64,000 bases of DNA from Solwaraspora sp. WMMD791. Lineage in GTDB: Bacteria > Actinomycetota > Actinomycetes > Mycobacteriales > Micromonosporaceae. A program made the translations under genes and the position numbers. The stretch lies in contig NZ_CP120737.1 of the NCBI RefSeq assembly GCF_029581195.1, positions 496,001 to 560,000 on the forward strand, given 5' to 3'. Each line of letters starts with the position of its first letter. Within the stretch, counting starts at the first letter, position 1. This document shows positions 1-64,000 of the stretch, piece by piece. The notes under the pieces were generated by a model. That model was not told where the DNA came from. It did not search any database and was given only the letters and a program-made list of their open reading frames with translations.

Positions 1-1869
1 CTGCGCAGCACCGACGCCAAACAGATCGGGCTGCTCTACCTCGTCACCTCGTTCGGCTACTTCGTCGTCGGCGGTGCGATGGCCCTGCTGATGCGGGCGG
101 AGCTGGCCCGACCCGGAATGCAGGTGCTGTCCCCGGAGCAGTACAACCAGCTGTTCACCATGCACGGCACGATCATGATGCTGCTCTTCGCCACCCCGTT
201 GGTGTTCGGCTTCGCCAACTACCTGGTGCCGTTGCAGATCGGTGCCCCGGACGTGTCGTTCCCCCGGCTCAATGCCCTGGCCTACTGGCTCTACCTGCTG
301 GGTGGGCTGCTGGTCATGGGCGGCTTCCTGACTCCGGGTGGCGCCGCCGACTTCGGCTGGTTCGCGTACACGCCGTTGAGCCTGACCGAGCACACCCCCG
401 GAGTCGGTGCCAACATGTGGATCGTCGGGCTGGTGATCTCCGGACTCGGTACGATCCTCGGCTCGGTGAATCTGATCGCCACCATCCTGACGCTGCGGGC
501 CCCCGGCATGACGATGTTCCGGATGCCGATCTTCACCTGGAACATTCTGATCACCGCGCTCCTGGTGATCCTGGTGTTCCCGTTGCTGGCCGCCGCCCTG
601 TTGGCGCTGCTGGCCGACCGGCTGCTGGGCGCGCAGGTCTACGCGCCGGCCACCGGTGGCCCGCTGTTGTGGCAGCACCTGTTCTGGTTCTTCGGTCACC
701 CGGAGGTCTACATCGTCGCGCTGCCGTTCTTCGGCATCATCAGCGAGGTCATCCCGGTCTTCTCCCGCAAGCCGATCTTCGGCTACAAGGGCCTGGTCGC
801 CGCGACGATCGCGATCGCCGCGCTGTCGATGAGCGTCTGGGCGCACCACATGTTCGGCACCGGCCAGGTGCTGTTGCCGTTCTTCTCCCTGCTCAGCTTC
901 CTCATCGCCGTCCCCACCGGAATCAAGTTCTTCAACTGGATCGGCACGATGTGGAAGGGCCAGCTGACTTTCGATACCCCGATGCTGTTCGCCGTCGGTT
1001 TCCTGGTGACCTTCCTGCTCGGCGGGTTGACCGGCGTCCTGCTGGCCAGCCCGCCGGTGGATTTCCACGTCACCGACAGCTACTTCGTGGTCGCTCACTT
1101 CCACTATGTGCTGTTCGGCACGATCGTGTTCGCCGCCTTCGCCGGCGTCTACTTCTGGTTCCCCAAGATGACCGGCCGACTGCTCGACGAGCGGCTCGGC
1201 AGAGCGCACTTCTGGACGATGTTCATCGGGTTCCACCTGACGTTCCTCGTGCAACACTGGCTCGGCGGCGAGGGCATGCCCCGCCGGTACGCCGACTACC
1301 TGCCCAGCGACGGGTTCACCACGCTCAACATGATCTCCACGGTCGGGTCGTTCGTCCTCGGTGCGTCGACGTTGTTCTTCATCTGGAACGTCTGGAAGTC
1401 CTACCGGTTCGGGGAGATCGTGACCGCACACGATCCGTGGGGTTTCGGCAACTCGCTCGAATGGGCCACCAGTTGCCCGCCGCCGCTGCGCAACTTCGAC
1501 CGCCTGCCCCGGATCCGGTCCGAGCGGCCGGCGTTCGAGGTCAAGTACGGCACCCTCGTCGCCGATCTGGGCCGGGACCTGCCGCAGCGGGACACCGCGC
1601 CACCCCAGCACCTGCTCGACGAACTGCACCGCGAGCGGGCCACCGACCGCGCGGTCCGCCCCGGGACGGCACCGGCGGCCGACCTGACCACGACCCGGCC
1701 CGACCCGGTGACGGGTGCCCGCGCCATCGAGGTGCCCCGGCCGGAGCGACTGCGCCGGCCGAGCTTCGAGCACACCACCGAGCCGCGCAACATGCTCGGC
1801 GCCGAACGCGACCCGCACGAACAGCGACCGTCGCCGGCCACCGGCGACGGACCCCCGGATCGGTCCTGA
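1..1869 (+). CDS. ctaD: Cytochrome c oxidase subunit I (aa3-type), 5'-truncated by the window edge
   Basis: Catalytic heme-copper subunit of the terminal oxidase, which reduces O2 to water and pumps protons in the cytoplasmic membrane. The reading frame is open from base 1 (first residues [14 protein letters not shown]), so the true start lies upstream; the first internal ATG at 79 is inside transmembrane helix 1 and is not the start. Counting from base 1, the low-spin heme ligand His55 lies in TMHGTIMM. Further on come the CuB/Tyr motif HPEVY, the CuB pair in [10 protein letters not shown] and the heme ligands in [10 protein letters not shown]. About 622 residues are visible. Roughly the last 110 (after [13 protein letters not shown]) form a hydrophilic tail rich in Arg, Pro and Asp, longer than I expect for the family. 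No ctaC, ctaE or ctaF lies downstream; two small membrane proteins follow instead. The identification is secure. Confidence 0.97.
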
Positions 1870-1884
1870 CCCGAAACCGCCACG

Positions 1885-1902
1885 GCGGCGGCCGGCCGCC
1901 GC
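1885..1902. other. GC-rich perfect palindrome after ctaD
   Basis: An 18-bp perfect palindrome (GCGGCGGCC and its complement, no spacer) lies 16 bp after the ctaD stop and 48 bp before the next start. It could fold into a short hairpin and act as a weak terminator or processing site. No T-tract follows, and GC-rich DNA yields such palindromes by chance, so the function is uncertain. Confidence 0.3.
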
Positions 1903-1949
1903 AGCACCGCACCACAGCGCCGTGGGCCACCACGGTAGGAAGGACGACA

Positions 1950-2408
1950 ATGGTCCGCACCAGCACCGCGACCACCGGCCGGGCCACCGCCCGGCAACCG
2001 GTGCAGTCCGCCGCGGCCGCCGTCGGCGGGGTCTTCCTGCTCATCGGGGTCGCCGGCTTCATTCCGGGCATCACCACCGAGTACGGCGAGATGAGCTTCG
2101 CCGGGCACGACTCGCACGCCTATCTGTTCGGCCTGTTCCAGGTGTCGGTGCTGCACAACATCGTGCACCTGCTGTTCGGGGTCGGCGGGTTGGCGTTGGC
2201 ACGCACCGTGTCCGCCGCACGTCTGTACCTGGTCGGCGGCGGCGCACTCTATCTCGTCCTGTGGCTGTACGGGCTGGCCATCGACCACGCCAGTGCGGCG
2301 AACTTCCTGCCGGTCAACCACCAGGACAACTGGCTGCATCTCGGTCTCGGGCTCGGGATGCTGGCCCTCGGTCTGTTGTTCAACCGGCGTCCGGTGATCG
2401 GCCGGTGA
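1950..2408 (+). CDS. DUF4383 family membrane protein
   Basis: A 152-residue integral membrane protein with about four predicted hydrophobic helices (near residues 21-40, 60-85, 88-108 and 128-143). The motif HDSHAYLFGLFQVSVLHNIVHLLFG, given here only as its ends HDSHAYLF and NIVHLLFG, is typical of the DUF4383 family, whose function is unknown. The ATG at 1950 was chosen because AGGAAGGA precedes it at good spacing and residues upstream in the same frame look like a shadow of ctaD. It lies 80 bp downstream of ctaD on the same strand and may be cotranscribed with it. A stress or envelope role is often assumed for such proteins but nothing in this sequence proves one. Confidence 0.85.
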   Translation: MVRTSTATTGRATARQPVQSAAAAVGGVFLLIGVAGFIPGITTEYGEMSFAGHDSHAYLFGLFQVSVLHNIVHLLFGVGGLALARTVSAARLYLVGGGALYLVLWLYGLAIDHASAANFLPVNHQDNWLHLGLGLGMLALGLLFNRRPVIGR

Positions 2409-2518
2409 TCGGCCGTTCTGCGCGGATGCCGGGTGGCCACTGCCAGCTGAGCTGGCCGTTGCGCTAGCCTCCGTTCCCTGGCCGTGCCGACTGGCGCGCA
2501 ACGCCCGAGGAGGCGCAG

Positions 2519-3028
2519 ATGTTCGAGGAAGTCGCGGGGATTCCCGCCCATCCGTTGCTGGTGCACGCCGCAGTGGTCTTCGTTCCCCTGCTGGCACTGC
2601 TGGCGGTCGGGTACGCGCTGGTGCCGTTCATCCGGCCGCACACCCGGTGGGTGCTGGCCGCGCTGGCGGTCGTCGCGCCACTGGCCGCCCTGGTGACGAA
2701 GCTGTCCGGCGATGCATTCTTCAACCGGATGGACGCCGCCGGCCGGATCACCGAGGGTTTCTACCCGGTCATCCAGGAGCACGAGCAGCTGGGGAATCTG
2801 ACGCTGGTCGCCGCGCTCGTGCTGGCTCTCGCTACCCTGGCCCTGGTGTACCTGGTGGGACCACGGGTCGTCGCCACGGCGCACGGCGCCGCGAGCTCCG
2901 GGGTACGGGGAAACCGGGTCCTGGTTCTCGTGGTCAAGGGTGTGGTGATCGTGGCGGCCGGGGTAAGTCTCTACTTCGTCGTGCGCGCTGGCGATTCGGG
3001 TGCCAAGGCGGTGTGGACCGGCTACTGA
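2519..3028 (+). CDS. DUF2231 family membrane protein
   Basis: A 169-residue protein with four hydrophobic segments. The N-terminal signature IPAHPLLVHAAVVFVPL and the later FYPVIQEHEQLGNLTL are hallmarks of DUF2231 proteins, predicted membrane proteins with conserved His residues that may bind a redox cofactor. Here His11 and His15 lie in helix 1 and His81 in the second half. The start is supported by GAGGAGG placed 7 bases upstream of the ATG. Its position two genes after cytochrome oxidase fits a membrane redox or heme-related role, but that is inference from context only. Confidence 0.85.
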   Translation: MFEEVAGIPAHPLLVHAAVVFVPLLALLAVGYALVPFIRPHTRWVLAALAVVAPLAALVTKLSGDAFFNRMDAAGRITEGFYPVIQEHEQLGNLTLVAALVLALATLALVYLVGPRVVATAHGAASSGVRGNRVLVLVVKGVVIVAAGVSLYFVVRAGDSGAKAVWTGY

Positions 3029-3186
3029 CAGTGGTGGTCCGCTGAACGGGTCGGACCTCAGGTCAGTTTCACGCCGTCGGGGAGAAATCTTGCCCCTGTC
3101 GGTGAACTGTTCGTGCCGAATCGCCGTTGGTGGGGATGTGGCACCGATGCGGGCGGCACCGGTGACCAGTCGGCGACGGAGGAACA

Positions 3187-4023
3187 GTGACGGTAGGCGT
3201 AGGGAACGAAACGGTCCGTTCGGTGCATGCCCCGAGCGTCGGTCTGCTGGCGCAGATCGCGGTGCTGATGACCCTGGCGGCGACCAGCGGACTCGGGGTC
3301 GCCGGCTGGTTGGCAGGTCTGACGTACGGGGCCGCGACCTGGGCGTTGCTGATCCGGGCGATGCAGCAGCCGGATGTGACCGGATGGGGCCCGGCGGACA
3401 CCGTCACCCTGGCCCGGGGCACGCTGGTCGGCGCGGTCACCGCGCTGGTGGCCGACTCCTTCTTCCGTCCGGTGCCGCTGTGGGTGCTGGTCGCGTTGGC
3501 CGCGGTGGCGCTGGCGCTCGACGGCGTCGACGGTCAGGTCGCCCGGCGGACCGGCACCTGTTCGCGGCTCGGTGCCCGCTTCGACATGGAGACCGATTCG
3601 GCGCTGGTCCTCGTGCTGAGCGTGTTCGTCGCGGCCACCCTGGGTTGGTGGGCGCTGGCGATCGGGGTGTTCCGGTACGTCTTCGCCGCCGCCGCGTGGG
3701 TGGCACCCTGGCTGCGGGCACCGCTGCCGCCCCGGTTCAGCCGTAAGACGGTGGCCGCGACGCAGGGCACCGTCCTGGTGGTGGCCGCCGCCGGTATCGC
3801 GCCGACGATGGTGACGGTCCTCGTTGCGGTGGTTCTGGCCGCGCTGCTCTGGTCGTTCGGCCAGGACGTCCACTGGTTGTGGCGGCACCGGAAACCGCCG
3901 GTCGAGCCGGCCCACGCCGAACAGCGGCAGATGGAACAACGGCACCCCGAGCTTGCCCCGTTCGACAATGCCCCGTTCGAGCGGTCGCAGGTCAACAGGT
4001 CACAGGTCGCGTTGTCACGCTGA
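3187..4023 (+). CDS. CDP-alcohol phosphatidyltransferase family protein
   Basis: Membrane enzyme that would transfer a phosphatidyl or related group from a CDP-linked donor to an alcohol, as in phospholipid head-group synthesis. The complete family motif D-x2-D-G-x2-A-R-x8-G-x3-D-x3-D is present at residues 112-137 (Asp112, Asp115, Gly116, Ala119, Arg120, Gly129, Asp133, Asp137), so both metal-binding aspartate sets are intact. About six hydrophobic segments flank it. The last 50 residues are hydrophilic and Gln/Arg/Glu-rich. GTG start with GGAGG six bases upstream. Substrate cannot be told from sequence: phosphatidylglycerophosphate, phosphatidylinositol-phosphate or an atypical alcohol are possible. 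It converges on the siderophore operon with only 18 bp between stops. Confidence 0.88.
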   Translation: MTVGVGNETVRSVHAPSVGLLAQIAVLMTLAATSGLGVAGWLAGLTYGAATWALLIRAMQQPDVTGWGPADTVTLARGTLVGAVTALVADSFFRPVPLWVLVALAAVALALDGVDGQVARRTGTCSRLGARFDMETDSALVLVLSVFVAATLGWWALAIGVFRYVFAAAAWVAPWLRAPLPPRFSRKTVAATQGTVLVVAAAGIAPTMVTVLVAVVLAALLWSFGQDVHWLWRHRKPPVEPAHAEQRQMEQRHPELAPFDNAPFERSQVNRSQVALSR

Positions 4024-4041
4024 CGTCGTCGAACCGCCCGG

Positions 4042-4842
4042 TCAGCCGGCCGTTGTCGGCAGTACCGCGTAGACGTCACCGGCGTTGGCAGTGTGCGGCA
4101 GGTCCCGCAGATGCCCGGCCATCTCCTCGGCGGACACCCAGCGGTCGAAGCTCAACTGCTGGGTCTCGCCGAGCGCGAGATCGTAACGGTAGTCGCCGAG
4201 CGTGGCGAGTCGGCGCAGACAACGCAGCGCGCTGTCCCGCTGAATGGTGGTGAACTCGAAGGACAGCGCCGGCAGCGGCACGGTCAACCCGGCGAGGACG
4301 GCTTCCTCGAACCCCTCGACGTCGATCTTGACGAACGCGGGCCGGCCGTGGGTGGCGATCAGCTGATCCAACGTGGTCGTCGGTACGTCGAGTTCGGCGT
4401 CCCAGACCTGGTCGGCCCAACCGCCGGCACCGGCGGCGGCGCCGACGAACGCGGCCGAGGCGGTGGAGACCGTCGGGTTGGCCGAGTTGATGAACATCCG
4501 CACCGATCCGACCACCTCGCCGCAGGCGGACTCCAGCACGGTCACCGCCGGGTCGTCGGCGTAGACGACCCGTACGGCGCGGGCACACAACGGCTGCGGC
4601 TCCAGTGCCACGACCTGCGCACCCAACCGCCGGAAGCTGCCCACCCGGTCCCCGACGTGCGCCCCGACGTCGAACACCAGATCGCCGGGAGCGACGAAGC
4701 GCCGGTAGAGCCGGTCCATGGCGGCGTCGCGACCCGGGTCGCCGTAGTAGAACTCCAGCGAGCGGCGCAGCCCGGCCAGCTGTGGATCGGCGGCCAGGGC
4801 ACGGGCCGCCACGTCCGGTCGTGGCAGGTCGGCGGCGCTCAT
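4042..4842 (-). CDS. FkbM-family SAM-dependent methyltransferase, last gene of the siderophore operon
   Basis: A 266-residue methyltransferase. The SAM-binding motif I is DVGAHVGDR (residues 58-66), followed by ALEPQP (79-84). The FkbM-family motif VKIDVEGFEEAVLAG sits at 171-185. Family members O-methylate sugars, polyketides and other natural products. The ATG at 4842 overlaps the stop of the acylase/acyltransferase gene in an ATGA junction, so the two should be translationally coupled. A longer in-frame extension to 4932 is possible but would cover an extra 90 bp of the upstream gene. Its place at the end of a tightly overlapping siderophore operon suggests that it methylates the siderophore or a precursor, for example a hydroxyl, carboxylate or hydroxamate oxygen. 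This is inference; the substrate is unknown and desferrioxamine pathways do not need such an enzyme. Confidence 0.88.
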   Translation of the reverse strand: MSAADLPRPDVAARALAADPQLAGLRRSLEFYYGDPGRDAAMDRLYRRFVAPGDLVFDVGAHVGDRVGSFRRLGAQVVALEPQPLCARAVRVVYADDPAVTVLESACGEVVGSVRMFINSANPTVSTASAAFVGAAAGAGGWADQVWDAELDVPTTTLDQLIATHGRPAFVKIDVEGFEEAVLAGLTVPLPALSFEFTTIQRDSALRCLRRLATLGDYRYDLALGETQQLSFDRWVSAEEMAGHLRDLPHTANAGDVYAVLPTTAG

Positions 4843-7496
4843 CGGGCCATCGTACGGGCCAGGAACGCCAGCTGGGCCCGCTTGTCCGCCAGCTCCAGCT
4901 GCGTGTCGAAGACGAAACCGAGCCGCTTCCACCGGCGCAACGCCGGCTCGTTGCGGACGTCCGGTTCGATGACGATCCGCTGGTGCCGGGGGTCACCGAA
5001 CAGGTATCCGGTGAACGCGGCGGCGACGGCGTCGGTGAACCCGGGGATCCGACGCCGGGCCGGGGCGAGGAACAGGTGGATTCCGATGTCCCCGTCGCGG
5101 ACCGGGTAGTGCTCCCCGAGCGGGTCCTCGGCCGGCTCGTAGGTCTGGAAGATCCCCACCGGTTCGTCGTCGACGCTCATCAGGTAGGCGTGGTGCGAGT
5201 CCAGGCTGTCGATGAACCGGTAGATCTCGCCGACCTGTTCCCGGGAGTGCCGGGTCATCCCCCAGAACCGGGCGCGGGGCTCGGTGACCCATCGGTACAC
5301 CAGGTCGAGGTGCAGGTCGGGGTCGAGCACCGTCAGGTCGAACCGGCCGATACCCGGTAACTGGCGGGAGTGGACGGTGGCCAGCATCCGCCGCCGCACA
5401 CCGTCGACGCCGACGCTGTCGACCCCCGGGCCGCCGGTGGCCGGCGTCCACCGCACCCGGGCGACCGGGACCAGGTCGCCGGCCGCCCAGCGGGGCAGTT
5501 GGTCGGCGAAGTGCCGGTCGTCGGGTCGGCCCGACGCGCCGAACGGCACCACCCACCGGCTGGCGTCCGGATCGGCGAGGTCCCAGACGTAGCGGGCCAC
5601 CGGCCCACGCCAGCAGAGGTCGGAGACCCCGGGAACGCTGGCGGTGGCCAGCACACAGTCGGTGTCGCCGGCGAGCGGTACGGGTGGGCCGAGAGCGCTG
5701 GCCGCCGGGTCGACCGCCGCCGGCAGCACCCGGACCGGATGCAGCCGGTGCCGCTCGCCCCAGGTGCCGGGCTCCGGGCCGGCGGCCACCTCCGTCAGCG
5801 CCGCCAGCGCGCAGCGGGCCGGGTCGCCGCCGAGGCGGGCAAGCCCGTCGATCACTCGTTCCAGGGCCAGTCCGATCCGGCCCACGGGGTCGGTCCAGGG
5901 GGCGAACAGCGGGTCGTAGCCGGTGTCGGCGCGCAGCGGCCGTAGACCCGGCTCGTCGGACAGGTGCCGGGTCAGCGCCGTCCGCCAGGCCGCGAACGCG
6001 CCGGCCCCGGTGCTGTCGGCGGCCATCCGCCCGTCCCAGTCGAGCAGCCGTGCGCGCAGGCCGCGTACCGGCTCGGGTTGTCCGGTGAGGTCGAGACCGC
6101 GCAGCAGCCGGCGCAGCCCGGCGGCCGGGGCCACCGGGTCGGTCTGCACCGCCTCGGGCGCCGTACCGGCAGCGACCAGTTCCCTGATGCGCCGGGCCCG
6201 GTACGGCGGTGCGAAGTCCACTCCGAGGTGTGCGGTGTCCCCCCGCCGGTCGTTGGCGTTGACGGCGACCGACTCGACGTCGGCGGCGGGCAGCGTGGCG
6301 TACCCGTCGCGCCAGGCGTACCGGGGTGCCCAGCCCGGCACCGGCAGCAGCCGGCACCGGTCGTCGCGCTCCGGCACCCGGCCGGCCACCAGCCGGCGTA
6401 CGCTGCCGGACCGGTCGGCGACCAGCACACTGTTGACCGGCTCCACCCAGTGCCGCAGTGCCTGTTCGACGTCGGCGGCCCGGCGGGCGCGCAGCAACGG
6501 CAGCAACGCCTCGAACCCGAGCGCCCCGTCGGCCCGGCTCGGTGTGCGCAGGCTGATCGCCTCCCCGGTACGCCGGTCGATGTCGACGACCGGCCCGCGC
6601 GGGGTCTCGATCACCTCCACCTCGACCGGCGCACCGTCACGTACCTCGATCAGTTCGGTGTGCGCCGGCACCGGAGTCCAGCCGTCGGCTTGGCGGACCA
6701 GGACCTGACCGTCGACCCGGCGCAGCTGTTCGCGGTAGAGGTCCTGGTAGTCGGCCATCGCGTTGGTGATCGCCCAGGCGACCGTGCCGGCGTGACCGAA
6801 GTGCGGCAGCCCCGGTACGCCGGGGAAGGCGAACCCGACGACGTCGAACTCCGGGCAGGTCAGCTGCACCTGCTGGTAGACGCCGGGTAGCTCCAGGATC
6901 CGGTGCGGATCCCCGGCGATCACCGGTCCGGTCGTGCCGGGCCGTCCGGTGACCGCCCAGGCGTTGCTGCCCGACGACGCGGGTGGCTCCATGGCGAACA
7001 GGTCGACGGCTGCCGGGCCCAGGGTGGCGGTGACGTGCGCCCGCCACAGCTTGCTGGGGAAGGTGCCGAAGAGCACGTGCTGTACCAGGAACACCCCGAG
7101 CGGGGTCCACGGCTGCCAGGTGCCGGCGGTGGTGCCGGTGGCGGCGAACTCGGGGGCCGCCGCCGCCCCTTCGGCCAGCCCGGCGTTGACCCCGTCGACG
7201 TACGCGCTCAGCCAGCGTCGGGTCGCCGGGTCCAGTCGCCGGTAGCACCGCTGGGCGGTGTCGTCGAGGCGGACCCGGCGGGCGAACCGGTCCCAGGCGA
7301 CCTCGGCCGGGCCGAGCCGGGCGGCCAGCGCGCCTTCCGAACGCCAGCGTTCGACCTCGATCTGCCAGGCCCGGTCGGTCGCGGCGGTCCGTCCCTGCAG
7401 GTACGCCAACTGGTCGACGTCGTCGGCCCACAGGTGCGGTACGCCGTACCCGTCGCGGTGCACCCGGCCGACGGGGTCCGCTGGCGGTGCGCTCAT
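4839..7496 (-). CDS. Penicillin acylase-family amidase fused to a DesC-like siderophore N-acyltransferase
   Basis: An 885-residue two-domain protein. Residues 1 to about 700 are an Ntn-hydrolase of the penicillin/cephalosporin acylase family. It opens with HRDGYGVPHLWADD, and SSGSNAWAV marks the autoproteolytic site, giving Ser177 as the new N-terminal nucleophile after Gly176. Later AWAITNAMADYQDLY contains the expected oxyanion/catalytic region. No signal peptide is visible, whereas most such acylases are exported, so it probably works in the cytoplasm. Residues 708-885 form a GNAT domain of the siderophore type (HYPVRDGDIGIHLFL, VIEPDVRNEPALRRWKRLGF), like DesC/RhbD and similar to the domain in the adjacent gene. 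ATG at 7496 overlaps the upstream stop (ATGA). The fusion joins an amide-hydrolysing with an amide-forming domain; editing, acyl exchange or side-chain tailoring of the siderophore are all possible. I recall penicillin-amidase-like genes near desferrioxamine loci in related genera, but cannot verify that here. Confidence 0.9.
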   Translation of the reverse strand: MSAPPADPVGRVHRDGYGVPHLWADDVDQLAYLQGRTAATDRAWQIEVERWRSEGALAARLGPAEVAWDRFARRVRLDDTAQRCYRRLDPATRRWLSAYVDGVNAGLAEGAAAAPEFAATGTTAGTWQPWTPLGVFLVQHVLFGTFPSKLWRAHVTATLGPAAVDLFAMEPPASSGSNAWAVTGRPGTTGPVIAGDPHRILELPGVYQQVQLTCPEFDVVGFAFPGVPGLPHFGHAGTVAWAITNAMADYQDLYREQLRRVDGQVLVRQADGWTPVPAHTELIEVRDGAPVEVEVIETPRGPVVDIDRRTGEAISLRTPSRADGALGFEALLPLLRARRAADVEQALRHWVEPVNSVLVADRSGSVRRLVAGRVPERDDRCRLLPVPGWAPRYAWRDGYATLPAADVESVAVNANDRRGDTAHLGVDFAPPYRARRIRELVAAGTAPEAVQTDPVAPAAGLRRLLRGLDLTGQPEPVRGLRARLLDWDGRMAADSTGAGAFAAWRTALTRHLSDEPGLRPLRADTGYDPLFAPWTDPVGRIGLALERVIDGLARLGGDPARCALAALTEVAAGPEPGTWGERHRLHPVRVLPAAVDPAASALGPPVPLAGDTDCVLATASVPGVSDLCWRGPVARYVWDLADPDASRWVVPFGASGRPDDRHFADQLPRWAAGDLVPVARVRWTPATGGPGVDSVGVDGVRRRMLATVHSRQLPGIGRFDLTVLDPDLHLDLVYRWVTEPRARFWGMTRHSREQVGEIYRFIDSLDSHHAYLMSVDDEPVGIFQTYEPAEDPLGEHYPVRDGDIGIHLFLAPARRRIPGFTDAVAAAFTGYLFGDPRHQRIVIEPDVRNEPALRRWKRLGFVFDTQLELADKRAQLAFLARTMAR

Positions 7497-9913
7497 CGGG
7501 TCGGCACCGCCACGGTGGCGAGCGGGTTGTCCTGTGTCCCGGCATAGATCAACGACCCGGCCTGGTCGGTGAGGTCCACCATCTGCAGGGTGTTGCGCAG
7601 CTGCAGCCGGTTGAGGCAGGAGTGCCGGAACGTCGGGGCGAAGAAGTCCAGCCGGTCGCGCAGCTGCGGATGGTCCGCGCCGTGGGTCCGGACGCAGTCG
7701 GCGACCAGCCGCCAGAACTCCCCGGCCGGCAGGACCCCGTCGGCGTCCAGGATCGCGGCGAGGAACCGTAGGAAGCCGTCGAAGACGTCGGTGAAGATGG
7801 CCAGCACCCGGAACTCGTCGTCGACCGACATCCGGATCCGTTCGACGGCGGCCGGCAGCGGCCGGTCGTGCAGGGCGACGACCTCCTCCCCGATGTCTTT
7901 CATGAAGACCCGGACCGGGACGTGGTCCTGCAGCACGAGAATCAGGTTCTCCCCGTGCGGCATGAACGCCAGGTCGTAGCCGAGCAGGCAGTGCAGCAGC
8001 GGTCGCAGGTAGGCGCGCAGGTACCGGGTCAGCCAGTCGGTGGCCGTCAGCCCCGACGCCGCGATCATGGCGGTCGCCAGATGCGCGCCGTCGCGGTCGC
8101 GGTGCAGCAGGCTGGCCATGGTGGCCAGCCGCTGCCCGGGGGCGATCCGGGGGACCGGGCTCTCCCGCCACAGCGCGGCGAGCATCCGCTGGTACGCCGA
8201 TACCGGTGCGCCGCTGCGGTGGTACGCGTCGCCGGTGTAGCCGACGGACGCCAGTTCCCGCAGCACCTCGAACCCGCAGTCGCGCAGCGTGTCGTCGGCG
8301 GCGACCAGGTCGGCGACCCAGTCGTTGATCGGCGGGGTGGCCCGCATGTACGCCGGGGACAGCCCGCGCATGAAGCCCATGTTCTGGATGGACAGTGCGG
8401 TCTTGACGTAGTGCCGGTGCGGCGCGTCGATGTTGAAGAAGGTACGGATCGACTGCTGTGCCCGGTACCGGTCCGGGCTGGTGCCGACCGGGACGATGGC
8501 CCGGGCCGCCACGTCGGCGGCGAAGGTGATGCCGACCTTGTGTTCCCACTGCCACGGGTGCACCGGCAGGTACCGGTAGGCGTGCGGGTCGAGGCCGAGG
8601 TCGCGCAGCCGGTCGGCGAACCGGTGCAGCGTGTCGGCGCCCAACTCGGCCAGGTAGTGCGCCTGCTCGTCGACGCCCCGCCCGGCGGTGAAGGTGCTCA
8701 GGTCCCGGCGGACCGCGAGCCAGACCAGCCGTACCGGGGCACCTGCCTCCGGCGCGTAGGCCGCGTGGTCGGTCAGGCCGAACCCGATCCGGCCGTTGTT
8801 GGCGACGAACAACGGGTGACCCTCGGTCATCGCCGATTCGATGGTCTGGAAGTCCGCGTGCACCAGGTCGGCGGCGCGTTCCCGCCGATGGTGGTGTTTC
8901 CAGGCGGCGCCGGCCAGGGTGGCGCTGATCTCCTCCAGGTAGGTGCCGAGCAGCTTCGGTGGGATGCCCAGTGTCTCCTGCAGTTCGATGATCAGGTCGA
9001 GGGCGTCCGGCGGTGCCGGCGCGCCGTCGACCTCGCGGGTCACCGTCGCCGGGTCGATCAGCCAGTGGTCCAGGGCGTAGCGGCGGGCCCGGAACCGGTA
9101 GTGGATCCGTTCGGCGGTGGTCAGCAGGTAGCTGCCGCCGTCGGCGGCGGCCGGCACGGACCCGTCGGGTCGCGGCTGGATCAGCCGCTCGTGGCTGAAC
9201 TCGGCGATCGCCTTGGCGACGAGATGGCGGTGGGCGACCGCGATGGTGGCGGGGTCGAGGTGCGCCGGTGGGGTCATCGACGACGCGGACCGGTCTTTGC
9301 CGGCTGCCGGCGGGCCGGCTGCCGGGTCGCCAGCCGCCACGCCGGCACCGGGCGCACCGCCGAGCGGGCTGGCGGCGAACGCGGCCCGGGTGCAGAAGCT
9401 GAGCCTGGCCTGCTTGTCCGGCAGCGGGATCAGCCCTTCGACGACGAAGCCGGCTTCGGCGTTCTTGGCGGCGATCGCCTCGTTGCGGACGTCGGGTTCG
9501 ACGACGACCCGCAGGTGCGCCGGGTCGGCGAAGATGAACGCCAGCACGGTACGCATCACCGCCGAGGTGAGTCCGTGCCGCTGCCCGCCGGCCGGTGGCG
9601 CGACCAGCACGTGCATCCCGACGTCGCCGGGCCGGACCGGGTAGTGGGTGGCGAGTTCGCTGTGCGCCGGCTCGTAGGTTTCGGCCAGGAACAGCGGCTC
9701 GCCGTCGAGTCGACCGAGCCAGGCGTGGTGGTGCGGGTCTGCGTCGATGCGCTCGTACTCGCGCCGGACCGCGTCGAGGTCGGCATCGGGCATTCCCCAG
9801 TAGACGGACCGGGGATGGGTGATCCACGCGTGCAGATGCCCGGCGTACGACGTGACGTCGAGTGGCTCGACGGTCATGGTGCCCAGCGGACCGGACAGTG
9901 AGAAGGTGATCAT
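7493..9913 (-). CDS. DesC-DesD fusion: N-hydroxydiamine acyltransferase and NIS synthetase
   Basis: An 806-residue fusion. Residues 1 to about 180 are a GNAT acyltransferase that would acylate N-hydroxycadaverine (or the putrescine analogue) with an acyl-CoA such as succinyl-CoA; the motifs are HYPVRPGDVGMHVL and VEPDVRNEAIAAKNAEAGF. A Gly/Ala/Pro-rich linker (about 180-212) leads to an IucA/IucC-type synthetase (about 213-806). That domain carries EGHPLFVANNGRIGFG, the LPVHPWQWEHK region, ALSIQNMGFMRGLSPAYM and HGENLILVL. It would adenylate the carboxylate and join or macrocyclise the hydroxamate units, as DesD does. Met213 could be an internal start, but no Shine-Dalgarno precedes it and the frame is continuous, so a true fusion is likely. 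A comparable DesC-DesD fusion is known in enterobacterial DfoC. ATGA overlaps link it to both neighbours. Confidence 0.93.
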   Translation of the reverse strand: MITFSLSGPLGTMTVEPLDVTSYAGHLHAWITHPRSVYWGMPDADLDAVRREYERIDADPHHHAWLGRLDGEPLFLAETYEPAHSELATHYPVRPGDVGMHVLVAPPAGGQRHGLTSAVMRTVLAFIFADPAHLRVVVEPDVRNEAIAAKNAEAGFVVEGLIPLPDKQARLSFCTRAAFAASPLGGAPGAGVAAGDPAAGPPAAGKDRSASSMTPPAHLDPATIAVAHRHLVAKAIAEFSHERLIQPRPDGSVPAAADGGSYLLTTAERIHYRFRARRYALDHWLIDPATVTREVDGAPAPPDALDLIIELQETLGIPPKLLGTYLEEISATLAGAAWKHHHRRERAADLVHADFQTIESAMTEGHPLFVANNGRIGFGLTDHAAYAPEAGAPVRLVWLAVRRDLSTFTAGRGVDEQAHYLAELGADTLHRFADRLRDLGLDPHAYRYLPVHPWQWEHKVGITFAADVAARAIVPVGTSPDRYRAQQSIRTFFNIDAPHRHYVKTALSIQNMGFMRGLSPAYMRATPPINDWVADLVAADDTLRDCGFEVLRELASVGYTGDAYHRSGAPVSAYQRMLAALWRESPVPRIAPGQRLATMASLLHRDRDGAHLATAMIAASGLTATDWLTRYLRAYLRPLLHCLLGYDLAFMPHGENLILVLQDHVPVRVFMKDIGEEVVALHDRPLPAAVERIRMSVDDEFRVLAIFTDVFDGFLRFLAAILDADGVLPAGEFWRLVADCVRTHGADHPQLRDRLDFFAPTFRHSCLNRLQLRNTLQMVDLTDQAGSLIYAGTQDNPLATVAVPTR

Positions 9914-11271
9914 CGGCTCAGCGCCTCCTGCCGGTGGGCCGGCGTCGGTGTGTCCGTGGCATCGGGCGCCGTCGACGGCGCGCCGTCGGGCAGCGCGCCG
10001 AAGTGCTGGAAGGCGATCCGGTGCTCCACGGGGTAGACCTCGCGGCCGAGCATGTTCGCGATGATCACCGAATTGCGGTACGGACCCATGCCCAGGTCGG
10101 GCGCGGTCAGGCTGTGGGTGTGCTCCTCGGCGTTCTGCACGAAGATCTCCCGGTCGGCGTGGTCGACGCTGTAGCCGACGGCCACGTCGAATCGGCCCCG
10201 CCCGTCCCACCGGATCCGGTCGCGGACCGGGTCGAGAAAGGCCGGTACGGCCGGCCGGTAGCCAGTGGCCAGGATCAGCCCTTCGGTGTCCAGCGTGAAG
10301 TGGCGGTCCTGTTCCTGGTGGTGCAGGGCGAGTCGGTACCGTCCGGGCCCGGCGTCCCATTCGGCGCCGGTCAACGCCGTCCCGGTCAGCAGGGTGGTCG
10401 GCACCGGCCCGGCCACGTCCTTGCGGTACAGGGTGTCGAAGATGGTGTTCACCAGGTCACCGCTGATGCCCTTGTAGAGGCTGCGCTGGTCCCGGTTGAG
10501 CCGGTCGCGGCTGGCCGGCGGCAACGCGTGGAAGTAACGGACGTACTCCGGCGAGGTCATCTCCAGGGTCAGCTTGGTGTACTCCATCGGGAAGAACCGG
10601 GGCGAGCGGGTGATCCAGTTCAGCTGGTGACCCCGGGTGTCGATCTCCTCCAGCAGATCGAGGTAGATCTCCGCGGCGCTCTGCCCGCTGCCGACGATGG
10701 TGATCGACTCCATCTCCTGCAGCCGGGCCTTGTTCGGCAGGTAGTCGGCGCTGTGGATGGCCGGGCCGGGCAGGTCGCGCAGCACCGCCGGGCGGTACGG
10801 GACGGTGCCGATGCCGAGCACCAGCCGCCGGGTCCGCAGCGTCTCGACGGTCCCGGTGCCCGATTGCCGTACGTGCACCAGGTAGTCGCCGCTCGCCGCG
10901 TCGTGGGTGACCTGTTCGACCCGGTGGCCGAACCGGATGGCGGGCAGCTGCGCCGCCGCCCACCGGCAGTAGGCGTCGTACTCGGCGCGCAGGGGGTAGA
11001 AGTCCTCGCGGATGTAGAACCGGTAGAGCCGGCCGGTCTGCTTGAGGTAGTTGAGGAAGGAGTACGGCGAGGTCGGGTCGGCCATGGTGACCAGGTCGGC
11101 CAGGAACGGCACCTGGATGCTGACGCCGTCGATCATCAGCCCGGGGTGCCAGGCGAACTCGTCGCGTTGCTCCAGGAACACCCCGTCGAGTTCGTCGAGC
11201 GGCGCGGTCAGGCAGGCCAGCCCGAGGTTGAAGGGGCCGAGGCCGACCGCGACGAAGTCATGCGTGCGCAT
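9910..11271 (-). CDS. L-lysine/diamine N6-monooxygenase (DesB-like)
   Basis: FAD- and NADPH-dependent N-hydroxylase of the IucD/SidA/PvdA family, expected to turn cadaverine (or putrescine) into its N-hydroxy form in the cytoplasm. The FAD site VGLGPFNLGLACL is at residues 9-21, the NADPH site GSGQSAAE at 194-201, and the C-terminal ATGY motif lies near residue 340. The active-site stretch FPMEYTKLTLEMTSPEY is well conserved. The length of 453 residues is normal, and the last 35 residues are a Pro/Thr-rich tail. The ATG at 11271 overlaps the end of the decarboxylase gene by 14 bp, and the stop overlaps the next start (ATGA). It follows the decarboxylase as in desferrioxamine operons. Confidence 0.95.
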   Translation of the reverse strand: MRTHDFVAVGLGPFNLGLACLTAPLDELDGVFLEQRDEFAWHPGLMIDGVSIQVPFLADLVTMADPTSPYSFLNYLKQTGRLYRFYIREDFYPLRAEYDAYCRWAAAQLPAIRFGHRVEQVTHDAASGDYLVHVRQSGTGTVETLRTRRLVLGIGTVPYRPAVLRDLPGPAIHSADYLPNKARLQEMESITIVGSGQSAAEIYLDLLEEIDTRGHQLNWITRSPRFFPMEYTKLTLEMTSPEYVRYFHALPPASRDRLNRDQRSLYKGISGDLVNTIFDTLYRKDVAGPVPTTLLTGTALTGAEWDAGPGRYRLALHHQEQDRHFTLDTEGLILATGYRPAVPAFLDPVRDRIRWDGRGRFDVAVGYSVDHADREIFVQNAEEHTHSLTAPDLGMGPYRNSVIIANMLGREVYPVEHRIAFQHFGALPDGAPSTAPDATDTPTPAHRQEALSR

Positions 11272-12805
11272 TGGCGCCCACCTCCGTGGCGATGGCGGCC
11301 GGCGGGGCGGGCAGGAGGGCCGGGTCCCATTCGGCGTCGAGCAGTTCGGCGCCGGCCCGGCGGATCAGATCGATCACGGTACGCAGATCTTCCACTGTCG
11401 TGTTGGGGTTGAGCAGGGTGAACTTGAGCCAGTAGTGGCCGTCGATGGTGGTGCCGGCGACGATCGCGGCACCGTCACCGAACAGCCGGGCCCGCAGCCG
11501 GGGCAGCAGTCGGTCGCAGTCGGCCTCCGCGAGCCAGCCTGGTCGGTAGCGGAACAGCACGGTGCTGAGCACCGGCCGCATGGCGACCTCGAAATCCTCC
11601 TGCGCGGCCAGTTCGTCGTGCGCGACCCGGGCCAGGTCGACGACCCGGTCGAACATCTCGCCGAGCTGCTGGGCACCGATGGTGCGCAGGGTCAGCCACA
11701 GCTTCAACGCGTCGAAGCGGCGGGTGGTCTGCAGGCTCTTGTCGACCTGGTTGGGCACGGTCGCCGTACGCGGATTGAGGTAGTCGGCGTGGACGGCGAT
11801 CCGCCGCATGGTCGCCGCCTCCCGGACCACGATGGCGCTGCAGCTGACCGGCTGGAAGAAACTCTTGTGGAAGTCGACGGTCACCGAGTCGGCGTGTTCG
11901 ATGCCGTCGAGCAGCGCCCGGCGCCGGCCGGAGACCAGCAGGCCACAGCCGTACGCGGCGTCGACGTGCAGCCACACGGCGTACTCGCGGCAGACCGTGC
12001 TGATCGCGGCGAGCGGGTCGACGCAGCCCCGGTCGGTGGTGCCGGCGGTGGCGACCACCGCCATCGGGACGAGGGCCTGGGCGCGGAGCAGGTCGACCGC
12101 GGCGCGCAGCGCGACCGGGTCCATCCGACCGGTTTCGTCGGTGGCGACCGGTACGACGGCGTCGGCGGCCAGCCCGAGCAGCCGGGCGGACTTGCCGACG
12201 CTGAAGTGGCTCTCCTGGGTGGCCAGGATCCGCAGCCGGGGGAGCACCGCGTCGCGGCTGATCCCGGCGGCGGCGCCCCGATCGCCGGGGGGATGCCCGC
12301 CGTCGGATGCCCGGGCCAGCCGGTCCTCCCGGGCCAGCAGCAGCCCGTGCAGGTTGGACTGGGTGCCGCCGCTGGTGAAGACGCCGTCGGCGGTGGGGCC
12401 GAAGCCGATCCGCTGCGCGGTCCAGTCGATCATCCGGCGTTCGATCAGGGTGCCGCTGGTGCTCTGGTCCCAGGTGTCGACCGAGGAGTTGACGGCGGCG
12501 AGCAGCAGTTCAGCGCTGAGCGCGGGAATCGCCACCGGGCAGTTCAGGTGCGCGAGGTAGGTGGGTTCGTGGAACCAGACCGCGTGGTCGAGGTAGAGCG
12601 CGCCGATCTCGTCGAGCACGGCCCCGGTGGTGCCGAGCGGCGTGTCGAGATCGACGCGGTCGACCATCGCCTGCAACGTCGCGACACCGGCCCCGGAGTA
12701 CGGCTGGCGGACCGTGCGGACGCGGTCGGCGAGCCGGCCTGCGGTCTGGTCGATGCTGGACACGTAGGCGTCCACCGTGTGCCGGCCGAAAAGATGTGGG
12801 TACAT
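11258..12805 (-). CDS. PLP-dependent diamine-forming decarboxylase (DesA-like lysine/ornithine decarboxylase)
   Basis: First enzyme of the siderophore operon. It is a group II PLP decarboxylase that should make cadaverine from lysine (or putrescine from ornithine). The PLP-binding Lys314 is in DFHKSFFQPVSC; Asp282 in HVDAAYG contacts the pyridine nitrogen, His200 in QESHFSV stacks on the ring, and TAGTTDRGCVDPL is typical. Length 515 residues. I chose the ATG at 12805 because GGAGGGG lies 5 bases upstream. The in-frame ATG at 12829 has no ribosome-binding site, and the iron box begins exactly there, so it would lie in the operator. A stretch near residues 165-185 (Gly/Asp/Ala-rich) looks like an insertion. 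Iron repression is expected. Confidence 0.93.
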   Translation of the reverse strand: MYPHLFGRHTVDAYVSSIDQTAGRLADRVRTVRQPYSGAGVATLQAMVDRVDLDTPLGTTGAVLDEIGALYLDHAVWFHEPTYLAHLNCPVAIPALSAELLLAAVNSSVDTWDQSTSGTLIERRMIDWTAQRIGFGPTADGVFTSGGTQSNLHGLLLAREDRLARASDGGHPPGDRGAAAGISRDAVLPRLRILATQESHFSVGKSARLLGLAADAVVPVATDETGRMDPVALRAAVDLLRAQALVPMAVVATAGTTDRGCVDPLAAISTVCREYAVWLHVDAAYGCGLLVSGRRRALLDGIEHADSVTVDFHKSFFQPVSCSAIVVREAATMRRIAVHADYLNPRTATVPNQVDKSLQTTRRFDALKLWLTLRTIGAQQLGEMFDRVVDLARVAHDELAAQEDFEVAMRPVLSTVLFRYRPGWLAEADCDRLLPRLRARLFGDGAAIVAGTTIDGHYWLKFTLLNPNTTVEDLRTVIDLIRRAGAELLDAEWDPALLPAPPAAIATEVGANAHA

Positions 12806-12828
12806 GGACCCCTCCAAGACCGCCTCCA

Positions 12829-12847
12829 TAAGGGTAACCTAACCTAA
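12829..12847 (-). promoter_or_regulatory. IdeR/DmdR iron box of the siderophore operon
   Basis: On the minus strand the 19-mer TTAGGTTAGGTTACCCTTA matches the actinobacterial iron-box consensus TTAGGTTAGGCTAACCTAA at 16 of 19 positions. It sits 24 bp upstream of the decarboxylase start chosen here and overlaps the alternative upstream ATG. Under iron-replete conditions Fe-IdeR/DmdR should bind and repress the five-gene operon. A degenerate second half-site (TTAGGCGAGGCTA, plus strand 12849-12861) adjoins it and could serve the divergent MFS gene. I found no convincing -35/-10 pair for this operon. Confidence 0.85.
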
Positions 12848-12939
12848 CTTAGGCGAGGCTACTGGGAGGGTCGGTGAAACGGAACCGGGCACGTGCTGTC
12901 GGCGCGACATTCAGTGGATCTCGACTCCGGCCCTACCGT

Positions 12940-12960
12940 CTCGGCGACGGCCTCGCCGAG
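12940..12960. other. Hairpin in the leader between the siderophore operon and the MFS gene
   Basis: Perfect 8-bp arms (CTCGGCGA / TCGCCGAG) with a 5-base loop lie about 90 bp upstream of the MFS start. It could be an attenuator or mRNA stabiliser in the transporter's 5' leader, or merely a product of high GC content. No T-tract follows. Confidence 0.35.
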
Positions 12961-13052
12961 GACCACCACCTGCGAAAACGGGTCAACGGCAGGGCTCGTC
13001 GAGCCGGTTGTGACCTGCGTCCCATCGAACGGATTCGACACCAGGAGGCCAC

Positions 13053-14315
13053 GTGAGCACGCTGGTCCAGCCGGGCGCGACCACCGGGCACCCGACCCCG
13101 CCGGCAGCTGACGGGCGGTTGCGGACGCTGACCGCGCTGTACGTCACCCAGTTTCTCGGCTTCGGGTTCATCACGATCGGGCTGACCGGCATCCTGCGAG
13201 CCGGCGGCACCTCGCTGGAGACGCTCGCGCTGCTCAACCTGATCGGTCTGATCTGGCCGGTCAAGTTCCTCTGGGCACCGGTCGTCGACCGGTACGGGCC
13301 CCGACGCGGCGGCCACTACCGGTCGTGGCTGCTGGTCCTGCAGTCCGGCATGGTGCTCACCCTGCTGGCACTGCTCGCGGTAGACCCGGCCACCGGGCGG
13401 ATCGGCCCGATCGTACTGATCTGCGCGATGTTCGTGTTCCTGTCGGCGACCCAGGACATCGCGGCGGACGCCCTCGCCGTCCGGCTGCTGCGCCGCCGGG
13501 ACCGGGGTGCCGGTAACGGGATTCAGGTGGCCGCCAGCTACGTCGGCAACATCCTGGGCGGTGGTGCCTGCGTCGTGGTCTACGACCGGTTCGGCTGGGC
13601 CGCCGCCGTCGGGCTGCTCGCCGGGCTCACCGCCGTCGGGCTGCTGGTGGTGTGGCGGTTCCGTGAGCCCGACCGGGTCGCCCGGCCGGCCGGCACCCGT
13701 CAGGCGTACGGCGCGCTGCTGTCCGTGCTGCGCCAGCCCGGCTGCCGCAGCTGGGTGCTCGGTGTGGTGCCGCTGCTCTACAGCGGGGCCGGCGCCGCCT
13801 ACGGGATGGTGTCGCCGGCGCTGGTCGACGCCGGCTGGCCGCTGCAGCGGATCGGCTTCGTCACCGGCGTCGTCACCAGCGTGCCGGCGGTGATCGCCGG
13901 TCTGGTGGCCGGCGGCCTGGTCAACCGGATCGGCCGGACCGGGGTGCTGCTGGTCGGCGGTGCCTCGCTCGCCGCCGCGACCACGCTGCTGCTGCCGATG
14001 CTGACCGGGCGGGCCCCGACCGGGTTCACCACCGTGGCACTGTGCTGTTTCATGGCGGCGTACACCGTGGCCAACGTGGCGCTGTACACCGTCAACATGG
14101 ACTACTCACGGCCGGCGTCCGGCGGCACCGACTTCACCGTACTGTCGTCGTTCGGCCTGATCTGCTCCTACCTCGCGGCGGCGCTGGGCCTGGCCGTCGC
14201 CGCCCGGGCCGGCTACCCGCCCGTCGCGGCGGTCGCGATAGTGTTCATGCTCGCTGGCGTCGTCATGGGGCTGCGTCACCAACGGCGTCATCCGCCGGTG
14301 CCGGCCGCCGGGTGA
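13053..14315 (+). CDS. MFS transporter of the AmpG/RhtX type, probably for siderophore transport
   Basis: A 420-residue major facilitator with about twelve hydrophobic helices. TM1 contains ALYVTQFLGFGFITIGL, and the loop motif SATQDIAADALAVRLL (around residues 131-146) is the signature shared by AmpG permeases and RhtX/FptX-type siderophore transporters. GTG start with AGGAGG six bases upstream. It is divergent from the iron-boxed siderophore operon (about 250 bp between starts) and followed by an iron-regulated GNAT on the other strand, so a role in siderophore export or ferri-siderophore uptake is likely. The direction cannot be decided from sequence. RhtX/FptX relatives import siderophores, whereas desferrioxamine operons often carry MFS exporters. 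No siderophore ABC importer is in the window. Confidence 0.85.
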   Translation: MSTLVQPGATTGHPTPPAADGRLRTLTALYVTQFLGFGFITIGLTGILRAGGTSLETLALLNLIGLIWPVKFLWAPVVDRYGPRRGGHYRSWLLVLQSGMVLTLLALLAVDPATGRIGPIVLICAMFVFLSATQDIAADALAVRLLRRRDRGAGNGIQVAASYVGNILGGGACVVVYDRFGWAAAVGLLAGLTAVGLLVVWRFREPDRVARPAGTRQAYGALLSVLRQPGCRSWVLGVVPLLYSGAGAAYGMVSPALVDAGWPLQRIGFVTGVVTSVPAVIAGLVAGGLVNRIGRTGVLLVGGASLAAATTLLLPMLTGRAPTGFTTVALCCFMAAYTVANVALYTVNMDYSRPASGGTDFTVLSSFGLICSYLAAALGLAVAARAGYPPVAAVAIVFMLAGVVMGLRHQRRHPPVPAAG

Positions 14316-14321
14316 GCGCGG

Positions 14322-14882
14322 TCACCAGGGCAGCGGCCGGACGAACATGGCGTGCTCTCGCCAGCCGGGGAACGGCACGAGGTTGCCGACGTGCTGCCAG
14401 CCGAGCACCCGCATGGAGCGCAGCACCCGGCTGTTGGAGTCGGCCACCGCCAGCGATGCCCGCTCCTCGGTCCGGCTCGCCAGCAGCTGGGAGAAGAGCG
14501 GCACCCCGGCCTGCTGACGCTGGAACCGTGGCAGCACGAACGCCTCGCAGACGGCGAAGGTGCGCCCCGGCCACTCGCGTACCAGCTCGGGGTCGGTGTC
14601 CGAGTGCAACTCCCGCCACCACAGCGTCTCCGGCGGCAGCGGGCAACCCATCACGGTGCCGACGGCCCGACCGGCGGCGTAGGCGACGGTGGCCGCGAAC
14701 CCGGGGGCCTGCGCCGTCCATTCCAGTCGCTGCTCCACCGACGGCTCGGTGTGGTCGATCAGGTGCAGGTCCCGGGCGTGCACCTGCCGGTAGACCGCGG
14801 CCAGTTCCGCGATGTCCACCTGCTCGGTCAGCACTACGCGAACCTCCGGCGAACCGTTCGGCCCGTTGTCGTCGACGTTCAT
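14322..14882 (-). CDS. GNAT-family N-acetyltransferase under its own iron box
   Basis: A 186-residue acyl-CoA-dependent acyltransferase. The core RTFAVCEAFVLPRFQRQQAGVPLF includes the acetyl-CoA loop region (residues about 117-140), and SLAVADSNSRVLRSMRVLGWQHVG is the typical C-terminal part. It is not closely similar to the two DesC-type domains nearby. I chose the ATG at 14882 because GGGAG precedes it by 5 bases; a GTG six bases further upstream would leave no room for a ribosome-binding site. A strong iron box and a good promoter lie just upstream, so it is expected to be expressed only under iron limitation, together with the siderophore genes. It may acylate the siderophore or a terminal amine, or act in self-protection; the substrate is unknown. 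It converges with the MFS gene with a 6-bp gap. Confidence 0.87.
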   Translation of the reverse strand: MNVDDNGPNGSPEVRVVLTEQVDIAELAAVYRQVHARDLHLIDHTEPSVEQRLEWTAQAPGFAATVAYAAGRAVGTVMGCPLPPETLWWRELHSDTDPELVREWPGRTFAVCEAFVLPRFQRQQAGVPLFSQLLASRTEERASLAVADSNSRVLRSMRVLGWQHVGNLVPFPGWREHAMFVRPLPW

Positions 14883-14894
14883 CTCCACTCCCTG

Positions 14895-14913
14895 TCAGGT
14901 TAGGCTTACCTAA
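14895..14913 (-). promoter_or_regulatory. IdeR/DmdR iron box upstream of the GNAT gene
   Basis: The 19-mer TCAGGTTAGGCTTACCTAA (plus-strand reading) matches the consensus TTAGGTTAGGCTAACCTAA at 17 of 19 positions, better than the box of the main operon. It overlaps the predicted -10 element and transcription start of the GNAT gene, the classic place for iron-dependent repression. It lies 12 bp before the chosen ATG. Confidence 0.9.
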
Positions 14914-14940
14914 TCTACGGAGCGGCGACAGCAAGATCAA
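14912..14940 (-). promoter_or_regulatory. Promoter of the iron-regulated GNAT gene
   Basis: On the minus strand TTGATC (14940-14935) and TAGATT (14917-14912) are separated by exactly 17 bases, a good SigA-type -35/-10 pair. Transcription would begin near 14905, inside the iron box. The -35 lies over the last codons of the upstream glycosyltransferase gene, so the GNAT can be transcribed on its own even though it follows that gene closely. Confidence 0.65.
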
Positions 14941-16202
14941 GCGCGGCGGTCAGCACCGACCGTCAGGACGTCGGTGGGTACGGGATGTGCGGGCCGTGGT
15001 CCCGGCCGGCGGAGCAAGCGGTGAACGGCGATGCCGGTCGCGGCGAGCAGGACGAGGTTGCGGGCGGCCAGCAGCGCGACCCCCGGCCAGGCCGGATCAC
15101 CGATCACGTCGGCGTAGAACCACGGGAAGTACGCGCTGGTCAGCGCGGTCGCCACGACGATCAGGACAGCCGGGACCCGCAGGGTGGTGTCCCGCCGGGT
15201 CAGGCAGACCGCCGCCAGCCCGAGCAGCCAGAGCAGATACTGCGGGGAGAGGACCCGACTGGTGACGACGGTCACCAGCACGACCAGCAGCGCCAGGTCG
15301 AACCCGGTGGTGACCGTCCAGTCCGTACGTCGGCGGCCGGTCAACCACCACCAGCCCAGCACCCCGAGTGCCACCAGGGTCGACCCGGTCAGCACGGTGG
15401 CGACGACCGAAGCCACCGGGTGGACGAACTCCATCGATCCGTACACGTAGGACACCGTGAGCTCCGGCCGGATCAGCCGGGTCACCGCGAAAGCGGTCGC
15501 GGCCACCGACTCCACCTGCAGCCCGCGATCGGCCTGGTTGCCGGTGAACCCGGACCAGGCACCGGCGTAGGCCAACGTCAGTGCGGCGCCGGAACCGACC
15601 AGCGCCACCCCGAAGCCGACCGCCACCGGACGCAGACCACGCAGTGGCCGGGCGGCGATCAGCAGCATCGCCGGCCAGACCTTGACCAGCGCGCCGACGG
15701 CGAGCACCGCGCCGGCGAGCACCGGCCGACGCAGTAGGAAAGCCAGCGCGACCACCGCCGGGGCGGTGACGAAGATGTCGTACCGGGCGTAGGGCAGCAG
15801 GGTCAGCAACGGTACGGCGAGCACCCAGTAGACCGCCCCGTCGAGCCGGTTGCCCCGGCGGGCCAGGTGGATCAGGGCGAGTGTCACCGCCAGGTCCGCG
15901 CAGAGCGCGAACAGAACGAAAACCGTGGTGTACGCCTGGACCGAGTCGCCGGCGAACTGGCGGATCGCGACGAACAGCGCCGCCGCGCCGGGCGGATACT
16001 GCCACATCGGATCGTCGACGGGCACCTGCCCGGTGCGCAGATCGTCGCTCCACCGACGGTAGAGTTCGACGTCGGCGAACACGTCACCGGCGTCCAGTCC
16101 GGGAAGCAGCCCGGCGGTTACGGCGAGCAGACCGGCGCGGCTGACCAGCCAGGCGATCGCGGTGGCGACGAGCAGCCAACGGCGTCGTCGGGTGGACTCC
16201 AC
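14937..16202 (-). CDS. GT87-like (DUF2029) polyprenyl-phosphate-dependent glycosyltransferase
   Basis: A 421-residue membrane protein with about ten hydrophobic helices. It belongs by pattern to the GT87/DUF2029 mannosyltransferases, which use polyprenyl-phosphate sugars and act on the outer face of the membrane. The first extracytoplasmic loop has DVELYRRWSDDLRTGQVP with the Asp residues typical of GT-C enzymes. The stretches WQYPPGAAALF, PYARYDIF, GALVKVWPAMLL and LSPQYLLWLLGL are also typical. GTG start; its 5' end is only 4 bp from the stop of the FAD monooxygenase, so it is probably the last gene of the operon that begins near 21.6 kb. Acceptor unknown; actinobacterial relatives act in cell-wall glycolipid synthesis. 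Confidence 0.82.
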   Translation of the reverse strand: MESTRRRRWLLVATAIAWLVSRAGLLAVTAGLLPGLDAGDVFADVELYRRWSDDLRTGQVPVDDPMWQYPPGAAALFVAIRQFAGDSVQAYTTVFVLFALCADLAVTLALIHLARRGNRLDGAVYWVLAVPLLTLLPYARYDIFVTAPAVVALAFLLRRPVLAGAVLAVGALVKVWPAMLLIAARPLRGLRPVAVGFGVALVGSGAALTLAYAGAWSGFTGNQADRGLQVESVAATAFAVTRLIRPELTVSYVYGSMEFVHPVASVVATVLTGSTLVALGVLGWWWLTGRRRTDWTVTTGFDLALLVVLVTVVTSRVLSPQYLLWLLGLAAVCLTRRDTTLRVPAVLIVVATALTSAYFPWFYADVIGDPAWPGVALLAARNLVLLAATGIAVHRLLRRPGPRPAHPVPTDVLTVGADRRA

Positions 16203-16206
16203 CGCC

Positions 16207-17613
16207 TTACCCGGCCACCGTCGCCGAGGGCGGGGTGTCCAGCCGTGGGCCTGGTCGGCCCCGCAGCACCCGCAGCGCGACGCCGGGTCGGGCCACCGCC
16301 GACAGCGGCGCCACCAGGTGGAACACGTCGGTGAGCGCCTTCAGCACGTACGGATCCCGGTTGGCCACGTCGGCCGCGCGGTCGAGATACCACCGCGACA
16401 ACCGACCCCCACGCGCTGGCTGGTCGCCGACGGTCGTCGGGTACCGCAGGTCGGCGCCGGTGGCGATCAGCCAGGCGGCCTCGCTGCCGGCCGCCACCTT
16501 TACCTGCGCCGCCCGGTCGAGCCGACCACCAGTGGTCTGCAACTGTGCGGCCAGGGTCACGCCGGCCTGGGCGGCGACGCTCATCCCCTGCCCGTAGACC
16601 GGGTTGAAGGTGCAGGCGGCGTCACCGACCACCGCGAACCCGTCCGGCCAGCGGGGCATCGCCTCGTACCGGCGACGGCGGTTGCCGGTGTCACGGAACC
16701 CGTGGATGGGGGAGTCGGGGGTGGCGTCCTTGATCGCCTCGTACAGCACCGGGCTGCGCAGCCCTCGGGCGAACTCCAGAAAGCCGGCCTCGTCGGTGGG
16801 TGGGCAGTCGCCGCCGAGACCGCCCAGGGTCACCATCCACCGGTCGTTCTCGATCGGATAGATCACTCCGCCCCGGCCGGTGGTCGGCGGCTGCGGCATC
16901 AGCACGATGTTCTTCCACCCGGCGGCGACCCGTGGCGCCAGGACGTACCGGCGGCTGGCGTACCCGAGTCCTGATTCGACCGTGATCTCCTGGGGACGGC
17001 CGTACCCCAGCCGGTCGAGCCACCGGGGGGTGTGCGAGCTGCGGCCACTGGCATCGATCACCAGATCGGCGTCGAGTCGCTGCACCTCGTCGCCGGTGCC
17101 GCCCTGTCGAGGCGTGCCACCGGTGCCACGCCGGCGCAGTTCGACGCCGGTGACCGCGTCGCGGTCAGCGGCACCGAGTAGACCCACCACCTCGTGACCT
17201 GGCAGGAAGCGCACCCGGGTGTCGGCGACCAGTCGCCCACGTACCGTCCAGTCCAGCCGTTCCCGGCTGATGCCGACCAACCGGTGGGTGGGTGGGAAGC
17301 GGTCCCGCCAACCCGTCGCACTCAGGTACAGGATGTCGGTCGGGTTGGCCACCTCGACCGCGCCGGCCCGTCGCAACTCGTCGAGCAGTCCGGGAAAGAG
17401 CTGGTCGAGCGCCTGCTGCCCGGCGGTGACCAGCACGTGCAGATGGTGCGCCTGCGGGACGCCGGCGCGTACCGTCGGCCCGTCGGGGAACCGGTCCCGG
17501 TCGACGACCGTCACCCGGTCGACGTGGTCGACCAGCGCGCGGGCTGCGCACAGACCGGCGAGGCTACCACCGATGACGACGGCGTGACGGGCGGCGACTG
17601 TGGATTGCGACAT
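16207..17613 (-). CDS. FAD-dependent monooxygenase/oxidoreductase (PHBH-like fold)
   Basis: A 468-residue flavoprotein. The N-terminal dinucleotide motif is VVIGGSLAGLCAARAL (residues 12-27). The second FAD motif GFAVVGDAACTFNPVYGQGMSVAA (about 345-368) carries the GD pair and the P-x-x-G-Q-G segment of class A flavin monooxygenases and geranylgeranyl-reductase-like enzymes. The middle contains RLDADLVIDASGRSS (FAD domain). There is no membrane segment and no Trp-halogenase WxWxIP motif. It lies 14 bp after the FGGY kinase gene and 4 bp before the GT87 gene, so it is probably cotranscribed with both. It may hydroxylate or desaturate a small molecule made or used by this operon; the substrate is unknown. 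Confidence 0.82.
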   Translation of the reverse strand: MSQSTVAARHAVVIGGSLAGLCAARALVDHVDRVTVVDRDRFPDGPTVRAGVPQAHHLHVLVTAGQQALDQLFPGLLDELRRAGAVEVANPTDILYLSATGWRDRFPPTHRLVGISRERLDWTVRGRLVADTRVRFLPGHEVVGLLGAADRDAVTGVELRRRGTGGTPRQGGTGDEVQRLDADLVIDASGRSSHTPRWLDRLGYGRPQEITVESGLGYASRRYVLAPRVAAGWKNIVLMPQPPTTGRGGVIYPIENDRWMVTLGGLGGDCPPTDEAGFLEFARGLRSPVLYEAIKDATPDSPIHGFRDTGNRRRRYEAMPRWPDGFAVVGDAACTFNPVYGQGMSVAAQAGVTLAAQLQTTGGRLDRAAQVKVAAGSEAAWLIATGADLRYPTTVGDQPARGGRLSRWYLDRAADVANRDPYVLKALTDVFHLVAPLSAVARPGVALRVLRGRPGPRLDTPPSATVAG

Positions 17614-17627
17614 GCCTCCATCGTCGC

Positions 17628-19259
17628 CTATCGCTTCGGGTCGGCGGTCGCGGCGTCCCCTGTGTCGCGTACCCGGTGCAGGCGCCGGTACAGCGGAGCG
17701 AGGCGACCGTGCAGGTCACGGTAGACGGCGAAGATGTCGTCGTAGCGGGCGCGGTGCGCGGGGGTGGGCGTGAAGACCCGGTCGGTACGCAGCAGCGCCG
17801 GGATGTCGTCGAACGCCACCGCCCCGGTGCCGACCGCACCGATCCAGCCCGCGCCCCGTACGTTCACCTTCACCGGGTCGGGATCCCGGCGCACCTGCAC
17901 GTCGAGCACGTCGGCGAGGATCTGGCACCACGCCGTCGACCGGGCACCGCCGCCGGTGACGGTGAGGGTGGTCATCGGGGCGCCGAGGAATCGGCCGACC
18001 GGCCCGGACAGCCACCGGGTGTTGAACGCCACCCCTTCGAAGACGGCCCGCAGCAGGTCGGACCGGTTGGTGTCCAGGGAGATGTTGAGGAACCCGGCGC
18101 GCAGGTCCGGGTCGTCGACCGGGGCGCGTTCGCCGTACAGCCACGGCATGTAGAGCACTCCGTTGGCACCGGCCGGCACCGTCGGGATGATCACGTCGAA
18201 CGCGTCGAAGATGGACCGTTCGTCACGGCTGAGATGCCCGGCACCGATCAGCGGGTCGTCGTACTCGACGATCTTGTCCTTCAGCCAGGTCAGGTTCGCC
18301 CCGGCGGTGGCCTGCAACGCGGTCATCAGGTAACGGTCGCCGATCGCGCAGGGCACCGAGGCGATCTGCGCGACCGGGTCGGTCTTCTTCGCCCGCACGT
18401 GGGCGGCGATCCACGACGACGTGCCCAGGTACAGGTGCGGGTCGTTGTCGGCGATGGTGCCGGCACCGACCGCGGCCGCGGTGTTGTCGATCGCACCGGC
18501 CACCACCTGGACCGAAGCCGGCAGGCCCAGCTGCGTGGCGGCGGCCGGCGACAGCGTGCCGATGACGTCGGTGCAGGCCACGATCGGCGGCAGCTTGTCG
18601 GCGTCGATGCCGCAGTCGGCGACCAGGGCGGGGGAGTAGCGGATCCGGTCCGGCCGGCGGTTGTCGGTCACCCAGGAGGTCAGGATCGAGTCGACGGTGG
18701 CCACCGTGCGACCGGTCAGCTTGAGGTTGATCCAGTCCAGCGCGTTGAGAAACGTCGCGGTCCGCGCGTACACCTGCGGCATGGTGTCGCGGACCAGCAG
18801 CATGTGCGCGGCCGGGTCCTTGCCGGTGGGCGAGGGCATGCCGCCGGTCAGCCGCAGCCAGCGGACGATCCGCCGCAGCGACATCCCCTGGTACGCCGGG
18901 AAGCCGCCGAACTGGCGGCGCAGATGCGCCGCGCCGCGCATGTCCAGCCAGGTGATGCACTGCGTCAACGGCTGCCCGGCGGCGTCCACGGCGATGGTGC
19001 CCTCACCCTGGCTGGAGGAACAGACCGTGGTGACCGCGCGCAGATGCTCCGGGTGGGCGCGACCCAGCTCGGCGACGACCTCGATCAGCGCGGCCCACCA
19101 CGCCTGCGGATCCTGTTCGGCACCACCGCCGGGCAGCACCCGCAGCGGCACCGCGTACTCGGCCCAGCCGGTCACCGTACCGTCGGCGGCGACCAGCGCG
19201 GCCTTCATCCCCGAGGTGCCCAGATCGATCGCCAGCACCTGCGGCGGGACGGCCGGCAT
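17628..19259 (-). CDS. FGGY-family carbohydrate kinase (xylulokinase-like)
   Basis: A 543-residue sugar or polyol kinase that should phosphorylate a ketose, alditol or sugar acid with ATP. The N-terminal phosphate loop is AIDLGTSGMKAAL (residues 10-22). WLDMRGAAH is the substrate loop, VAGAIDNTAAAVGAG holds the catalytic Asp, and TVTGGGARSTAWCQILADVL is the C-terminal nucleotide site. ATG start with GAAGGGG upstream; it begins 5 bp after the stop of the aldolase/aminotransferase fusion. Kinase plus class II aldolase is a common catabolic pairing: the kinase would supply a phosphorylated ketose or tetronate that the aldolase cleaves. The exact sugar is not decided by sequence. Confidence 0.9.
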   Translation of the reverse strand: MPAVPPQVLAIDLGTSGMKAALVAADGTVTGWAEYAVPLRVLPGGGAEQDPQAWWAALIEVVAELGRAHPEHLRAVTTVCSSSQGEGTIAVDAAGQPLTQCITWLDMRGAAHLRRQFGGFPAYQGMSLRRIVRWLRLTGGMPSPTGKDPAAHMLLVRDTMPQVYARTATFLNALDWINLKLTGRTVATVDSILTSWVTDNRRPDRIRYSPALVADCGIDADKLPPIVACTDVIGTLSPAAATQLGLPASVQVVAGAIDNTAAAVGAGTIADNDPHLYLGTSSWIAAHVRAKKTDPVAQIASVPCAIGDRYLMTALQATAGANLTWLKDKIVEYDDPLIGAGHLSRDERSIFDAFDVIIPTVPAGANGVLYMPWLYGERAPVDDPDLRAGFLNISLDTNRSDLLRAVFEGVAFNTRWLSGPVGRFLGAPMTTLTVTGGGARSTAWCQILADVLDVQVRRDPDPVKVNVRGAGWIGAVGTGAVAFDDIPALLRTDRVFTPTPAHRARYDDIFAVYRDLHGRLAPLYRRLHRVRDTGDAATADPKR

Positions 19260-19264
19260 CCCGT

Positions 19265-21565
19265 TCAGACCCCTTCTACCTGTGCGAACACCCGGTCGAA
19301 CCGCTCCAGCGCGGTGTCGATCACCTCGTCGGTGTCGGCCATCGAGGTGTACATCCGGGAGCCGGCCAGGGTGACGATCCCGTGCGCCGTGTACGCCGCT
19401 CCCATCTGCTCCATCAGCCGCTTGCGGGCCTTGTTCTCCTTCAGCAGCTTGATCGGATTACGCATGTCGAGCAGCATGACGCCACTGCACTCCAGATGCA
19501 CGATCGACCCCTGGTTGTACGCCACGTACGGCAGCCCGTAGCGGTCGATCAGCCGTTGCAGCCCCCGGGTGAGCCGGTCGCCGGCCCGCCCGGCGATCAC
19601 CGGGGCGTTGGTCCGGGCCATCTCGGCGATGGCGAAGTAGCCGGCCGCGCAGGACAGCGGATTCGCCGACAGGGTGCCGCCGACCTGGATGTGCGCGCCG
19701 CTGCGGCCGTCGAGTCCGGAGCCGAAGACCGCCATCACATCGGACCGGCCACCGACGCCGCCGGCCATCGGGTAACCGCCGGAGACCGCCTTGCCGAACA
19801 CGGTCAGGTCAGGGGTGACGCCGAAGTAGCCGGCCGCGCCGCCGAGCCCGGTACGGAATCCGGTGACGACCTCGTCGAAGACGAGCAGCGCGCCGAACTC
19901 GTCGCACAACTCACGGACCTTGGCGTTGAAGTCGTGGGGCACGGGGCGGGTACCGGACTCGGGGCCGAGCGGTTCGACGATCACCGCCGCCGTACCGCCG
20001 CGTACCCGGTTCTCGATCAGTTTGCGGCGCAGCTGGCCGAGGTCGTGCGGGAACGCCTCGCGGGTGTTGGCGGTGGCGCCGAACGGGATGCCCTTGGCGT
20101 TCATCCGGTACGTGCCCGGCACCCGCAGCCCGTACACCATCGTGTCGGACCAGCCGTGGTACGCCCCACCGACCTTGATCACCACGTTCTTGCCGGTGAA
20201 GGCGCGGGCACCGCGTACCGCGGCCATCACCGCCTCGGTGCCCGAGCCGAGCGACCGGTACATCTCGATGTGCGGCATGTACCGGTGGATGATCTCGGCG
20301 AGCTTCAGCTCGTACTCGTGGAACAGCCCGGTGACCGGCCCCGACTCTTTGACCACCGCGGCGACCTGCTCGTTGACCGGGCCGTAGTTGCTGCCCAGGA
20401 TCGTCGGGCCGCCGGCCTGCAGGAAGTCGATGTAGGTGTTGCCGTCGCGGTCGGTCAGGTAGGCGCCGTCGGCCGCGTCGATCGCCAACGGGAACGGGTA
20501 GTTGAAGGCCAGGTTGTGCTGCACCCCGCCAGGAATGCGCCGTTTGGCCCGGTCGGTGATCTCCTTGCTGGCCCGGCAGCGGTCGTTGAAGTAGCCGAGC
20601 ACGTCGAGCATCGCGTCGTGGCGCAACCCGCGCACCGGCTGGGCGACCAGGGCCTTGAGCCGGCGCATCGTGTCGTCGACGTCGAGGTACTCGGTGATCG
20701 CGTAGCCGAGTCGCGCGGACTCGCTGCCCAGTGTCTCGACGGCGGTGGTGTCGGCGGTCGGCCGCCCGGCGGCGGCGATCTCGGCCGCGATCGCGTCGGC
20801 GCTGGGCAGCTCTTCCTCGACCGGCACCCGCACCGGCGGCACCGACTCGGTGATCTGCGCGGCGATCCGCTTCTCGTCGGCGCGCAGCTTGGTGAAGGCG
20901 ATCTCCCGGATCGCGGTCGGGATGGTGTAGACCTTGCCGGACTCACTGGTCAACGCCAGCAGGTAGGCGATCGAGACCTTCTCCAGCAACGCCATGTTGA
21001 ACACCGCGCGGTCCGGGTCGGTGCCCAGCGCGACGACGCCGTGGTTGGCGATGATGAACGCGTTGTCGCCGCTGGCGACCTTCTTCTGCACGTTGCGGGC
21101 GAGGAAGCCGGTGCCGGACGGGGCGTAGTCGACGATCGCCACCTCGCGGCCGAGGAAGCGCACCTGTTCGTCGGTGAGCGCCGGGATCGGCCGCCGCAGG
21201 AACGCCAGGGCCGAGGCGTACGGCTGGTGGGTGTGCACGATCGCATTGACGTCGGGCCGCTGCCGGTAGATGTTGGCGTGCATCCCGGCCTCGATCGACG
21301 GGGCGAGATCGCTGCCGGTGCCGTCGGGTACGTGCGTACCGTCGAAGTCGACCAGGCAGATGTCCTCCACCCGCATCCGGTCGTAGTCGTAGTTGCTCGG
21401 CGTGACCGCGTAGAGACGGTGGCCGGGCACCCGCACCGACACGTTGCCCTCGGTGGCCTTGAGGTAGCCGCGCTCGAGCATGGTCCGGCACATGTCGACG
21501 ACGTGTTGGCGGGAGGTGCGGTGCAGCGTCACGGTGGCCTCCGGGTTCGCGGTGTCGTCCTTCAT
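19265..21565 (-). CDS. Fusion of a class II (fuculose-phosphate type) aldolase and a class III aminotransferase
   Basis: A 766-residue bifunctional protein. Residues about 15-225 are a class II aldolase/adducin domain. Its zinc ligands are His111 and His113 (VHTHQPYAS) and His175 (ANHGVVALG), with Glu92 in the SIEAGMH segment as catalytic residue. Residues about 335-766 are a class III (glutamate-1-semialdehyde-type) aminotransferase: PLP Lys592 in FGKAVSGGYP, Asp564 in VFDEVVTGFR, and SLGSGTEAVMAAVRGAR for the cofactor phosphate. Both active sites look complete. The ATG at 21565 is preferred because the ATG at 21634 lies inside an operator palindrome; its ribosome-binding site is weak. Coupling C-C cleavage or formation to transamination suggests that the aldehyde or keto product is aminated (or an amine deaminated) in one protein. 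Regulated with the facing PucR-type gene. Confidence 0.88.
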   Translation of the reverse strand: MKDDTANPEATVTLHRTSRQHVVDMCRTMLERGYLKATEGNVSVRVPGHRLYAVTPSNYDYDRMRVEDICLVDFDGTHVPDGTGSDLAPSIEAGMHANIYRQRPDVNAIVHTHQPYASALAFLRRPIPALTDEQVRFLGREVAIVDYAPSGTGFLARNVQKKVASGDNAFIIANHGVVALGTDPDRAVFNMALLEKVSIAYLLALTSESGKVYTIPTAIREIAFTKLRADEKRIAAQITESVPPVRVPVEEELPSADAIAAEIAAAGRPTADTTAVETLGSESARLGYAITEYLDVDDTMRRLKALVAQPVRGLRHDAMLDVLGYFNDRCRASKEITDRAKRRIPGGVQHNLAFNYPFPLAIDAADGAYLTDRDGNTYIDFLQAGGPTILGSNYGPVNEQVAAVVKESGPVTGLFHEYELKLAEIIHRYMPHIEMYRSLGSGTEAVMAAVRGARAFTGKNVVIKVGGAYHGWSDTMVYGLRVPGTYRMNAKGIPFGATANTREAFPHDLGQLRRKLIENRVRGGTAAVIVEPLGPESGTRPVPHDFNAKVRELCDEFGALLVFDEVVTGFRTGLGGAAGYFGVTPDLTVFGKAVSGGYPMAGGVGGRSDVMAVFGSGLDGRSGAHIQVGGTLSANPLSCAAGYFAIAEMARTNAPVIAGRAGDRLTRGLQRLIDRYGLPYVAYNQGSIVHLECSGVMLLDMRNPIKLLKENKARKRLMEQMGAAYTAHGIVTLAGSRMYTSMADTDEVIDTALERFDRVFAQVEGV

Positions 21566-21624
21566 CCTCGCCCGGAATCGGCGGCGGACCACCGTCGCGC
21601 GGGCAGCACGATCGACCCGGCGCT

Positions 21625-21641
21625 TTGTCACCATGTGACAA
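21625..21641. promoter_or_regulatory. Operator palindrome 1 (aldolase/kinase operon)
   Basis: TTGTCACCATGTGACAA has perfect 7-bp arms around a 3-bp centre. It lies 60 bp upstream of the aldolase/aminotransferase start and 85 bp upstream of the divergent regulator. A second, less perfect copy with the same 7-3-7 geometry occurs 75 bp away, so this is very probably the binding site of the adjacent PucR-type regulator. Confidence 0.75.
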
Positions 21642-21699
21642 TCAGTCGGGATCCGCCGGCCGGTTCGCGCCGGTCGGTACCGGCAGCGCTCCCCGGGCG

Positions 21700-21716
21700 T
21701 TGTCACCGGATGACAG
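21700..21716. promoter_or_regulatory. Operator palindrome 2, overlapping the regulator's ribosome-binding region
   Basis: TTGTCACCGGATGACAG repeats the 7-3-7 design of the first palindrome with two arm mismatches. It ends 9 bp before the GTG start of the regulator and covers the start of its AGGA Shine-Dalgarno, so binding here would give autoregulation. Centre-to-centre distance from site 1 is 75 bp (about seven helical turns), which would allow looping. Confidence 0.65.
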
Positions 21717-21725
21717 GATGATCGG

Positions 21726-22901
21726 GTGCAGGCAGCGGCAGTCACGGCGACGCCCTGGCGGCGGCTGCCGCCCGAGCTGACCGGCGCGATGCGGGCGCGG
21801 CTACCGGCGATGGCCGCCGCTGTCGCCGCGGCGGTCACCGATCTGACCCCGGGGTTCGCCGGGGCCGCCGACGCCAAGTTCCGCGCCGACGTGCGGACGG
21901 CCGTCGACGTGGCGCTGAGTCACTTCCTCGACCTGATCGGCACCGCCGACCCGGCGTTGCCGCCCGGAGTGCGGCAGGTCTTCGTCGCCCTCGGCGCGGC
22001 GGAGGCCCGCGAGCAGCGGGGCCCGGAGTCCCTGCTCGCCGCCCTGCGGGTGGCGTCCCGGCTGCTGCTGCGCCAGCTCGGTGAGGCCCTTGCCGAAGTA
22101 CGCCCCCTCGACGTGGCGGCGTTGGTCGACGCCGCCGACGCGGTCACCGGGTACGTCGACGAACTGGCGGCGGCCAGCACCGAGGGGTTCGCCCGGCAGG
22201 TGCGCGAGCAGTCCGGCGAAGGGGACCGGCTGCGTCGCCGACTCGCCGACGTCCTGCTCGCCGGTGGCACGGCACCGCCGGTGGTGACGGCCGCCGCGTA
22301 CCGCGCCGGCTGGCCGGACCTGGACATCGTCGTCCCGGTCGTCCTGCCGGCCCGACACGCCCGCGACGCGCGGTTCCGCTTCGGTGCCGACGGAATCGTG
22401 GTCGAGCGGGGCCGCGACGCCGTGGTGCTGGTACGCGCCGGTGCCCGTACCAGGCGTTCGGAGCTGGCCGACACCCTGCGGGGGCGCGGTGCGGCCGTCG
22501 GCCCGGCGCTGCCGTGGCAACAGCTGCCGCAGGCGGTACGGCTGGCCGAACTCGCCGCGACGGTCGTCGGCGCCGAACCGGTGGACGTCGTGTTCGTCGA
22601 GGACCACCTCACCGCGTTGGCGATCGGCGGTCAGCCCGACGCGTTGACGGTGCTCACCGCCCGCCGACTGGCACCGCTGGCGGCGCTGCCGGTCGACCAG
22701 CGTGCCGAGCTGCTGCGGACCCTGCACAGCTGGCTGCGGCACTGGGGCGCCCGCCGGGCCGTGGCCGCGGAGCTGTTCGTGCATCCGCAGACGGTCAGCT
22801 ACCGGGTCAAGCGGCTGCGGGAGCTGCTCGGCGACGACCTCGACGACCCGGACCGCCGGTTCGAGTGGCTGCTGGTGATGGCCGCCGGCGAGGTGGCCTG
22901 A
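21726..22901 (+). CDS. PucR/CdaR-type transcriptional regulator
   Basis: A 391-residue regulator. The C-terminal PucR helix-turn-helix is clear: LRTLHSWLRHWGARRAVAAELF leads to HPQTVSYRVKRLRELLGDDL (residues about 345-375). The N-terminal two thirds resemble the GGDEF-like and sensory parts of CdaR/PucR proteins, which respond to small-molecule catabolites. GTG start with AGGA upstream. It is divergent from the aldolase/kinase operon with 160 bp between starts, and two related palindromes lie in that gap, so local control of the operon and of itself is likely. The ligand is unknown, perhaps the sugar acid or phospho-sugar handled by the operon. Some relatives activate rather than repress. Confidence 0.85.
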   Translation: MQAAAVTATPWRRLPPELTGAMRARLPAMAAAVAAAVTDLTPGFAGAADAKFRADVRTAVDVALSHFLDLIGTADPALPPGVRQVFVALGAAEAREQRGPESLLAALRVASRLLLRQLGEALAEVRPLDVAALVDAADAVTGYVDELAAASTEGFARQVREQSGEGDRLRRRLADVLLAGGTAPPVVTAAAYRAGWPDLDIVVPVVLPARHARDARFRFGADGIVVERGRDAVVLVRAGARTRRSELADTLRGRGAAVGPALPWQQLPQAVRLAELAATVVGAEPVDVVFVEDHLTALAIGGQPDALTVLTARRLAPLAALPVDQRAELLRTLHSWLRHWGARRAVAAELFVHPQTVSYRVKRLRELLGDDLDDPDRRFEWLLVMAAGEVA

Positions 22902-22907
22902 GCCGCC

Positions 22908-22921
22908 GCCAGCGAGCTGGC
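22908..22921. terminator. Small hairpin between convergent regulator and ltrA genes
   Basis: GCCAG and CTGGC arms with a CGAG loop lie 7 bp after the regulator stop and 8 bp before the stop of the convergent LtrA gene. It may end transcription from both sides. The stem is short and has no T-tract. Confidence 0.35.
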
Positions 22922-22928
22922 CCGGCCG

Positions 22929-24233
22929 TCACTGGTACCGCCGGCGACGCCAGGCGGATTCCCGTGCCTCGTGGGTCATCCGTTCGCGCAGCGACGCCTC
23001 CCGCAGCTGCCGCCGGGAGCCGCGCAGCAGCACGAACTCGACGCCGACCAGCGCGACGCAGACCGCACCGAGCAGACCCAGCCCCAGCAGGGCGGGAACC
23101 CGGACCGCGACCGCGACCAGGGCGCCCAGGGCGGCGATCGCGGCGACGCGGGTGAGGGCCACCGTGCCCAGGATCCGCAACTGGAAGCCAAGGTGCGCGA
23201 GGAGGAACACCACGACCCCGCCGTACGCCAGCGGCATCGCCGGGCCAGCCAGCGGCGCGCCGAGGTCGACCTCGGTGGTGCCGAGGTGGTGCAGCACCTC
23301 CTCCAGCCCCAGCGCGGTCAGGATCAGCCCGGCGATCATCGGCAGGTGCAGGTAGACGTAGGCGTCGCGGGCCAGGGCGGTACGGTGCAGCCCGCGTCCG
23401 GCGGCGTGGAAGGCCTGCAGCGCGGCCGGTGCCACCAGGTCGAAGTACGCCCACCACAGGGCGGCGGTGATCGCCACCGCGATACCGGCACCGACCACCG
23501 CCGGCCAGGTGACCGGCCGGTCGATCAGGTCGCTGCCGACGCCGACCGAGACGATCAGTTCACCGAGCGCGATCATCAGGATCAGTTCGAAACGTTCCAC
23601 CCAGTGGTTCGCCGACAGCACCGCCCATCCGGAGCTCGCCAGGGTGTAGCCGGCGGCGTACTCGACGCCCAGCGCGGCCACCCAGCAGCCGACCTGCCAG
23701 CCGAACGTGACCCTTGCCGGCTGGCCCAGGTACGGTACGAGACCCGCACCGACCAGCAGGACCGTGGCGACCGCCGGCGGTACGGCCAGGGAGCTCAGCC
23801 GGGGGTGACCGGCCGGTTCGGCGGCCGACGCCACCCGGTAGAGCGCCACGTGCAGTCCCCGGATCACCAAGTAGCACCCGGCGATGAGTAGCGGTCCGGG
23901 CAGCCCGCCGGGCTGGTCGCTGAAGGCCTGGGGGATGGTCAGCGCGGCGGTGAAGACCGCCGCCATCGCCACGAACATCACCGGTGGCGCGACGCCCTCG
24001 CCGAGCCGGATCCGGTTCGCCAGCACCATGTGCGAGCACCAGGCCCACCACAGCAACGCCAGCAGGAGCAGCCCCGCGACGAGACCGTGCCCGGTGAGCT
24101 CACCGGCGGTCACCCGGGTGATGTTGTAGAACGCGAACACGAAGACCAGGTCGAAGAAGATCTCCAACCGGTCGACGCGGGTACCGGGCCGGATCAGGTG
24201 CAGGCCGCCCCGTACCGCCTGGATCTGTTTCAT
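22929..24233 (-). CDS. Low-temperature-requirement A (LtrA) family membrane protein
   Basis: A 434-residue integral membrane protein with about ten to twelve hydrophobic helices. The N-terminal stretch VDRLEIFFDLVFVFAFYNIT and the central HWVERFELILMIALGELIVSVG are the two hallmarks of the LtrA family. The C-terminal 30 residues are strongly basic. ATG start with GGAGG upstream. The family was named from a Listeria gene needed for growth in the cold, but its biochemical role is unclear. The gene is unlinked in strand and spacing to its neighbours, and nothing in the sequence indicates its regulation. Confidence 0.9.
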   Translation of the reverse strand: MKQIQAVRGGLHLIRPGTRVDRLEIFFDLVFVFAFYNITRVTAGELTGHGLVAGLLLLALLWWAWCSHMVLANRIRLGEGVAPPVMFVAMAAVFTAALTIPQAFSDQPGGLPGPLLIAGCYLVIRGLHVALYRVASAAEPAGHPRLSSLAVPPAVATVLLVGAGLVPYLGQPARVTFGWQVGCWVAALGVEYAAGYTLASSGWAVLSANHWVERFELILMIALGELIVSVGVGSDLIDRPVTWPAVVGAGIAVAITAALWWAYFDLVAPAALQAFHAAGRGLHRTALARDAYVYLHLPMIAGLILTALGLEEVLHHLGTTEVDLGAPLAGPAMPLAYGGVVVFLLAHLGFQLRILGTVALTRVAAIAALGALVAVAVRVPALLGLGLLGAVCVALVGVEFVLLRGSRRQLREASLRERMTHEARESAWRRRRYQ

Positions 24234-24327
24234 GCCGCCTCCGCCGGCATCCGCGCCGTCGCGACGGCGGCCCGCGCCGACGCGGTCCCGGTCGGTCTGG
24301 TCCGTGCGCGCCGAGCCTAGTCCGGTG

Positions 24328-24349
24328 CCCGACCCGGTGGTCGGGTTTT
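24328..24349 (+). terminator. Hairpin with T-tract between the redoxin and ltrA genes
   Basis: CCCGACC and GGTCGGG arms with a 4-base loop are followed by TTTT on the plus strand. It lies 10 bp past the 3' end of the minus-strand redoxin gene. The stem can serve that gene, although the T-run has intrinsic-terminator form only in the plus direction. Confidence 0.5.
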
Positions 24350-24359
24350 CGCCGCTGGT

Positions 24360-25193
24360 TCAGCCCAGTACGGCGGCGGCGCCGGCGGCGGCCAGGCCCA
24401 CCGAGGCCACCAGCAGCGCCGCTGCCGGCCCCCGGGCGTCGGGCGGTAGCGCGCCGAACAGCCGGGACAACCGGCCCAGGACGGCCAGCGGCGGGGCGGC
24501 GAGCCACACGTCCCGCTCGACCCGGCCACCGGCGAACCGGACGATGCCGGGCAGGTGTCCGACCGCGCGCAGCAGGGGGCCGACCATCCGGTTGCCGTAC
24601 GGCGTCGGTGGTGCGTCGCCGACGGCGACGGCGGTGAGGGCGGTACGCAGCCCCCGCTCGTCGTTGGCCCAGTGTGCCCGGTACCGGATCGCCGCGTCGG
24701 AGCCGATCAGGTAGGCCGAGTTCGGTTTGGGAGTGAGCGCCCGGTGCAGGCTGCCGTCGATGTCGTCAACCGCCACCTCGAACGGCAGTTCATGGTGGCG
24801 GCGCAGTTCCTCGGCGTGCGCCCACTTGGCCTCGAAGGTCTGCGGCTGGGGACACCGCTGCCCGGGATGGGCCTCCCTGGTGTTGACCAGGACGAAGCGC
24901 ACCTGGGCGCCGAACTCGGCGTGCAGCCGCCGCAGCGTCGGCGCGGCGCTCTCGGTGACCGGGCAGGTACGGGATCCGAAGATCAACAGGACCGGTCGGT
25001 TGCCGAGTGTGTCGCTGCGGAACCGGCCGCCGTCGAGCGTGGCCAGGTCGAAGTCGGGCAGCCGGTCACCGGGCCCGGGCGCGGCACGGCCGAAGGTCAG
25101 ATCGTCGAGCAGGAGCGGTAGCCGGAACCGGTCGAAGCGGTACGCGGTGCCGTGGGCCGTCGCCGTGCGGTGCCGTGGGTCGGTGGTCGACAC
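24360..25193 (-). CDS. Thioredoxin-fold protein, deiodinase/redoxin-like
   Basis: A 277-residue protein with a thioredoxin-like domain. PVLLIFGSRTCPVTESAAP places Cys77 where iodothyronine-deiodinase-like proteins have their catalytic (seleno)cysteine. The following FVLVNTREAHPG, FEAKWAHAEELRRHHELPFEVAVDDIDG and SAYLIGSDAAIRYR also fit that family. There is no second Cys in a CxxC arrangement. About 75 residues at the C-terminus form one or two hydrophobic segments (RGPAAALLVASVGLAAAGAAAVLG at the end), so it may be membrane-attached. GTG start at 25193 with AAGGAG upstream. A TetR operator lies 20 bp upstream, matching two sites in front of the tetR gene, so the pair forms one regulatory unit. 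Probably detoxifies peroxides or other electrophiles; not proven. Confidence 0.75.
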   Translation of the reverse strand: MSTTDPRHRTATAHGTAYRFDRFRLPLLLDDLTFGRAAPGPGDRLPDFDLATLDGGRFRSDTLGNRPVLLIFGSRTCPVTESAAPTLRRLHAEFGAQVRFVLVNTREAHPGQRCPQPQTFEAKWAHAEELRRHHELPFEVAVDDIDGSLHRALTPKPNSAYLIGSDAAIRYRAHWANDERGLRTALTAVAVGDAPPTPYGNRMVGPLLRAVGHLPGIVRFAGGRVERDVWLAAPPLAVLGRLSRLFGALPPDARGPAAALLVASVGLAAAGAAAVLG

Positions 25194-25212
25194 AGTGGTT
25201 CTCCTTGAGTAG

Positions 25213-25228
25213 TTGACTGATCGGTCAA
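25213..25228. promoter_or_regulatory. TetR operator upstream of the redoxin gene
   Basis: TTGACTGATCGGTCAA, a 16-bp palindrome with one mismatched pair. It matches the TTGACC-N4-GGTCAA sites in front of the tetR gene. It lies 20 bp before the redoxin start, so repressor binding would block transcription of that gene. Confidence 0.75.
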
Positions 25229-25320
25229 ATCTGTGGGCATGGTGCTGCGCCGGCCGGGCCGGGAAGCGGACACCCCGGTGGCCGTCTCGGCGCGGTCCGA
25301 GGGTCGGGCGGCTCGGGAGT

Positions 25321-25396
25321 CGGGTGGTGCGAGAGCCGGGTGGTGCGAGAGCCGGTGGTGCGAGAGCCGGGTGGTGCGAGAGCCGGGTGGTGCGGC
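25321..25396. repeat. Tandem repeat, 16-bp unit, about 4.8 copies
   Basis: The unit CGGGTGGTGCGAGAGC is repeated head to tail: three exact copies, one copy missing a single G (third), and a partial last copy. It ends at the stop codon of the tetR gene (25397-25399). It is noncoding in the minus-strand annotation and probably expands by slippage. No inverted symmetry is evident, so I do not call it a terminator. Confidence 0.85.
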
Positions 25397-25987
25397 TCAG
25401 GCTGGCGGGTCGAGCAGCATCCGCACCCCCGACCGCATCTGGTCCACCAGTCCTGGCCGGTCGTACGCCTTGGCCAGCAGGGCCACCCCCTGCAGGTAGG
25501 CCAGCACCCGCAGGGCGGCCTCGCCCGGATCCGTCGCCCGGGACAGGTCGCCGTGTCGGCGTGCCTCGTCGATGGCGGCGGTGAAGTACCGGGTCCAGGC
25601 GTCGAGGATGCCGGTCAGTCGCTGCCCCGCCTCGCCGTGGCCGGCGAGTTCGGCGGCGAGGTTGCCCAACGGGCAACCCGGCGTGGCGCCCATCTGCTCG
25701 CGGGTCGTCGCGAGCAGGCTGCCGAAGGCGTGCACGAACCGGTCGATGCGCGCCAACGGGGCGACGTCGTCGCGGAAGGCCTCCGCCAGCATCGCGTCCA
25801 TCAGCACCCAGTTGGCGTCCACGACCGCCAGGCCGAGCGCCTCCTTGGACGGGAAGAAGTGGTAGAGACTGCCCCGGTGCACGCCCGCCGTACTGCAGAC
25901 GTCCTCGATGCTGACCGCCGCATACGACGACCGGTGCACCAGTTCGCGGGCGACCGTGACGAGCCGCTGTCGGGTGTCCGATGCCAT
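25397..25987 (-). CDS. TetR/AcrR-family transcriptional repressor
   Basis: A 196-residue regulator. The N-terminal helix-turn-helix runs from RQRLVTVARELVHRSSYAAVS to CSTAGVHRGSLYHFFPSKEAL (residues about 6-50). The remainder is the ligand-binding dimer domain, with the GCPLGNLAAEL segment common in one TetR subgroup. ATG start with a purine-rich GAGGAGAGGAGAGGA leader. Two perfect-arm operators of the type TTGACC-N4-GGTCAA flank its promoter, and a third precedes the redoxin gene downstream on the same strand. It therefore most likely represses itself and the redoxin gene and is released by an unidentified, possibly electrophilic, ligand. Confidence 0.92.
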   Translation of the reverse strand: MASDTRQRLVTVARELVHRSSYAAVSIEDVCSTAGVHRGSLYHFFPSKEALGLAVVDANWVLMDAMLAEAFRDDVAPLARIDRFVHAFGSLLATTREQMGATPGCPLGNLAAELAGHGEAGQRLTGILDAWTRYFTAAIDEARRHGDLSRATDPGEAALRVLAYLQGVALLAKAYDRPGLVDQMRSGVRMLLDPPA

Positions 25988-26008
25988 CGCCGGTCCTCTC
26001 CTCTCCTC

Positions 26009-26024
26009 TTGACCTTCCGGTCAA
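26009..26024. promoter_or_regulatory. TetR autoregulatory operator 1
   Basis: TTGACCTTCCGGTCAA has perfect 6-bp arms with a 4-bp centre. It covers the predicted transcription start of tetR, 22 bp before the ATG, and lies 31 bp (three turns) from operator 2, so both would be bound on the same face of the DNA. Confidence 0.85.
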
Positions 26025-26025
26025 G

Positions 26026-26055
26026 ACACTAGAGCAGAGTTGACCGAATGGTCAA
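26026..26055 (-). promoter_or_regulatory. tetR promoter
   Basis: On the minus strand TTGACC (26055-26050) and TAGTGT (26031-26026) are separated by 18 bases. The -35 is part of operator 2 and the start site falls in operator 1. This gives a coherent picture of repression at both promoter elements. Confidence 0.65.
26040..26055. promoter_or_regulatory. TetR autoregulatory operator 2
   Basis: TTGACCGAATGGTCAA has perfect 6-bp arms with a 4-bp centre and overlaps the -35 element of the tetR promoter. It could also affect the divergent SCP2 gene, whose start is 90 bp away. Confidence 0.85.
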
Positions 26056-26144
26056 CAGCGGGATCGCCGCCTCCGGGTGATGCGTCCTCACACCGGCCGG
26101 TGCGACCGTCGACCAGTTGTGAGCTTCCGCCACCGGGAGGTCAG

Positions 26145-26570
26145 ATGAGCGAGGACCCCACCGCCGACTTCTTCTCAGGTCCGGCGCAGCAGCGGACCCA
26201 CCTGCTGCCGGTAGGCCTGACCGGGACGCTCCGATTCGACCTGCGGCGCGGCGACCGGACCGACCACTGGTACGTCACCTTCGTCGACAGTCAACTGCAG
26301 GTGGAGCGGATCGACCGGGAGCGCGACGCCGAGTGCGTCGTGTGTGCCGAAGGGGAGGCATTCGACCGGCTGGTCGCCGGCGCGAACCCGGCCGCCGCCG
26401 TACTGCGCAACGAGGTGTCGTTCCGCGGCCGGCTGCAGATCTTCGTCCTGTTCCAGCGGTTGTTGCCCGGCCCGCCCGGCGACACCGGGCCGGACCGGGC
26501 GACGACCGGCGGCGCCGTGACCGGGCGTGGTGTCGCCGCCCAGACGGCAGTCGGGAGGGCCGGACGGTGA
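26145..26570 (+). CDS. SCP2-like sterol-binding domain protein
   Basis: A 141-residue small protein. Its core TGTLRFDLRRGDRTDHWYVTFVD through GEAFDRLVAGANPAAAVLRNEVSFRGRLQIF fits an SCP2-type lipid-binding fold as found in many actinobacterial single-domain proteins. The C-terminal 30 residues are low-complexity Gly/Thr/Arg. ATG at 26145 with GGGAGG four bases upstream. The stop overlaps the GTG start of the glycoside hydrolase gene (GTGA), so the two are translationally coupled. A lipid or hydrophobic ligand is implied by the fold, but none can be named; why it is coupled to a glucosidase-like protein is not clear. Confidence 0.75.
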   Translation: MSEDPTADFFSGPAQQRTHLLPVGLTGTLRFDLRRGDRTDHWYVTFVDSQLQVERIDRERDAECVVCAEGEAFDRLVAGANPAAAVLRNEVSFRGRLQIFVLFQRLLPGPPGDTGPDRATTGGAVTGRGVAAQTAVGRAGR

Positions 26571-28645
26571 GACCGCCAAGGATCAGTGTGATGGACGGGG
26601 TCTGCTTCGTCGTCAGTGACCGCTCCGGCGACATGGACGCCTCCCCGTCGGACCTGGTGGGCCTGTTCTCCTTCGACACCCGGTTCCTGTCCCGCTGGGT
26701 GCTCACCATCGACGGGCAACGGCTGAGTCCGCTGTCCGTCGACGATCTACGCCACTTCGAAACCCGCTACTTCCTTGTGCCCGGAGAGCCGACGCACTAC
26801 GTCAGCTCGACCATGACGGTCATCCGGCACCGCACCGTCGGACTCAGCTTCGGAGAGCAGGTCACCCTGCTCAACCATCGGCGCGAGCCGGTCGACGTCA
26901 CCGTCCGGATCGATGTGGCGAGTGACTTCGCCGACCTGTACGAAATCGGCACACCTGATCTGATCAAGAAGGGGGAGCTGAGCCGGAGCGCCGGAGACGA
27001 TTTCCTGTTCCTGCTCTACCAGCGGGAGCGGTTCCGTCGCGGCACCGTGGTCAAGACCAGCGAACCAGCCGACATCGACCTCGACGGGCTCTGCTACCGG
27101 GTCCGCATACCGCCACACGGTTCGTGGACCACCGAACTGCGGGTGGAAACCGCGGTCGAGACGCCCAGCGGTACCGACCTGCGCGGGGAGGTCCGTCACC
27201 AGATCCGCGCGGCCAAGGAGAGCAACGAGCAGGACCTCAACGATTTCCTGGCCGAGCGGCCGGTGCTCAACTGCGAACACGCGCCGCTGGGGCAGACGTA
27301 CCGCCGAAGCCTGCTCGACCTGGCGGCGCTGCGCCACCCGGACCTCACCACCGGCCGCAGGATGCCCTCCGCCGGGCTGCCCTGGTTCATGACTCTCGTC
27401 GGCCGGCAGGCGCTGATCACCTGCCTGCAGACGCTGCCGTTCGTACCGGAACTCGCCGCCACCACCCTGGAGGTGCTGGCCCTGCTGCAGGGTGCAAAGG
27501 TCGACGACTACCGCGACGAGCAACCTGGCAAGATCCTTCATCAGATCCGGTACGGGGAGACCGCGGCCTTCGAGGAAACCCCGCACTCGCAGTACTACGG
27601 CTCAGTCGACGCGACCCCGCTGTTCGTGGTCCTGCTCGACGAGTACGAGCGCTGGACCGGCGACGCCGCACTGGTGCACCAACTGGAACGGGAGGCCCGG
27701 GCCGCCCTGAAGTGGCTCGACCAGTCCGCCGACCTGCTCGGCGACGGTTACGTCCGCTATCCGCCACCGACCAGCCCGTTCGAGGCTGTCAACCAGGTCT
27801 GGAAGGACAGCCGGCCCGGCATCTGCTACGCCGACGGCCGGCTGCCGGGCAGTCCGCTCGCGGTCTGTGAGGTGCAGGGGTACGCCTACGACGCGCGGCG
27901 GCGCGGTGCCCGGCTGGCCCGCGAGTTCTGGGGTGACCCGGCGTACGCGCAGTTGCTGGACCAGCAGGCCGACCAGCTGCGGGAACGTTTCAACCGAGAC
28001 TTCTGGATCGCCGGGCGCGAATGTTACGCGCTGGCTCTCGACGCCGACGGCGCGCAGGTCGACGCGCTCGCCTCGAACCAGGGGCACCTGATGTGGAGCG
28101 GAATACTCGATCCGGACCGGGCCGGCGCGGTAGTGGACCGGCTGATGGGCGAGGAGATGTTCTCCGGTTGGGGAATTCGGACCCTGGGCACCCGCGAGGC
28201 CCTGTTCAATCCGGTCGGCGTACACGTCGGCGCGGTCTGGCCGTACGACAATTCGATCATCGCCGCTGGCATGCAACGGTACGGCTTCCGTGCGGAAGCC
28301 GGACGGATCGCAATGGCCATCGTGGACACCGCCGGATACTTCGGGGGGCGGCTGCCGGAGGCGTTCGCCGGATACGATCGGGCCTCGACCGCGCACCCGG
28401 TCTGGTACCCGACCGGCAACAGCCCACAGGGCTGGTCCGCCGGGGCACCGCTGCTGCTGCTGCGGTCCCTGCTGGGCCTGGAACCGTACGGCGACGATCT
28501 GGTGGTGGACCCGGCCATCCCTCCTGGACTCGGGCAGATCGAGCTGCTCGACATCCCCGGCCGTTGGGGCACCACCGACGCGTTCGGCCGGTCCCGCCCA
28601 CCGGCAGGCCGGGCTGCGGCCAGGTCGCGTGGGTCACACAGCTGA
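26567..28645 (+). CDS. Amylo-alpha-1,6-glucosidase-like protein (glycogen-debranching N-terminal domain plus six-hairpin glycosidase)
   Basis: A 692-residue protein. Residues about 1-210 form the GDE_N_bis type N-terminal domain (SGDMDASPSDLVGLFSFDTRFLSRW is the usual beginning). The rest is an (alpha/alpha)6 six-hairpin glycosidase domain, with PWFMTLVGRQALITCLQ, NQVWKDSRPGICYADG, AVCEVQGYAYDARRRGA and GWGIRTLGTREALFNPVGYH-like elements. Asp and Glu residues in these segments are candidate catalytic acids. GTG start with GGGAGGG upstream, coupled to the SCP2 gene. Proteins of this type are annotated as glycogen debranching enzymes, but true substrates are often unknown. No glycogen genes (glgX, glgB) are near. 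Confidence 0.85.
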   Translation: MRPPRISVMDGVCFVVSDRSGDMDASPSDLVGLFSFDTRFLSRWVLTIDGQRLSPLSVDDLRHFETRYFLVPGEPTHYVSSTMTVIRHRTVGLSFGEQVTLLNHRREPVDVTVRIDVASDFADLYEIGTPDLIKKGELSRSAGDDFLFLLYQRERFRRGTVVKTSEPADIDLDGLCYRVRIPPHGSWTTELRVETAVETPSGTDLRGEVRHQIRAAKESNEQDLNDFLAERPVLNCEHAPLGQTYRRSLLDLAALRHPDLTTGRRMPSAGLPWFMTLVGRQALITCLQTLPFVPELAATTLEVLALLQGAKVDDYRDEQPGKILHQIRYGETAAFEETPHSQYYGSVDATPLFVVLLDEYERWTGDAALVHQLEREARAALKWLDQSADLLGDGYVRYPPPTSPFEAVNQVWKDSRPGICYADGRLPGSPLAVCEVQGYAYDARRRGARLAREFWGDPAYAQLLDQQADQLRERFNRDFWIAGRECYALALDADGAQVDALASNQGHLMWSGILDPDRAGAVVDRLMGEEMFSGWGIRTLGTREALFNPVGVHVGAVWPYDNSIIAAGMQRYGFRAEAGRIAMAIVDTAGYFGGRLPEAFAGYDRASTAHPVWYPTGNSPQGWSAGAPLLLLRSLLGLEPYGDDLVVDPAIPPGLGQIELLDIPGRWGTTDAFGRSRPPAGRAAARSRGSHS

Positions 28646-28696
28646 TGCACAGACATCGGAAAGCACCGGCACAGCCGGCAGTTGGATGATCGGACC

Positions 28697-29434
28697 ATGA
28701 CGATGGCGAGAGCACAGGGCCGTACCGCCTTGCGGCGGGCCGACGGCGGCCCGGTCCGGGTGCTGGTGGTCGACGACGAGCCGACCCTGGCCGAGCTGCT
28801 GTCGATGGCACTGCGGTACGAGGGCTGGGAGGTGCGTACCGCCGGTGACGGCACCGGTGCGGTCCGGACCGCCCGCGAGTTCCGCCCCGACGCCGTCGTG
28901 CTCGACGTCATGCTGCCCGACATCGACGGACTGGAAGTGCTGCGACGACTGCGCGCCGACGCCCCCGAGGTGCCCGTGCTGTTCCTCACCGCCAAGGACG
29001 CCGTCGAGGACCGGATCACCGGCCTGACCGCCGGCGGCGACGACTACGTCACCAAACCGTTCAGCCTGGAAGAGGTCGTCGCGCGGCTGCGCGGGCTGAT
29101 GCGCCGTACCGCCGGGGTGGGATCGCGCCCGGACGCCCTCCTCGCCGTCGGTGACCTCACCCTCGACGAGGACAGCCACGAGGTACGCCGGGCCGGCGAG
29201 TCGATCACGCTGACCGCTACCGAGTTCGAGCTGCTGCGGTACCTGATGCGTAACCCACGGCGGGTGCTGAGCAAGGCGCAGATTCTCGACCGGGTGTGGA
29301 ACTACGACTTCGGTGGCCAGGCCAACGTCGTCGAGCTGTACATCTCGTACCTGCGGAAGAAGATCGACGCCGGCCGTGCGCCGATGATCCACACCATGCG
29401 CGGCGCGGGGTATGTCCTCAAGCCCGCCGACTGA
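28697..29434 (+). CDS. OmpR/PhoB-family response regulator
   Basis: A 245-residue DNA-binding regulator. The receiver domain (about 20-135) has the acidic pair Asp26-Asp27, phospho-acceptor Asp70 in VVLDVMLPDIDG, Thr in FLTAKDA and the conserved Lys in YVTKPFS. The winged-helix domain (about 150-242) has LTATEFELLRYLMRNPRRVLSK and VVELYISYLRKKID. The ATG at 28697 is preferred; a TTG 15 bases upstream is possible. Ribosome-binding site is weak. The gene overlaps the kinase gene by 23 bp, so phosphotransfer between the two products is expected. Target genes are unknown; the exported DJ-1-like gene 130 bp after the kinase is a candidate. Confidence 0.93.
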   Translation: MTMARAQGRTALRRADGGPVRVLVVDDEPTLAELLSMALRYEGWEVRTAGDGTGAVRTAREFRPDAVVLDVMLPDIDGLEVLRRLRADAPEVPVLFLTAKDAVEDRITGLTAGGDDYVTKPFSLEEVVARLRGLMRRTAGVGSRPDALLAVGDLTLDEDSHEVRRAGESITLTATEFELLRYLMRNPRRVLSKAQILDRVWNYDFGGQANVVELYISYLRKKIDAGRAPMIHTMRGAGYVLKPAD

Positions 29435-31019
29435 CCGCCCGACGGCCGGTGGCCCGCCGACCGACCGCGCCGCAGCTGATCCGCCGCCGACCGGCCGGCG
29501 GGGGTGGTGGTCCGCGCGCCGCTGGTCGCTGCGGACCCGGCTGGTCGTCACCATGCTGACGCTGCTCGCGGTCGCCTGCCTGATCGTCGGGGTGACCACG
29601 GCGGTGACCCTGCGTCGCAGTGTGTACGGCAGCATCGACGAACAGTTGAGCGCGGCCGCCAGTCGGGCGCCGCGCGGGCTCGCTCCGCCCAGTGGGACGA
29701 ACTACCCGTCGCCCCAGCAGCCCGACAGCGCCACCGGGTGCGACCCGGACCGCGCCCCCGACTTCCCCGCCGGCCAGGTCATCGGCACCCTGGTCGCACG
29801 CGTCTGCGACGGGCGGACCGCCGCCGAGATCCTGGTCGAGCAGGGCCAGGACCGACCGGACCTGAGCGGATACGCGCAGGCACTGCGTGACGTGCCGGTC
29901 GACGGATCACCGCGCACGATCTCGTTGGGGCCGTGGGGCGACTACCGGGTGCGCGCGCAACGACTGCCCGACGGTGCCGTCCTGGTGACCGGACTGCCGC
30001 TGGCCGACGCGCAGGCCACCATCTACCTCGTCGTCGGCACCGTCGCCGGGGTCACCGCGCTGGTCCTGGTGTTCGTCGGCGTCACCGGGATGATCATCGT
30101 CCGGCGGTCGTTGCGACCGCTGTCGCGGATGGCGGCCACCGCCGGCCGCGTGTCACGGCTGCGGCTGGACCGGGGCGAGGTGACGCTGCCGGACCGGGTC
30201 GACCCGGCCGACACCGATCCCCACACCGAGGTCGGGCAGGTCGGTGCGGCGCTCAACCGGATGCTGGAGCACGTCGGCCAGGCGCTCGCCGTCCGGCACG
30301 CCAGTGAGACCCGGGTACGTCAGTTCGTCGCCGACGCCAGCCACGAACTGCGTACCCCACTGGCGGCGATCCGGGGATACGCCGAGTTGAGCCGTCGCGG
30401 TGCCGAGGCACCGCCACCGGAGACCGCCCACGTGCTGCGCCGGATCGAGTCCGAGGCCAGCCGGATGACCCTGCTGGTGGAGGACCTGCTGCTGCTGGCC
30501 CGGCTGGACACCGGCCGGCCACTGGCCGCCGAGCCGGTCGACCTGACCAGGCTGGTCGTCGACGCGGTCAGCGACGCGCACGTCACCAGCCCGGCCCACG
30601 ACTGGCAGCTCGACCTGCCACCCGAGCCGGTCACCGTGACCGGCGACCCGGCCCGGTTGCAGCAGGTGCTGGTCAACCTGCTGGCCAACGCCCGTACCCA
30701 CACCCCGGACGGCACCACGGTCACCGTGTCGGTCACCGGGCGGGACCAGGCGGGCGACCCCACCGGCCCGGCCATGGTGTTGCTGCGGGTGGTCGACACC
30801 GGACCGGGAATTCCGGACGCACTGGCGCCGCACGTGTTCGAGCGGTTCGCGCGAGGGGACACGTCCCGGTCCCGGGCCGCCGGCAGCACCGGGCTCGGGC
30901 TGGCCATCGTGCACGCCGTGGTGACCGCGCACGGCGGCACCGTGGCGCTGACCAGCGCGCCGGGGCACACCGAGTTCACCGTCCGGCTGCCCCCGGCCAC
31001 GACCGGGCCGATCTCCTAG
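29412..31019 (+). CDS. Sensor histidine kinase (HAMP-HisKA-HATPase), partner of the response regulator
   Basis: A 535-residue membrane kinase. A Pro-rich cytoplasmic start is followed by TM1 (about 43-66), an extracytoplasmic sensor region (about 67-200, with Cys110 and Cys132 that could form a disulfide) and TM2 (about 203-230). Then come HAMP (about 231-290), the H-box DASHELRTPLAAI with phospho-acceptor His311, the N-box LVNLLANARTHT, the G1 box DTGPGIP and the G2 box STGLGLAIVHAVV. All catalytic boxes look intact. It starts within the last codons of the regulator gene. The signal is unknown. Confidence 0.94.
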   Translation: MSSSPPTDRPTAGGPPTDRAAADPPPTGRRGWWSARRWSLRTRLVVTMLTLLAVACLIVGVTTAVTLRRSVYGSIDEQLSAAASRAPRGLAPPSGTNYPSPQQPDSATGCDPDRAPDFPAGQVIGTLVARVCDGRTAAEILVEQGQDRPDLSGYAQALRDVPVDGSPRTISLGPWGDYRVRAQRLPDGAVLVTGLPLADAQATIYLVVGTVAGVTALVLVFVGVTGMIIVRRSLRPLSRMAATAGRVSRLRLDRGEVTLPDRVDPADTDPHTEVGQVGAALNRMLEHVGQALAVRHASETRVRQFVADASHELRTPLAAIRGYAELSRRGAEAPPPETAHVLRRIESEASRMTLLVEDLLLLARLDTGRPLAAEPVDLTRLVVDAVSDAHVTSPAHDWQLDLPPEPVTVTGDPARLQQVLVNLLANARTHTPDGTTVTVSVTGRDQAGDPTGPAMVLLRVVDTGPGIPDALAPHVFERFARGDTSRSRAAGSTGLGLAIVHAVVTAHGGTVALTSAPGHTEFTVRLPPATTGPIS

Positions 31020-31146
31020 ACATCGTCGGGAACCAATGTAGTCGCTTCGCCGACCAACTGGGTGGTGCGGCGGTCGTCGTGCCCCCGGCAGCGATGCGGC
31101 AACCGCCGACGACGAGCCGGTGAGAGCCAGTGGAGAGTGGTCGCAG

Positions 31147-31890
31147 ATGGACCGTCGGGAACTGCTGGCGGTGGCGGGCGCCGCCGGCGCCGGACTGCTC
31201 GCCGGGGCCGCCGCCACGCCGGGGGCGACGTCCGCGGCGGCCCCGGCCGGCGCCGACCGTCGGCACACGCCGTCGCCGGAGCACCCGCTGCGGGTGCACG
31301 TCGTGATGTTCGACGGAGCCGAGGAGCAGGATTTCGTCGGCCCGTACGAGGTGTTCTCCCTCGCGGGCGGGCTCAGTGGCGGCGCCGTCCAGGCCCGGTA
31401 CGTCCACGTCGACGGGCCGCGTACGGTGACCGCCGCCTTCGGCACCAGGGTCGTCGTCGAACACGGCTGGTCCCCTCGGTCCGCCGACGTCATCGTCGTA
31501 CCCGGTGGCGGTTTCCGTCGCCCGGACGGCCCGGGCATCTGGCCGGAGATCAACCAGGGGGTGCTGCCGCGCGCCCTCGCCGACGCCCGGCGACCTGGCC
31601 TGATCATCTCGTCGCTGTGCACCGGAGCGATCATCCTGGCCGCCGCCGGACTGACCAGCGGCCGGCCCTGCACCACCCACAACGGTGCCAAGGCGGAGCT
31701 GACCGCCCGAGGGGGAGTGGTCAAGAACGCCCGGGTGGTCGATGACGGCGACCTGGTGACCGCGGCCGGGATCACCTCCGGATTGGAACTCGCACTGCAC
31801 CTGGTCCGGCGCCGGGTCGGCGCCGATCTGGCGGTGCGCGCCGAGGAGGTGCTCGAGTACCAGGCGCGAGGTACGGTCTGGACCCCGTGA
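31147..31890 (+). CDS. Exported DJ-1/PfpI-family protein (isonitrile-hydratase-like)
   Basis: A 247-residue protein. The N-terminus MDRRELLAVAGAAGAGLL has a twin-arginine pair followed by a hydrophobic stretch and small residues, suggesting Tat export or membrane anchoring. The DJ-1/PfpI domain follows from about residue 48: VMFDGAEEQDFVGPYEVF contains the conserved Glu, and IISSLCTGAIILAAAG puts the nucleophilic Cys158 in the elbow. THNGAKAELTARG is typical of the family and ITSGLELALHLV of its isonitrile-hydratase/transcription-regulator branch. I chose the ATG at 31147 over an upstream GTG because GGAGAG precedes it and because it exposes the Tat-like motif. An exported member is less common; a stress or hydrolytic role is possible. 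Confidence 0.82.
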   Translation: MDRRELLAVAGAAGAGLLAGAAATPGATSAAAPAGADRRHTPSPEHPLRVHVVMFDGAEEQDFVGPYEVFSLAGGLSGGAVQARYVHVDGPRTVTAAFGTRVVVEHGWSPRSADVIVVPGGGFRRPDGPGIWPEINQGVLPRALADARRPGLIISSLCTGAIILAAAGLTSGRPCTTHNGAKAELTARGGVVKNARVVDDGDLVTAAGITSGLELALHLVRRRVGADLAVRAEEVLEYQARGTVWTP

Positions 31891-31903
31891 CGTTCCGCGC
31901 TCG

Positions 31904-31921
31904 GGCCGCCCGTCAGCGGCC
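31904..31921. terminator. Hairpin after the DJ-1-like gene
   Basis: GGCCGC and GCGGCC arms with a 6-base loop start 14 bp after the stop. It is a plausible terminator without a T-tract. The rest of the 214-bp gap up to 32104 has an AT-richer stretch (31929-31975), likely promoter DNA for the next gene, but no clear -35/-10 pair. Confidence 0.4.
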
Positions 31922-32104
31922 GCGGTACGTCCTTAACGTTGGTTCGGTATGAGCAAAACGGTATATCGCGCTGCTCTTGACCGGATACTTCGGACGATGC
32001 ACTCTCATGTCCAAGAGTCGATGCCTTGGTGCGGGTTGGGCTGTCGGTCGTGACGCCGTGCCCCGGCCGTCGGGTGTCGTCACCCCGACAGCGGGAGGCC
32101 CTGC

Positions 32105-33457
32105 ATGCGTACCCGATGGACAACAGCGGCGATCACCCTCGCCATGGCCGGCGGGTTGCTCGCCGGCCTTCCCGGCGCCTCGGTGGCGCACGACCCGGAC
32201 ACCCCCGCCGGCCGGTCGTCGGCCGTGGCCTTCATGGCCCAGCGGGAGCCGACCCAGGATCTCGCCGCGATGGCGCAGGTGAGCTGCAGCAACGGCACGG
32301 CCAACGGGTACCCCTGCCGCAACGTCGACCTGCTGTCCTTCCTGCCGCTGAGCCAGATGGGCGGCAGCCAGGCCAACGACATCTGGGGCTGGACCGACCC
32401 GTCGACCGGCAAGGAGTACGCCATCGTCGGGCGCCGCAACGGGACCTCCTTCGTGGACATCTCCGACCCGACCGCGCCGGTGTACCTCGGCAACCTGCCG
32501 GCCTACCAGAACCGGACCGCGATCTGGCGCGACATCAAGGTCCACCGTGACCACGCCTTCATCGTCGCCGACGTGCGAGGGCACGGCATGCAGGTGTTCG
32601 ACCTGACCCGGCTGCGCAACCGCACCACTCCGCAGACCTTCACCGCTGACGCGCACTACAGCCGGTTCGGCAACTCGCACAACATCGCGATCAACGAAGA
32701 GACCGGGTACGCGTACGCGGTCGGCTCGAACACCTGCAGCGGCGGTCTGCACATGGTCGACATCTCGACCCCGACCTCGCCCGCGTACGCCGGCTGCGTC
32801 AGCTCCGACGGCTACACCCACGACACCCAATGTGTTGTCTATCGTGGACCAGACGGCGCCTACGCCGGCCGGGAGATCTGCGTCAGCTCCAACGAGGACA
32901 CCGTCACCATCGTCGACGTCACCAACAAGACCAGCCCCCGGCAGATCGTCCGGGCCGCGTACTCCGGTCGGCAGTACACCCATCAGGGCTGGCTCACCGA
33001 CAACCACCGCTACTTCGTCCTCGACGACGAGCTCGACGAGAGCCGCGCCGGAGGAGGGACGAAGACGTTCGTCTTCGACCTGTACGACCTGGACGCGCCC
33101 CGGCACATCGGCACCTACACCTCGTCGGCGGCCGCCACCGACCACAACCAGTACGTCAAGGGCAACTACAGCTACCAGGCCAACTACCGGGCCGGTCTGC
33201 GGATCCTCGACCTGCGCGGCATCGCCAGCGGCACGCTGACCGAAGCCGGCTACTTCGACATCTACCCGTCGAGCAACACCGCGTCGATGAACGGCGCGTG
33301 GAGCGTCTACCCGTACTTCGCCAGCGGCGTCGTCGTGGTCAGCGGCATCGAGCAGGGCCTGTTCGTTCTGCGGCCGAACCTGCCGTCGACGCTGAGCGGA
33401 TCGGCGTCATCGGACGCGGTACGCGCCACGACCGTCGACCGTCGGGTACCCGCCTGA
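32105..33457 (+). CDS. Choice-of-anchor B family secreted beta-propeller-like protein (LVIVD-type repeats)
   Basis: A 450-residue exported protein. Signal peptide at residues 1-28 (MRTRWTTAAITLAMAGGLLA, Ala-x-Ala near SVA). The mature part contains several repeats of the FVDISDPTAPVYLG / MVDISTPTSPAYAG / IVDVTNKTSPRQI type, which form blades, and conserved SHNIAINEETGYAYAVGS, YTHDTQCVVY and ATDHNQYVKG segments characteristic of the choice-of-anchor B family. ATG start with GGGAGG upstream. No C-terminal membrane anchor is visible, so it is probably released or bound to its partner, the next gene, which overlaps its stop codon by one base. Function of the family is unknown. Confidence 0.88.
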   Translation: MRTRWTTAAITLAMAGGLLAGLPGASVAHDPDTPAGRSSAVAFMAQREPTQDLAAMAQVSCSNGTANGYPCRNVDLLSFLPLSQMGGSQANDIWGWTDPSTGKEYAIVGRRNGTSFVDISDPTAPVYLGNLPAYQNRTAIWRDIKVHRDHAFIVADVRGHGMQVFDLTRLRNRTTPQTFTADAHYSRFGNSHNIAINEETGYAYAVGSNTCSGGLHMVDISTPTSPAYAGCVSSDGYTHDTQCVVYRGPDGAYAGREICVSSNEDTVTIVDVTNKTSPRQIVRAAYSGRQYTHQGWLTDNHRYFVLDDELDESRAGGGTKTFVFDLYDLDAPRHIGTYTSSAAATDHNQYVKGNYSYQANYRAGLRILDLRGIASGTLTEAGYFDIYPSSNTASMNGAWSVYPYFASGVVVVSGIEQGLFVLRPNLPSTLSGSASSDAVRATTVDRRVPA

Positions 33458-34449
33458 TGGCGGTCTCCCCCCTGCGGCACACCACCCCGCCGGCCGCCGC
33501 GCCGGCGGGGTCCGCCGTGGCCGCGTCATCAGGGTCCGTCGGCGCGCCGCCACCGCAGTCCCCGGCCGGCCCGTCGGCGGAGTCCGGCCCGCAGCCCACC
33601 CGGCCCCGGTCCGCCGGCCGGCTCACCCTGCTGATCACCCTGACCGTGCTCGTCGCCGCCACCGGTTTCGTCGCCGGTCGGGCGACCACCACCGGCGGCG
33701 GGCCGGCGTCGCGCGCCGCGACCGGCACGGACCCGCATGCCGGGCACGACGTCGGCGGACTCGGCGTCACTCAGGACGGCTACGCCCTCACCCTGCTGTC
33801 CGCCCCGTCCGCCGCCGGCGTCCCCGGTGAGCTGGCGTTCGCGATCCTCGGCCCGGACGGTGCGCCGGTCACCGCATACCGGACCAACCACGAACGGGAC
33901 CTGCATCTCGTGCTGGTCGGTCGGGATCTGCGCGGATACCAGCACCTGCACCCCGAGCCCGACGCCGACGGCACCTGGCGGGTCGCGGTGACCCTGCCCG
34001 CCGCCGGCGCCTACCGGATGATCGCCGACTTCGTGCCCGCCGCCGCGACCACACCGGTCACCCTCGGCACGGACCTGCTGGTGCCCGGAGAGTGGGCACC
34101 CGGCCCGCCCACCCCGGTCGACGAGGCGACCGTCGTCGTCGACGGCTACACGGTCACCCTCGACGGCGGACTGCGCCCGGGCCAGGCCAGCCAGGTACTG
34201 GTCTGGTTGGGGCACGACGGCGCACCCGTACCCGACCTGGAGCGATACCTCGGTGCGTACGGCCACCTCGTCGCGTTGCGTCACGGTGACCTCGGTTACC
34301 TGCACGTGCACCCGGCACCGGCGGCCAGTCCCAGCTCCGTGGTGGCCTTCGCCGTGCAGGTCCCCTCGGCGGGCAGCTACGAACTGTTCTTCGAGTTCCA
34401 GCATGCGGGCATCGTCCGGACCGCCCAGTTCAGCCTCACCGCGTACTGA
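33457..34449 (+). CDS. Membrane-anchored His-rich extracytoplasmic protein
   Basis: A 330-residue protein of unknown family. A Pro/Ala/Ser-rich cytoplasmic N-terminus (1-50) leads to one membrane helix (about 56-74). The extracytoplasmic part starts with the HAGH motif (94-97). It contains two beta-rich modules, each with a His-bearing end: HERDLHLVLVGRDLRGYQHLHPE in the first, and HLVALRHGDLGYLHVHP in the second, plus a final FEFQHAG. This duplicated His pattern suggests metal (copper?) binding, an inference from composition only. The start overlaps the stop of the choice-of-anchor B gene (TGATG), so the two proteins probably act together outside the membrane. Confidence 0.75.
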   Translation: MAVSPLRHTTPPAAAPAGSAVAASSGSVGAPPPQSPAGPSAESGPQPTRPRSAGRLTLLITLTVLVAATGFVAGRATTTGGGPASRAATGTDPHAGHDVGGLGVTQDGYALTLLSAPSAAGVPGELAFAILGPDGAPVTAYRTNHERDLHLVLVGRDLRGYQHLHPEPDADGTWRVAVTLPAAGAYRMIADFVPAAATTPVTLGTDLLVPGEWAPGPPTPVDEATVVVDGYTVTLDGGLRPGQASQVLVWLGHDGAPVPDLERYLGAYGHLVALRHGDLGYLHVHPAPAASPSSVVAFAVQVPSAGSYELFFEFQHAGIVRTAQFSLTAY

Positions 34450-34485
34450 CGCGCCAGGTCAACCGGCGGGCCGGCTGGCGCGTCA
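34447..34485 (+). terminator. Strong hairpin starting in the stop codon
   Basis: Perfect 11-bp arms (TGACGCGCCAG / CTGGCGCGTCA) enclose 17 bases that can form a small inner stem. The first three bases are the stop codon of the preceding gene. Likely transcription terminator, without a T-tract as is common in actinobacteria. Confidence 0.7.
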
Positions 34486-34517
34486 CCCGTGGCACCCACC
34501 CTGAGCTGGAGGTCGCC

Positions 34518-34772
34518 ATGACTGTCACACCCCGTCCGGACAGTTCCGAGCCGCTGTGGTCGGTCGGCGGTGTCACCGCCGTCGTCACCGCCGTGCTCGC
34601 CGTCGTCACCGCGTTCGGGCTGCCGCTCACCGACGCCCAGCAGGCCGCGATCCTCGGTCTGGTCGCCGTCGTCGCCCCGCTGGTCGTCGCTCTGATCGGT
34701 CGGACCCGGGTGTACGCACCGGCCACCGTCGAACGGCTGGTCCGCGACGCCGCGGCGGGTACCGACCGGTGA
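34518..34772 (+). CDS. Small two-helix membrane protein, holin-like
   Basis: An 84-residue protein with two hydrophobic segments (about 16-35 and 44-62) joined by a turn LPLTDAQQAAILGL, then a basic and polar tail. This layout and the TDAQQAAIL wording resemble short phage holin-like proteins of actinobacteria and their phages. ATG start with GGAGG four bases upstream. It is a single gene after a strong terminator; no endolysin or other phage gene is nearby, so it may be a domesticated remnant or a stand-alone membrane peptide. Function not assigned. Confidence 0.7.
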   Translation: MTVTPRPDSSEPLWSVGGVTAVVTAVLAVVTAFGLPLTDAQQAAILGLVAVVAPLVVALIGRTRVYAPATVERLVRDAAAGTDR

Positions 34773-34821
34773 GCGGGGCAGACCGGCGTCGCCGCCGGAC
34801 ACCGCCACCGACCGACGCCGG

Positions 34822-35268
34822 TCACAAATAGACGCGGGTGACCGCCTCGGCCAGGCAGACCGGCTCGTCACCGCCGTCACGTTCGACCGTGACCAGGTAA
34901 CGCACCTGGACGCCGCCGGTGACCTCGGCGACGTCGTTGATGTCGACCGACGCTCGGACCCGGGACCCGACCGGTACCGGTGCCGGGAACCGTACCCGGT
35001 CGAGCCCGTAGTTGACTGACATCCGTGCCCCGGAGACCGAGACCCGTCCGGCGACCAGCGCCGGCAGCAACGACAGGACGAGCGATCCGTGGGCGATGCC
35101 GCCCCCGGTGGGCCCACCGGCCGTCGGTGCGTCGAGGTGGGCCCATGACCGGTCGCCGGTGGCGGCGGCGAACCGGTCGATCCGGCCCCGGTCGACCTCG
35201 ATCCAGTGCCCCGGTCCGAGACGCCGGCCGACCGCGTGGCGCAGGTCGTCGACCGAGTCGAAGGCCAT
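34822..35268 (-). CDS. MaoC-like hydratase/dehydratase
   Basis: A 148-residue single hot-dog domain. The MaoC/R-specific enoyl-CoA hydratase signature is present: DRFAAATGDRSWAHLD and GGIAHGSLVLSLLPAL, containing the Asp/His pair, then NYGLDRVRFPAPVPVGSRVRA. It would hydrate 2-enoyl-CoA thioesters to (R)-3-hydroxyacyl-CoA, or the reverse. The ATG at 35268 was taken because the first residues MAFDSVDDLRHAVG match the normal beginning of the family. It is a lone minus-strand gene divergent from aminodeoxychorismate synthase and has no evident fatty-acid neighbours. Confidence 0.88.
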   Translation of the reverse strand: MAFDSVDDLRHAVGRRLGPGHWIEVDRGRIDRFAAATGDRSWAHLDAPTAGGPTGGGIAHGSLVLSLLPALVAGRVSVSGARMSVNYGLDRVRFPAPVPVGSRVRASVDINDVAEVTGGVQVRYLVTVERDGGDEPVCLAEAVTRVYL

Positions 35269-35381
35269 GACGCTATCTCCTCCCAGCGGCGCAGTGCCGG
35301 CGGACGACCGGCCACAGCGGGCATGCTAGTGGCGGATCGTGGACAATCCGACGGTGGCCGAGGTGCGGGGGAGGTGACGGG

Positions 35382-37499
35382 GTGCGCATCCTGCTGGTCG
35401 ACAACTACGACTCCTACACCTACAACCTCTTCCAGCTGCTCGCGACGGTCGCCGGCAGCGAGCCGACCGTGCTGGCCAACGACGACCCCCGGCTCGCCGC
35501 GGTCGACCGGCTCGACACGCAGTGCGTGGTGATCTCACCCGGCCCCGGCCGACCCCACCGGGTCACCGACCTCGGCTGGGGTTGGGAACTGCTCGACCGC
35601 CGGCCCGAGCTGCCGGTGCTCGGCGTCTGCCTCGGTCACCAGGCGATCGCGTTGCACGCGGGGGCACGAGTCGACCAGCGTCAGCCCCGGCACGGCCAGA
35701 TCGACCGGATTCGGCACACCGGCGACGGGCTGTTCACCGGCGTACCGCAGGGGTTCGCGGCGGTCCGGTACCACTCGTTGCAGGTCAGCGAGCCGTTGCC
35801 GGCTGACCTCGCCGCGACGGCCTGGGCCGCCGACGGCACCGTGATGGCGCTGGCGCACCGGAGGTTGCCCCGGTGGGGCGTGCAGTTCCATCCCGAGTCG
35901 ATCGGCACCGAGCACGGCGCCCGGCTGATCGCCAACTTCCTGGCCATGGCCCTGCCGGCGGCACCGCCACCGCCACCGGTGCCGGCGCCGCCGCCGGGTA
36001 CGCGGCGGGTGGTCACCGGCGGGCCGCGCTGGCGGCGCGACGTCACGGTCGTCGACGCCGAGATCGACACCGAAGCGGCCTTCCTGGAGTTGTACGCGGA
36101 CGCCCGCTACGCGTACTGGCTCGACGGTGCCGACGTGGCCGCCGGACGGTCCCGGTTCTCCTTCCTCGGCGACGCCACCGGGCCACTGGCCGAGGTGCTG
36201 CGCTACCGGGTCGGTAGCGGCCGGATCGAGGTGCACCGCGCCGGCCGGCCGGCGCGCCAGGAGCCCGGCGGCCTGCTCGACCTGCTCGACCAGCGGTTGG
36301 CCCGGCGTCGGCTGCCCGCTGCCGACCTGCCGTTCGACTTCGCCGGCGGCTACGTCGGCTACCTGGGCTACGAGATGAAGGCCGACTGCGGACCCACCAC
36401 CGCCCGCCCGGCCGACACCCCCGACGCTGTCTGGATCTTCGCCGACCGGTTGGTGGCCGTCGACCACCTGCGTCGGCGCACCTACCTGGTGGCGCTCAGC
36501 GTCGACGACGCCGGCCGCCGCGCCGCCCGGGACTGGTTGGCGGGTACGGCTGCCCGGCTGCGACAGCTCACGCCGCCGGACCCTGGCCCGGGCCGACTTC
36601 CGTCGGGTGCCGTCCCGTCCCACCCGCCGCCGGTACCGGGCAGCGGGTCCGATCCGCAGCGCTGGGTGACGCCGGCCCGCGAACGTGGCCGCTACCTCAC
36701 CGACGTCGAGGCGGCCCTGACCGAGCTGCGCCGTGGCGAAAGCTACGAGATCTGCCTGACCAACCAGTTGCGGTTGCCGCCGGTGCCCGATGCACTGCGG
36801 TACTTCCGGACGCTGCGCCGGATCAACCCCGCCCCGTACGCCGCCTACCTGCGCCTCGACGAGGTCGCCGTGGCCAGTACCTCCCCGGAACGGTTCCTGC
36901 GGATCCGCCCCGACGGTCGGGTCGACGCCAGCCCGGTCAAGGGCACCGCGGCGCGCGGCGGCGACCCCGGCCACGACGAGCAGCTGCGCCGGTCGTTGAC
37001 CACCTCGGCCAAGACCCGCGCCGAGAACCTGATGATCGTCGACCTGCTCCGCAACGACCTCGGGCGGGTCTGCGAGGTCGGCTCGGTACACGTTCCCCGC
37101 TTCCTGGCCACCGAGACCTATCCCACCGTGCATCAGCTGGTCTCCACCGTCGAAGGACGGCTGCGCCCGTCGGCCAGCGCGGTCGACTGCGTACGGTCGT
37201 GCTTCCCCGGCGGATCGATGACCGGGGCGCCGAAGCTGCGCACCATGGAGATCATCGACCGGCTGGAGCAGCAGGCGCGGGGAATCTACTCCGGTGCCCT
37301 CGGCTATCTCGGCGTCGACGGCGGCGCCGACCTCAGCATCGTGATCCGTACCGCCGTGCTGACCGGGGACGCGGTCACCATCGGCACCGGCGGCGCCGTC
37401 GTGCTCGACTCCGACCCGGCCGACGAGTACGACGAGACGATGCTCAAGGCGCAGGCGCTGCTCGTCGCCTACCAGTTGGCCACCAGGTCGGTCCGGTGA
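35382..37499 (+). CDS. pabAB: Aminodeoxychorismate synthase, fused glutamine amidotransferase (PabA) and PabB components
   Basis: A 705-residue bifunctional enzyme converting chorismate and glutamine to 4-amino-4-deoxychorismate, on the way to p-aminobenzoate and folate. The N-terminal class I glutaminase has VDNYDSYTYNL, ISPGPGRP, the nucleophile Cys83 in GVCLGHQAIA, and HPES for the His/Glu pair. A Pro-rich linker (about 190-203) leads to the PabB/TrpE domain, with PVKGTAARGG, NLMIVDLLRNDLGR, PGGSMTGAPK and YSGALGYLG. The PVKGT lysine favours aminodeoxychorismate over anthranilate synthesis. GTG start with GGGGGAGG upstream. The stop overlaps the next gene (GTGA). Fused pabAB occurs both in folate supply and in natural-product clusters; no other cluster genes are seen here. 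Confidence 0.93.
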   Translation: MRILLVDNYDSYTYNLFQLLATVAGSEPTVLANDDPRLAAVDRLDTQCVVISPGPGRPHRVTDLGWGWELLDRRPELPVLGVCLGHQAIALHAGARVDQRQPRHGQIDRIRHTGDGLFTGVPQGFAAVRYHSLQVSEPLPADLAATAWAADGTVMALAHRRLPRWGVQFHPESIGTEHGARLIANFLAMALPAAPPPPPVPAPPPGTRRVVTGGPRWRRDVTVVDAEIDTEAAFLELYADARYAYWLDGADVAAGRSRFSFLGDATGPLAEVLRYRVGSGRIEVHRAGRPARQEPGGLLDLLDQRLARRRLPAADLPFDFAGGYVGYLGYEMKADCGPTTARPADTPDAVWIFADRLVAVDHLRRRTYLVALSVDDAGRRAARDWLAGTAARLRQLTPPDPGPGRLPSGAVPSHPPPVPGSGSDPQRWVTPARERGRYLTDVEAALTELRRGESYEICLTNQLRLPPVPDALRYFRTLRRINPAPYAAYLRLDEVAVASTSPERFLRIRPDGRVDASPVKGTAARGGDPGHDEQLRRSLTTSAKTRAENLMIVDLLRNDLGRVCEVGSVHVPRFLATETYPTVHQLVSTVEGRLRPSASAVDCVRSCFPGGSMTGAPKLRTMEIIDRLEQQARGIYSGALGYLGVDGGADLSIVIRTAVLTGDAVTIGTGGAVVLDSDPADEYDETMLKAQALLVAYQLATRSVR

Positions 37500-38317
37500 C
37501 CGGGCCGCTGTCTGATCCGGTGTGGTCGGACGGTCGGCCGGCCACACCGGACGAGCTGTCCGCGTTGGGGCTGGCCAACTTCGGACACTTCACCACGATG
37601 ACCGTGGCGTCCGGCCGGGTCCGTGGCCTGCGACTGCACCTGCGCCGGCTGGTCGACGACTGCCGGGCCGTGTTCGACACCGAGCTGGACCCCGGCCAGG
37701 CACTCGCGGGCGTCCGGCGGGCCGTCGGGCGCGCTGCCGCGACGGCGGTCACCGTACGGGTCACGGTCTTCGACCCGGCGCTGAACGTCCTCGGCCCGGT
37801 CGACTCCCGACCGCGACCACGTGTCCTGATCGCCACCCGTCCCGCCGTCGCCACGCCGCTGCCGCCGTTGCGCCTACGGACGTACCCGTACCAGCGGGAC
37901 CTGCCGGCGGTGAAGCACACCGGACTCTTCGGCGCGGTCCGGCTGCGCCGCGCCGCCCGCGCCGACGGCGCCGACGACGCGCTGTTCGTCGCCGACGGCC
38001 AGGTTCTGGAAGGACCCACCTGGAACCTGGGGCTCGTCGTCGACGGCGAGGTCCGCTGGCCGGCCGGCCCCTGCCTGCCCGGCGTCACCATGCGCCTGGT
38101 GTCGGCCGCCGCCGGTGCCGCCGGGATGCGATGCCGCACCGCCCCGCTGACGCTGGCGGACCTGGCCCGCGCCGATGGCGTCTTCGTCACCAACGCCTCG
38201 GTCGGCGTCCGGGCGGTGGCGACGGTCGACGGGGCACCGATCGCCGGGACGCCCCTGGTCCGGCGGCTGGCCCGGTGGTACGCCGAGTACCCCGCCGACC
38301 AGCTGGAGCACAGCTGA
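37496..38317 (+). CDS. Class IV aminotransferase, probable 4-amino-4-deoxychorismate lyase (PabC-like)
   Basis: A 273-residue PLP enzyme of fold type IV. It would remove pyruvate from aminodeoxychorismate to give p-aminobenzoate. The PLP lysine is in LPAVKHTGLFGAVRLRR, the conserved Glu in VLEGPTWNLGLV, and the phosphate-binding segment in LPGVTMRLV. The GTG start at 37496 overlaps the pabAB stop (GTGA), so the two are translationally coupled, which strongly supports the PabC role over a branched-chain or D-amino-acid aminotransferase. The reading frame is open further upstream but that part is a shadow of pabAB. Confidence 0.85.
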   Translation: MTGPLSDPVWSDGRPATPDELSALGLANFGHFTTMTVASGRVRGLRLHLRRLVDDCRAVFDTELDPGQALAGVRRAVGRAAATAVTVRVTVFDPALNVLGPVDSRPRPRVLIATRPAVATPLPPLRLRTYPYQRDLPAVKHTGLFGAVRLRRAARADGADDALFVADGQVLEGPTWNLGLVVDGEVRWPAGPCLPGVTMRLVSAAAGAAGMRCRTAPLTLADLARADGVFVTNASVGVRAVATVDGAPIAGTPLVRRLARWYAEYPADQLEHS

Positions 38318-38418
38318 GCCGTACCGGCACACCTGAGCCACACCGGCCGTCCGGAACCCACCGGACGCGGCAGCGCCCCCGCAGGCATGACCGCCCGCCC
38401 AGCGGGTACGCGAGCCGG

Positions 38419-39066
38419 GTGGATCAGGCAACCGTGGTACGCGTACCCGCCGCCGACGTCGTCCTCGACGCGGACGTGGTGCTGCCCACCCGGACCCGCG
38501 CGGTGGTGCTGTTCGCCCATGGCAGCGGAAGTTCCCGACTCAGCCCACGCAACCGCGCGGTGGCCGGCCGGCTGCACGCCGCCGGTCTCGCGACCGTTCT
38601 GGCGGACCTGCTGACCAAGGAGGAGGAGCAGGTCGACGCGACCACCGCGCAGCTGCGTTTCGACATCGCCCTGCTGAGCCGGCGGCTGACCGCGGTCGTC
38701 GACTGGGCCGTCGAGCAGCCGGAGCTGCACGGCCTGCCGGTCGGGCTCTTCGGCGCCAGCACCGGTGCGGCAGCTGCCCTGTGCGCCGCCGCCGCCCGGC
38801 CCGACCAGATCGGTGCCGTGGTGTCCCGGGGCGGGCGGCCCGACCTGGCCGGAGACCATCTGGCCGAGGTACGGGCACCGACCCTGCTGCTCGTCGGGGA
38901 ACTCGACCCGCAGGTCGCTCAGCTCAACGCGACGGCGGCGACGGCGCTGCGGGCACCGTACGACCTGCGGCTGGTGCCCGGTGCCGGCCACCTGTTCGCC
39001 GAGCCGGGCACGTTGGACCGGGTCGCCGACGAGGCCGCCGGCTGGTTCGACACCCACCTGAGCTGA
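38419..39066 (+). CDS. Alpha/beta hydrolase (dienelactone hydrolase-like)
   Basis: A 215-residue hydrolase. The segment VVLFAHGSGSSRLSPRNRAVA provides the oxyanion hole, LFGASTGAAAALCAAA the nucleophile elbow (G-A-S-T-G), LLLVGELDPQV the Asp and GAGHLFAEPG the His, so the triad is complete. Proteins like this are common in actinobacteria, often beside phosphoribosyltransferase domains, but here it stands alone. A GTG at 38419 is the likely start, giving a normal family N-terminus; its ribosome-binding site is weak and a GTG at 38434 is an alternative. Substrate unknown. It is 100 bp after the lyase gene on the same strand. Confidence 0.82.
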   Translation: MDQATVVRVPAADVVLDADVVLPTRTRAVVLFAHGSGSSRLSPRNRAVAGRLHAAGLATVLADLLTKEEEQVDATTAQLRFDIALLSRRLTAVVDWAVEQPELHGLPVGLFGASTGAAAALCAAAARPDQIGAVVSRGGRPDLAGDHLAEVRAPTLLLVGELDPQVAQLNATAATALRAPYDLRLVPGAGHLFAEPGTLDRVADEAAGWFDTHLS

Positions 39067-39092
39067 CCGCAGCCCGGGTGGTGCCCCGGTCA
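39064..39092. terminator. Hairpin between convergent hydrolase and kinase genes
   Basis: TGACCG and CGGTCA arms enclose 17 bases. The left arm includes the hydrolase stop codon and the right arm lies 11 bp before the 3' end of the convergent phosphotransferase. Possible shared terminator; the stem is only 6 bp. Confidence 0.4.
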
Positions 39093-39102
39093 TGACCCGA
39101 CG

Positions 39103-40005
39103 TCACTCCGGGAACAACCAGGCCAGGGCGGTCAGGGACGTGCCGACGTACCGGTCCCGCCCGGTGCTCACGCCGTACGCGAGGTCTTCGAAGACCCGAC
39201 AGCGGCCGTGGAACTCGGCCCGTCGGCGCAGCCCGGCACCGGCACCGGCACCGGCACTGCTGGCACCGGCGGCCCGGTAGCTCTCCATCGCGGCATCGAG
39301 CGCGTCCGGCCCGAGGTCCCGGTAGATCAGCCCGAAGTCGGCCGCCGGATCGACCAGCGCGGCGTCACTCCAGTCGATGACCCCGGTGACCGCGCCGGTG
39401 TCCGGATCGACCAGGACGTGTTCGATGCCGAGGTCGTTGTGGCTGAACACCAGTCGGTACGACCCGGACGGCGGCGTCTCCGCCAGGAAGGCCCCGATCG
39501 CGGCGCGCCGGGCGGGCGGGATCACCTCGGCCAGCGTGGCGACGTACCCGGCGGCCTCCTGCCGCCACCGATCGAGCGGCTGGTCGTCGGGCTCGACCAG
39601 CCCGACCCAGGTGCGTGCCGGGGCGGTGTGCAGCCGGGCGAGCAGCGTGCCGAGGGTGGCGCCGACCGTGGTCGCGTGCCGGTCCCGTACCGGCTCCGGC
39701 AGGTCCGACAGCGCGGTGCCGGCGAGTCTGCGGTAACCGAGCCAGCCGTCGTCGGTACGCAGCACCGGACGGGGCACCGGCACCGGAGCGAGCCCGGCGA
39801 CGGTGTCGAGCAGGCGTGCCTCACGGTCGGCGGCCGCCGGGTCCGGCCGCCTCGGCACCCGCACGATCAGGTCACCGTCGACGTCGTAGCAGTCGTGGTC
39901 GAGTCCGTTGCCGATCAGAGTCACGGTCCGGGCCGGCCGGCCGCCGAGGGCGGCGGCGGTCACGGCGGCGCGGACGGCGTCGACCCGGTGGTCCGCCGTA
40001 GTCAC
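39103..40005 (-). CDS. Aminoglycoside phosphotransferase (APH)-family kinase
   Basis: A 300-residue small-molecule kinase-like protein. The catalytic loop FSHNDLGIEHVLVDPDTG has the invariant Asp, although the usual Asn is His in this copy (HNDLGIEH instead of HxDxxxxN), and VTGVIDWSDAALVDPAADFG carries the metal-binding Asp. The N-lobe has LIGNGLDHDCYDV and DLIVRVPRR with the ATP-binding Lys replaced by Arg. These two substitutions are worth noting. A Gly/Ala repeat (GAGAGAG, from GGCACC-type hexanucleotides near 39235-39273) lies near the C-terminus. GTG start at 40005. Substrate unknown; an actual antibiotic-resistance role cannot be concluded. Confidence 0.83.
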   Translation of the reverse strand: MTTADHRVDAVRAAVTAAALGGRPARTVTLIGNGLDHDCYDVDGDLIVRVPRRPDPAAADREARLLDTVAGLAPVPVPRPVLRTDDGWLGYRRLAGTALSDLPEPVRDRHATTVGATLGTLLARLHTAPARTWVGLVEPDDQPLDRWRQEAAGYVATLAEVIPPARRAAIGAFLAETPPSGSYRLVFSHNDLGIEHVLVDPDTGAVTGVIDWSDAALVDPAADFGLIYRDLGPDALDAAMESYRAAGASSAGAGAGAGLRRRAEFHGRCRVFEDLAYGVSTGRDRYVGTSLTALAWLFPE

Positions 40006-40154
40006 CGACCCACCGTAATCGGTCTGCCGACGTTGCGGCGCGACGGTCTCCACCGCGCACCGTGATGCCCAGGTCACCGGATTGATGTCTCGCAGGTGGG
40101 GGTGCACGCACTTGTTACGGTCGTCGACCGGTGGACCGACTGGAGGACGGCAGG

Positions 40155-40814
40155 ATGAACGGGACAGTGGCGTACCTGGTGACCGGGCTGGGATGTCTGA
40201 TCGCGGTCGCCGGGATCACGGCCGTGGCGGTCGGCGTCTGGCGGGCGAAGGTCCGCTCCGGCGGTGCCGGTGCGGCCAAGGGTCGACCCGTCGACCCGTT
40301 CCACACCGGTGACACCGACGCGGTGCGCGGGGACCCTCGCCGGCTCGGGCCGGGCGACATCGTCGAGTTCCGGGGCCAGTCGTACGCCGTACGGGGCAGC
40401 GTGCACTTCACCGAGGGCAGCTGGACCTGGAGCGAACACTTCCTCGACGACGCGCGCGGCGACAAGCTGTGGCTCTCGGTGGAGTCGGATCCGGACCTGG
40501 AGCTGGTGCTCTGGCGGTCGGCCCCCGATGACCTGGCGCCGACGCCGGGTGCCCGGTCGCTCGACGTGGCCGGTCGCCGCTACCGGCTCGACGAGTCCGG
40601 CCAGGCGAGGTTCACCAGCGTCGGGGCCACCGGGCTGGCACCGAGCGGGACCGTGCGCTACCACGACTACGTCGCGCCGGACGACGCCCGGTTGTCCTTC
40701 GAGGGCTACGGCGACTCGCCTCGGTGGGAGGTCGGGCTCGGTGAGGTGCTGCACCGCGCCGAGGTGATGATCTATCCCGCCGGCGGTCCGGCGTCGACCG
40801 GTCGGACGGTGTGA
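40155..40814 (+). CDS. DUF4178 domain protein, first gene of the aminopropyltransferase operon
   Basis: A 219-residue protein with one N-terminal membrane helix (about 5-28). A cytoplasmic DUF4178 domain follows: LGPGDIVEFRGQSYAVRGSVHF and WTWSEHFLDDARGDKLWLSVES, then VLWRSAP. The ATG at 40155 has GGAGG seven bases upstream; a GTG 24 bp earlier is less likely. It is the first of five tightly packed genes (DUF4178, DUF2617, DUF4247, DUF350, spermidine synthase-like), an order I recall as recurring in actinobacteria. The function of the whole set is not established; the enzyme at the end suggests polyamine or related aminopropyl chemistry at the membrane. Confidence 0.85.
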   Translation: MNGTVAYLVTGLGCLIAVAGITAVAVGVWRAKVRSGGAGAAKGRPVDPFHTGDTDAVRGDPRRLGPGDIVEFRGQSYAVRGSVHFTEGSWTWSEHFLDDARGDKLWLSVESDPDLELVLWRSAPDDLAPTPGARSLDVAGRRYRLDESGQARFTSVGATGLAPSGTVRYHDYVAPDDARLSFEGYGDSPRWEVGLGEVLHRAEVMIYPAGGPASTGRTV

Positions 40815-40815
40815 G

Positions 40816-41331
40816 GTGCTGGTCACCCTCGACACGCCGTACGTCGACACCACGGCCGCCGATCTGTGCTTCGCGCTCGGCCTGCCGGAGCAGCCGGCCC
40901 TGCACGTGCTCGACCTGCCGCTGCCGGCGAGCGCCGGGGGACCGGCCGGTGCCGTCCTGCGGCTGCGCCTGCTCGGCGCGTCACACCAGGCCGTTCTGCG
41001 TACCGGTGACAGCGTGCTGGTCGAGACGGTGGCCTGCCTGCCCGGCCTGCCCCGTGACCTGCCGTCGGCGCTCGACGACGCCGACCGTTACCGGTTCGCC
41101 GCGCGGGTACGGCGGCTGTCGTCGGTCGAGGTCGCCGCCGAGGTCGGCGGGCTGCGTCGCGGGCTGACCGACGATCCGCAGGCGTTGGTCGGCGTCTTTC
41201 CCGGCAGCCCCGACGCGCTCACCGCGTTGCGGGCCGACTTCGACGACCGCCGGATCCGGTGGTCCACCTGGCACGCGTATCCACAGACAGGCGAGTTGGT
41301 CGAGACCGAGACGGTGGTGAGGCTACGGTGA
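40816..41331 (+). CDS. DUF2617 family protein
   Basis: A 171-residue soluble protein matching DUF2617 by its start VTLDTPYVDTTAADLCFALG, LRLLGASHQAVL and the C-terminal WSTWHAYPQTGELVETETVVRL. GTG start one base after the preceding stop; the stop overlaps the next GTG (GTGA). No catalytic motif or membrane segment is visible. Function unknown; it is conserved with the neighbouring DUF4178 and aminopropyltransferase genes. Confidence 0.85.
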   Translation: MLVTLDTPYVDTTAADLCFALGLPEQPALHVLDLPLPASAGGPAGAVLRLRLLGASHQAVLRTGDSVLVETVACLPGLPRDLPSALDDADRYRFAARVRRLSSVEVAAEVGGLRRGLTDDPQALVGVFPGSPDALTALRADFDDRRIRWSTWHAYPQTGELVETETVVRLR

Positions 41332-41753
41332 CTTCCCGTAAGTGGATCGTGAGCGGCGTGGTGCTCGCCCTGGTCGGCGTGATCGTGTCCTGCTGCGGCC
41401 TGGCGGCCGGGACCTTCTCGGCGCGTGGCTACGTCGAACGCACCTACGCCCGTTCGGTCAGTGACGACATCGGATCCGCCGCCAAGGGGTTCCGGTCCGA
41501 CCGGCCGCCGGCGCAGGTCGCCGAGGAACTGCGCCGCAGCTTCCGACCGGAGGACCAGCACCGCGACGGCGATCGGTTCTACCTGCGTTACGGCGACGAC
41601 TCGGTGGTGATCCTGCCGGCCGCCGTCGGCTCCCTGATCCTCGTCGAGCGGATGGTGACCGCCTATCCACGCTACCGCTCCACCGTGGGCAACTCGTGGA
41701 ACTGGCAGCGCGGCAGCACCACCCGTGGCGGCGGCCCGGGCACCGGCAAGTAA
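41328..41753 (+). CDS. DUF4247-like secreted or membrane-anchored protein
   Basis: A 141-residue protein with one N-terminal hydrophobic segment (about 6-28, VVLALVGVIVSCCGLAAG; a cysteine pair at the end resembles but does not clearly make a lipobox). The extracytoplasmic remainder has SVSDDIGSAAKGFRSDRPP, RFYLRYGDDSVVILPAAVG and a Gly-rich end. This pattern and its position fit DUF4247. The GTG start overlaps the DUF2617 stop. Function unknown. Confidence 0.75.
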   Translation: MTSRKWIVSGVVLALVGVIVSCCGLAAGTFSARGYVERTYARSVSDDIGSAAKGFRSDRPPAQVAEELRRSFRPEDQHRDGDRFYLRYGDDSVVILPAAVGSLILVERMVTAYPRYRSTVGNSWNWQRGSTTRGGGPGTGK

Positions 41754-41779
41754 CCCCTTACCCCCTCAGGAGTTCGCAC

Positions 41780-42205
41780 ATGTTTCGCACCCTTGTCGTC
41801 GACCTGCTGCTGACCCTCGCCTACGGCGGTGTCGGGCTGGCGCTGATGGCTCTCGGATACCTGCTGGTCGACGTGGTCACCCCGGGCAAGCTGCACCAGC
41901 TGATCTGGGTCGAACGCAACCGCAACGCCACCATCCTGCTCGCGTCGAACCTGGTGGCGGTGGGCATCATCGTGGTAGCCGCGATCGCCGCCGGGGAGAA
42001 CAGCTTCGTCACCGGGCTGGTCGGCACCACGGCGTACGGCCTGCTCGGGCTGGCCGTCATGGCGGTCTCCTTCGTCCTGCTCGACGCCGTGACCCCGGGA
42101 CGCCTCGGGGACATCCTCGTCGACCGTGAACCGCACCCCGCGGTGTGGGTCAGCGCCGTCGTGCACCTGGCCACCGGCGCCATCGTGGCCGCGGCGATCA
42201 GTTGA
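41780..42205 (+). CDS. DUF350 family membrane protein
   Basis: A 141-residue membrane protein with four helices (about 6-30, 48-70, 74-98 and 118-140). The motifs LGYLLVDVVTPGKLHQLIW and SFVLLDAVTPGRLGDIL form the internal repeat typical of DUF350, with VTPG in each half. ATG start with AGGAG upstream. The stop TGA shares its last base with the ATG of the aminopropyltransferase gene. DUF350 proteins are often found beside membrane spermidine synthase-like proteins and may form a complex with them. Confidence 0.88.
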   Translation: MFRTLVVDLLLTLAYGGVGLALMALGYLLVDVVTPGKLHQLIWVERNRNATILLASNLVAVGIIVVAAIAAGENSFVTGLVGTTAYGLLGLAVMAVSFVLLDAVTPGRLGDILVDREPHPAVWVSAVVHLATGAIVAAAIS

Positions 42206-43872
42206 TGGGCGCCGCCGCCACGGCGGCGGCACCGGACGACGCAGCCGGGCCGCCGGTGACCGTACCGGACGACGCAGCCGGGCCGTCGGCGGCCGCACCG
42301 GGGGCCACCGGCACCGGCCGCCGCTACGCCAGGATCGCCCGGCCGGCGGTGCTCGCCGCGGTCTTCGTCTGTGCGGCCTGCGGCCTGGTGTACGAACTCG
42401 CCCTGGTCGCGCTGGGCAGCTACCTGATCGGCGACACGGTCGGGCAGGCGTCGATCGTGCTGGGGGTGATGGTCTTCGCGATGGGCGTCGGCGCGCTGGC
42501 CGCCAAGCCACTGCAGCGGTACGCCGTCGTCGCCTTCGCCGCCGTCGAACTTGTCCTGGCGCTGCTCGGTGGCCTGTCGGTGCTGCTGCTCTACGCGGCC
42601 TTCGCCTGGCTCGACCTGTACGCGCCGGCGCTGGTCGTCACCGCGTTCGTCCTGGGGCTGCTGATCGGGGCGGAGATTCCGCTGCTGATGGTGCTGCTGC
42701 AGCGGATCCGGGCGCAGTCGGCGGGCAGCGCGGTCGCCGACCTGTTCGCCGCCGACTACGTCGGTGCCCTGCTGGGCGGCCTGGCCTTCCCGTTCCTGCT
42801 GATCCCGTTCTTCGGTCAGCTCCGGGGGGCGCTGCTGGTCGGGGTGGTGAACGCCCTGGCCGGCGTCCTGCTGGTCGGCACCGTGTTCCGGTCCGATCTG
42901 GGCCGGCGTGCCCGGGCGGCGGTTGCCGTAGCGGCGACGCTGGTCGGGGTCGTGCTCGTCGGTGCCTTCACCGTCGCCGAGGACTTCGAGGTCACGGCCC
43001 GCCAGCAGCTCTACCGGGATCCAGTGGTCCACGCCGAGCGCAGCCGGTACCAGGAGATCGTCCTCACCCGGGCGCTCTCACCCGTCGCCGGTGACCCCGA
43101 CCTACGGCTCTTCCTCGACGGCGACCTGCAGTTCAGCTCGGTCGACGAGTACCGCTACCACGAGGCCCTGGTCCATCCGGCGATGGCCGGCCCGCGGGGC
43201 GCGGTGCTGCTGCTCGGCGGCGGTGACGGGCTCGGTCTGCGGGAGGTGCTGCGCTACCCGGACGTCACCTCGGTGACGGTCGTCGAGTTGGACCCGGCGG
43301 TGGTGGCGCTGGCCCGCAGCGAGCCGCAGATCCGTACGCTCAACGCCGCTGCGTTCGACGACCCGCGGGTACGTCTGGTGCACGCCGACGCGTTCGCCTG
43401 GCTGCGTACGACACCGGACGCCTTCGACGTGGTGATCGTCGACCTGCCCGATCCGGATCAGACCGCCACGGCGAAGTTGTACTCGGTGGAGTTCTACGGC
43501 CTGGTGCGCGGGGTGCTCGGCCCGGAGTCCAGGCTCGTCGTACAGGCCGGCTCGCCGTACTTCGCCCAGCACGCGTACTGGTGCATCGAGGCGTCGGTGC
43601 GCGCCGCCGGCCTGGTGACCCGCCCCTACCACGTGGACGTGCCGTCGTTCGGTGACTGGGGGTTCGTGCTGGCGAGCGTGCCGTCGCCGACCGCCACCGC
43701 GCCGTCGTTGCGGGTGCCGGCCGACGCCCCGTCGTTGCGGTTCCTGCATCCGCAGGTCCTGGCGGCGGCGCAGGTGTTTCCGCCGGACCGGGGGCCGGTG
43801 CAGGTGCCACCGTCGACGTTGCTGGAGCCTCGCGTGCTGGAGTACAGCCGTCAGGCGTGGCGCGGCTACTGA
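42205..43872 (+). CDS. Membrane-bound spermidine synthase-like aminopropyltransferase
   Basis: A 555-residue protein. After a low-complexity Ala/Pro N-terminus, seven hydrophobic helices occupy about residues 45-265. A soluble aminopropyltransferase/SAM-methyltransferase-fold domain follows: LFLDGDLQFSSVDEYRYHEALVHPA, LLLGGGDGLGLREVL for the nucleotide part, VTVVELDPAVVALA, and VIVDLPDPDQTATAKLYSVEFYGLV with the catalytic Asp. Soluble spermidine synthases lack the membrane part. It would transfer an aminopropyl (or similar) group from decarboxylated SAM to an acceptor presented near the membrane; the acceptor may not be putrescine. The ATG at 42205 overlaps the DUF350 stop, making a coupled pair. 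Confidence 0.87.
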   Translation: MGAAATAAAPDDAAGPPVTVPDDAAGPSAAAPGATGTGRRYARIARPAVLAAVFVCAACGLVYELALVALGSYLIGDTVGQASIVLGVMVFAMGVGALAAKPLQRYAVVAFAAVELVLALLGGLSVLLLYAAFAWLDLYAPALVVTAFVLGLLIGAEIPLLMVLLQRIRAQSAGSAVADLFAADYVGALLGGLAFPFLLIPFFGQLRGALLVGVVNALAGVLLVGTVFRSDLGRRARAAVAVAATLVGVVLVGAFTVAEDFEVTARQQLYRDPVVHAERSRYQEIVLTRALSPVAGDPDLRLFLDGDLQFSSVDEYRYHEALVHPAMAGPRGAVLLLGGGDGLGLREVLRYPDVTSVTVVELDPAVVALARSEPQIRTLNAAAFDDPRVRLVHADAFAWLRTTPDAFDVVIVDLPDPDQTATAKLYSVEFYGLVRGVLGPESRLVVQAGSPYFAQHAYWCIEASVRAAGLVTRPYHVDVPSFGDWGFVLASVPSPTATAPSLRVPADAPSLRFLHPQVLAAAQVFPPDRGPVQVPPSTLLEPRVLEYSRQAWRGY

Positions 43873-43876
43873 CCGC

Positions 43877-43899
43877 CGTGCCCGCGTCAAGTGGGCACG
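43877..43899 (+). terminator. Terminator hairpin after the aminopropyltransferase operon
   Basis: CGTGCCC and GGGCACG, perfect 7-bp arms with a 9-base loop, 4 bp after the stop codon. It probably ends the five-gene operon and separates it from the catabolic island. No T-tract. Confidence 0.55.
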
Positions 43900-43929
43900 A
43901 TCACCGGAGACGGGCGAGCGGCGCCATCC

Positions 43930-43955
43930 GCTACCAAGCAAGCGACCGGTATGGT
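43930..43955 (+). promoter_or_regulatory. Operator A of the catabolic regulon, upstream of the MBL-fold gene
   Basis: GCTACCAAGCAAGCG (43930-43944) is identical over 15 bases to operator B in front of the aldehyde dehydrogenase. Only the left half is conserved; the right half (ACCGGTATGG) is degenerate. A possible -10 TATGGT (43950-43955) lies at its right edge. It lies 35 bp before the start of the metallo-hydrolase. Weaker than the other copies, so graded control is possible. Confidence 0.6.
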
Positions 43956-43989
43956 CGGTGGCTGGTTGGCCAGCGCGAGGGGGTGCCCG

Positions 43990-45015
43990 ATGACGACGGT
44001 GTCGGACTGGATGACGCCGGGGGCGCACCCGGTCGCGGACGGGGTGTACCGGATTCCGCTGCCGATGCCCGACGACGCGCTGCGGGCGGTCAACGTCTAC
44101 GCGATCGAGGACGACGCCGGGCTGGTCCTGGTCGATGCCGGCTGGGCGGTGCCGGCTGCCCGCACGGCTCTCGAGGCGGCGCTCGGTGACCGTGGGCACG
44201 ACCTCGCCGCGATCCGCCGGTTCCTCGTCACCCACATCCACCAGGACCACTATTCGCAGGCGGTCGCGATCCGGCGGGAGACCGGGGCACCGATCGCGCT
44301 CGGGGCGGGCGAGCGGCCCAGTCTGGAGTTCATGGCGGCCGGCACCGACGAGCCGTACGCCGCCCCGCTGGCCCAGCTGCGCGCCGCCGGTGCCGCCGAC
44401 CTCGCCGCCGAGGTGAAGCGGCTGACCGCCGACGTGGCGCAGCCGGAACTCGACTGGCAACCGCCGGACGAGTGGCTCTCCGGCGAGCGCGAGGTGGCGT
44501 TGGTCGGCCGCCGGCTGCGGGCGTTGCCGACCCCGGGCCACACCGCCGGTCACTACGTCTTCCGTGACCCGCGGGCCGGACTGCTCTTCGCCGGTGACCA
44601 CGTGCTGCCGGGCATCACCCCGTCGGTCGGCTTCGAGGCGGTGGCGGCGCACCGCCCGCTGGGCCGGTACCTGGAGTCGCTGCGGGCGGTACGCGCGTTG
44701 CCGGACGCGCTGCTGCTGCCGGCGCACGGGCCGGTGGGCGACAGCGTCCACCGGCGGGTGGACGAGCTGCTGGCCCACCACCGGGACCGGTTGGCCGAGA
44801 TGGCAGTTGCGGTCGGTGCCGGCGCACGGACCGCGTACCAGGTGGCGCGGACTCTGCCCTGGACCCGACGTCGCCGTACGCTCGGCGATCTGCCGCCGTA
44901 CCACCGGATGCTGGCGGTCAACGAGACGGCGTTGCATCTCGACCTGCTGGCCGAGCAGGGCCGGGTGGTGTCGTACCGGGCGGGCGGCGTGACGGCGTAC
45001 CGGCCGCCGGACTGA
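43990..45015 (+). CDS. Metallo-beta-lactamase-fold hydrolase
   Basis: A 341-residue metallohydrolase. The zinc motif THIHQDHYSQ (His82, His84, Asp86, His87) is complete, followed by LPTPGHTAGHYVF, LFAGDHVLPG (Asp) and LLPAHGPVGD (His). The C-terminal region (HHRDRLAEM, DLPPYHRMLAVNETALHLDLL) is the usual helical winged part of this glyoxalase-II/LACTB2-like branch. ATG start with GAGGGGG upstream. It is the first plus-strand gene of the catabolic island and has operator A before it, so it may hydrolyse a thioester, lactone or other ester intermediate. Exact substrate unknown. Confidence 0.86.
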   Translation: MTTVSDWMTPGAHPVADGVYRIPLPMPDDALRAVNVYAIEDDAGLVLVDAGWAVPAARTALEAALGDRGHDLAAIRRFLVTHIHQDHYSQAVAIRRETGAPIALGAGERPSLEFMAAGTDEPYAAPLAQLRAAGAADLAAEVKRLTADVAQPELDWQPPDEWLSGEREVALVGRRLRALPTPGHTAGHYVFRDPRAGLLFAGDHVLPGITPSVGFEAVAAHRPLGRYLESLRAVRALPDALLLPAHGPVGDSVHRRVDELLAHHRDRLAEMAVAVGAGARTAYQVARTLPWTRRRRTLGDLPPYHRMLAVNETALHLDLLAEQGRVVSYRAGGVTAYRPPD

Positions 45016-45054
45016 CCACGGGTTTCGCGACGGTGTGGGATGCGGTAGTGTCGG

Positions 45055-45077
45055 CTACCAAGCAAGCGCTTGTGAGG
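45055..45077 (+). promoter_or_regulatory. Operator B of the catabolic regulon, upstream of the aldehyde dehydrogenase operon
   Basis: CTACCAAGCAAGCGCTTGTGAGG with the palindromic core CAAGCGCTTG (45063-45072). A weak TTTCGC-N17-TAGTGT pair (45023-45051) would start transcription inside this site, so binding should block it. It shares 15 bases exactly with operator A and the core AGCGCTTG with operators C, D and E. Confidence 0.75.
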
Positions 45078-45082
45078 TGATC

Positions 45083-45136
45083 GTGATGCTGTCAGTCGAC
45101 CCGACACCGATCCCGGCCCCCGGTGGCCGTCGATGA
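45083..45136 (+). CDS. Possible 17-residue leader peptide coupled to the aldehyde dehydrogenase
   Basis: A short open frame starts with GTG at 45083 (GAGGTGA eight bases upstream) and encodes MMLSVDPTPIPAPGGRR. Its TGA overlaps the ATG of the dehydrogenase (ATGA), while the dehydrogenase itself lacks a good ribosome-binding site. It may therefore serve translational coupling rather than a function of its own. Whether it is translated is untested. Confidence 0.45.
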   Translation: MMLSVDPTPIPAPGGRR

Positions 45137-46605
45137 CGGTGATCAACCGACCGGCGGACCCGACCGGCCTGCTACGCCCCGGCATTCTGATCGACGGACA
45201 GTGGCGCGACACCGGCACCGGCGGTCGGCGCGACCACGTCGACCCGGGCACCGGCCGCGTCCAGCAGAGCTTCGCCCTGGCCGGGGCAGCCGAGGTGGAC
45301 GAGGCGGTCGCCGCCGCCCGGGCCGCCGCCCCCGGCTGGCGCAGCTGGCCCATCGACCGCCGCCGCCAGGTGCTGTCCCGACTCGGCGACCTGATCCGGG
45401 CCAACGCCGCCGACCTCGCCGCGATCAACGCGCTCGAGGTCGGCACCCCGGCGGCCCTGTCGTACGGCCGCTACACCACCGGCCAGACCTTCTTCGACTA
45501 TTACGCCGGTTGGCTGGACAAGGCCGCCGGTGACGTGCTGCGGATGCCCGGAGCGGTGGACCTGACCCTGCTGGAACCGGTCGGCGTGGTCGGCGCGATC
45601 CTCACCTGGAACCATCCGCTGGCCAACATCCAGACCACCGTCGCCCCGGCGTTGGCCGCCGGATGCACGGTCGTCGTCAAACCACCGGAGCAGGCCCCGT
45701 TCGCGGCGGTGCGCTTCGGTCGACTCTGCGCCGAGGCCGGACTGCCGCCCGGCGTGGTCAACGTCCTGCCCGGCGGCCCGGCGGTCGGCGACGCCCTGGT
45801 CCGCCACCCCGAGGTCGACAAGATCGGATTCGTCGGCGGTCCGGCGACGGCGAGCCGGATCCAGGCGGCGGCCGCCCCGACGCTCAAGCCGCTGTTGCTG
45901 GAGCTCGGCGGCAAGAGCGCGTCGCTGGTCTTCCCGGACGCCGATCTCGACCGGGCCTGCCGGTTCGCGCTGCTGATCACCGCCAACAGCGGCCAGGGCT
46001 GCACCATCCCGACCCGAATGCTCGTCCACGACGACGTGTACGACGAAGTGCTCGGCCGGCTGCTGGACGGCCTGCGGGCGGTCACCGTCGGCGACCCGTT
46101 CGACCCGGACGTCCAGATGGGACCGCTGATCGACGCGGCCGCCTGCGAGCGGGTCCTCGAGACCATCGACCGGGCCCGGCAGAACAACACCGGTGACCTG
46201 GTGCTCGGCGGGCACCGGCTCGGCGGCGAGCTGGCCGACGGATACTACGTCGCCCCGACCGTCTTCTCCGACGTCGACCCGCACAGCGAACTCGCCACCG
46301 AGGAGATCTTCGGCCCGGTGCTGTCGGTCTGCCGGTTCGCCAGCGAGGCGGAGGCCGTCGAGACGGCCAACGCCAGCCGGTACGGACTCGCCGGCTACGT
46401 CCACACCCGCGACGTCGACCGGGCGATGCGGGTCGCCTCGGCGCTGACCGTCGGCAACGTCGGGGTCAACGGGGCCGGCGCGCCTGCCGGGCCGTTCGCG
46501 CCGTTCGGCGGGGTCAGACAGAGCGGCTACGGCAAGGTCGGCGGGCTCGCCGGGCTGCTGGAGTTCAGCCGGGTCAAGAACGTACTGCTGGCGATCGACG
46601 AATGA
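45133..46605 (+). CDS. NAD(P)-dependent aldehyde dehydrogenase
   Basis: A 490-residue enzyme oxidising an aldehyde to a carboxylic acid in the cytoplasm. Conserved residues: Asn160 in LTWNHPL, Lys183 in VVVKPPEQAPF, catalytic Glu257 in LLLELGGKSASLVF, catalytic Cys290 in NSGQGCTIPTR, and EEIFGPVLSV. The nucleophile surroundings (GQGCTIPTR) are typical of an actinobacterial branch linked to terpenoid, steroid or ketone degradation. Start overlaps the putative leader peptide. First enzyme of an operon with the SDR, OYE-like and TcuA-like genes (gaps of 43 bp or overlaps). Controlled by operator B. It may oxidise the omega-hydroxy/aldehyde product after ester hydrolysis; the substrate is not known. 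Confidence 0.93.
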   Translation: MTVINRPADPTGLLRPGILIDGQWRDTGTGGRRDHVDPGTGRVQQSFALAGAAEVDEAVAAARAAAPGWRSWPIDRRRQVLSRLGDLIRANAADLAAINALEVGTPAALSYGRYTTGQTFFDYYAGWLDKAAGDVLRMPGAVDLTLLEPVGVVGAILTWNHPLANIQTTVAPALAAGCTVVVKPPEQAPFAAVRFGRLCAEAGLPPGVVNVLPGGPAVGDALVRHPEVDKIGFVGGPATASRIQAAAAPTLKPLLLELGGKSASLVFPDADLDRACRFALLITANSGQGCTIPTRMLVHDDVYDEVLGRLLDGLRAVTVGDPFDPDVQMGPLIDAAACERVLETIDRARQNNTGDLVLGGHRLGGELADGYYVAPTVFSDVDPHSELATEEIFGPVLSVCRFASEAEAVETANASRYGLAGYVHTRDVDRAMRVASALTVGNVGVNGAGAPAGPFAPFGGVRQSGYGKVGGLAGLLEFSRVKNVLLAIDE

Positions 46606-46648
46606 GCGTGCCCGACCGACGATCGGGCGGCGGAGAAGAGGGGTCGGG

Positions 46649-47416
46649 ATGACGACACTGGCGGACGGAGCGGTGCTGGTCACCGGAGCCGGATCGGGGA
46701 TCGGGGCGGCGACCGCACGGCAGGTCGCGGCGGCCGGCGCGGCGGTCGCCGTCAACGACCTCGACCCGGCCGCCGCCCGGGCCACCGCCGACACGGTCGT
46801 CGCCGCCGGCGGCACCGCCTACCCCGTCGCCGGGGACGTGGCCGACCCCCGGTCCGCCGCCGCCGTCGTGGCCGCCGCCGTCGACCGGCTCGGCCGGCTC
46901 ACCGGTCTGGTCAACAACGTCGGCGTGGTACGCGGTGGAGCACTGCGGTCGGTCGGCCCGGACGACTGGGACGCGATCATGCGGATCGACTGTGCCAGCG
47001 CGCTCTACTGCAGCCAGGCCGCCCTGCCCGCGATGACGTCGGGCGGCGCGATCGTCAACATCTCGTCGCTGTGCGGCATCCACGTCGCGCCCGGTGCCGG
47101 TGCCTACAACGCGGCCAAGGCCGCGGTGATCGCACTGACCCGGCAGATGGCGCTGGAATGGGGTCCGGACGGGATCCGGGCGAACGCGGTCGCGCCGGGC
47201 ATCGTCAGTGGCACCAACTTCTCGGCCAGCAGCCGCGACCCGCAGGCCGCGCAGCGCCGTGGTGCCGCCGTACCGCTGGGTCGCACCGGGTCCGCGGCGG
47301 ACATCGCCCCGGTCGTGGTCTTCCTGCTCGGCGACGCCGCCCGGTACGTCACCGGTCAGGTGATCGCCGTCGACGGCGGGCTGGGCGTCGCGCTGCAGAC
47401 CCTGCTGCCGGCATGA
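46649..47416 (+). CDS. Short-chain dehydrogenase/reductase (SDR)
   Basis: A 255-residue classical SDR. The cofactor motif is TGAGSGIGAAT (residues 12-22), the NNVG motif at 89-92, Ser139/140 in VNISSLCG, and the catalytic Tyr153-x3-Lys157 pair in AYNAAKAAV. Asp37 at the end of strand 2 (NDLD) predicts NAD(H) preference, that is, an oxidative role. ATG with GAGGGG upstream; the stop overlaps the next gene (ATGA). Likely oxidises a secondary alcohol to the ketone used in the island, or a later hydroxy intermediate. Confidence 0.93.
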   Translation: MTTLADGAVLVTGAGSGIGAATARQVAAAGAAVAVNDLDPAAARATADTVVAAGGTAYPVAGDVADPRSAAAVVAAAVDRLGRLTGLVNNVGVVRGGALRSVGPDDWDAIMRIDCASALYCSQAALPAMTSGGAIVNISSLCGIHVAPGAGAYNAAKAAVIALTRQMALEWGPDGIRANAVAPGIVSGTNFSASSRDPQAAQRRGAAVPLGRTGSAADIAPVVVFLLGDAARYVTGQVIAVDGGLGVALQTLLPA

Positions 47417-49503
47417 CCGGCGGGCCGGGCGGTGACCCGCTGGCCGCACCGCTGACCGTCGGCCGGCACCGGCTGCGCAACCGGATGGTGATGACCCCGC
47501 ACCTCGGCCGGCTGCCGCCCCGACGGCTGCGGCGGTACGTGGCCGAGCGCGCCGCCGGCGGGGTGGCGATGATCGTGCTACCCGCCGGTCAGGGGGTGTA
47601 CGCCAACCCGGTCTACCCGCTGGAGGCCTGCCCCGGTGACCCGGACGGCTACGCCGACCCCGACGCGGTCTCGTTCCACGTGCGTGACCCCCGGCACCGC
47701 CAGGTGCTGCTCGCGGCGGCACACGAGCAACTGGTGGGACTGGCGGACGCGGCGCACGGCGGCGGGGCGCTCGCCGTCGGCCAGATCCACCACCCCGGCG
47801 CCGAACGCGGCTGGGACGACTTCCAACCGGCCCTCGCCCCGTCGCAGGTACGGGGCGACGACACCGGAACCGTCCCGCACGCGCTCACCGCCGCCGAGAT
47901 CGACGACCTGGTGACCGGCTACCTCGCCACCGCCACGGCGATCGCCGACGCCGGGTTCGACGGCGTCGAGCTGCACGCCGGCCACGGGTACCTGCTGAAC
48001 CGGTTCCTGTCCCCGCGCTACAACCGGCGCACCGACCGGTACGGCGGCTCCCCGGCCGGCCGGCTGCGCCTGATCCGCCAGATCCTGCGCGGGGTGCGCG
48101 CCGAGCTGGGGGACCGGTCGCTGCTCGGCGTCCGGCTCACCGCTGGCGAGGAGGTGCCGGGCGGGATCGACGCCGCCGGAGTGACCGGGATCGCCGCCGG
48201 CATCGCCGATCTCGTCGACTACGTCAACCTGTCGCTCGGCAACCACGACGGGCTGCGCGACGGCCGGCCGGCTACCGCGTACACCGGATCCTGGCTGGTG
48301 CCGCCGGCGCCGGCGGCGGAGATCGCTCGGCAGGTCCGCGCCGTGGTCGACGTGCCGGTCCTGCTCTCCGGCCGGATCACCGATCCGGCGATCGCCCGCA
48401 GCCTGGTCGCCGACGGCGCTGCCGACCTGGTGGGACTGGCCCGGGCGTTGATCGCGGACCCCACCTTTCCCCGGCGCGCGGTCAGCGGGGACGACGCCGG
48501 CATCGTCCGCTGCGTCGCCTGCAACGAGTGCGTACGGGTGCCGTTCTCCTGCCCGGCGAACCCGGCCGCCGGCCGGGAAGCCGAGTTCGACCCGCTGCCC
48601 GCCGAACCACCGGCCGGGCCGGCCCTGGTCCGACACCGTCGTACCCACCGACGGATCGCCGTCGTCGGTGCCGGGCCGGCCGGGGTGGAGGTGGCGGTCG
48701 GCACCGCGGCTGCCGGAGCCGAGGTGACGCTGATCGAGGCCGCCGACGCGGTCGGCGGGGCACTGCGTCACCTGGTCGGTACGCCACTGCTCGCCGACTG
48801 GGCACCGCTGCTGCACCGGCTCGAGCGACGGCTGGCCCCGCTGCTGGACCGGCCGTCTCCCGCCGGCGGGCGAGTGGTCCTGCGTACCGGCACCACCGCC
48901 ACCGCCGACCACCCCGACCTGCTCGACGCGGACCTGGTGGTGCTGGCGACCGGCGGCCGGCCGGGCCCGGCCGGTTTCCCTGCCGACCAACCGGTACTGA
49001 CCACGATGGATCTGCTGGCCGGCCGCCGACCGCCGTCGGGCGTGCCGGTGCTGGTGGTCGGCGGCGCCGAACGGCACCTCGAGCCGCTGCTCGCCGCCGA
49101 CCTGCTGGCCGGGGAGGGCTGGCCGGTCCAGGTGTGCACCGAATGCGTCGACGTCGGATCCGATCTGGATCAGCGGACCCGGCCGGCGGTGTTGCGTCGG
49201 CTGTACGGCCGGGCGGTGGGGTTCGCCCCGATGAGCCGGGTGCACCGGTGGTCCGGCGGGGCCGTCGAGGTGGAGCAGTTGTTCACCGGGCACCGGTCGA
49301 TCCTCGACGCCGGTGCGGTGATTCTCGCGCACGGCCGTACCGCCAACGACGGGCTGCGCGCCGCGCTGCCGGCGGACCTCGAATGTCAGGTGGTCGGCGA
49401 CGCGTTGGCGCCACGTCGGCTGACGCACGCCGTGCTGGAAGGAGCCCGGTTTGGACACGCACTGTCCGCCGCCGACCGGCGATGGCCCCGAACCTTCAGT
49501 TGA
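47413..49503 (+). CDS. Old Yellow Enzyme/2,4-dienoyl-CoA reductase-type Fe-S flavoprotein
   Basis: A 696-residue enzyme in three parts. Residues about 8-355 are an FMN TIM barrel (VELHAGHGYLLNRFLSP followed by YNRRTDRYGGS). Then comes a [4Fe-4S] site with Cys367, Cys370, Cys373 and Cys380 in CVACNECVRVPFSC. The FAD/NAD part starts at VVGAGPAGVEVA (417-428). Relatives reduce conjugated C=C bonds (dienoyl-CoA, enones) or demethylate amines, with electrons passing from NAD(P)H through FAD, Fe-S and FMN. The ATG overlaps the SDR stop. It is probably cotranscribed with the ALDH, SDR and TcuA-like genes. An unsaturated ketone or acyl-CoA is a likely substrate type; identity unknown. Confidence 0.9.
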   Translation: MTGGPGGDPLAAPLTVGRHRLRNRMVMTPHLGRLPPRRLRRYVAERAAGGVAMIVLPAGQGVYANPVYPLEACPGDPDGYADPDAVSFHVRDPRHRQVLLAAAHEQLVGLADAAHGGGALAVGQIHHPGAERGWDDFQPALAPSQVRGDDTGTVPHALTAAEIDDLVTGYLATATAIADAGFDGVELHAGHGYLLNRFLSPRYNRRTDRYGGSPAGRLRLIRQILRGVRAELGDRSLLGVRLTAGEEVPGGIDAAGVTGIAAGIADLVDYVNLSLGNHDGLRDGRPATAYTGSWLVPPAPAAEIARQVRAVVDVPVLLSGRITDPAIARSLVADGAADLVGLARALIADPTFPRRAVSGDDAGIVRCVACNECVRVPFSCPANPAAGREAEFDPLPAEPPAGPALVRHRRTHRRIAVVGAGPAGVEVAVGTAAAGAEVTLIEAADAVGGALRHLVGTPLLADWAPLLHRLERRLAPLLDRPSPAGGRVVLRTGTTATADHPDLLDADLVVLATGGRPGPAGFPADQPVLTTMDLLAGRRPPSGVPVLVVGGAERHLEPLLAADLLAGEGWPVQVCTECVDVGSDLDQRTRPAVLRRLYGRAVGFAPMSRVHRWSGGAVEVEQLFTGHRSILDAGAVILAHGRTANDGLRAALPADLECQVVGDALAPRRLTHAVLEGARFGHALSAADRRWPRTFS

Positions 49504-50902
49504 CGTGCTGGTGGTCGGCGCCGGCCTGGCCGGCTGGTGCGCTGCGGTCCGCGCCCAGCAGGCCGGGGCGTCGGTGGTCGTCGTCGAACGGTCCCGCCGC
49601 CGCCCCGGCTGGGGCAACTCGGTGCTGTCCGGCGGTGCCCTGCACGCCGCGCTGCGCGATCCGGAGACCTCGCCGGACCGGCTGCGGGCGCTGGTGCGGG
49701 AGCTGACCGACGGTCGGGCCGACGAGGCGGTGCTGCGCACCTGGAGCGAACGCCTGCGGCCCACGCTGGACTGGCTCGTCGAGCATGGTGCCCAACTGGT
49801 CACCGACGGTGAGGCCGCACACCGGGCGCGGGTGTTCGCCCCGGTGCGCCGCACCGAGCCGGGCCGGCGGTACGCCAGCTTCGGCGTCTGGGCCTTCCTG
49901 CGCGGGCTCGCCGACGAGTTCACCGCCGCCGGCGGCACACTGCGGCAGCCGGCCCGGGCCCGACGGCTGCGGCCCGCGCCCGGTGCGGCCTGGCAGGTCG
50001 GGCTGGATCTGCCGGGCGGTGCCACCGAGTGGATCACCAGCCGGGCCGTGGTCCTCGCTGACGGCGGGTTCCAGGCCGACCCGGGCCTGCGCCGTGACCT
50101 GCTGGACACCGACCGGGTGCTGCTGCGCGGGGCCGGCACCGCGACCGGCGACGGACTGCGGATGGGCCGCTCGGCCGGCGCGGCGCTGGTCCCGGATACC
50201 GGTTTCTACGGCCACCTGCTGGTCCGTGAGGCGCGCCAGGACAGTCGACTGTGGCCGTATCCGATCCTGGACCCGCTGGCGGCGGTCGGGATCGTCGTCG
50301 GCGGAGACGGTCGGCGGCTGGTCGACGAGAGCCACCACGGAGTGACCACGACCAACGCGGTGGCCCACGGCCCGGCACCGGACGGATGCTGGCTGATCGT
50401 CGACGACGACGGGTGGCGCACCGAGGGGCGGATCGGCGACCCGGCCCCCAACCCGTACCTGCTCGACTGCGGTGCGACCGTGCTGACCGGAACCGGTCCG
50501 GCGGACCTGGCGGCGCGAGCCGGCATCGACCCGGCGGGGTTGTCCGCCACGGTGGCGCAGCTGCGGGCGGCGCCGGAGAACGCGTCGCCGCCGCGTACCG
50601 GCCGACTGCGGCTGGCCGTACCGCCGCTGCGGGCGGTGCCGCTGGTGGCCGGGGTCACGTTCGCTCTCGGCGGGCTGCGGGTCGACGGCCGGGCCCGGCT
50701 GCGCGACGCCGCCGGCCAGCCGATCACCGGGCTGTACGCGGCCGGCGCGACCATGGGCGGGCTGCACGGCGGCCCGCGGGCCGGCTACGCGGGCGGGCTG
50801 CTCGAGGCGGCGGTCTTCGGCCTGGTCGCCGGTGCGGAAGCGGCCCGGCAGCCACGGTTGTTGCCGGCGGCGGGCCGGCCCGGCAGCCGGCTCAGCCGGT
50901 GA
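49451..50902 (+). CDS. FAD-dependent dehydrogenase, fumarate-reductase/TcuA-like
   Basis: A 483-residue flavoprotein of the FAD_binding_2 type. The N-terminal VDVLVVGAGLAGWCAAVRAQQAG is the dinucleotide motif and the C-terminal GLYAAGATMGGLHGGPRAGYAGGLLEAAVFG is the flavin-binding end shared with tricarballylate dehydrogenase (TcuA), fumarate reductases and ketosteroid dehydrogenases. The TTG start was chosen because AAGGAG lies six bases upstream; the gene then overlaps the previous one by 53 bp. A later GTG (about 49504) has no such support. Its last 11 bases overlap the 3' end of the convergent ABC gene. It should desaturate or reduce a carboxylic acid or ketone of the pathway. Confidence 0.87.
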   Translation: MDTHCPPPTGDGPEPSVDVLVVGAGLAGWCAAVRAQQAGASVVVVERSRRRPGWGNSVLSGGALHAALRDPETSPDRLRALVRELTDGRADEAVLRTWSERLRPTLDWLVEHGAQLVTDGEAAHRARVFAPVRRTEPGRRYASFGVWAFLRGLADEFTAAGGTLRQPARARRLRPAPGAAWQVGLDLPGGATEWITSRAVVLADGGFQADPGLRRDLLDTDRVLLRGAGTATGDGLRMGRSAGAALVPDTGFYGHLLVREARQDSRLWPYPILDPLAAVGIVVGGDGRRLVDESHHGVTTTNAVAHGPAPDGCWLIVDDDGWRTEGRIGDPAPNPYLLDCGATVLTGTGPADLAARAGIDPAGLSATVAQLRAAPENASPPRTGRLRLAVPPLRAVPLVAGVTFALGGLRVDGRARLRDAAGQPITGLYAAGATMGGLHGGPRAGYAGGLLEAAVFGLVAGAEAARQPRLLPAAGRPGSRLSR

Positions 50903-53021
50903 GGTGACAGGCGGACCAGCCGCCGCCGGCGACCGGCGCCGGCCGTGGGGTCTCCTCGGCGCACACCGGCATCGCGTGCGGGCAGCGGGTGCGGAACCGG
51001 CAACCCGACGGTGGGTCGATCGGGCTGGGGATCTCTCCGGTCGGGGTGCGCCGGTCGGCGAGCCCGTGACTGGCCGGGGTCAGCATCGAGGCCAGCAGCG
51101 CCTGGGTGTACGGGTGGGCAGGGCTGGCGTACACCCGACTGGCCGGACCGCTCTCCACCACCCGCCCCAGGTACATCACCGCCAGCTCGTGGCTGACATG
51201 GTGGACCAGCGCGAGGTCGTGGGCGATGAACAGGAAGGCGATGCCCTCGGCCTCCTGGATGTCCTGGACCAGGTTGACGATCTGCGACCGGGTGGAGACG
51301 TCCAGCGCGCTCACCGGCTCGTCACAGATGATCAGCTGGGGTTCGAGCGCCAGCGCCCGGGCGAACGAGATCCGCTGTCGTTGGCCGCCGGACAGGGCTC
51401 GCGGCGACCGGCGGGCCAGTGCCGGGTCCAGACCGACCCGTTCCAGCAGCTGGCCGATCCGGCGGCGGCGCTCGGCCGGGGTCAGCCGGGAGTGCACCAC
51501 CAGCGGTTCGGCGATGCTCTGCCCGACCGTCATCGACGGGTCCAGCGAGGCGTACGGGTCCTGGAACACCATCTGCATGCCGCGTCGGTGTGACCGCAGC
51601 TCGCCCCGGCGCATCGCGGCGAGGTCCCGCCCGAGGAAGGAGACCTCCCCGCTGCTGGGTTCGATCAACCGCAGGGCGAGCCGGCCGACGGTCGACTTAC
51701 CGGATCCGCTCTCGCCCACCAGGCCGAGGGTCCGGCCACGGGCCACCGTCAGGTCGACGCCGTCGACCGCGTGCACCACCACCCGGCGCAGGCCGAGCAC
51801 CCCGCGCCGGACCGGGAACTGCTTGCTGAGGCCGCGCAGTCGCAGCACGGCCCCGTCGTCGGCGTCGCCGATGTCCCCGGCATCGGTCGGATCGCCGTCG
51901 TCGATCGGATCACCGGTGCCGGCATCCTCGACGGTCGCCTCGGTCACCGCGTCGGTCGCCGCCGGAGGGTCGGATTCGGTGGCGGGCGCCGGGCCGGTGG
52001 CCGGTGCCGGGCCGGTGCCGGGCAGTTCGAGTTCGGCGTGCCGGCCGCACCGGGTGCCCCGGTCGCCGCCGTCCAGCACCGTCCACGGCGGGTCGGTCCG
52101 AGTCCACTGCGGCTGCGCGTGGGCGCACCGGTTGGCGAACCGGCAGCCGGCGGCGGGGAAGTGGCCCGGGCGCGGTACCTGGCCGGGGATGACCGGCAGC
52201 CGGGTGGCCTTCTCGGCAACCTCCGCGCTGGACGAGATCAGCGCCGAGGTGTACGGATGCCGTGGTGCGGCGAACACGTCGCGGACCGGACCGGACTCGA
52301 CGACCTGACCGGCATACATGACGCTGAGCCGTTGCGCCATCGTGGCGATGACGCCGAGATCGTGCGACACCAGCAGCAACGACATCCCCAGCGCGTCACG
52401 CAAATCGCCGAGCAGCTGCAGGATCTGCAGCTGGACCGTCACGTCCAGGGCGGTCGTCGGTTCGTCGGCGATCAGCAGCTCCGGTTCGCCGGCGATGGCC
52501 ATCGCGATCAGCGCCCGTTGGGCCATCCCGCCGGACAGCTCGTGCGGATAGCTGGCCACCCGCTGCTGCGGATCCGGGATCCGGACCAGGTCGAGCAGTT
52601 CCACCGCGCGGGCCCGGGCCTGCCGGCGGTTCATACTGGTGTGTCGCAGCAGGCTCTCGACGATCTGGTTGCCGACGGTGAACGCTGGGTTCAGGCTGCT
52701 CAGCGCCTCCTGAAAGACCATGCCGACCCGGTTGCCGCGGAACCGGGTCAGCTCGGCGGGCGAGCGGCCGGTGAGCTCCTGGCCGGCGAATCGGATCGAA
52801 CCGCCGGTGATCCGGGCCCCGGGCGGCAGCAGGCCGGCCAGGGCGAGACAGGTGATGCTCTTACCTGAGCCGCTCTCGCCGACCAGGCCGAGGGTCTCGC
52901 CGGCGGCGACGGTCAGATCGACCTGCTCGACCAGGTGCACCGTGTCACGTCCGGACCCGACACTCACGGTCAGGCCGTCGACCTCCAGCAGCGGTCCGGT
53001 CGTGGTGCTCGCGGCAGTCAA
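50892..53021 (-). CDS. Fused double ATP-binding protein of a dipeptide/oligopeptide-type ABC importer (DppD-DppF-like)
   Basis: A 709-residue protein with two complete ABC domains. Domain 1 (about 10-265): Walker A GESGSGKS, signature LSGGMAQR, Walker B LLIADEPTTALD. Domain 2 (about 405-655): Walker A GESGSGKST, signature LSGGQRQR, Walker B LIICDEPVSALD. Each is followed by the oligopeptide-type C-terminal extension with Cys-rich ends (GCRFANRCAHA, GCRFRTRCPHA) that may hold an Fe-S cluster. An acidic Asp/Thr/Ala linker (about 345-395) joins them. This resembles GsiA-type fusions. It is the last gene of the minus-strand operon dppB-like, dppC-like, ATPase, controlled from operator/promoter C. 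Confidence 0.94.
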   Translation of the reverse strand: MTAASTTTGPLLEVDGLTVSVGSGRDTVHLVEQVDLTVAAGETLGLVGESGSGKSITCLALAGLLPPGARITGGSIRFAGQELTGRSPAELTRFRGNRVGMVFQEALSSLNPAFTVGNQIVESLLRHTSMNRRQARARAVELLDLVRIPDPQQRVASYPHELSGGMAQRALIAMAIAGEPELLIADEPTTALDVTVQLQILQLLGDLRDALGMSLLLVSHDLGVIATMAQRLSVMYAGQVVESGPVRDVFAAPRHPYTSALISSSAEVAEKATRLPVIPGQVPRPGHFPAAGCRFANRCAHAQPQWTRTDPPWTVLDGGDRGTRCGRHAELELPGTGPAPATGPAPATESDPPAATDAVTEATVEDAGTGDPIDDGDPTDAGDIGDADDGAVLRLRGLSKQFPVRRGVLGLRRVVVHAVDGVDLTVARGRTLGLVGESGSGKSTVGRLALRLIEPSSGEVSFLGRDLAAMRRGELRSHRRGMQMVFQDPYASLDPSMTVGQSIAEPLVVHSRLTPAERRRRIGQLLERVGLDPALARRSPRALSGGQRQRISFARALALEPQLIICDEPVSALDVSTRSQIVNLVQDIQEAEGIAFLFIAHDLALVHHVSHELAVMYLGRVVESGPASRVYASPAHPYTQALLASMLTPASHGLADRRTPTGEIPSPIDPPSGCRFRTRCPHAMPVCAEETPRPAPVAGGGWSACHLTG

Positions 53022-53962
53022 CGGTTGCCTGCTTTCTGCTGGTGCCCACCGGACAGGGCCTGGCTGAGTCCGTCGCCGAGCACCTGGAAGGCGACGACCG
53101 TCAGGGTGATGGTCAGGCCGGGGATGAAGATCAACCAGGGGGCCGAGGCGACCGACGAGAACGCCCGCTGCAGCAGGTTGCCCCAGCTCGCTTCCGGCGG
53201 CTGGATGCTGAGCCCGAGGTAGCTCATCGCGCCTTCGGCGACGATCGCCACGGCCATCGTGATGAAGACCTGGACGACCAGCGGACCGGCGATGTTGGGC
53301 AGCACGTGCCGCAGCACCGACCGCAGGTGGGAGACCCCGATCGAGCGGGCCGCCTCGAGGTAGGTCTCCTCGCGTACCGCCAGCGCCTGGATGCGGCTCA
53401 ACCGGGCGAAGATCGGCACGAAGATGACCGCGAGGGCGAACATGGCGTTGCGCAGCCCGGGCCCGAGCACGCCGACGATGGACATCGCCAGCAGCAGGCC
53501 GGGGACGCTGAGCACGGCGTCGATCAGCGTCATCACCATCCGGTCCACCCAGCCGCCGAAGTAGCCGGCGGTCACCCCGAGCAGGACTCCGCCGAGCAGG
53601 CCGAGCCCGACCGCCTGCAGACAGGCCAGTAGGGAGGAGCGGGAGGCGTACAGCAGCCGGCTGAGCATGTCCCGACCGAGGTCGTCGGTGCCGAGCCAGT
53701 GCGCGGCCGACGGCGGGTCGAGGATCGCCCGGAAGTCGGTGGCGTACGGGTCGTACGGGCTGACCAGCGGCGCGGCGACCGCCAACAGGCTGAGCAGCAC
53801 CAGGTAGCCGAGGGCGACCACGGTCATCGGCTGGCTGCGGATCCGGGCGACGAGGGTGTCGCCGCGGTCGCGGCGGTCGAGCCCGCCCGGTTCCGGCCCG
53901 GTGCCGGGCTCGGCGGGGTTGGCGGTGGCCGCGGTGTCGTCGGTGCTCACTGGTCGGCTCAA
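53018..53962 (-). CDS. ABC transporter permease (DppC-like)
   Basis: A 314-residue permease. An N-terminal cytoplasmic extension of about 40 residues is followed by the OppC/DppC entry helix (TVVALGYLVLLSLLAVAAPLV), the HWLGTDDLGRDMLSRLLYASR motif, and five further helices. The EAA loop YLEAARSIGVSHLRSVLRHVLPN contacts the ATPase. The start is a TTG at 53962 in a TTGA overlap with the previous gene, with GAAGGTG eight bases upstream; a GTG at 53950 is an alternative. The 3' end overlaps the ATPase start (ATGA). Peptide-type systems also import nickel, opines, glycosides and other compounds, so the ligand is open. Confidence 0.93.
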   Translation of the reverse strand: MSRPVSTDDTAATANPAEPGTGPEPGGLDRRDRGDTLVARIRSQPMTVVALGYLVLLSLLAVAAPLVSPYDPYATDFRAILDPPSAAHWLGTDDLGRDMLSRLLYASRSSLLACLQAVGLGLLGGVLLGVTAGYFGGWVDRMVMTLIDAVLSVPGLLLAMSIVGVLGPGLRNAMFALAVIFVPIFARLSRIQALAVREETYLEAARSIGVSHLRSVLRHVLPNIAGPLVVQVFITMAVAIVAEGAMSYLGLSIQPPEASWGNLLQRAFSSVASAPWLIFIPGLTITLTVVAFQVLGDGLSQALSGGHQQKAGNR

Positions 53963-54903
53963 GAGATCCGCACCTTCGGGTTGAGGAGTCCGTAGGCGAT
54001 GTCGACGAGCAGGTTCGCGGTGAGCACGACCACCGCGGAGACCAGGACGACAGCCTGTACGACGGTGAAGTCCCGGTTGAGGATGGCGTCGATGGCGAAC
54101 TTGCCGAGCCCTGGCATGCCGAAGATGGACTCGACGATCACCGCGCCGGACAGCAGGTGCCCGAGCCGGATGCCGAGCACGGTGATCGCCGGCGCCGCCG
54201 CGTTCTTGAGTGCGTGTTTGCCGATCACGGTGCGCGCCGGCAACCCCTTGGACCAGGCGGTCCGGATGTAGGGCTGGGCGTACGCGTGGAGGAAGCCGGT
54301 GCGCAGTTGGCGGGCCATCTCGGCGGCGGTGAACACGCCGAGGGTGATCGACGGCATGATCAGGTGCTGCGCCCAGGGCAGCACGCCCTCGCTGAGCGGG
54401 CTGTAGCCGGTGGCCGGTAGCCAGCGCAACTGCACCGCGAAGATGGTGATCAGCATGGTCGCCAGCCAGAAGTTCGGTACGGCCAGGCCGGCGGCGCTAC
54501 CGAGCAGGCCGAGCCGGTCGACGACGCGGCCGGCGTAGACGCCCTGCAGGATGCCGGTCGGTACGCCGATCAGTAGCACCACGACGAGGGTGCCCAGGGC
54601 GATGCTCGCGGTCAGCGGTGCGCGGCGCAGGATCTCGTCGCTGATCGCCCGGCCGGTCACCAGGGAGTCGCCGAGGTCGCCCTGCAGGACGCCGCCGAGC
54701 CAGTGCGCGTAGCGGACCAGAAAGGGGTCGTCGAGGCGTAGCTGCTGGCGTAGCGCGGCCAGCTGTTCCGGGGTGGCGTGTTCGCCGGCGATCGCCATCG
54801 CCTGGTCGCCGGGGAGCAGCGCGACCAGTGAGAACGCGCCCAGCGAGACGATCAGCAGGAGCGGGATCGCTGACAGGAGGCGCCGGAGGACGAGGGTGAC
54901 CAT
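53959..54903 (-). CDS. ABC transporter permease (DppB-like)
   Basis: A 314-residue permease of the OppB/DppB type. TM1 lies near the start (LVLRRLLSAIPLLLIVSLGAF), followed by the periplasmic segment LRLDDPFLVRYAHWLGGVLQGDLGDSL. The EAA loop PYIRTAWSKGLPARTVIGKHALKNAAAP and GAVIVESIFGMPGLGKF complete the family pattern. ATG at 54903 with AAGGA upstream; residues further upstream in the frame would run into the promoter. First gene of the transporter operon, transcribed divergently from the Baeyer-Villiger monooxygenase out of a shared 183-bp control region holding operators C and D. Confidence 0.94.
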   Translation of the reverse strand: MVTLVLRRLLSAIPLLLIVSLGAFSLVALLPGDQAMAIAGEHATPEQLAALRQQLRLDDPFLVRYAHWLGGVLQGDLGDSLVTGRAISDEILRRAPLTASIALGTLVVVLLIGVPTGILQGVYAGRVVDRLGLLGSAAGLAVPNFWLATMLITIFAVQLRWLPATGYSPLSEGVLPWAQHLIMPSITLGVFTAAEMARQLRTGFLHAYAQPYIRTAWSKGLPARTVIGKHALKNAAAPAITVLGIRLGHLLSGAVIVESIFGMPGLGKFAIDAILNRDFTVVQAVVLVSAVVVLTANLLVDIAYGLLNPKVRIS

Positions 54904-54961
54904 TCGTGGGTGATCCTTTGGCCGCCGGAACGCTGGCTGACCAGCGTCTGACTGTCCGGGC

Positions 54962-54990
54962 AACCTACCTAACGAGCGCTTGTTCGTCAA
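54962..54990 (-). promoter_or_regulatory. Promoter and operator C, ABC transporter operon
   Basis: On the minus strand TTGACG (54990-54985) and TAGGTT (54967-54962) are separated by exactly 17 bases, and that spacer is the operator (core AGCGCT at 54975-54980). Bases 54974-54990 are an exact inverted copy of 55048-55064 in operator D. A regulator bound here would exclude RNA polymerase directly. Predicted start near 54955, about 50 bp before the permease ATG. Confidence 0.8.
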
Positions 54991-55047
54991 TGCTCGTCGG
55001 TCCCGGTGATCCGGCATGCCCCCGTCCGTCGTCCCCCGGCAGCCACG

Positions 55048-55077
55048 TTGACGAACAAGCGCTCGGTTGGCTAGCGT
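55048..55077 (+). promoter_or_regulatory. Promoter and operator D, Baeyer-Villiger monooxygenase operon
   Basis: TTGACG (55048-55053) and TAGCGT (55072-55077) with an 18-base spacer that contains the operator (core AGCGCT at 55058-55063). The predicted transcription start (about 55083) is only two or three bases before the ATG at 55086, so the mRNA would be essentially leaderless. That fits the lack of a Shine-Dalgarno before this gene. Confidence 0.78.
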
Positions 55078-55085
55078 CGGTCGGG

Positions 55086-56753
55086 ATGACGACGGACACC
55101 ACGGTCGACGACCCCGCCGGTCCGGCGGACCGGCACGACGTGCTGGTCGTCGGGGCCGGGTTCGCCGGGATGTACCTGATCCACAAGCTGCGCGCGCTCG
55201 GCTTCACCGTGCACGCGGTCGAGGCGGCTGGCGGCGTCGGCGGCACCTGGTACTGGAACCGGTACCCCGGTGCCCGCTGCGACGTGGCGAGTCTGGAGTA
55301 CTCCTACTCGTTCTCCGAGCCGCTGCAGCAGGAGTGGGAGTGGACCGAGCGGTTCGCCGCCCAGCCGGAGATCCTGCGGTACGCCGAACACGTCGCCGAC
55401 CGGTTCGACCTGCGCCGTGACATCACCTTCGACACCCGGATCCGGACCGCCGACTTCGACGAACAGGCCCGGCTGTGGCGGCTGCGCGCAGATGGCGGGC
55501 GTACCTTCGTCGGCCGGTTCCTGATCACCGCCGTCGGATGCCTGTCCGCCGCCCGGACCCCGGACTGGCCCGGCCAGCGTGACTTCACCGGCCCGATCTA
55601 CCATACTGGACAGTGGCCGCACCGCGAGGTCGACTTCACCGGCCAGCGGGTCGCTGTCGTCGGCACCGGGTCGTCCGGCATCCAGGTGATCCCGCCGATC
55701 GCCGAGCAGGCGGCACACCTGACGGTCTTCCAACGGACCGCCAACTTCAGCCTGCCGGCCCGCAACCGGCCGCTGCTGCCCGGCGAACAGGCCGACGTCA
55801 AGGCCAGGTACCCGCAGATCCGGGCGATGATGCGGGAGAACCCACGGGCGCTGCACCGGCGGACGGGCAAGGGGGTGCTGCAGGTCCCCGAGCAGGTCCG
55901 CCGGGCCGAGCTGGAGCAGCGCTGGCGTGACGGCGAGGTGTCCTTCCTGACCGCGTTCACCGACGTGCTGACCGACGCCGACGCCAACCGCGCGGTCGCC
56001 GACTTCGTCCGGGAGAAGATCCGGGCCACGGTGACCGACCCGGCCACCGCCGAACTGCTCTGCCCGCAGGGCCACCCGATCGGGACGAAGCGGATCTGCC
56101 GCGACACCGGATACTTCGAGACCTTCAACCGCGCCGACGTCGACCTGGTCGACGTACGGACCGAGCCGATCGTGGAACTGACCCCGGGCGGCGTGCGGAC
56201 CAGCCGCCGGGAGTACCCGGTCGACGCGGTCGTCTTCGCCACCGGCTACGACGCGATGACCGGAGCGCTGACCCGCATCGACATCCGGGGCTGCGGTGGG
56301 CGGTCGCTGCGCCAGGTGTGGGCCGACGGGCCGCGCAGCTACCTCGGACTGGCCGTCGCCGGCTTTCCGAACATGTTCACCGTCACCGGGCCGGGCAGCC
56401 CGTCGGTGCTGGTCAACGTGATCATGGCGATCGAGCAGCACGTCGAATGGCTCGCCGACCTGCTCGGGTACCTGCGCGACCGGGAAGTGACCCGGGTGGA
56501 GGCCGACCCCGACCACCAGGACGCGTGGGTGGCGCACGTCGCCGGTCTCGCCGCGGCCACCCTCTACCCGCAGGCCGACTCGTGGTTCATCGGCGCGAAC
56601 GTACCCGGCAAACCCCGGGTCTTCCTGCCGTACGTCGGCGGGCTGGACCGCTACCGGCGGCGGTGCGACGAGATCGCCGCGGCCGGCTACCCGGGTCTGC
56701 GCCTCGACGACCCGGCACCCGATCCGTACCCGGCGAACGATCCGGTGGTCTGA
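55086..56753 (+). CDS. Baeyer-Villiger monooxygenase (class B flavoprotein)
   Basis: A 555-residue FAD/NADPH enzyme inserting an oxygen atom next to a ketone to give an ester or lactone. The first Rossmann motif GAGFAG is at 23-28 and the second GTGSSG at 193-198. The BVMO fingerprint FTGPIYHTGQWP is complete at 167-178 (F-x-G-x3-H-x3-W-P). GGTWYWNRYPGARCDVAS and the C-terminal ATGYDAMTGA and GPGSPSVLVNVI match cyclohexanone- and cyclododecanone-type enzymes. The ATG at 55086 follows from promoter D and from family alignment at the N-terminus. It leads an operon with an esterase and an SDR, the usual set for stepwise ketone degradation. The ketone is unknown. Confidence 0.95.
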   Translation: MTTDTTVDDPAGPADRHDVLVVGAGFAGMYLIHKLRALGFTVHAVEAAGGVGGTWYWNRYPGARCDVASLEYSYSFSEPLQQEWEWTERFAAQPEILRYAEHVADRFDLRRDITFDTRIRTADFDEQARLWRLRADGGRTFVGRFLITAVGCLSAARTPDWPGQRDFTGPIYHTGQWPHREVDFTGQRVAVVGTGSSGIQVIPPIAEQAAHLTVFQRTANFSLPARNRPLLPGEQADVKARYPQIRAMMRENPRALHRRTGKGVLQVPEQVRRAELEQRWRDGEVSFLTAFTDVLTDADANRAVADFVREKIRATVTDPATAELLCPQGHPIGTKRICRDTGYFETFNRADVDLVDVRTEPIVELTPGGVRTSRREYPVDAVVFATGYDAMTGALTRIDIRGCGGRSLRQVWADGPRSYLGLAVAGFPNMFTVTGPGSPSVLVNVIMAIEQHVEWLADLLGYLRDREVTRVEADPDHQDAWVAHVAGLAAATLYPQADSWFIGANVPGKPRVFLPYVGGLDRYRRRCDEIAAAGYPGLRLDDPAPDPYPANDPVV

Positions 56754-56756
56754 CCC

Positions 56757-57686
56757 ATGGCACTCGATCCGCAGTCCGCCGCCGCGGTGGCAGCGGCCGC
56801 CCGGCGGATGCCGGCGCTCGGCACCGAGGTGCACGACGCCGCCGAGGCACGGCGGATCCTCGCCACCCGGCCGGGCAACCCGCCGGCCGGCCCGCCGGTG
56901 TACCGGGTCGCCGAACACCGCGCCGGTCCGGCCGGTCTGCGGGTGCGGGTCTACCACCCGGCGCCGACCGGGCGGCCGCAGCCGGCGGTCGTGTTCTGCC
57001 ACGGCGGCGGCTTCACGTTCTGCTCGCTGGACACCCACGACGGGCTGTGCCGACTGATGGCCCGCGACAGCGGTGCGGTGGTGGTGTCGGTCGACTACCG
57101 GCTCGCCCCCGAGCACCGGTTCCCGGCCGCCGCCGAGGACGCCTACGCCGCGACCGCTTGGACCGCCGGCAACGCCGCCGCGCTGGGTGTCGACCCGGCG
57201 CGGATCGCGGTGGCCGGCGACAGCGCCGGCGGCAACCTCGCCGCGGTCGCCGCCCAACTCGCCGCCGCGCGCGGCGGCCCGGCCCTGGCGTACCAGCTGC
57301 TGGTCTACCCGATGCTCGACCACCGGTTCGACACCGACTCCTACCGCAGCAACGGCCACGGGTACGCGGTCACCGTCGACCATCTGCGCTGGTACTGGCA
57401 CCAGTATCTGGGCGACGCCGACCCGGACCAGCCGGCGGCCTGCCCGCTGCGCGCCGGCGATCTGGCCGGCCTGCCGCCGACCTACCTGGTCACCGCCGAA
57501 CACTGCCCGCTGCGCAGCGAGAACGAGGCGTACGCGGCCCGGCTGCGCGCCGCCGGGGTCGCGGTGACCCTGGCCAGCCATCCCGGTGTGGCGCACGGCT
57601 TCTTCACCCAGTGGCACCAGTTGGACACCGGCCGGACCGCGACCGCGCAGGCGTTCGCCGTGCTGCGGGCGGTGCTGGATGGCTGA
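56757..57686 (+). CDS. HSL-family alpha/beta hydrolase (esterase/lactonase)
   Basis: A 309-residue hydrolase of the hormone-sensitive-lipase family. The oxyanion motif HGGG is at 82-85, the nucleophile Ser156 in AGDSAGGN and His280 in GVAHGFF. The segment that normally reads DPLRDE and supplies the catalytic Asp reads here CPLRSE (Cys250 in place of Asp), while the surroundings (TAEH before, NEAYAARL after) are conserved. The acid of the triad is therefore missing or supplied elsewhere. It begins 3 bp after the monooxygenase and overlaps the SDR start, so it should hydrolyse the ester or lactone made by the monooxygenase, if active. Confidence 0.9.
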   Translation: MALDPQSAAAVAAAARRMPALGTEVHDAAEARRILATRPGNPPAGPPVYRVAEHRAGPAGLRVRVYHPAPTGRPQPAVVFCHGGGFTFCSLDTHDGLCRLMARDSGAVVVSVDYRLAPEHRFPAAAEDAYAATAWTAGNAAALGVDPARIAVAGDSAGGNLAAVAAQLAAARGGPALAYQLLVYPMLDHRFDTDSYRSNGHGYAVTVDHLRWYWHQYLGDADPDQPAACPLRAGDLAGLPPTYLVTAEHCPLRSENEAYAARLRAAGVAVTLASHPGVAHGFFTQWHQLDTGRTATAQAFAVLRAVLDG

Positions 57687-58446
57687 GCCACGGGTCGCGG
57701 TGGTCACCGGGGCAGCCGCCGGCATCGGCCGGGCCACCGCCGAGCACCTCGCCGCGTGCGGCGACACCGTACTCGGGGTGGACGTCGACCCCGTCGGTCT
57801 CGCCGCGCTGCGCGAGCAGGTGGGAGCCGCCGGTGGCCGGGTCGGGACGCTCACCGCCGACCTGGCCGGGCCTGCGGCGGCGGCCACCGTCGTCGAGACC
57901 TGTCTACGCCGGTACGGCCGGATCGACGTGCTCGCCCTGGTCGCCGGGGTGGGTCAGGCCGGACCGTCCGACGCGGTCACCGTCGCCGAGTGGGACCGGG
58001 TGCTCGACGTCAACCTGCGGGCACCGTTCCTGTTGGCCCAGGCCGCGATGCCGCACCTGGTGGCCACCGGTGGCACCGTCGTGGCGGTCTCCTCGGTGGC
58101 CGGGCTGCGCGGCTGGTCCGGCAGCGCGGTGTACGCGGCGTCCAAGGGCGGGCTGATCGCGCTGATGCGCTCGCTGGCGGCCGAGTACGGCCCGGCCGGC
58201 GTACGGATCAACGTGCTCTGCCCCGGCGCGGTGCGGACCCTGCTGGCCGACGGGATGCGGGCCGCGCTGAGCGGCGGCGATGCCGCGTCGACCGGCGGTG
58301 CGGCCGCCGGCCCGGCCCCGGTGCGGCCGACCGGCCGGCGGGCGGAACCGGCCGAGATCGCCCGCACCATCGCGTTCCTGGCCTCGCCGGACGCGTCGTT
58401 CGTCGCCGGCAGCGTGCTGCGCGCCGACGGCGGCGCGCTGGCCTGA
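57679..58446 (+). CDS. Short-chain dehydrogenase/reductase (SDR)
   Basis: A 255-residue SDR. The cofactor motif is TGAAAGIGRAT (residues 10-20), with Asp35 after strand 2 favouring NAD. The NAG motif is changed to LVAGVG (87-92); Asn112 in DVNLRAPF, Ser138/139 in AVSSVAG and the Tyr152-x3-Lys156 pair are present. An insertion rich in Gly/Ala (about 210-225) precedes the C-terminal part. The ATG overlaps the esterase stop. Probably oxidises an alcohol to the ketone for the monooxygenase or the hydroxy-acid after hydrolysis. A strong hairpin follows. Confidence 0.92.
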   Translation: MAEPRVAVVTGAAAGIGRATAEHLAACGDTVLGVDVDPVGLAALREQVGAAGGRVGTLTADLAGPAAAATVVETCLRRYGRIDVLALVAGVGQAGPSDAVTVAEWDRVLDVNLRAPFLLAQAAMPHLVATGGTVVAVSSVAGLRGWSGSAVYAASKGGLIALMRSLAAEYGPAGVRINVLCPGAVRTLLADGMRAALSGGDAASTGGAAAGPAPVRPTGRRAEPAEIARTIAFLASPDASFVAGSVLRADGGALA

Positions 58447-58493
58447 CCCACCACCGTCCCGGCCTCGCGGACATCCGTGCCGCCGGCACACCT

Positions 58494-58532
58494 CGGCGTC
58501 GCGGGATCCGTCCGACGGATCCCGCGACGCCG
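58494..58532. terminator. Bidirectional terminator with a perfect 18-bp stem
   Basis: CGGCGTCGCGGGATCCGT and its exact complement form an 18-bp stem with a 3-base loop, between the convergent SDR (stop at 58446) and the binding-protein gene (stop at 58564). Its strength and place make it a very likely two-way transcription terminator. Confidence 0.85.
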
Positions 58533-58536
58533 CTGC

Positions 58537-58556
58537 GACCGCCCGCGAAGGCGGTC
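58537..58556. terminator. Second terminator hairpin
   Basis: GACCGCC and GGCGGTC, perfect 7-bp arms with a 6-base loop, directly next to the 18-bp stem and 7 bp before the end of the binding-protein gene. Probably part of the same two-way terminator. Confidence 0.6.
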
Positions 58557-58563
58557 CGGGTGG

Positions 58564-60204
58564 TCAGCCCACCGGTACCCGGCCCTCGGTGATGTACAGC
58601 CCGTCGAAGATCATGTTCGACCGGGTGGAGCCGCGCTGTACCCCGCCGACGTGGGCCCCCATCGCGGTGTGGCCGGCGACGAAGAACAGCGGCACTCCGG
58701 CGGCGGCCTCCTCGGAGACCAGGGTGGCCGCCTGGCGCAGCAGGTCGGCCCGCTCGTCGGGGTCGACCGCGGCGTCCGCTTGGACGACCAGGTCCCGCAG
58801 GCCGGGGATGGTTTCGCCGGACGGGTTGTACCGGCCGTCCTCGAAGAACCGTTCCCGGAACCGGCTGGACGGTGACCGGGCCGGTGCCATGGCCAGCGGT
58901 GCGGCCGCGATCTGCGGCGGCGAGTCGGCGGTGCCGTACAGCCGGGCCAGCATCTGCGCCGGGTCGATCAGCTGCAGGTCCATGGTGAACCCGGCCTGCT
59001 CCAGTTGCGCCTGCACCAGCTCACCCATCCGGACGTACGCGGTGAAGGTGCCGCCGATCTCGGCGGTGAAGGTCACCCCGTCCGGGTAGCCTGCCTCGGC
59101 CAGCAGCTCCCGGGCCCGTTGCGGATCGTACGGGTAGGCGTCGGCCAGTTCGGGCGAGTAGGGCACCGAGCCCTCCGGGAACCACTGGGTGGCCGCCTCG
59201 GACCGACCGTCGGTCAGCGCCTCGGTGATCGCCTCGCGGTCCAGGGCGTACTGCAGGGCCTGGCGGACCCGGACGTCGTCGAACGGCTCCATCGCCTGGT
59301 TGATCAGCAACGCCCGGACCTCGTTGGTCGACGAGGACATCACCCGCAGCCGGTCGTCGGCGCAGGCCGCGGCGACCTTGTCGTCCTCGATGTACTGCAC
59401 GTCCAGGTCGCCGGCCTGCAGTGCGCCGAGACTGGCGTCGGTGGAGGTCTCGACGAAGTCGATCCCGCCGAGCAGCCGCTCCTCGGCGTTCCAGTAGCCG
59501 TCCCAGGCCCGGACACTGACCTTCTCCCGGGCGTACCAGGGGCCTTCGACGGCGTACGGACCGGCGCCGACCGGCGCGTCGCTGAACGCGGTGGAGGAGC
59601 CGGCGGCCCGCACCGCGGTGGGCGAGGCCATCAGCCCGGGCCGGTCGGACAGGACGATCGGGAAGGCGGCCGGGTTCGGCGGATCCAGCTCGAACCGTAC
59701 GGTGTACTCGTCGACCACCTCGACGGCCTGGACGTTGGCCAGGTCGCCCTTGATGTTCGACTCCTCGTCGTTCATCGCCCGGTCGATGTTGAAGCGCACC
59801 GCCTCGGCGTCGAACGGGGTGCCGTCGGAGAAGACGACACCTTCGCGGAGGGTGAACTCCATGACGTTGTCGTCGACGACGCTCCACCCGGTGGCCAGGC
59901 CGGGTATCGGTTGGTCGGCGGCGTCGAGCTTGACCAGCGGGTCGAAGATCGTCTGCAGCACGGTGATCTCGTTGGCTTCGACCATCCGGATCGGATCGAG
60001 CGAGCTGGCCGGCACGCTGCCGTACTTGAGGATCGCGGTCGGGTCGTGGGCCACCGAGCCGGACGTCGCCGGCGGACAGCCGGGCGCGGCGGCGGCGTTG
60101 TCGTCGGTGGTGTCGGAGTCGGTGTCGGCACTGGTGCTGCAAGCGGCGAGCGGCAGCAGGGACAACGCCAGTAACGGCGCGAGTGTGCGGTGTACGGATC
60201 TCAC
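58564..60204 (-). CDS. Substrate-binding lipoprotein of the dipeptide/oligopeptide type (SBP_bac_5)
   Basis: A 546-residue exported lipoprotein. The signal peptide ends in the lipobox LAAC, giving lipid-modified Cys22. An Asp/Thr/Ala-rich linker follows, then the family 5 binding-protein fold: GSVPASSLDPIRMVEANE, GLATGWSVVDDNVMEFTLREGVVFSDGTPFDAEAVRFNIDRA, VRQALQYALDREAI and YDPQRARELLAEAGYPDGV. The GTG at 60204 with GGTGGG upstream gives a normal signal peptide. It is apart from the permease operon but carries the same operator (E), so it is most likely the binding protein of that importer and reveals the size and polarity of the pathway substrate. Ligand unknown. Confidence 0.93.
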   Translation of the reverse strand: MRSVHRTLAPLLALSLLPLAACSTSADTDSDTTDDNAAAAPGCPPATSGSVAHDPTAILKYGSVPASSLDPIRMVEANEITVLQTIFDPLVKLDAADQPIPGLATGWSVVDDNVMEFTLREGVVFSDGTPFDAEAVRFNIDRAMNDEESNIKGDLANVQAVEVVDEYTVRFELDPPNPAAFPIVLSDRPGLMASPTAVRAAGSSTAFSDAPVGAGPYAVEGPWYAREKVSVRAWDGYWNAEERLLGGIDFVETSTDASLGALQAGDLDVQYIEDDKVAAACADDRLRVMSSSTNEVRALLINQAMEPFDDVRVRQALQYALDREAITEALTDGRSEAATQWFPEGSVPYSPELADAYPYDPQRARELLAEAGYPDGVTFTAEIGGTFTAYVRMGELVQAQLEQAGFTMDLQLIDPAQMLARLYGTADSPPQIAAAPLAMAPARSPSSRFRERFFEDGRYNPSGETIPGLRDLVVQADAAVDPDERADLLRQAATLVSEEAAAGVPLFFVAGHTAMGAHVGGVQRGSTRSNMIFDGLYITEGRVPVG

Positions 60205-60284
60205 TTTTCGGTCCCACCTTCGGTAGGCGGCAGTTGCTCTACCAGCGGTGCGGCACGGCACGGCGCCGGCGAGAGTAGGCGAGG

Positions 60285-60314
60285 AAGCTACCAACAAAGC
60301 GCTTGCTTCGTCAA
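60285..60314 (-). promoter_or_regulatory. Promoter and operator E, binding-protein gene
   Basis: On the minus strand TTGACG (60314-60309) and TAGCTT (60290-60285) are separated by 18 bases filled by the operator (core AGCGCT at 60298-60303). Same design as C and D. Predicted start near 60278, about 75 bp before the GTG. Confidence 0.8.
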
Positions 60315-60351
60315 CGGGGTGTTGCGCCGGTGTTGCAGCTTGGTGCCGGGG

Positions 60352-61116
60352 TCAGCTCCCGCCCAGTTCGGTGGCGATCAGCCCGGCGGCGCTGCGCAGT
60401 GCCGCCGCGACCTCGGGAATCCGAGTGTTGGGGCAACGCGCGGTGGGCATCCCGGCCGCCAGCGCGCCGTGGACCCGGCCCGTCGTGTCGCGCAGGCAGA
60501 CCCCGATCCCGGTGATGCCCCGCTCGCTCTCCTCGCGGTTGACCGCGTAGCCGAGCCGGCGGGCGGTAGTCAACTGGCGCCGCAGGGTCGCCAGATCCTC
60601 GACCGCGGGCCCGTACACCGCCGGCAGGCCCCGGGGATAGAGCACCTCCAGCTCCGCCGGGCTCAGCTGGGCAAGCAGGACCTTGCCGCCGGAGGTGCAA
60701 TGCGCCGGCATCGACATCCCGGCCCGGGAGCCGACGCGCAGGCCGTGGGTGGCCTCCACGCCGTCGAGGAACCTGACGGCGGTCCCCTGCAGGACCGCCA
60801 GATGCACGGTCTCCTGCAGTTCACCGCTGAGCCGCTCCAGATGCGGCCGGACCACGGTACGCAGATCGGGGCCGGGCCGCCCGGCGACCAGCCCCAGGTC
60901 GGCGAAGACCGGTCCGGGCAGGTACGCCCGACGGCCGTCCTGGACGGCGAAGCCGTGGTGCTTCAACATGCCGAGCAGCCGGTGGGCGGTGGACGGGGCC
61001 ACCCCGAGGTGGCGGGCGGCTTCGGCCACGCCGAGCCGGGACCGCTCCCGCAACAGCAGGATCAGCCGCAGGGCGTTGTCGACGGACTCGATGGGGTACG
61101 GCACGGCGTTCTGCAC
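60352..61116 (-). CDS. IclR-family transcriptional regulator
   Basis: A 254-residue regulator. The N-terminal winged helix (SVDNALRLILLLRERSRLGVAEAARHLGVAPSTAHRLLGML begins and ends it, residues about 10-51) and the C-terminal effector domain (GMSMPAHCTSGGKVLLAQL, VNREESERGITGIGVCL, GALAAGMP) are both complete. The GTG at 61116 has no ribosome-binding site; the predicted -10 GATAAT ends 6 bases before it, so the transcript is probably leaderless. It faces the gentisate operon across 57 bp and very likely controls it, with gentisate or a related aromatic acid as ligand. It does not have the HTH type expected for the AGCGCT operators, which look TetR-like. Confidence 0.92.
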   Translation of the reverse strand: MQNAVPYPIESVDNALRLILLLRERSRLGVAEAARHLGVAPSTAHRLLGMLKHHGFAVQDGRRAYLPGPVFADLGLVAGRPGPDLRTVVRPHLERLSGELQETVHLAVLQGTAVRFLDGVEATHGLRVGSRAGMSMPAHCTSGGKVLLAQLSPAELEVLYPRGLPAVYGPAVEDLATLRRQLTTARRLGYAVNREESERGITGIGVCLRDTTGRVHGALAAGMPTARCPNTRIPEVAAALRSAAGLIATELGGS

Positions 61117-61173
61117 CAGAGAATTATCACCACGCGATCATTCCGTCGTAAAGAAGGTTCCTAACCTGGCGAC
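61117..61173. promoter_or_regulatory. Divergent promoter region of the IclR gene and gentisate operon
   Basis: On the minus strand TTACGA-N17-GATAAT (the -10 is 61128-61123) fires into the IclR GTG. On the plus strand CATTCC-N17-TAACCT (the -10 is 61162-61167) predicts a start at the A of the dioxygenase ATG. Both transcripts would be leaderless and the two promoters overlap, so one bound regulator could control both. The -35 elements are weak; I could not pick out a clear IclR palindrome. Confidence 0.5.
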
Positions 61174-62265
61174 ATGGTTGACCTGGACTCCGAGGCCGCT
61201 GCCGGCACGGTGCAGGACCGCGCTCTGCAGCAGCTCTACACCGATTTCGACGCCGCCGGACTCGCCCCGTTGTGGACCGTACGGGACGGTCTGATGCCGG
61301 TGGTCCCGACGCCCCGGGCGGCGCCGCACGTCTGGCCCTGGACCCGACTGCTGCCGCTCGCCACCCGCGCCGGTGACCTCGTCCCGGTCGGGCGCGGCGG
61401 CGAACGTCGGGCCATCGCCCTGGCCAACCCCGGCCTGCCCGGCGAGCCGTTCGCCACCGCGACCCTCTGGGCGGCCGTGCAGTACCTCGGGCCGCGCGAG
61501 GTCGCCCCGGCGCACCGGCACAGTCAGAACGCGTTCCGCTTCGTGCTCGACGGGGAGGGCGTCTGGACGGTCGTCGACGGCGATCCGGTCGCAATGCGCC
61601 GTGGCGACCTGCTACTGACCCCGGGCTGGGCGTGGCACGAACACCACAACACCGCCGACACCGCGATGGTCTGGCTGGACGGACTCGACATCCCACTCAA
61701 CTCCCAACTCGACGCCGGGTTCTTCGAGTTCGGGCCGGACGACCTCACCGACACGTCGACCCCGGCGGTGTCCCGGGGCGAGCGGCTCTGGGCCCACCCT
61801 GGGCTCCGTCCACTCGCCGTCGACCGGGACACCGTCCACTCGCCACTGCCGGCGTACCGCTGGGCGCACACCGACGCGGCGCTCACCGCGCAGCTGGAAC
61901 TCGCCGACGAAGGCCATCCGGCGCTCGTCGAACCCGGCCACGCCGCCGTGCGTTTCGTCAATCCGACCACCGGGCGGGACGCGCTGACCACGCTGCGCCT
62001 GGAGATGCACCGGCTGGCCGCCGGGGCGGCCACGGCGACCCGCCGGGAGGTCGGCTCGTCGGTGTGGCAGGTCTTCAGTGGGCAGGCCACCGTCGAGCTC
62101 GACGGCCGGGAACATCAGGTCCGCACCGGCGACCTGTTCGCCGTACCATCCTGGTGCCCGGTGCGGCTGCGGACCGGATCCGGCGCCGATTTGTTCCGGT
62201 TCAGTGACGCGCCCGTCTACCAGGCGTTGCACCTGCACCACCAGCCGGCGGGTGATCCGGCATGA
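61174..62265 (+). CDS. Gentisate 1,2-dioxygenase
   Basis: A 363-residue bicupin Fe(II) dioxygenase that opens the ring of gentisate (2,5-dihydroxybenzoate) to maleylpyruvate. The N-terminal cupin has VAPAHRHSQNAFRFVLDGEG with Fe ligands His114 and His116, and LLLTPGWAWHEHHN with the third ligand at His155 (His157/158 nearby). The second cupin (about 265-350, SSVWQVFSGQATVELDG, GDLFAVPSWCPVRL) is typical of the family. No Shine-Dalgarno; predicted leaderless. First gene of a three-gene overlapping operon followed by the other two ring-fission enzymes, which makes the assignment secure. Confidence 0.95.
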   Translation: MVDLDSEAAAGTVQDRALQQLYTDFDAAGLAPLWTVRDGLMPVVPTPRAAPHVWPWTRLLPLATRAGDLVPVGRGGERRAIALANPGLPGEPFATATLWAAVQYLGPREVAPAHRHSQNAFRFVLDGEGVWTVVDGDPVAMRRGDLLLTPGWAWHEHHNTADTAMVWLDGLDIPLNSQLDAGFFEFGPDDLTDTSTPAVSRGERLWAHPGLRPLAVDRDTVHSPLPAYRWAHTDAALTAQLELADEGHPALVEPGHAAVRFVNPTTGRDALTTLRLEMHRLAAGAATATRREVGSSVWQVFSGQATVELDGREHQVRTGDLFAVPSWCPVRLRTGSGADLFRFSDAPVYQALHLHHQPAGDPA

Positions 62266-63092
62266 GACTGGCCACCATCCGTACCGGCGACCGGACCGCC
62301 GCGGTCCGGGTCGACGCCGACGCGGCGGTCGAGGTCGGCGCCGCCGACCTCGGCGAACTGCTCACCGACCCCGCCTGGGCGCAGCGCGCCGCCACCGCCG
62401 ACGGCACCCGGCACCCGATCGATGGACTCGACCACGCGCCGCTGGTCAGCCGGCCGGAGAAGATCATCTGCGTCGGGCTGAACTACCGCCGGCACATCCT
62501 GGAAATGGGCCGCCAGCTGCCCGAACATCCGACGATCTTCGCCAAGTACCCACCGGCGCTGATCGGAGCCACCGACCCGGTCGTACTGCCGGCCGCCTCG
62601 ACCGCGATGGACTGGGAGGCCGAACTCGCGGTCGTCGTCGGCAGCACGGTCCGGCACGCCGACCCCGAGCAGGCCGCCGCCGCGATCGCCGGCTACACCG
62701 TGCTCAACGATGTCACCGCCCGTGACTGGCAGTACCGCACCCCGCAGTGGCTGGCCGGCAAGACCTTCGAGGCGACCACCCCGCTCGGACCCTGCCTGGT
62801 CACCCCGGACGAACTCGACCTCGACGCCGGGCTCAGCGTCGAATGCCTGGTCAACGGCGAGGTGGTGCAGAGCTCCGACAGCACCGAGCTGGTTTTCGAC
62901 CCGCCACGGCTGGTGGCGTACCTCTCCACCATCTGCACCCTGCGGCCCGGCGACGTGATCGCCACCGGGACGCCCGGCGGCGTGGGTCATGCCCGTAAAC
63001 CACCCCGGTACCTGGCCGACGGTGACGTTCTGGTCACCCGGATCGGTGGGGTCGGCGAGTGCCGCAACACCTGCCGGGCGGAGCGGCCGTGA
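62262..63092 (+). CDS. Fumarylacetoacetate-hydrolase-family enzyme, probable fumarylpyruvate hydrolase
   Basis: A 276-residue hydrolase cleaving fumarylpyruvate (or maleylpyruvate) to fumarate and pyruvate. The FAH fold is shown by KIICVGLNYRRHILEMG, PTIFAKYPPALIGATDPV, DWEAELAVVVGSTVR (metal-binding acidic residues), NDVTARDWQYRTPQWLAGKTFEATTPLGP and GDVIATGTPGGVG. The ATG overlaps the dioxygenase stop (ATGA). Its last residues overlap the isomerase start. Placed between the dioxygenase and isomerase, it completes the gentisate route to central metabolism. Confidence 0.94.
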   Translation: MRLATIRTGDRTAAVRVDADAAVEVGAADLGELLTDPAWAQRAATADGTRHPIDGLDHAPLVSRPEKIICVGLNYRRHILEMGRQLPEHPTIFAKYPPALIGATDPVVLPAASTAMDWEAELAVVVGSTVRHADPEQAAAAIAGYTVLNDVTARDWQYRTPQWLAGKTFEATTPLGPCLVTPDELDLDAGLSVECLVNGEVVQSSDSTELVFDPPRLVAYLSTICTLRPGDVIATGTPGGVGHARKPPRYLADGDVLVTRIGGVGECRNTCRAERP

Positions 63093-63859
63093 CCGGCGAG
63101 GAGGCCGCCGCCACCATGGGCTGGCTGACCGCCGGGGAACAGCGGTGCCGGGAACTGGTCGACCAGCTCACCGACGCCGACGCGGCGGCACCGAGCCGGC
63201 TGCCCGGCTGGACCCGGGCGCACCTGGTCACCCACCTGGCCCGTAACGCCGACGCGCTGGTGAACCTGCTGACCTGGGCGCGGACCGGGTCGGTCAGCCC
63301 GATGTACGCCAGCGCCGCCCAGCGCGGCGCGGACATCGACGCCGGTGCCGGGCGCGGTGCCGACGCACTGCGCGCCGACCTGGCCGGCGCGGCGGGTCGG
63401 CTCGCCGACGCGGTCCGGTCGATGCCCGACGACGCCTGGTCGGCCACCGTCCGTACCGGTCAGGGCCGCGAGGTGCCCGCCGACCAGGTGCTCTGGCTGC
63501 GGGTCCGGGAAGTCTGGGTGCACCAGGCCGACCTCGACCTCGGCGGGACCCTGGCCGACCTGCCCGGTCCGCTCACCGACGCGCTGCTGAACGAGGTGAC
63601 CGCCACCTACAGCCACCGTGGCACGGGCCCGGCCGTGCGACTGCGGGCCACCGATCGGCGGCGGAGCTGGCGGGTGGAGACGGGGCCGGGGTCGCCCTCC
63701 GGTGCCGTCGGGGCCGGTGGTACCGACCCCGACCGCCCGGTGGAACTGTCCGGGACCGCCGGAGACCTGCTCGGTTGGCTGATCGGCCGGGTGCCGACCA
63801 GCCGTTTGACGGTGCGGCCGGTCGGGGCCGCAGTCGCGGCACCGCCACCGTGGATATGA
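63089..63859 (+). CDS. Mycothiol-dependent maleylpyruvate isomerase
   Basis: A 256-residue isomerase converting maleylpyruvate to fumarylpyruvate with mycothiol as cofactor, the actinobacterial counterpart of the glutathione-dependent enzyme. The metal ligands are His49 (THLARNADAL), Glu141 and His145 (REVWVHQADLDLG); the spacing equals that of the characterised Corynebacterium enzyme. GTG start at 63089 overlaps the hydrolase stop (GTGA). A Gly/Ser/Asp-rich insertion (about residues 204-216) lies before the C-terminal SCP2-like part. The presence of this gene supports a mycothiol-making actinomycete host. Confidence 0.93.
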   Translation: MTGEEAAATMGWLTAGEQRCRELVDQLTDADAAAPSRLPGWTRAHLVTHLARNADALVNLLTWARTGSVSPMYASAAQRGADIDAGAGRGADALRADLAGAAGRLADAVRSMPDDAWSATVRTGQGREVPADQVLWLRVREVWVHQADLDLGGTLADLPGPLTDALLNEVTATYSHRGTGPAVRLRATDRRRSWRVETGPGSPSGAVGAGGTDPDRPVELSGTAGDLLGWLIGRVPTSRLTVRPVGAAVAAPPPWI

Positions 63860-63960
63860 CCCGGTCCGCTCGACCGACCCCGCTGACCAGGCGCGATGAC
63901 ATGATCGACTTTCGGTGTCCGTCGACTACGGCGAGTCACCGGCGATAGGAGGAGGCACCG

Positions 63961-64000
63961 GTGGACGGCAACGTGATCGAATCCGACGTACTCGTCATCG
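63961..64000 (+). CDS. Start of a flavoprotein gene, cut by the window edge
   Basis: A GTG at 63961 with the strong AGGAGGAGG six bases upstream opens a frame encoding MDGNVIESDVLVI before the window ends. SDVLVI is the normal beginning of an FAD-binding GxGxxG motif. Next to a gentisate operon, a gentisate-forming hydroxylase (for example 3-hydroxybenzoate or salicylate hydroxylation) is a natural guess, but thirteen residues cannot show it. Confidence 0.6.
   Translation, partial: MDGNVIESDVLVI

Follow-up and report, generated by a model that had tools for sequence, protein, structure and literature searches.

The locus described here raises the question of why a single gene, set among genes for siderophore synthesis, should join an amide-hydrolysing enzyme of the penicillin amidase family to an amide-forming acyltransferase. 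The gene, desGH, lies in a window of 64,000 nt, the whole stretch of Solwaraspora sp. WMMD791 DNA that was analysed, and its coordinates are collected with those of its neighbours in Table 1. Inspection of the open reading frame showed a product of 885 aa, encoded in a single uninterrupted frame with an ATG start. The start codon overlaps the stop codon of the upstream gene (ATGA), and the TGA at position 4839 overlaps the ATG of the downstream FkbM gene. Pfam profiles placed Penicil_amidase (PF01804) at residues 11-679 of the product (E 1.6e-147, profile positions 3-667 of 675) and Acetyltransf_8 (PF13523) at residues 725-868 (E 3.4e-48). A first-pass annotation, made from the sequence alone, had described one frame carrying both enzymes, with Ser177 after Gly176 in a complete Ntn-hydrolase and a DesC-like GNAT at residues 708-885; these assignments were borne out by the absence of an internal stop, by the near-complete PF01804 match, by the exact position of the Gly-Ser pair and by the limits of the GNAT. 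The AlphaFold model of DesGH shows two parts that fold well (mean pLDDT 86), joined by a linker, residues 683-705, for which prediction was poor.

The fusion is real, and it adds one more case to a system that was published in 2025. Neither a stop nor a frameshift was found between the DesG and DesH domains in the 885-codon frame. We considered, and rejected, that the GNAT might be translated by itself from a start codon inside the frame, as Met704, the sole internal ATG near the junction, is missing from fused relatives of the same genus; by these two observations, the possibility that the domains are made as separate proteins fell away. Within the genus, 7 genomes were found to contain the gene, and in each of them it is fused. 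An inactive acylase domain was the other possibility left by the first-pass annotation. Gly176 and Ser177 are invariant among 109 DesG homologues, and Ser177, His198, Asn415, Arg433 and Arg436 are unchanged in 109/109, a degree of conservation that, as far as sequence can tell, rules out a degenerate acylase. Ntn-hydrolases of the penicillin amidase family cleave themselves at a Gly-Ser bond, and for this reason the mature protein would consist of an alpha chain and a DesH-ending beta chain, self-cleavage between Gly176 and Ser177 being expected to leave DesH at the C-terminal end of the beta chain on a flexible linker. We found no discussion of this chain layout in the available part of the 2025 report (PMC12161575).

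A cytoplasmic location of DesGH, also proposed in the first-pass annotation, is supported by the N-terminus, which is too short to hold a signal peptide. The acylase domain begins as early as residue 11, and in 62 of the 109 DesG homologues there are 25 or fewer codons from the upstream in-frame stop to the conserved Arg14; on both counts DesG has no signal peptide, and it does not share the signal peptide and export that characterize the secreted penicillin G acylases.

The genes around desGH are on the same strand and overlap each other in the order desA, desB, a desC-desD fusion, desGH (fourth) and an FkbM-family methyltransferase gene. The best PDB relatives of the neighbouring products were the desferrioxamine enzymes DfoJ, DesB/DfoA and DfoC/DesD. 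DesA, DesB, DesC and DesD were thus all closest to desferrioxamine (DFO) enzymes, as expected of an NRPS-independent desferrioxamine pathway, and the siderophore setting assumed earlier was confirmed. The true start of desA is probably the ATG at 12805. There is one des cluster of this kind in the genome, which encodes in total 2 penicillin-amidase genes and 2 DesC/DesH-type GNATs, both GNATs being inside the des operon. A predicted iron box was present upstream of 66 of 80 desG loci, as compared with 13 of 400 random stretches. The published antiSMASH rule for DesG asks for a PF13523 DesH within 1 kb (PMC12161575); in the present case we observed PF01804 with the Gly-Ser pair and the Ntn residues, a fused PF13523 DesH, desABCD in the genome and a predicted iron box.

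Table 1. Features of the desGH region, in window positions
Feature	Position	Strand	Basis or remark
FkbM-family methyltransferase, start overlaps desGH stop	4042..4842	-	candidate pathway member
desGH, fused DesG (Ntn-hydrolase, penicillin amidase family, residues ~11-679) and DesH (DesC-like GNAT, residues ~708-885)	4839..7496	-	ORF and Pfam
DesH GNAT domain, residues 708-885; Gln784 in place of DesC Glu	4842..5375	-	
Linker, residues 683-705, predicted disordered (pLDDT < 50)	5382..5448	-	
DesG beta-chain catalytic part, residues 177-679: Ser177, His198, Asn415, Arg433/Arg436	5460..6968	-	homologue alignment
Candidate acyl-pocket residues in DesG beta chain: Arg199, Tyr207, His232, Asn245, Asn355, Arg630	within 5460..6968	-	alignment
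DesG alpha chain, residues 1-176, predicted from Gly176/Ser177 autocleavage	6969..7496	-	cleavage inferred from family
desCD, DesC GNAT fused to DesD (IucA/IucC-type NIS synthetase), DfoC-like architecture	7493..9913	-	single frame; closest PDB DfoC/DesD
desB, cadaverine N-hydroxylase family	9910..11271	-	nearest solved relatives 6xbb, DfoA 5o8p
desA, PLP decarboxylase	11258..12829	-	nearest solved relative DfoJ 5o5c
DmdR1/DtxR-type iron box, 16/19 matches, desA promoter	12829..12847	-	predicted site, sequence match

DesG and DesH were named by Augustijn et al. 2025 (PMC12161575). In the desJGH locus of S. coelicolor, desG encodes a protein of the penicillin amidase family and desH a DesC-like acyltransferase; loss of desG lowered DFO-B about 1000-fold and loss of desH 16-fold, DFO-E went up, and complementation of the mutants was restorative (PMC12161575). 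These gene-loss data concern unfused genes in another genus. Nine DFO producers without desGH made uncapped DFOs only, and fused desGH had already been noted in S. atratus and Micrococcus (PMC12161575); the S. atratus JCM 3386 locus (L063) was recovered in our census as fused and homologous. A literature search on fused siderophore penicillin acylase-acyltransferases by those terms returned no papers. Two assumptions of the first-pass annotation do not agree with these reports: the classical desferrioxamine route was held to need no such enzymes, yet S. coelicolor depends on desG and desH to make DFO-B at its normal level, and the implied uniqueness of the fusion is contradicted by its being common in Actinomycetota and reported earlier (PMC12161575). 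The earlier reading of the fusion's role is partly supported, and is now largely published.

According to the model proposed in that report, DesG de-succinylates N-hydroxy-N-succinylcadaverine and DesH then acetylates the product, and fusion of the two would mean a higher local concentration of N-hydroxycadaverine (PMC12161575). We consider it likely that the fused DesGH, after self-cleavage in the cytoplasm, functions along these lines. DesC of the DesCD protein would form N-hydroxy-N-succinylcadaverine, a part of which DesG would hydrolyse to N-hydroxycadaverine; DesH would re-acylate the latter, most likely from acetyl-CoA, and the acetyl-capped monomer would then serve DesD as a chain end. 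Because DesD would take the acetyl monomer in this position, the outcome would be capped linear DFOs of the DFO-B type, and not only DFO-E, the succinyl-only macrocycle. Which acyl groups are exchanged, and what advantage the fusion would bring, are presumed in this scheme. An extension of this scheme, in which N-hydroxycadaverine passes directly from the Ntn site to the GNAT that shares its beta chain, and fused forms yield a larger proportion of capped desferrioxamine than split ones, or else DesGH edits oligomers after their release from DesD, appears unlikely to us. Of acyl exchange as such, it may be objected that deacylation followed by re-acylation wastes energy, and that a second, acetyl-specific GNAT alone might suffice.

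The first-pass annotation had suggested that acyl groups are removed, or are swapped after assembly. The idea of a swap fits the published acyl exchange, but the exchange is placed on the hydroxamate monomer before assembly, not after (PMC12161575). If DesG instead opened DFO-E or longer oligomers at their succinyl amide or hydroxamate bonds, and DesH capped the freed amine or hydroxylamine, loss of desG would likewise lower DFO-B and raise DFO-E, as was reported (PMC12161575), and the fold family does tolerate bulky leaving groups, as in cephalosporins. We nevertheless regard such editing as quite unlikely: the published model acts on monomers, DesD reportedly requires a controlled HSC:HAC ratio (PMC12161575), and DFO-B keeps two succinyl units at defined places, so that hydrolysis of a symmetrical macrocycle would need a second specific acylation.

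Acyl exchange on the monomer implies that DesG removes a succinyl group, and the sequence comparisons point in this direction. The nearest solved relatives of DesG by sequence were 35sz, the N176 cephalosporin acylase and D-succinylase, with penicillin G acylase well behind; in fold comparison of the model, D-succinylase scored best, followed by the cephalosporin/glutaryl acylases, and penicillin G acylase was again lower. Modelling of the N176 cephalosporin acylase has indicated that R24b, Y32b, H57b, H70b, H178b, N242b and Y467b hold the substrate (PMC6712217), and in glutaryl acylase Arg255 binds the glutaryl group (PMC8197700); Arg255 corresponds to position 57b, an equivalence that follows from numbering starting at Ser199. 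In our alignment, which compares DesG with distant relatives at about 36% identity, Arg199, Tyr207 and His232 of DesG are the equivalents of Arg24b, Tyr32b and His57b and are kept in 109/109 homologues, while at three other N176 positions DesG has invariant residues of its own (His at 70b is replaced by Asn245, His at 178b by Asn355 and Tyr at 467b by Arg630). DesG accordingly carries the set by which a dicarboxylyl-type S45 acylase pocket is recognized (Arg24b, Tyr32b, His/Arg57b). Lys149 was also considered as a DesG-specific carboxylate ligand, and was discarded because its KLWR motif is common to 4hsr and 35sz. From these comparisons we infer a pocket that accepts an acyl group with a terminal carboxylate. 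Such a pocket suits succinyl and speaks against phenylacetyl; it is the likeness to the cephalosporin/glutaryl acylases, together with D-succinylase as best fold match, that favours succinyl as the leaving group.

The phenylacetyl group enters this discussion through the original hypothesis for desG, dating from 2017 and cited in PMC12161575, that the enzyme installs or handles aryl groups and so gives rise to arylated desferrioxamines. Membership of DesG in the penicillin amidase family would suit this role, and aryl-capped DFOs are known. The proposal is very improbable in light of the dicarboxylyl-type pocket, in which neither Arg199 nor His232 varies (109/109), and of the lower rank of penicillin G acylases in both comparisons; moreover, no arylated DFO was found in S. 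coelicolor despite the presence of desG (PMC12161575).

Alternatively, DesG might strip wrong acyl groups introduced by DesC or DesH, in which case the fusion would couple editing to synthesis and would not set the balance between DFO-B and DFO-E. Mis-acylation is plausible, since DesC reportedly takes succinyl-CoA and acetyl-CoA alike (PMC12161575). In S. coelicolor without desG, however, one main product all but disappears and the other is unchanged or raised (PMC12161575), an effect of routing rather than a loss of fidelity; we give proofreading hardly any weight.

DesH and DesC are separate clades by sequence. When 135 GNAT domains were placed in one tree, DesC proteins (with DesD neighbours) and DesH proteins (with DesG neighbours) fell on opposite sides of a branch with full support, which is to be read cautiously because long branches meet there. 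The 2 GNATs of the window were found on opposite sides of this branch, the window's DesH being in the DesG-side clade. Glu74 was present in 32/32 DesC sequences, and the corresponding position in DesH is Gln in 99% (Gln784 here); DfoC and NcdE have Glu at the DesC Glu74 position. This Glu/Gln difference may mark the acyl-CoA preference. Pocket size at the adjoining position 73/783 (Ala/Phe) was rejected as the cause of DesC/DesH specificity, because DfoC and NcdE carry Met and Phe there.

How widespread the fusion is was approached by the search across actinobacterial genomes that the first-pass annotation had recommended. Genome contigs were scanned with the fused query, and the best 80 of 558 stretches encoding a relative were combined with loci from a family-wide search to give 101 distinct loci. 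In 66 of these the two genes are fused, in 28 they are split, and the other 7 have no DesH next to DesG. The fused share in the best-80 set is biased to fused, as the query was fused and only the best 80 were taken. A less biased figure comes from a phylum sample of 397 genomes, 16 of which had DesG (5 fused, 11 with DesH next door). Fused forms were seen in Micromonospora, Dactylosporangium, Actinoplanes, Salinispora, Kribbella, Glycomyces, Streptosporangiaceae and many Streptomyces, and DesG was present in 170/301 genomes of the window's taxonomic family. On the DesG tree we counted about 10 changes for the fused label and 9 for the split label, approximate numbers because the tree is a FastTree tree; its starred branches force at least 6 and at least 8 changes, respectively. 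By these sequence relationships, desG and desH fuse and separate repeatedly.

The partnership itself was strict. In the phylum sample, 16/16 DesG-positive genomes had DesD, and 0/363 DesD-negative genomes had DesG (Fisher p 1.6e-19); 18 genomes had DesD without DesG at the cut-off used, as is expected if DesG is accessory. All 13 newly fetched DesG loci of this sample had DesH fused or directly downstream. Each of the 7 genomes whose DesG locus lacked an adjacent DesH encoded a DesH elsewhere, 51-64% identical to that of the window (the L054 locus is cut by a contig end), and DesG without DesH was thereby ruled out. As these genomes still encode DesH, fusion is optional and the DesG-DesH pair obligatory. 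Penicillin acylases serve in amide synthesis in vitro, and CoA-dependent acylation is done by a different domain, the GNAT, so that acyl-Ser177 of the Ntn-hydrolase might itself pass succinyl or another acyl group to an amine independently of CoA; this is the least probable of the readings, as the sequence analysis gave no positive evidence for it and the constant presence of a dedicated GNAT partner makes a second transfer route unnecessary. Nor did anything point to the acyl donor other than CoA that was suggested in the first-pass annotation, the published model having acetyl-CoA for the GNAT (PMC12161575).

DesG and DesH decide between the output of DFO-B, a clinical iron chelator, and that of DFO-E. 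To the published system our study adds the census, the strict association with DesD and DesH and the pocket hypothesis. The fused DesGH is a simple object for testing how two opposed reactions, hydrolysis and formation of an amide, are coupled, and the many switches between the fused and the split state allow enzymes of both forms from close relatives to be set side by side. The pocket comparison names candidate residues for the de-succinylation step, Ser177, Arg199, His232 and Arg630.

Among known systems, SCO4049/SCO4050 of S. coelicolor and the fused DesGH of S. atratus and Micrococcus agree with the window's protein in the two domains, their order and the pathway (PMC12161575). The arrangement of the genes differs: desGH of the window is inside the main des operon, right after desCD and next to the FkbM methyltransferase gene, whereas S. 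coelicolor has a separate desJGH locus. Erwinia DfoC (5o7o) contains a GNAT related to DesC and DesH in a DesC-DesD fusion like that of the window's desCD, but is without an acylase and has Glu where DesH has Gln784.

Of the acylases, the Pseudomonas N176 cephalosporin acylase (4hsr/4hst) and the glutaryl-7-ACA acylases are serine Ntn-hydrolases that have the catalytic set in common with DesG. The N176 residues at 24b, 32b and 57b are matched in DesG (36% identity to the 4hsr beta chain in the fold comparison); DesG differs from these enzymes in lacking a signal peptide, in positions 70b, 178b and 467b and in the attached GNAT. The Cupriavidus D-succinylase (7ea4/7eby), the best fold match to the DesG model (E 1e-37, TM 0.63/0.72), removes an N-succinyl group from N-succinyl-D-amino acids; it is 26% identical to DesG and differs at the residues aligned to Tyr207 and Asn245. 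The PDB sequence closest to DesG, 35sz ('penicillin acylase family protein'; beta chain E 2.5e-114), retains the equivalents of Arg199, Tyr207, His232, Asn245 and Asn355, but lacks several DesG-invariant residues, as for instance Arg630, which is Val in 35sz.

Because DesC and DesD are joined in desCD, and DesG (the Ntn-hydrolase) and DesH (the GNAT) in desGH, the entire desferrioxamine pathway here amounts to four proteins. The DesG/DesH pair can be unlinked, since seven DesG loci of the comparison set (L028, L034, L040 (Asanoa), L036, L017, L018 and L023) have no neighbouring DesH gene and each of these genomes carries one at another site.

Features surrounding the desferrioxamine genes
Feature	Position	Strand	Remark
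FkbM-family methyltransferase	4042-4842	-	start overlaps desGH stop
desCD	7493-9913	-	single protein
MFS transporter	13053-14315	+	divergent from desA
188-aa protein	14888-14322	-	weak GNAT match (PF00583, E 0.0016, below threshold)
Second iron box	14895-14913		17/19 matches; just upstream of 188-aa protein gene
FGGY-family sugar kinase	17628-19259		adjoins next frame
Class II aldolase/adducin + class III aminotransferase	19265-21877	-	one frame

We observed the FkbM methyltransferase gene immediately 3' of desGH in all 7 genus genomes examined, and in none of the compared loci outside these; its product might methylate the siderophore or might have no relation to the pathway. The 188-aa protein is possibly an iron-regulated acetyltransferase. 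The MFS transporter is closest to the RhtX/FptX siderophore importers, with a match below the family cut-off, and at several loci of Micromonospora and Dactylosporangium a homologue of 64-72% identity adjoins desA. Farther along, the aldolase/adducin-aminotransferase combination appears to be an odd fusion.

DesC and DesD share a frame in Actinoplanes, as in the window, and occupy separate frames in Catellatospora and Micromonospora. Erwinia DfoC likewise joins DesC and DesD parts in one protein.
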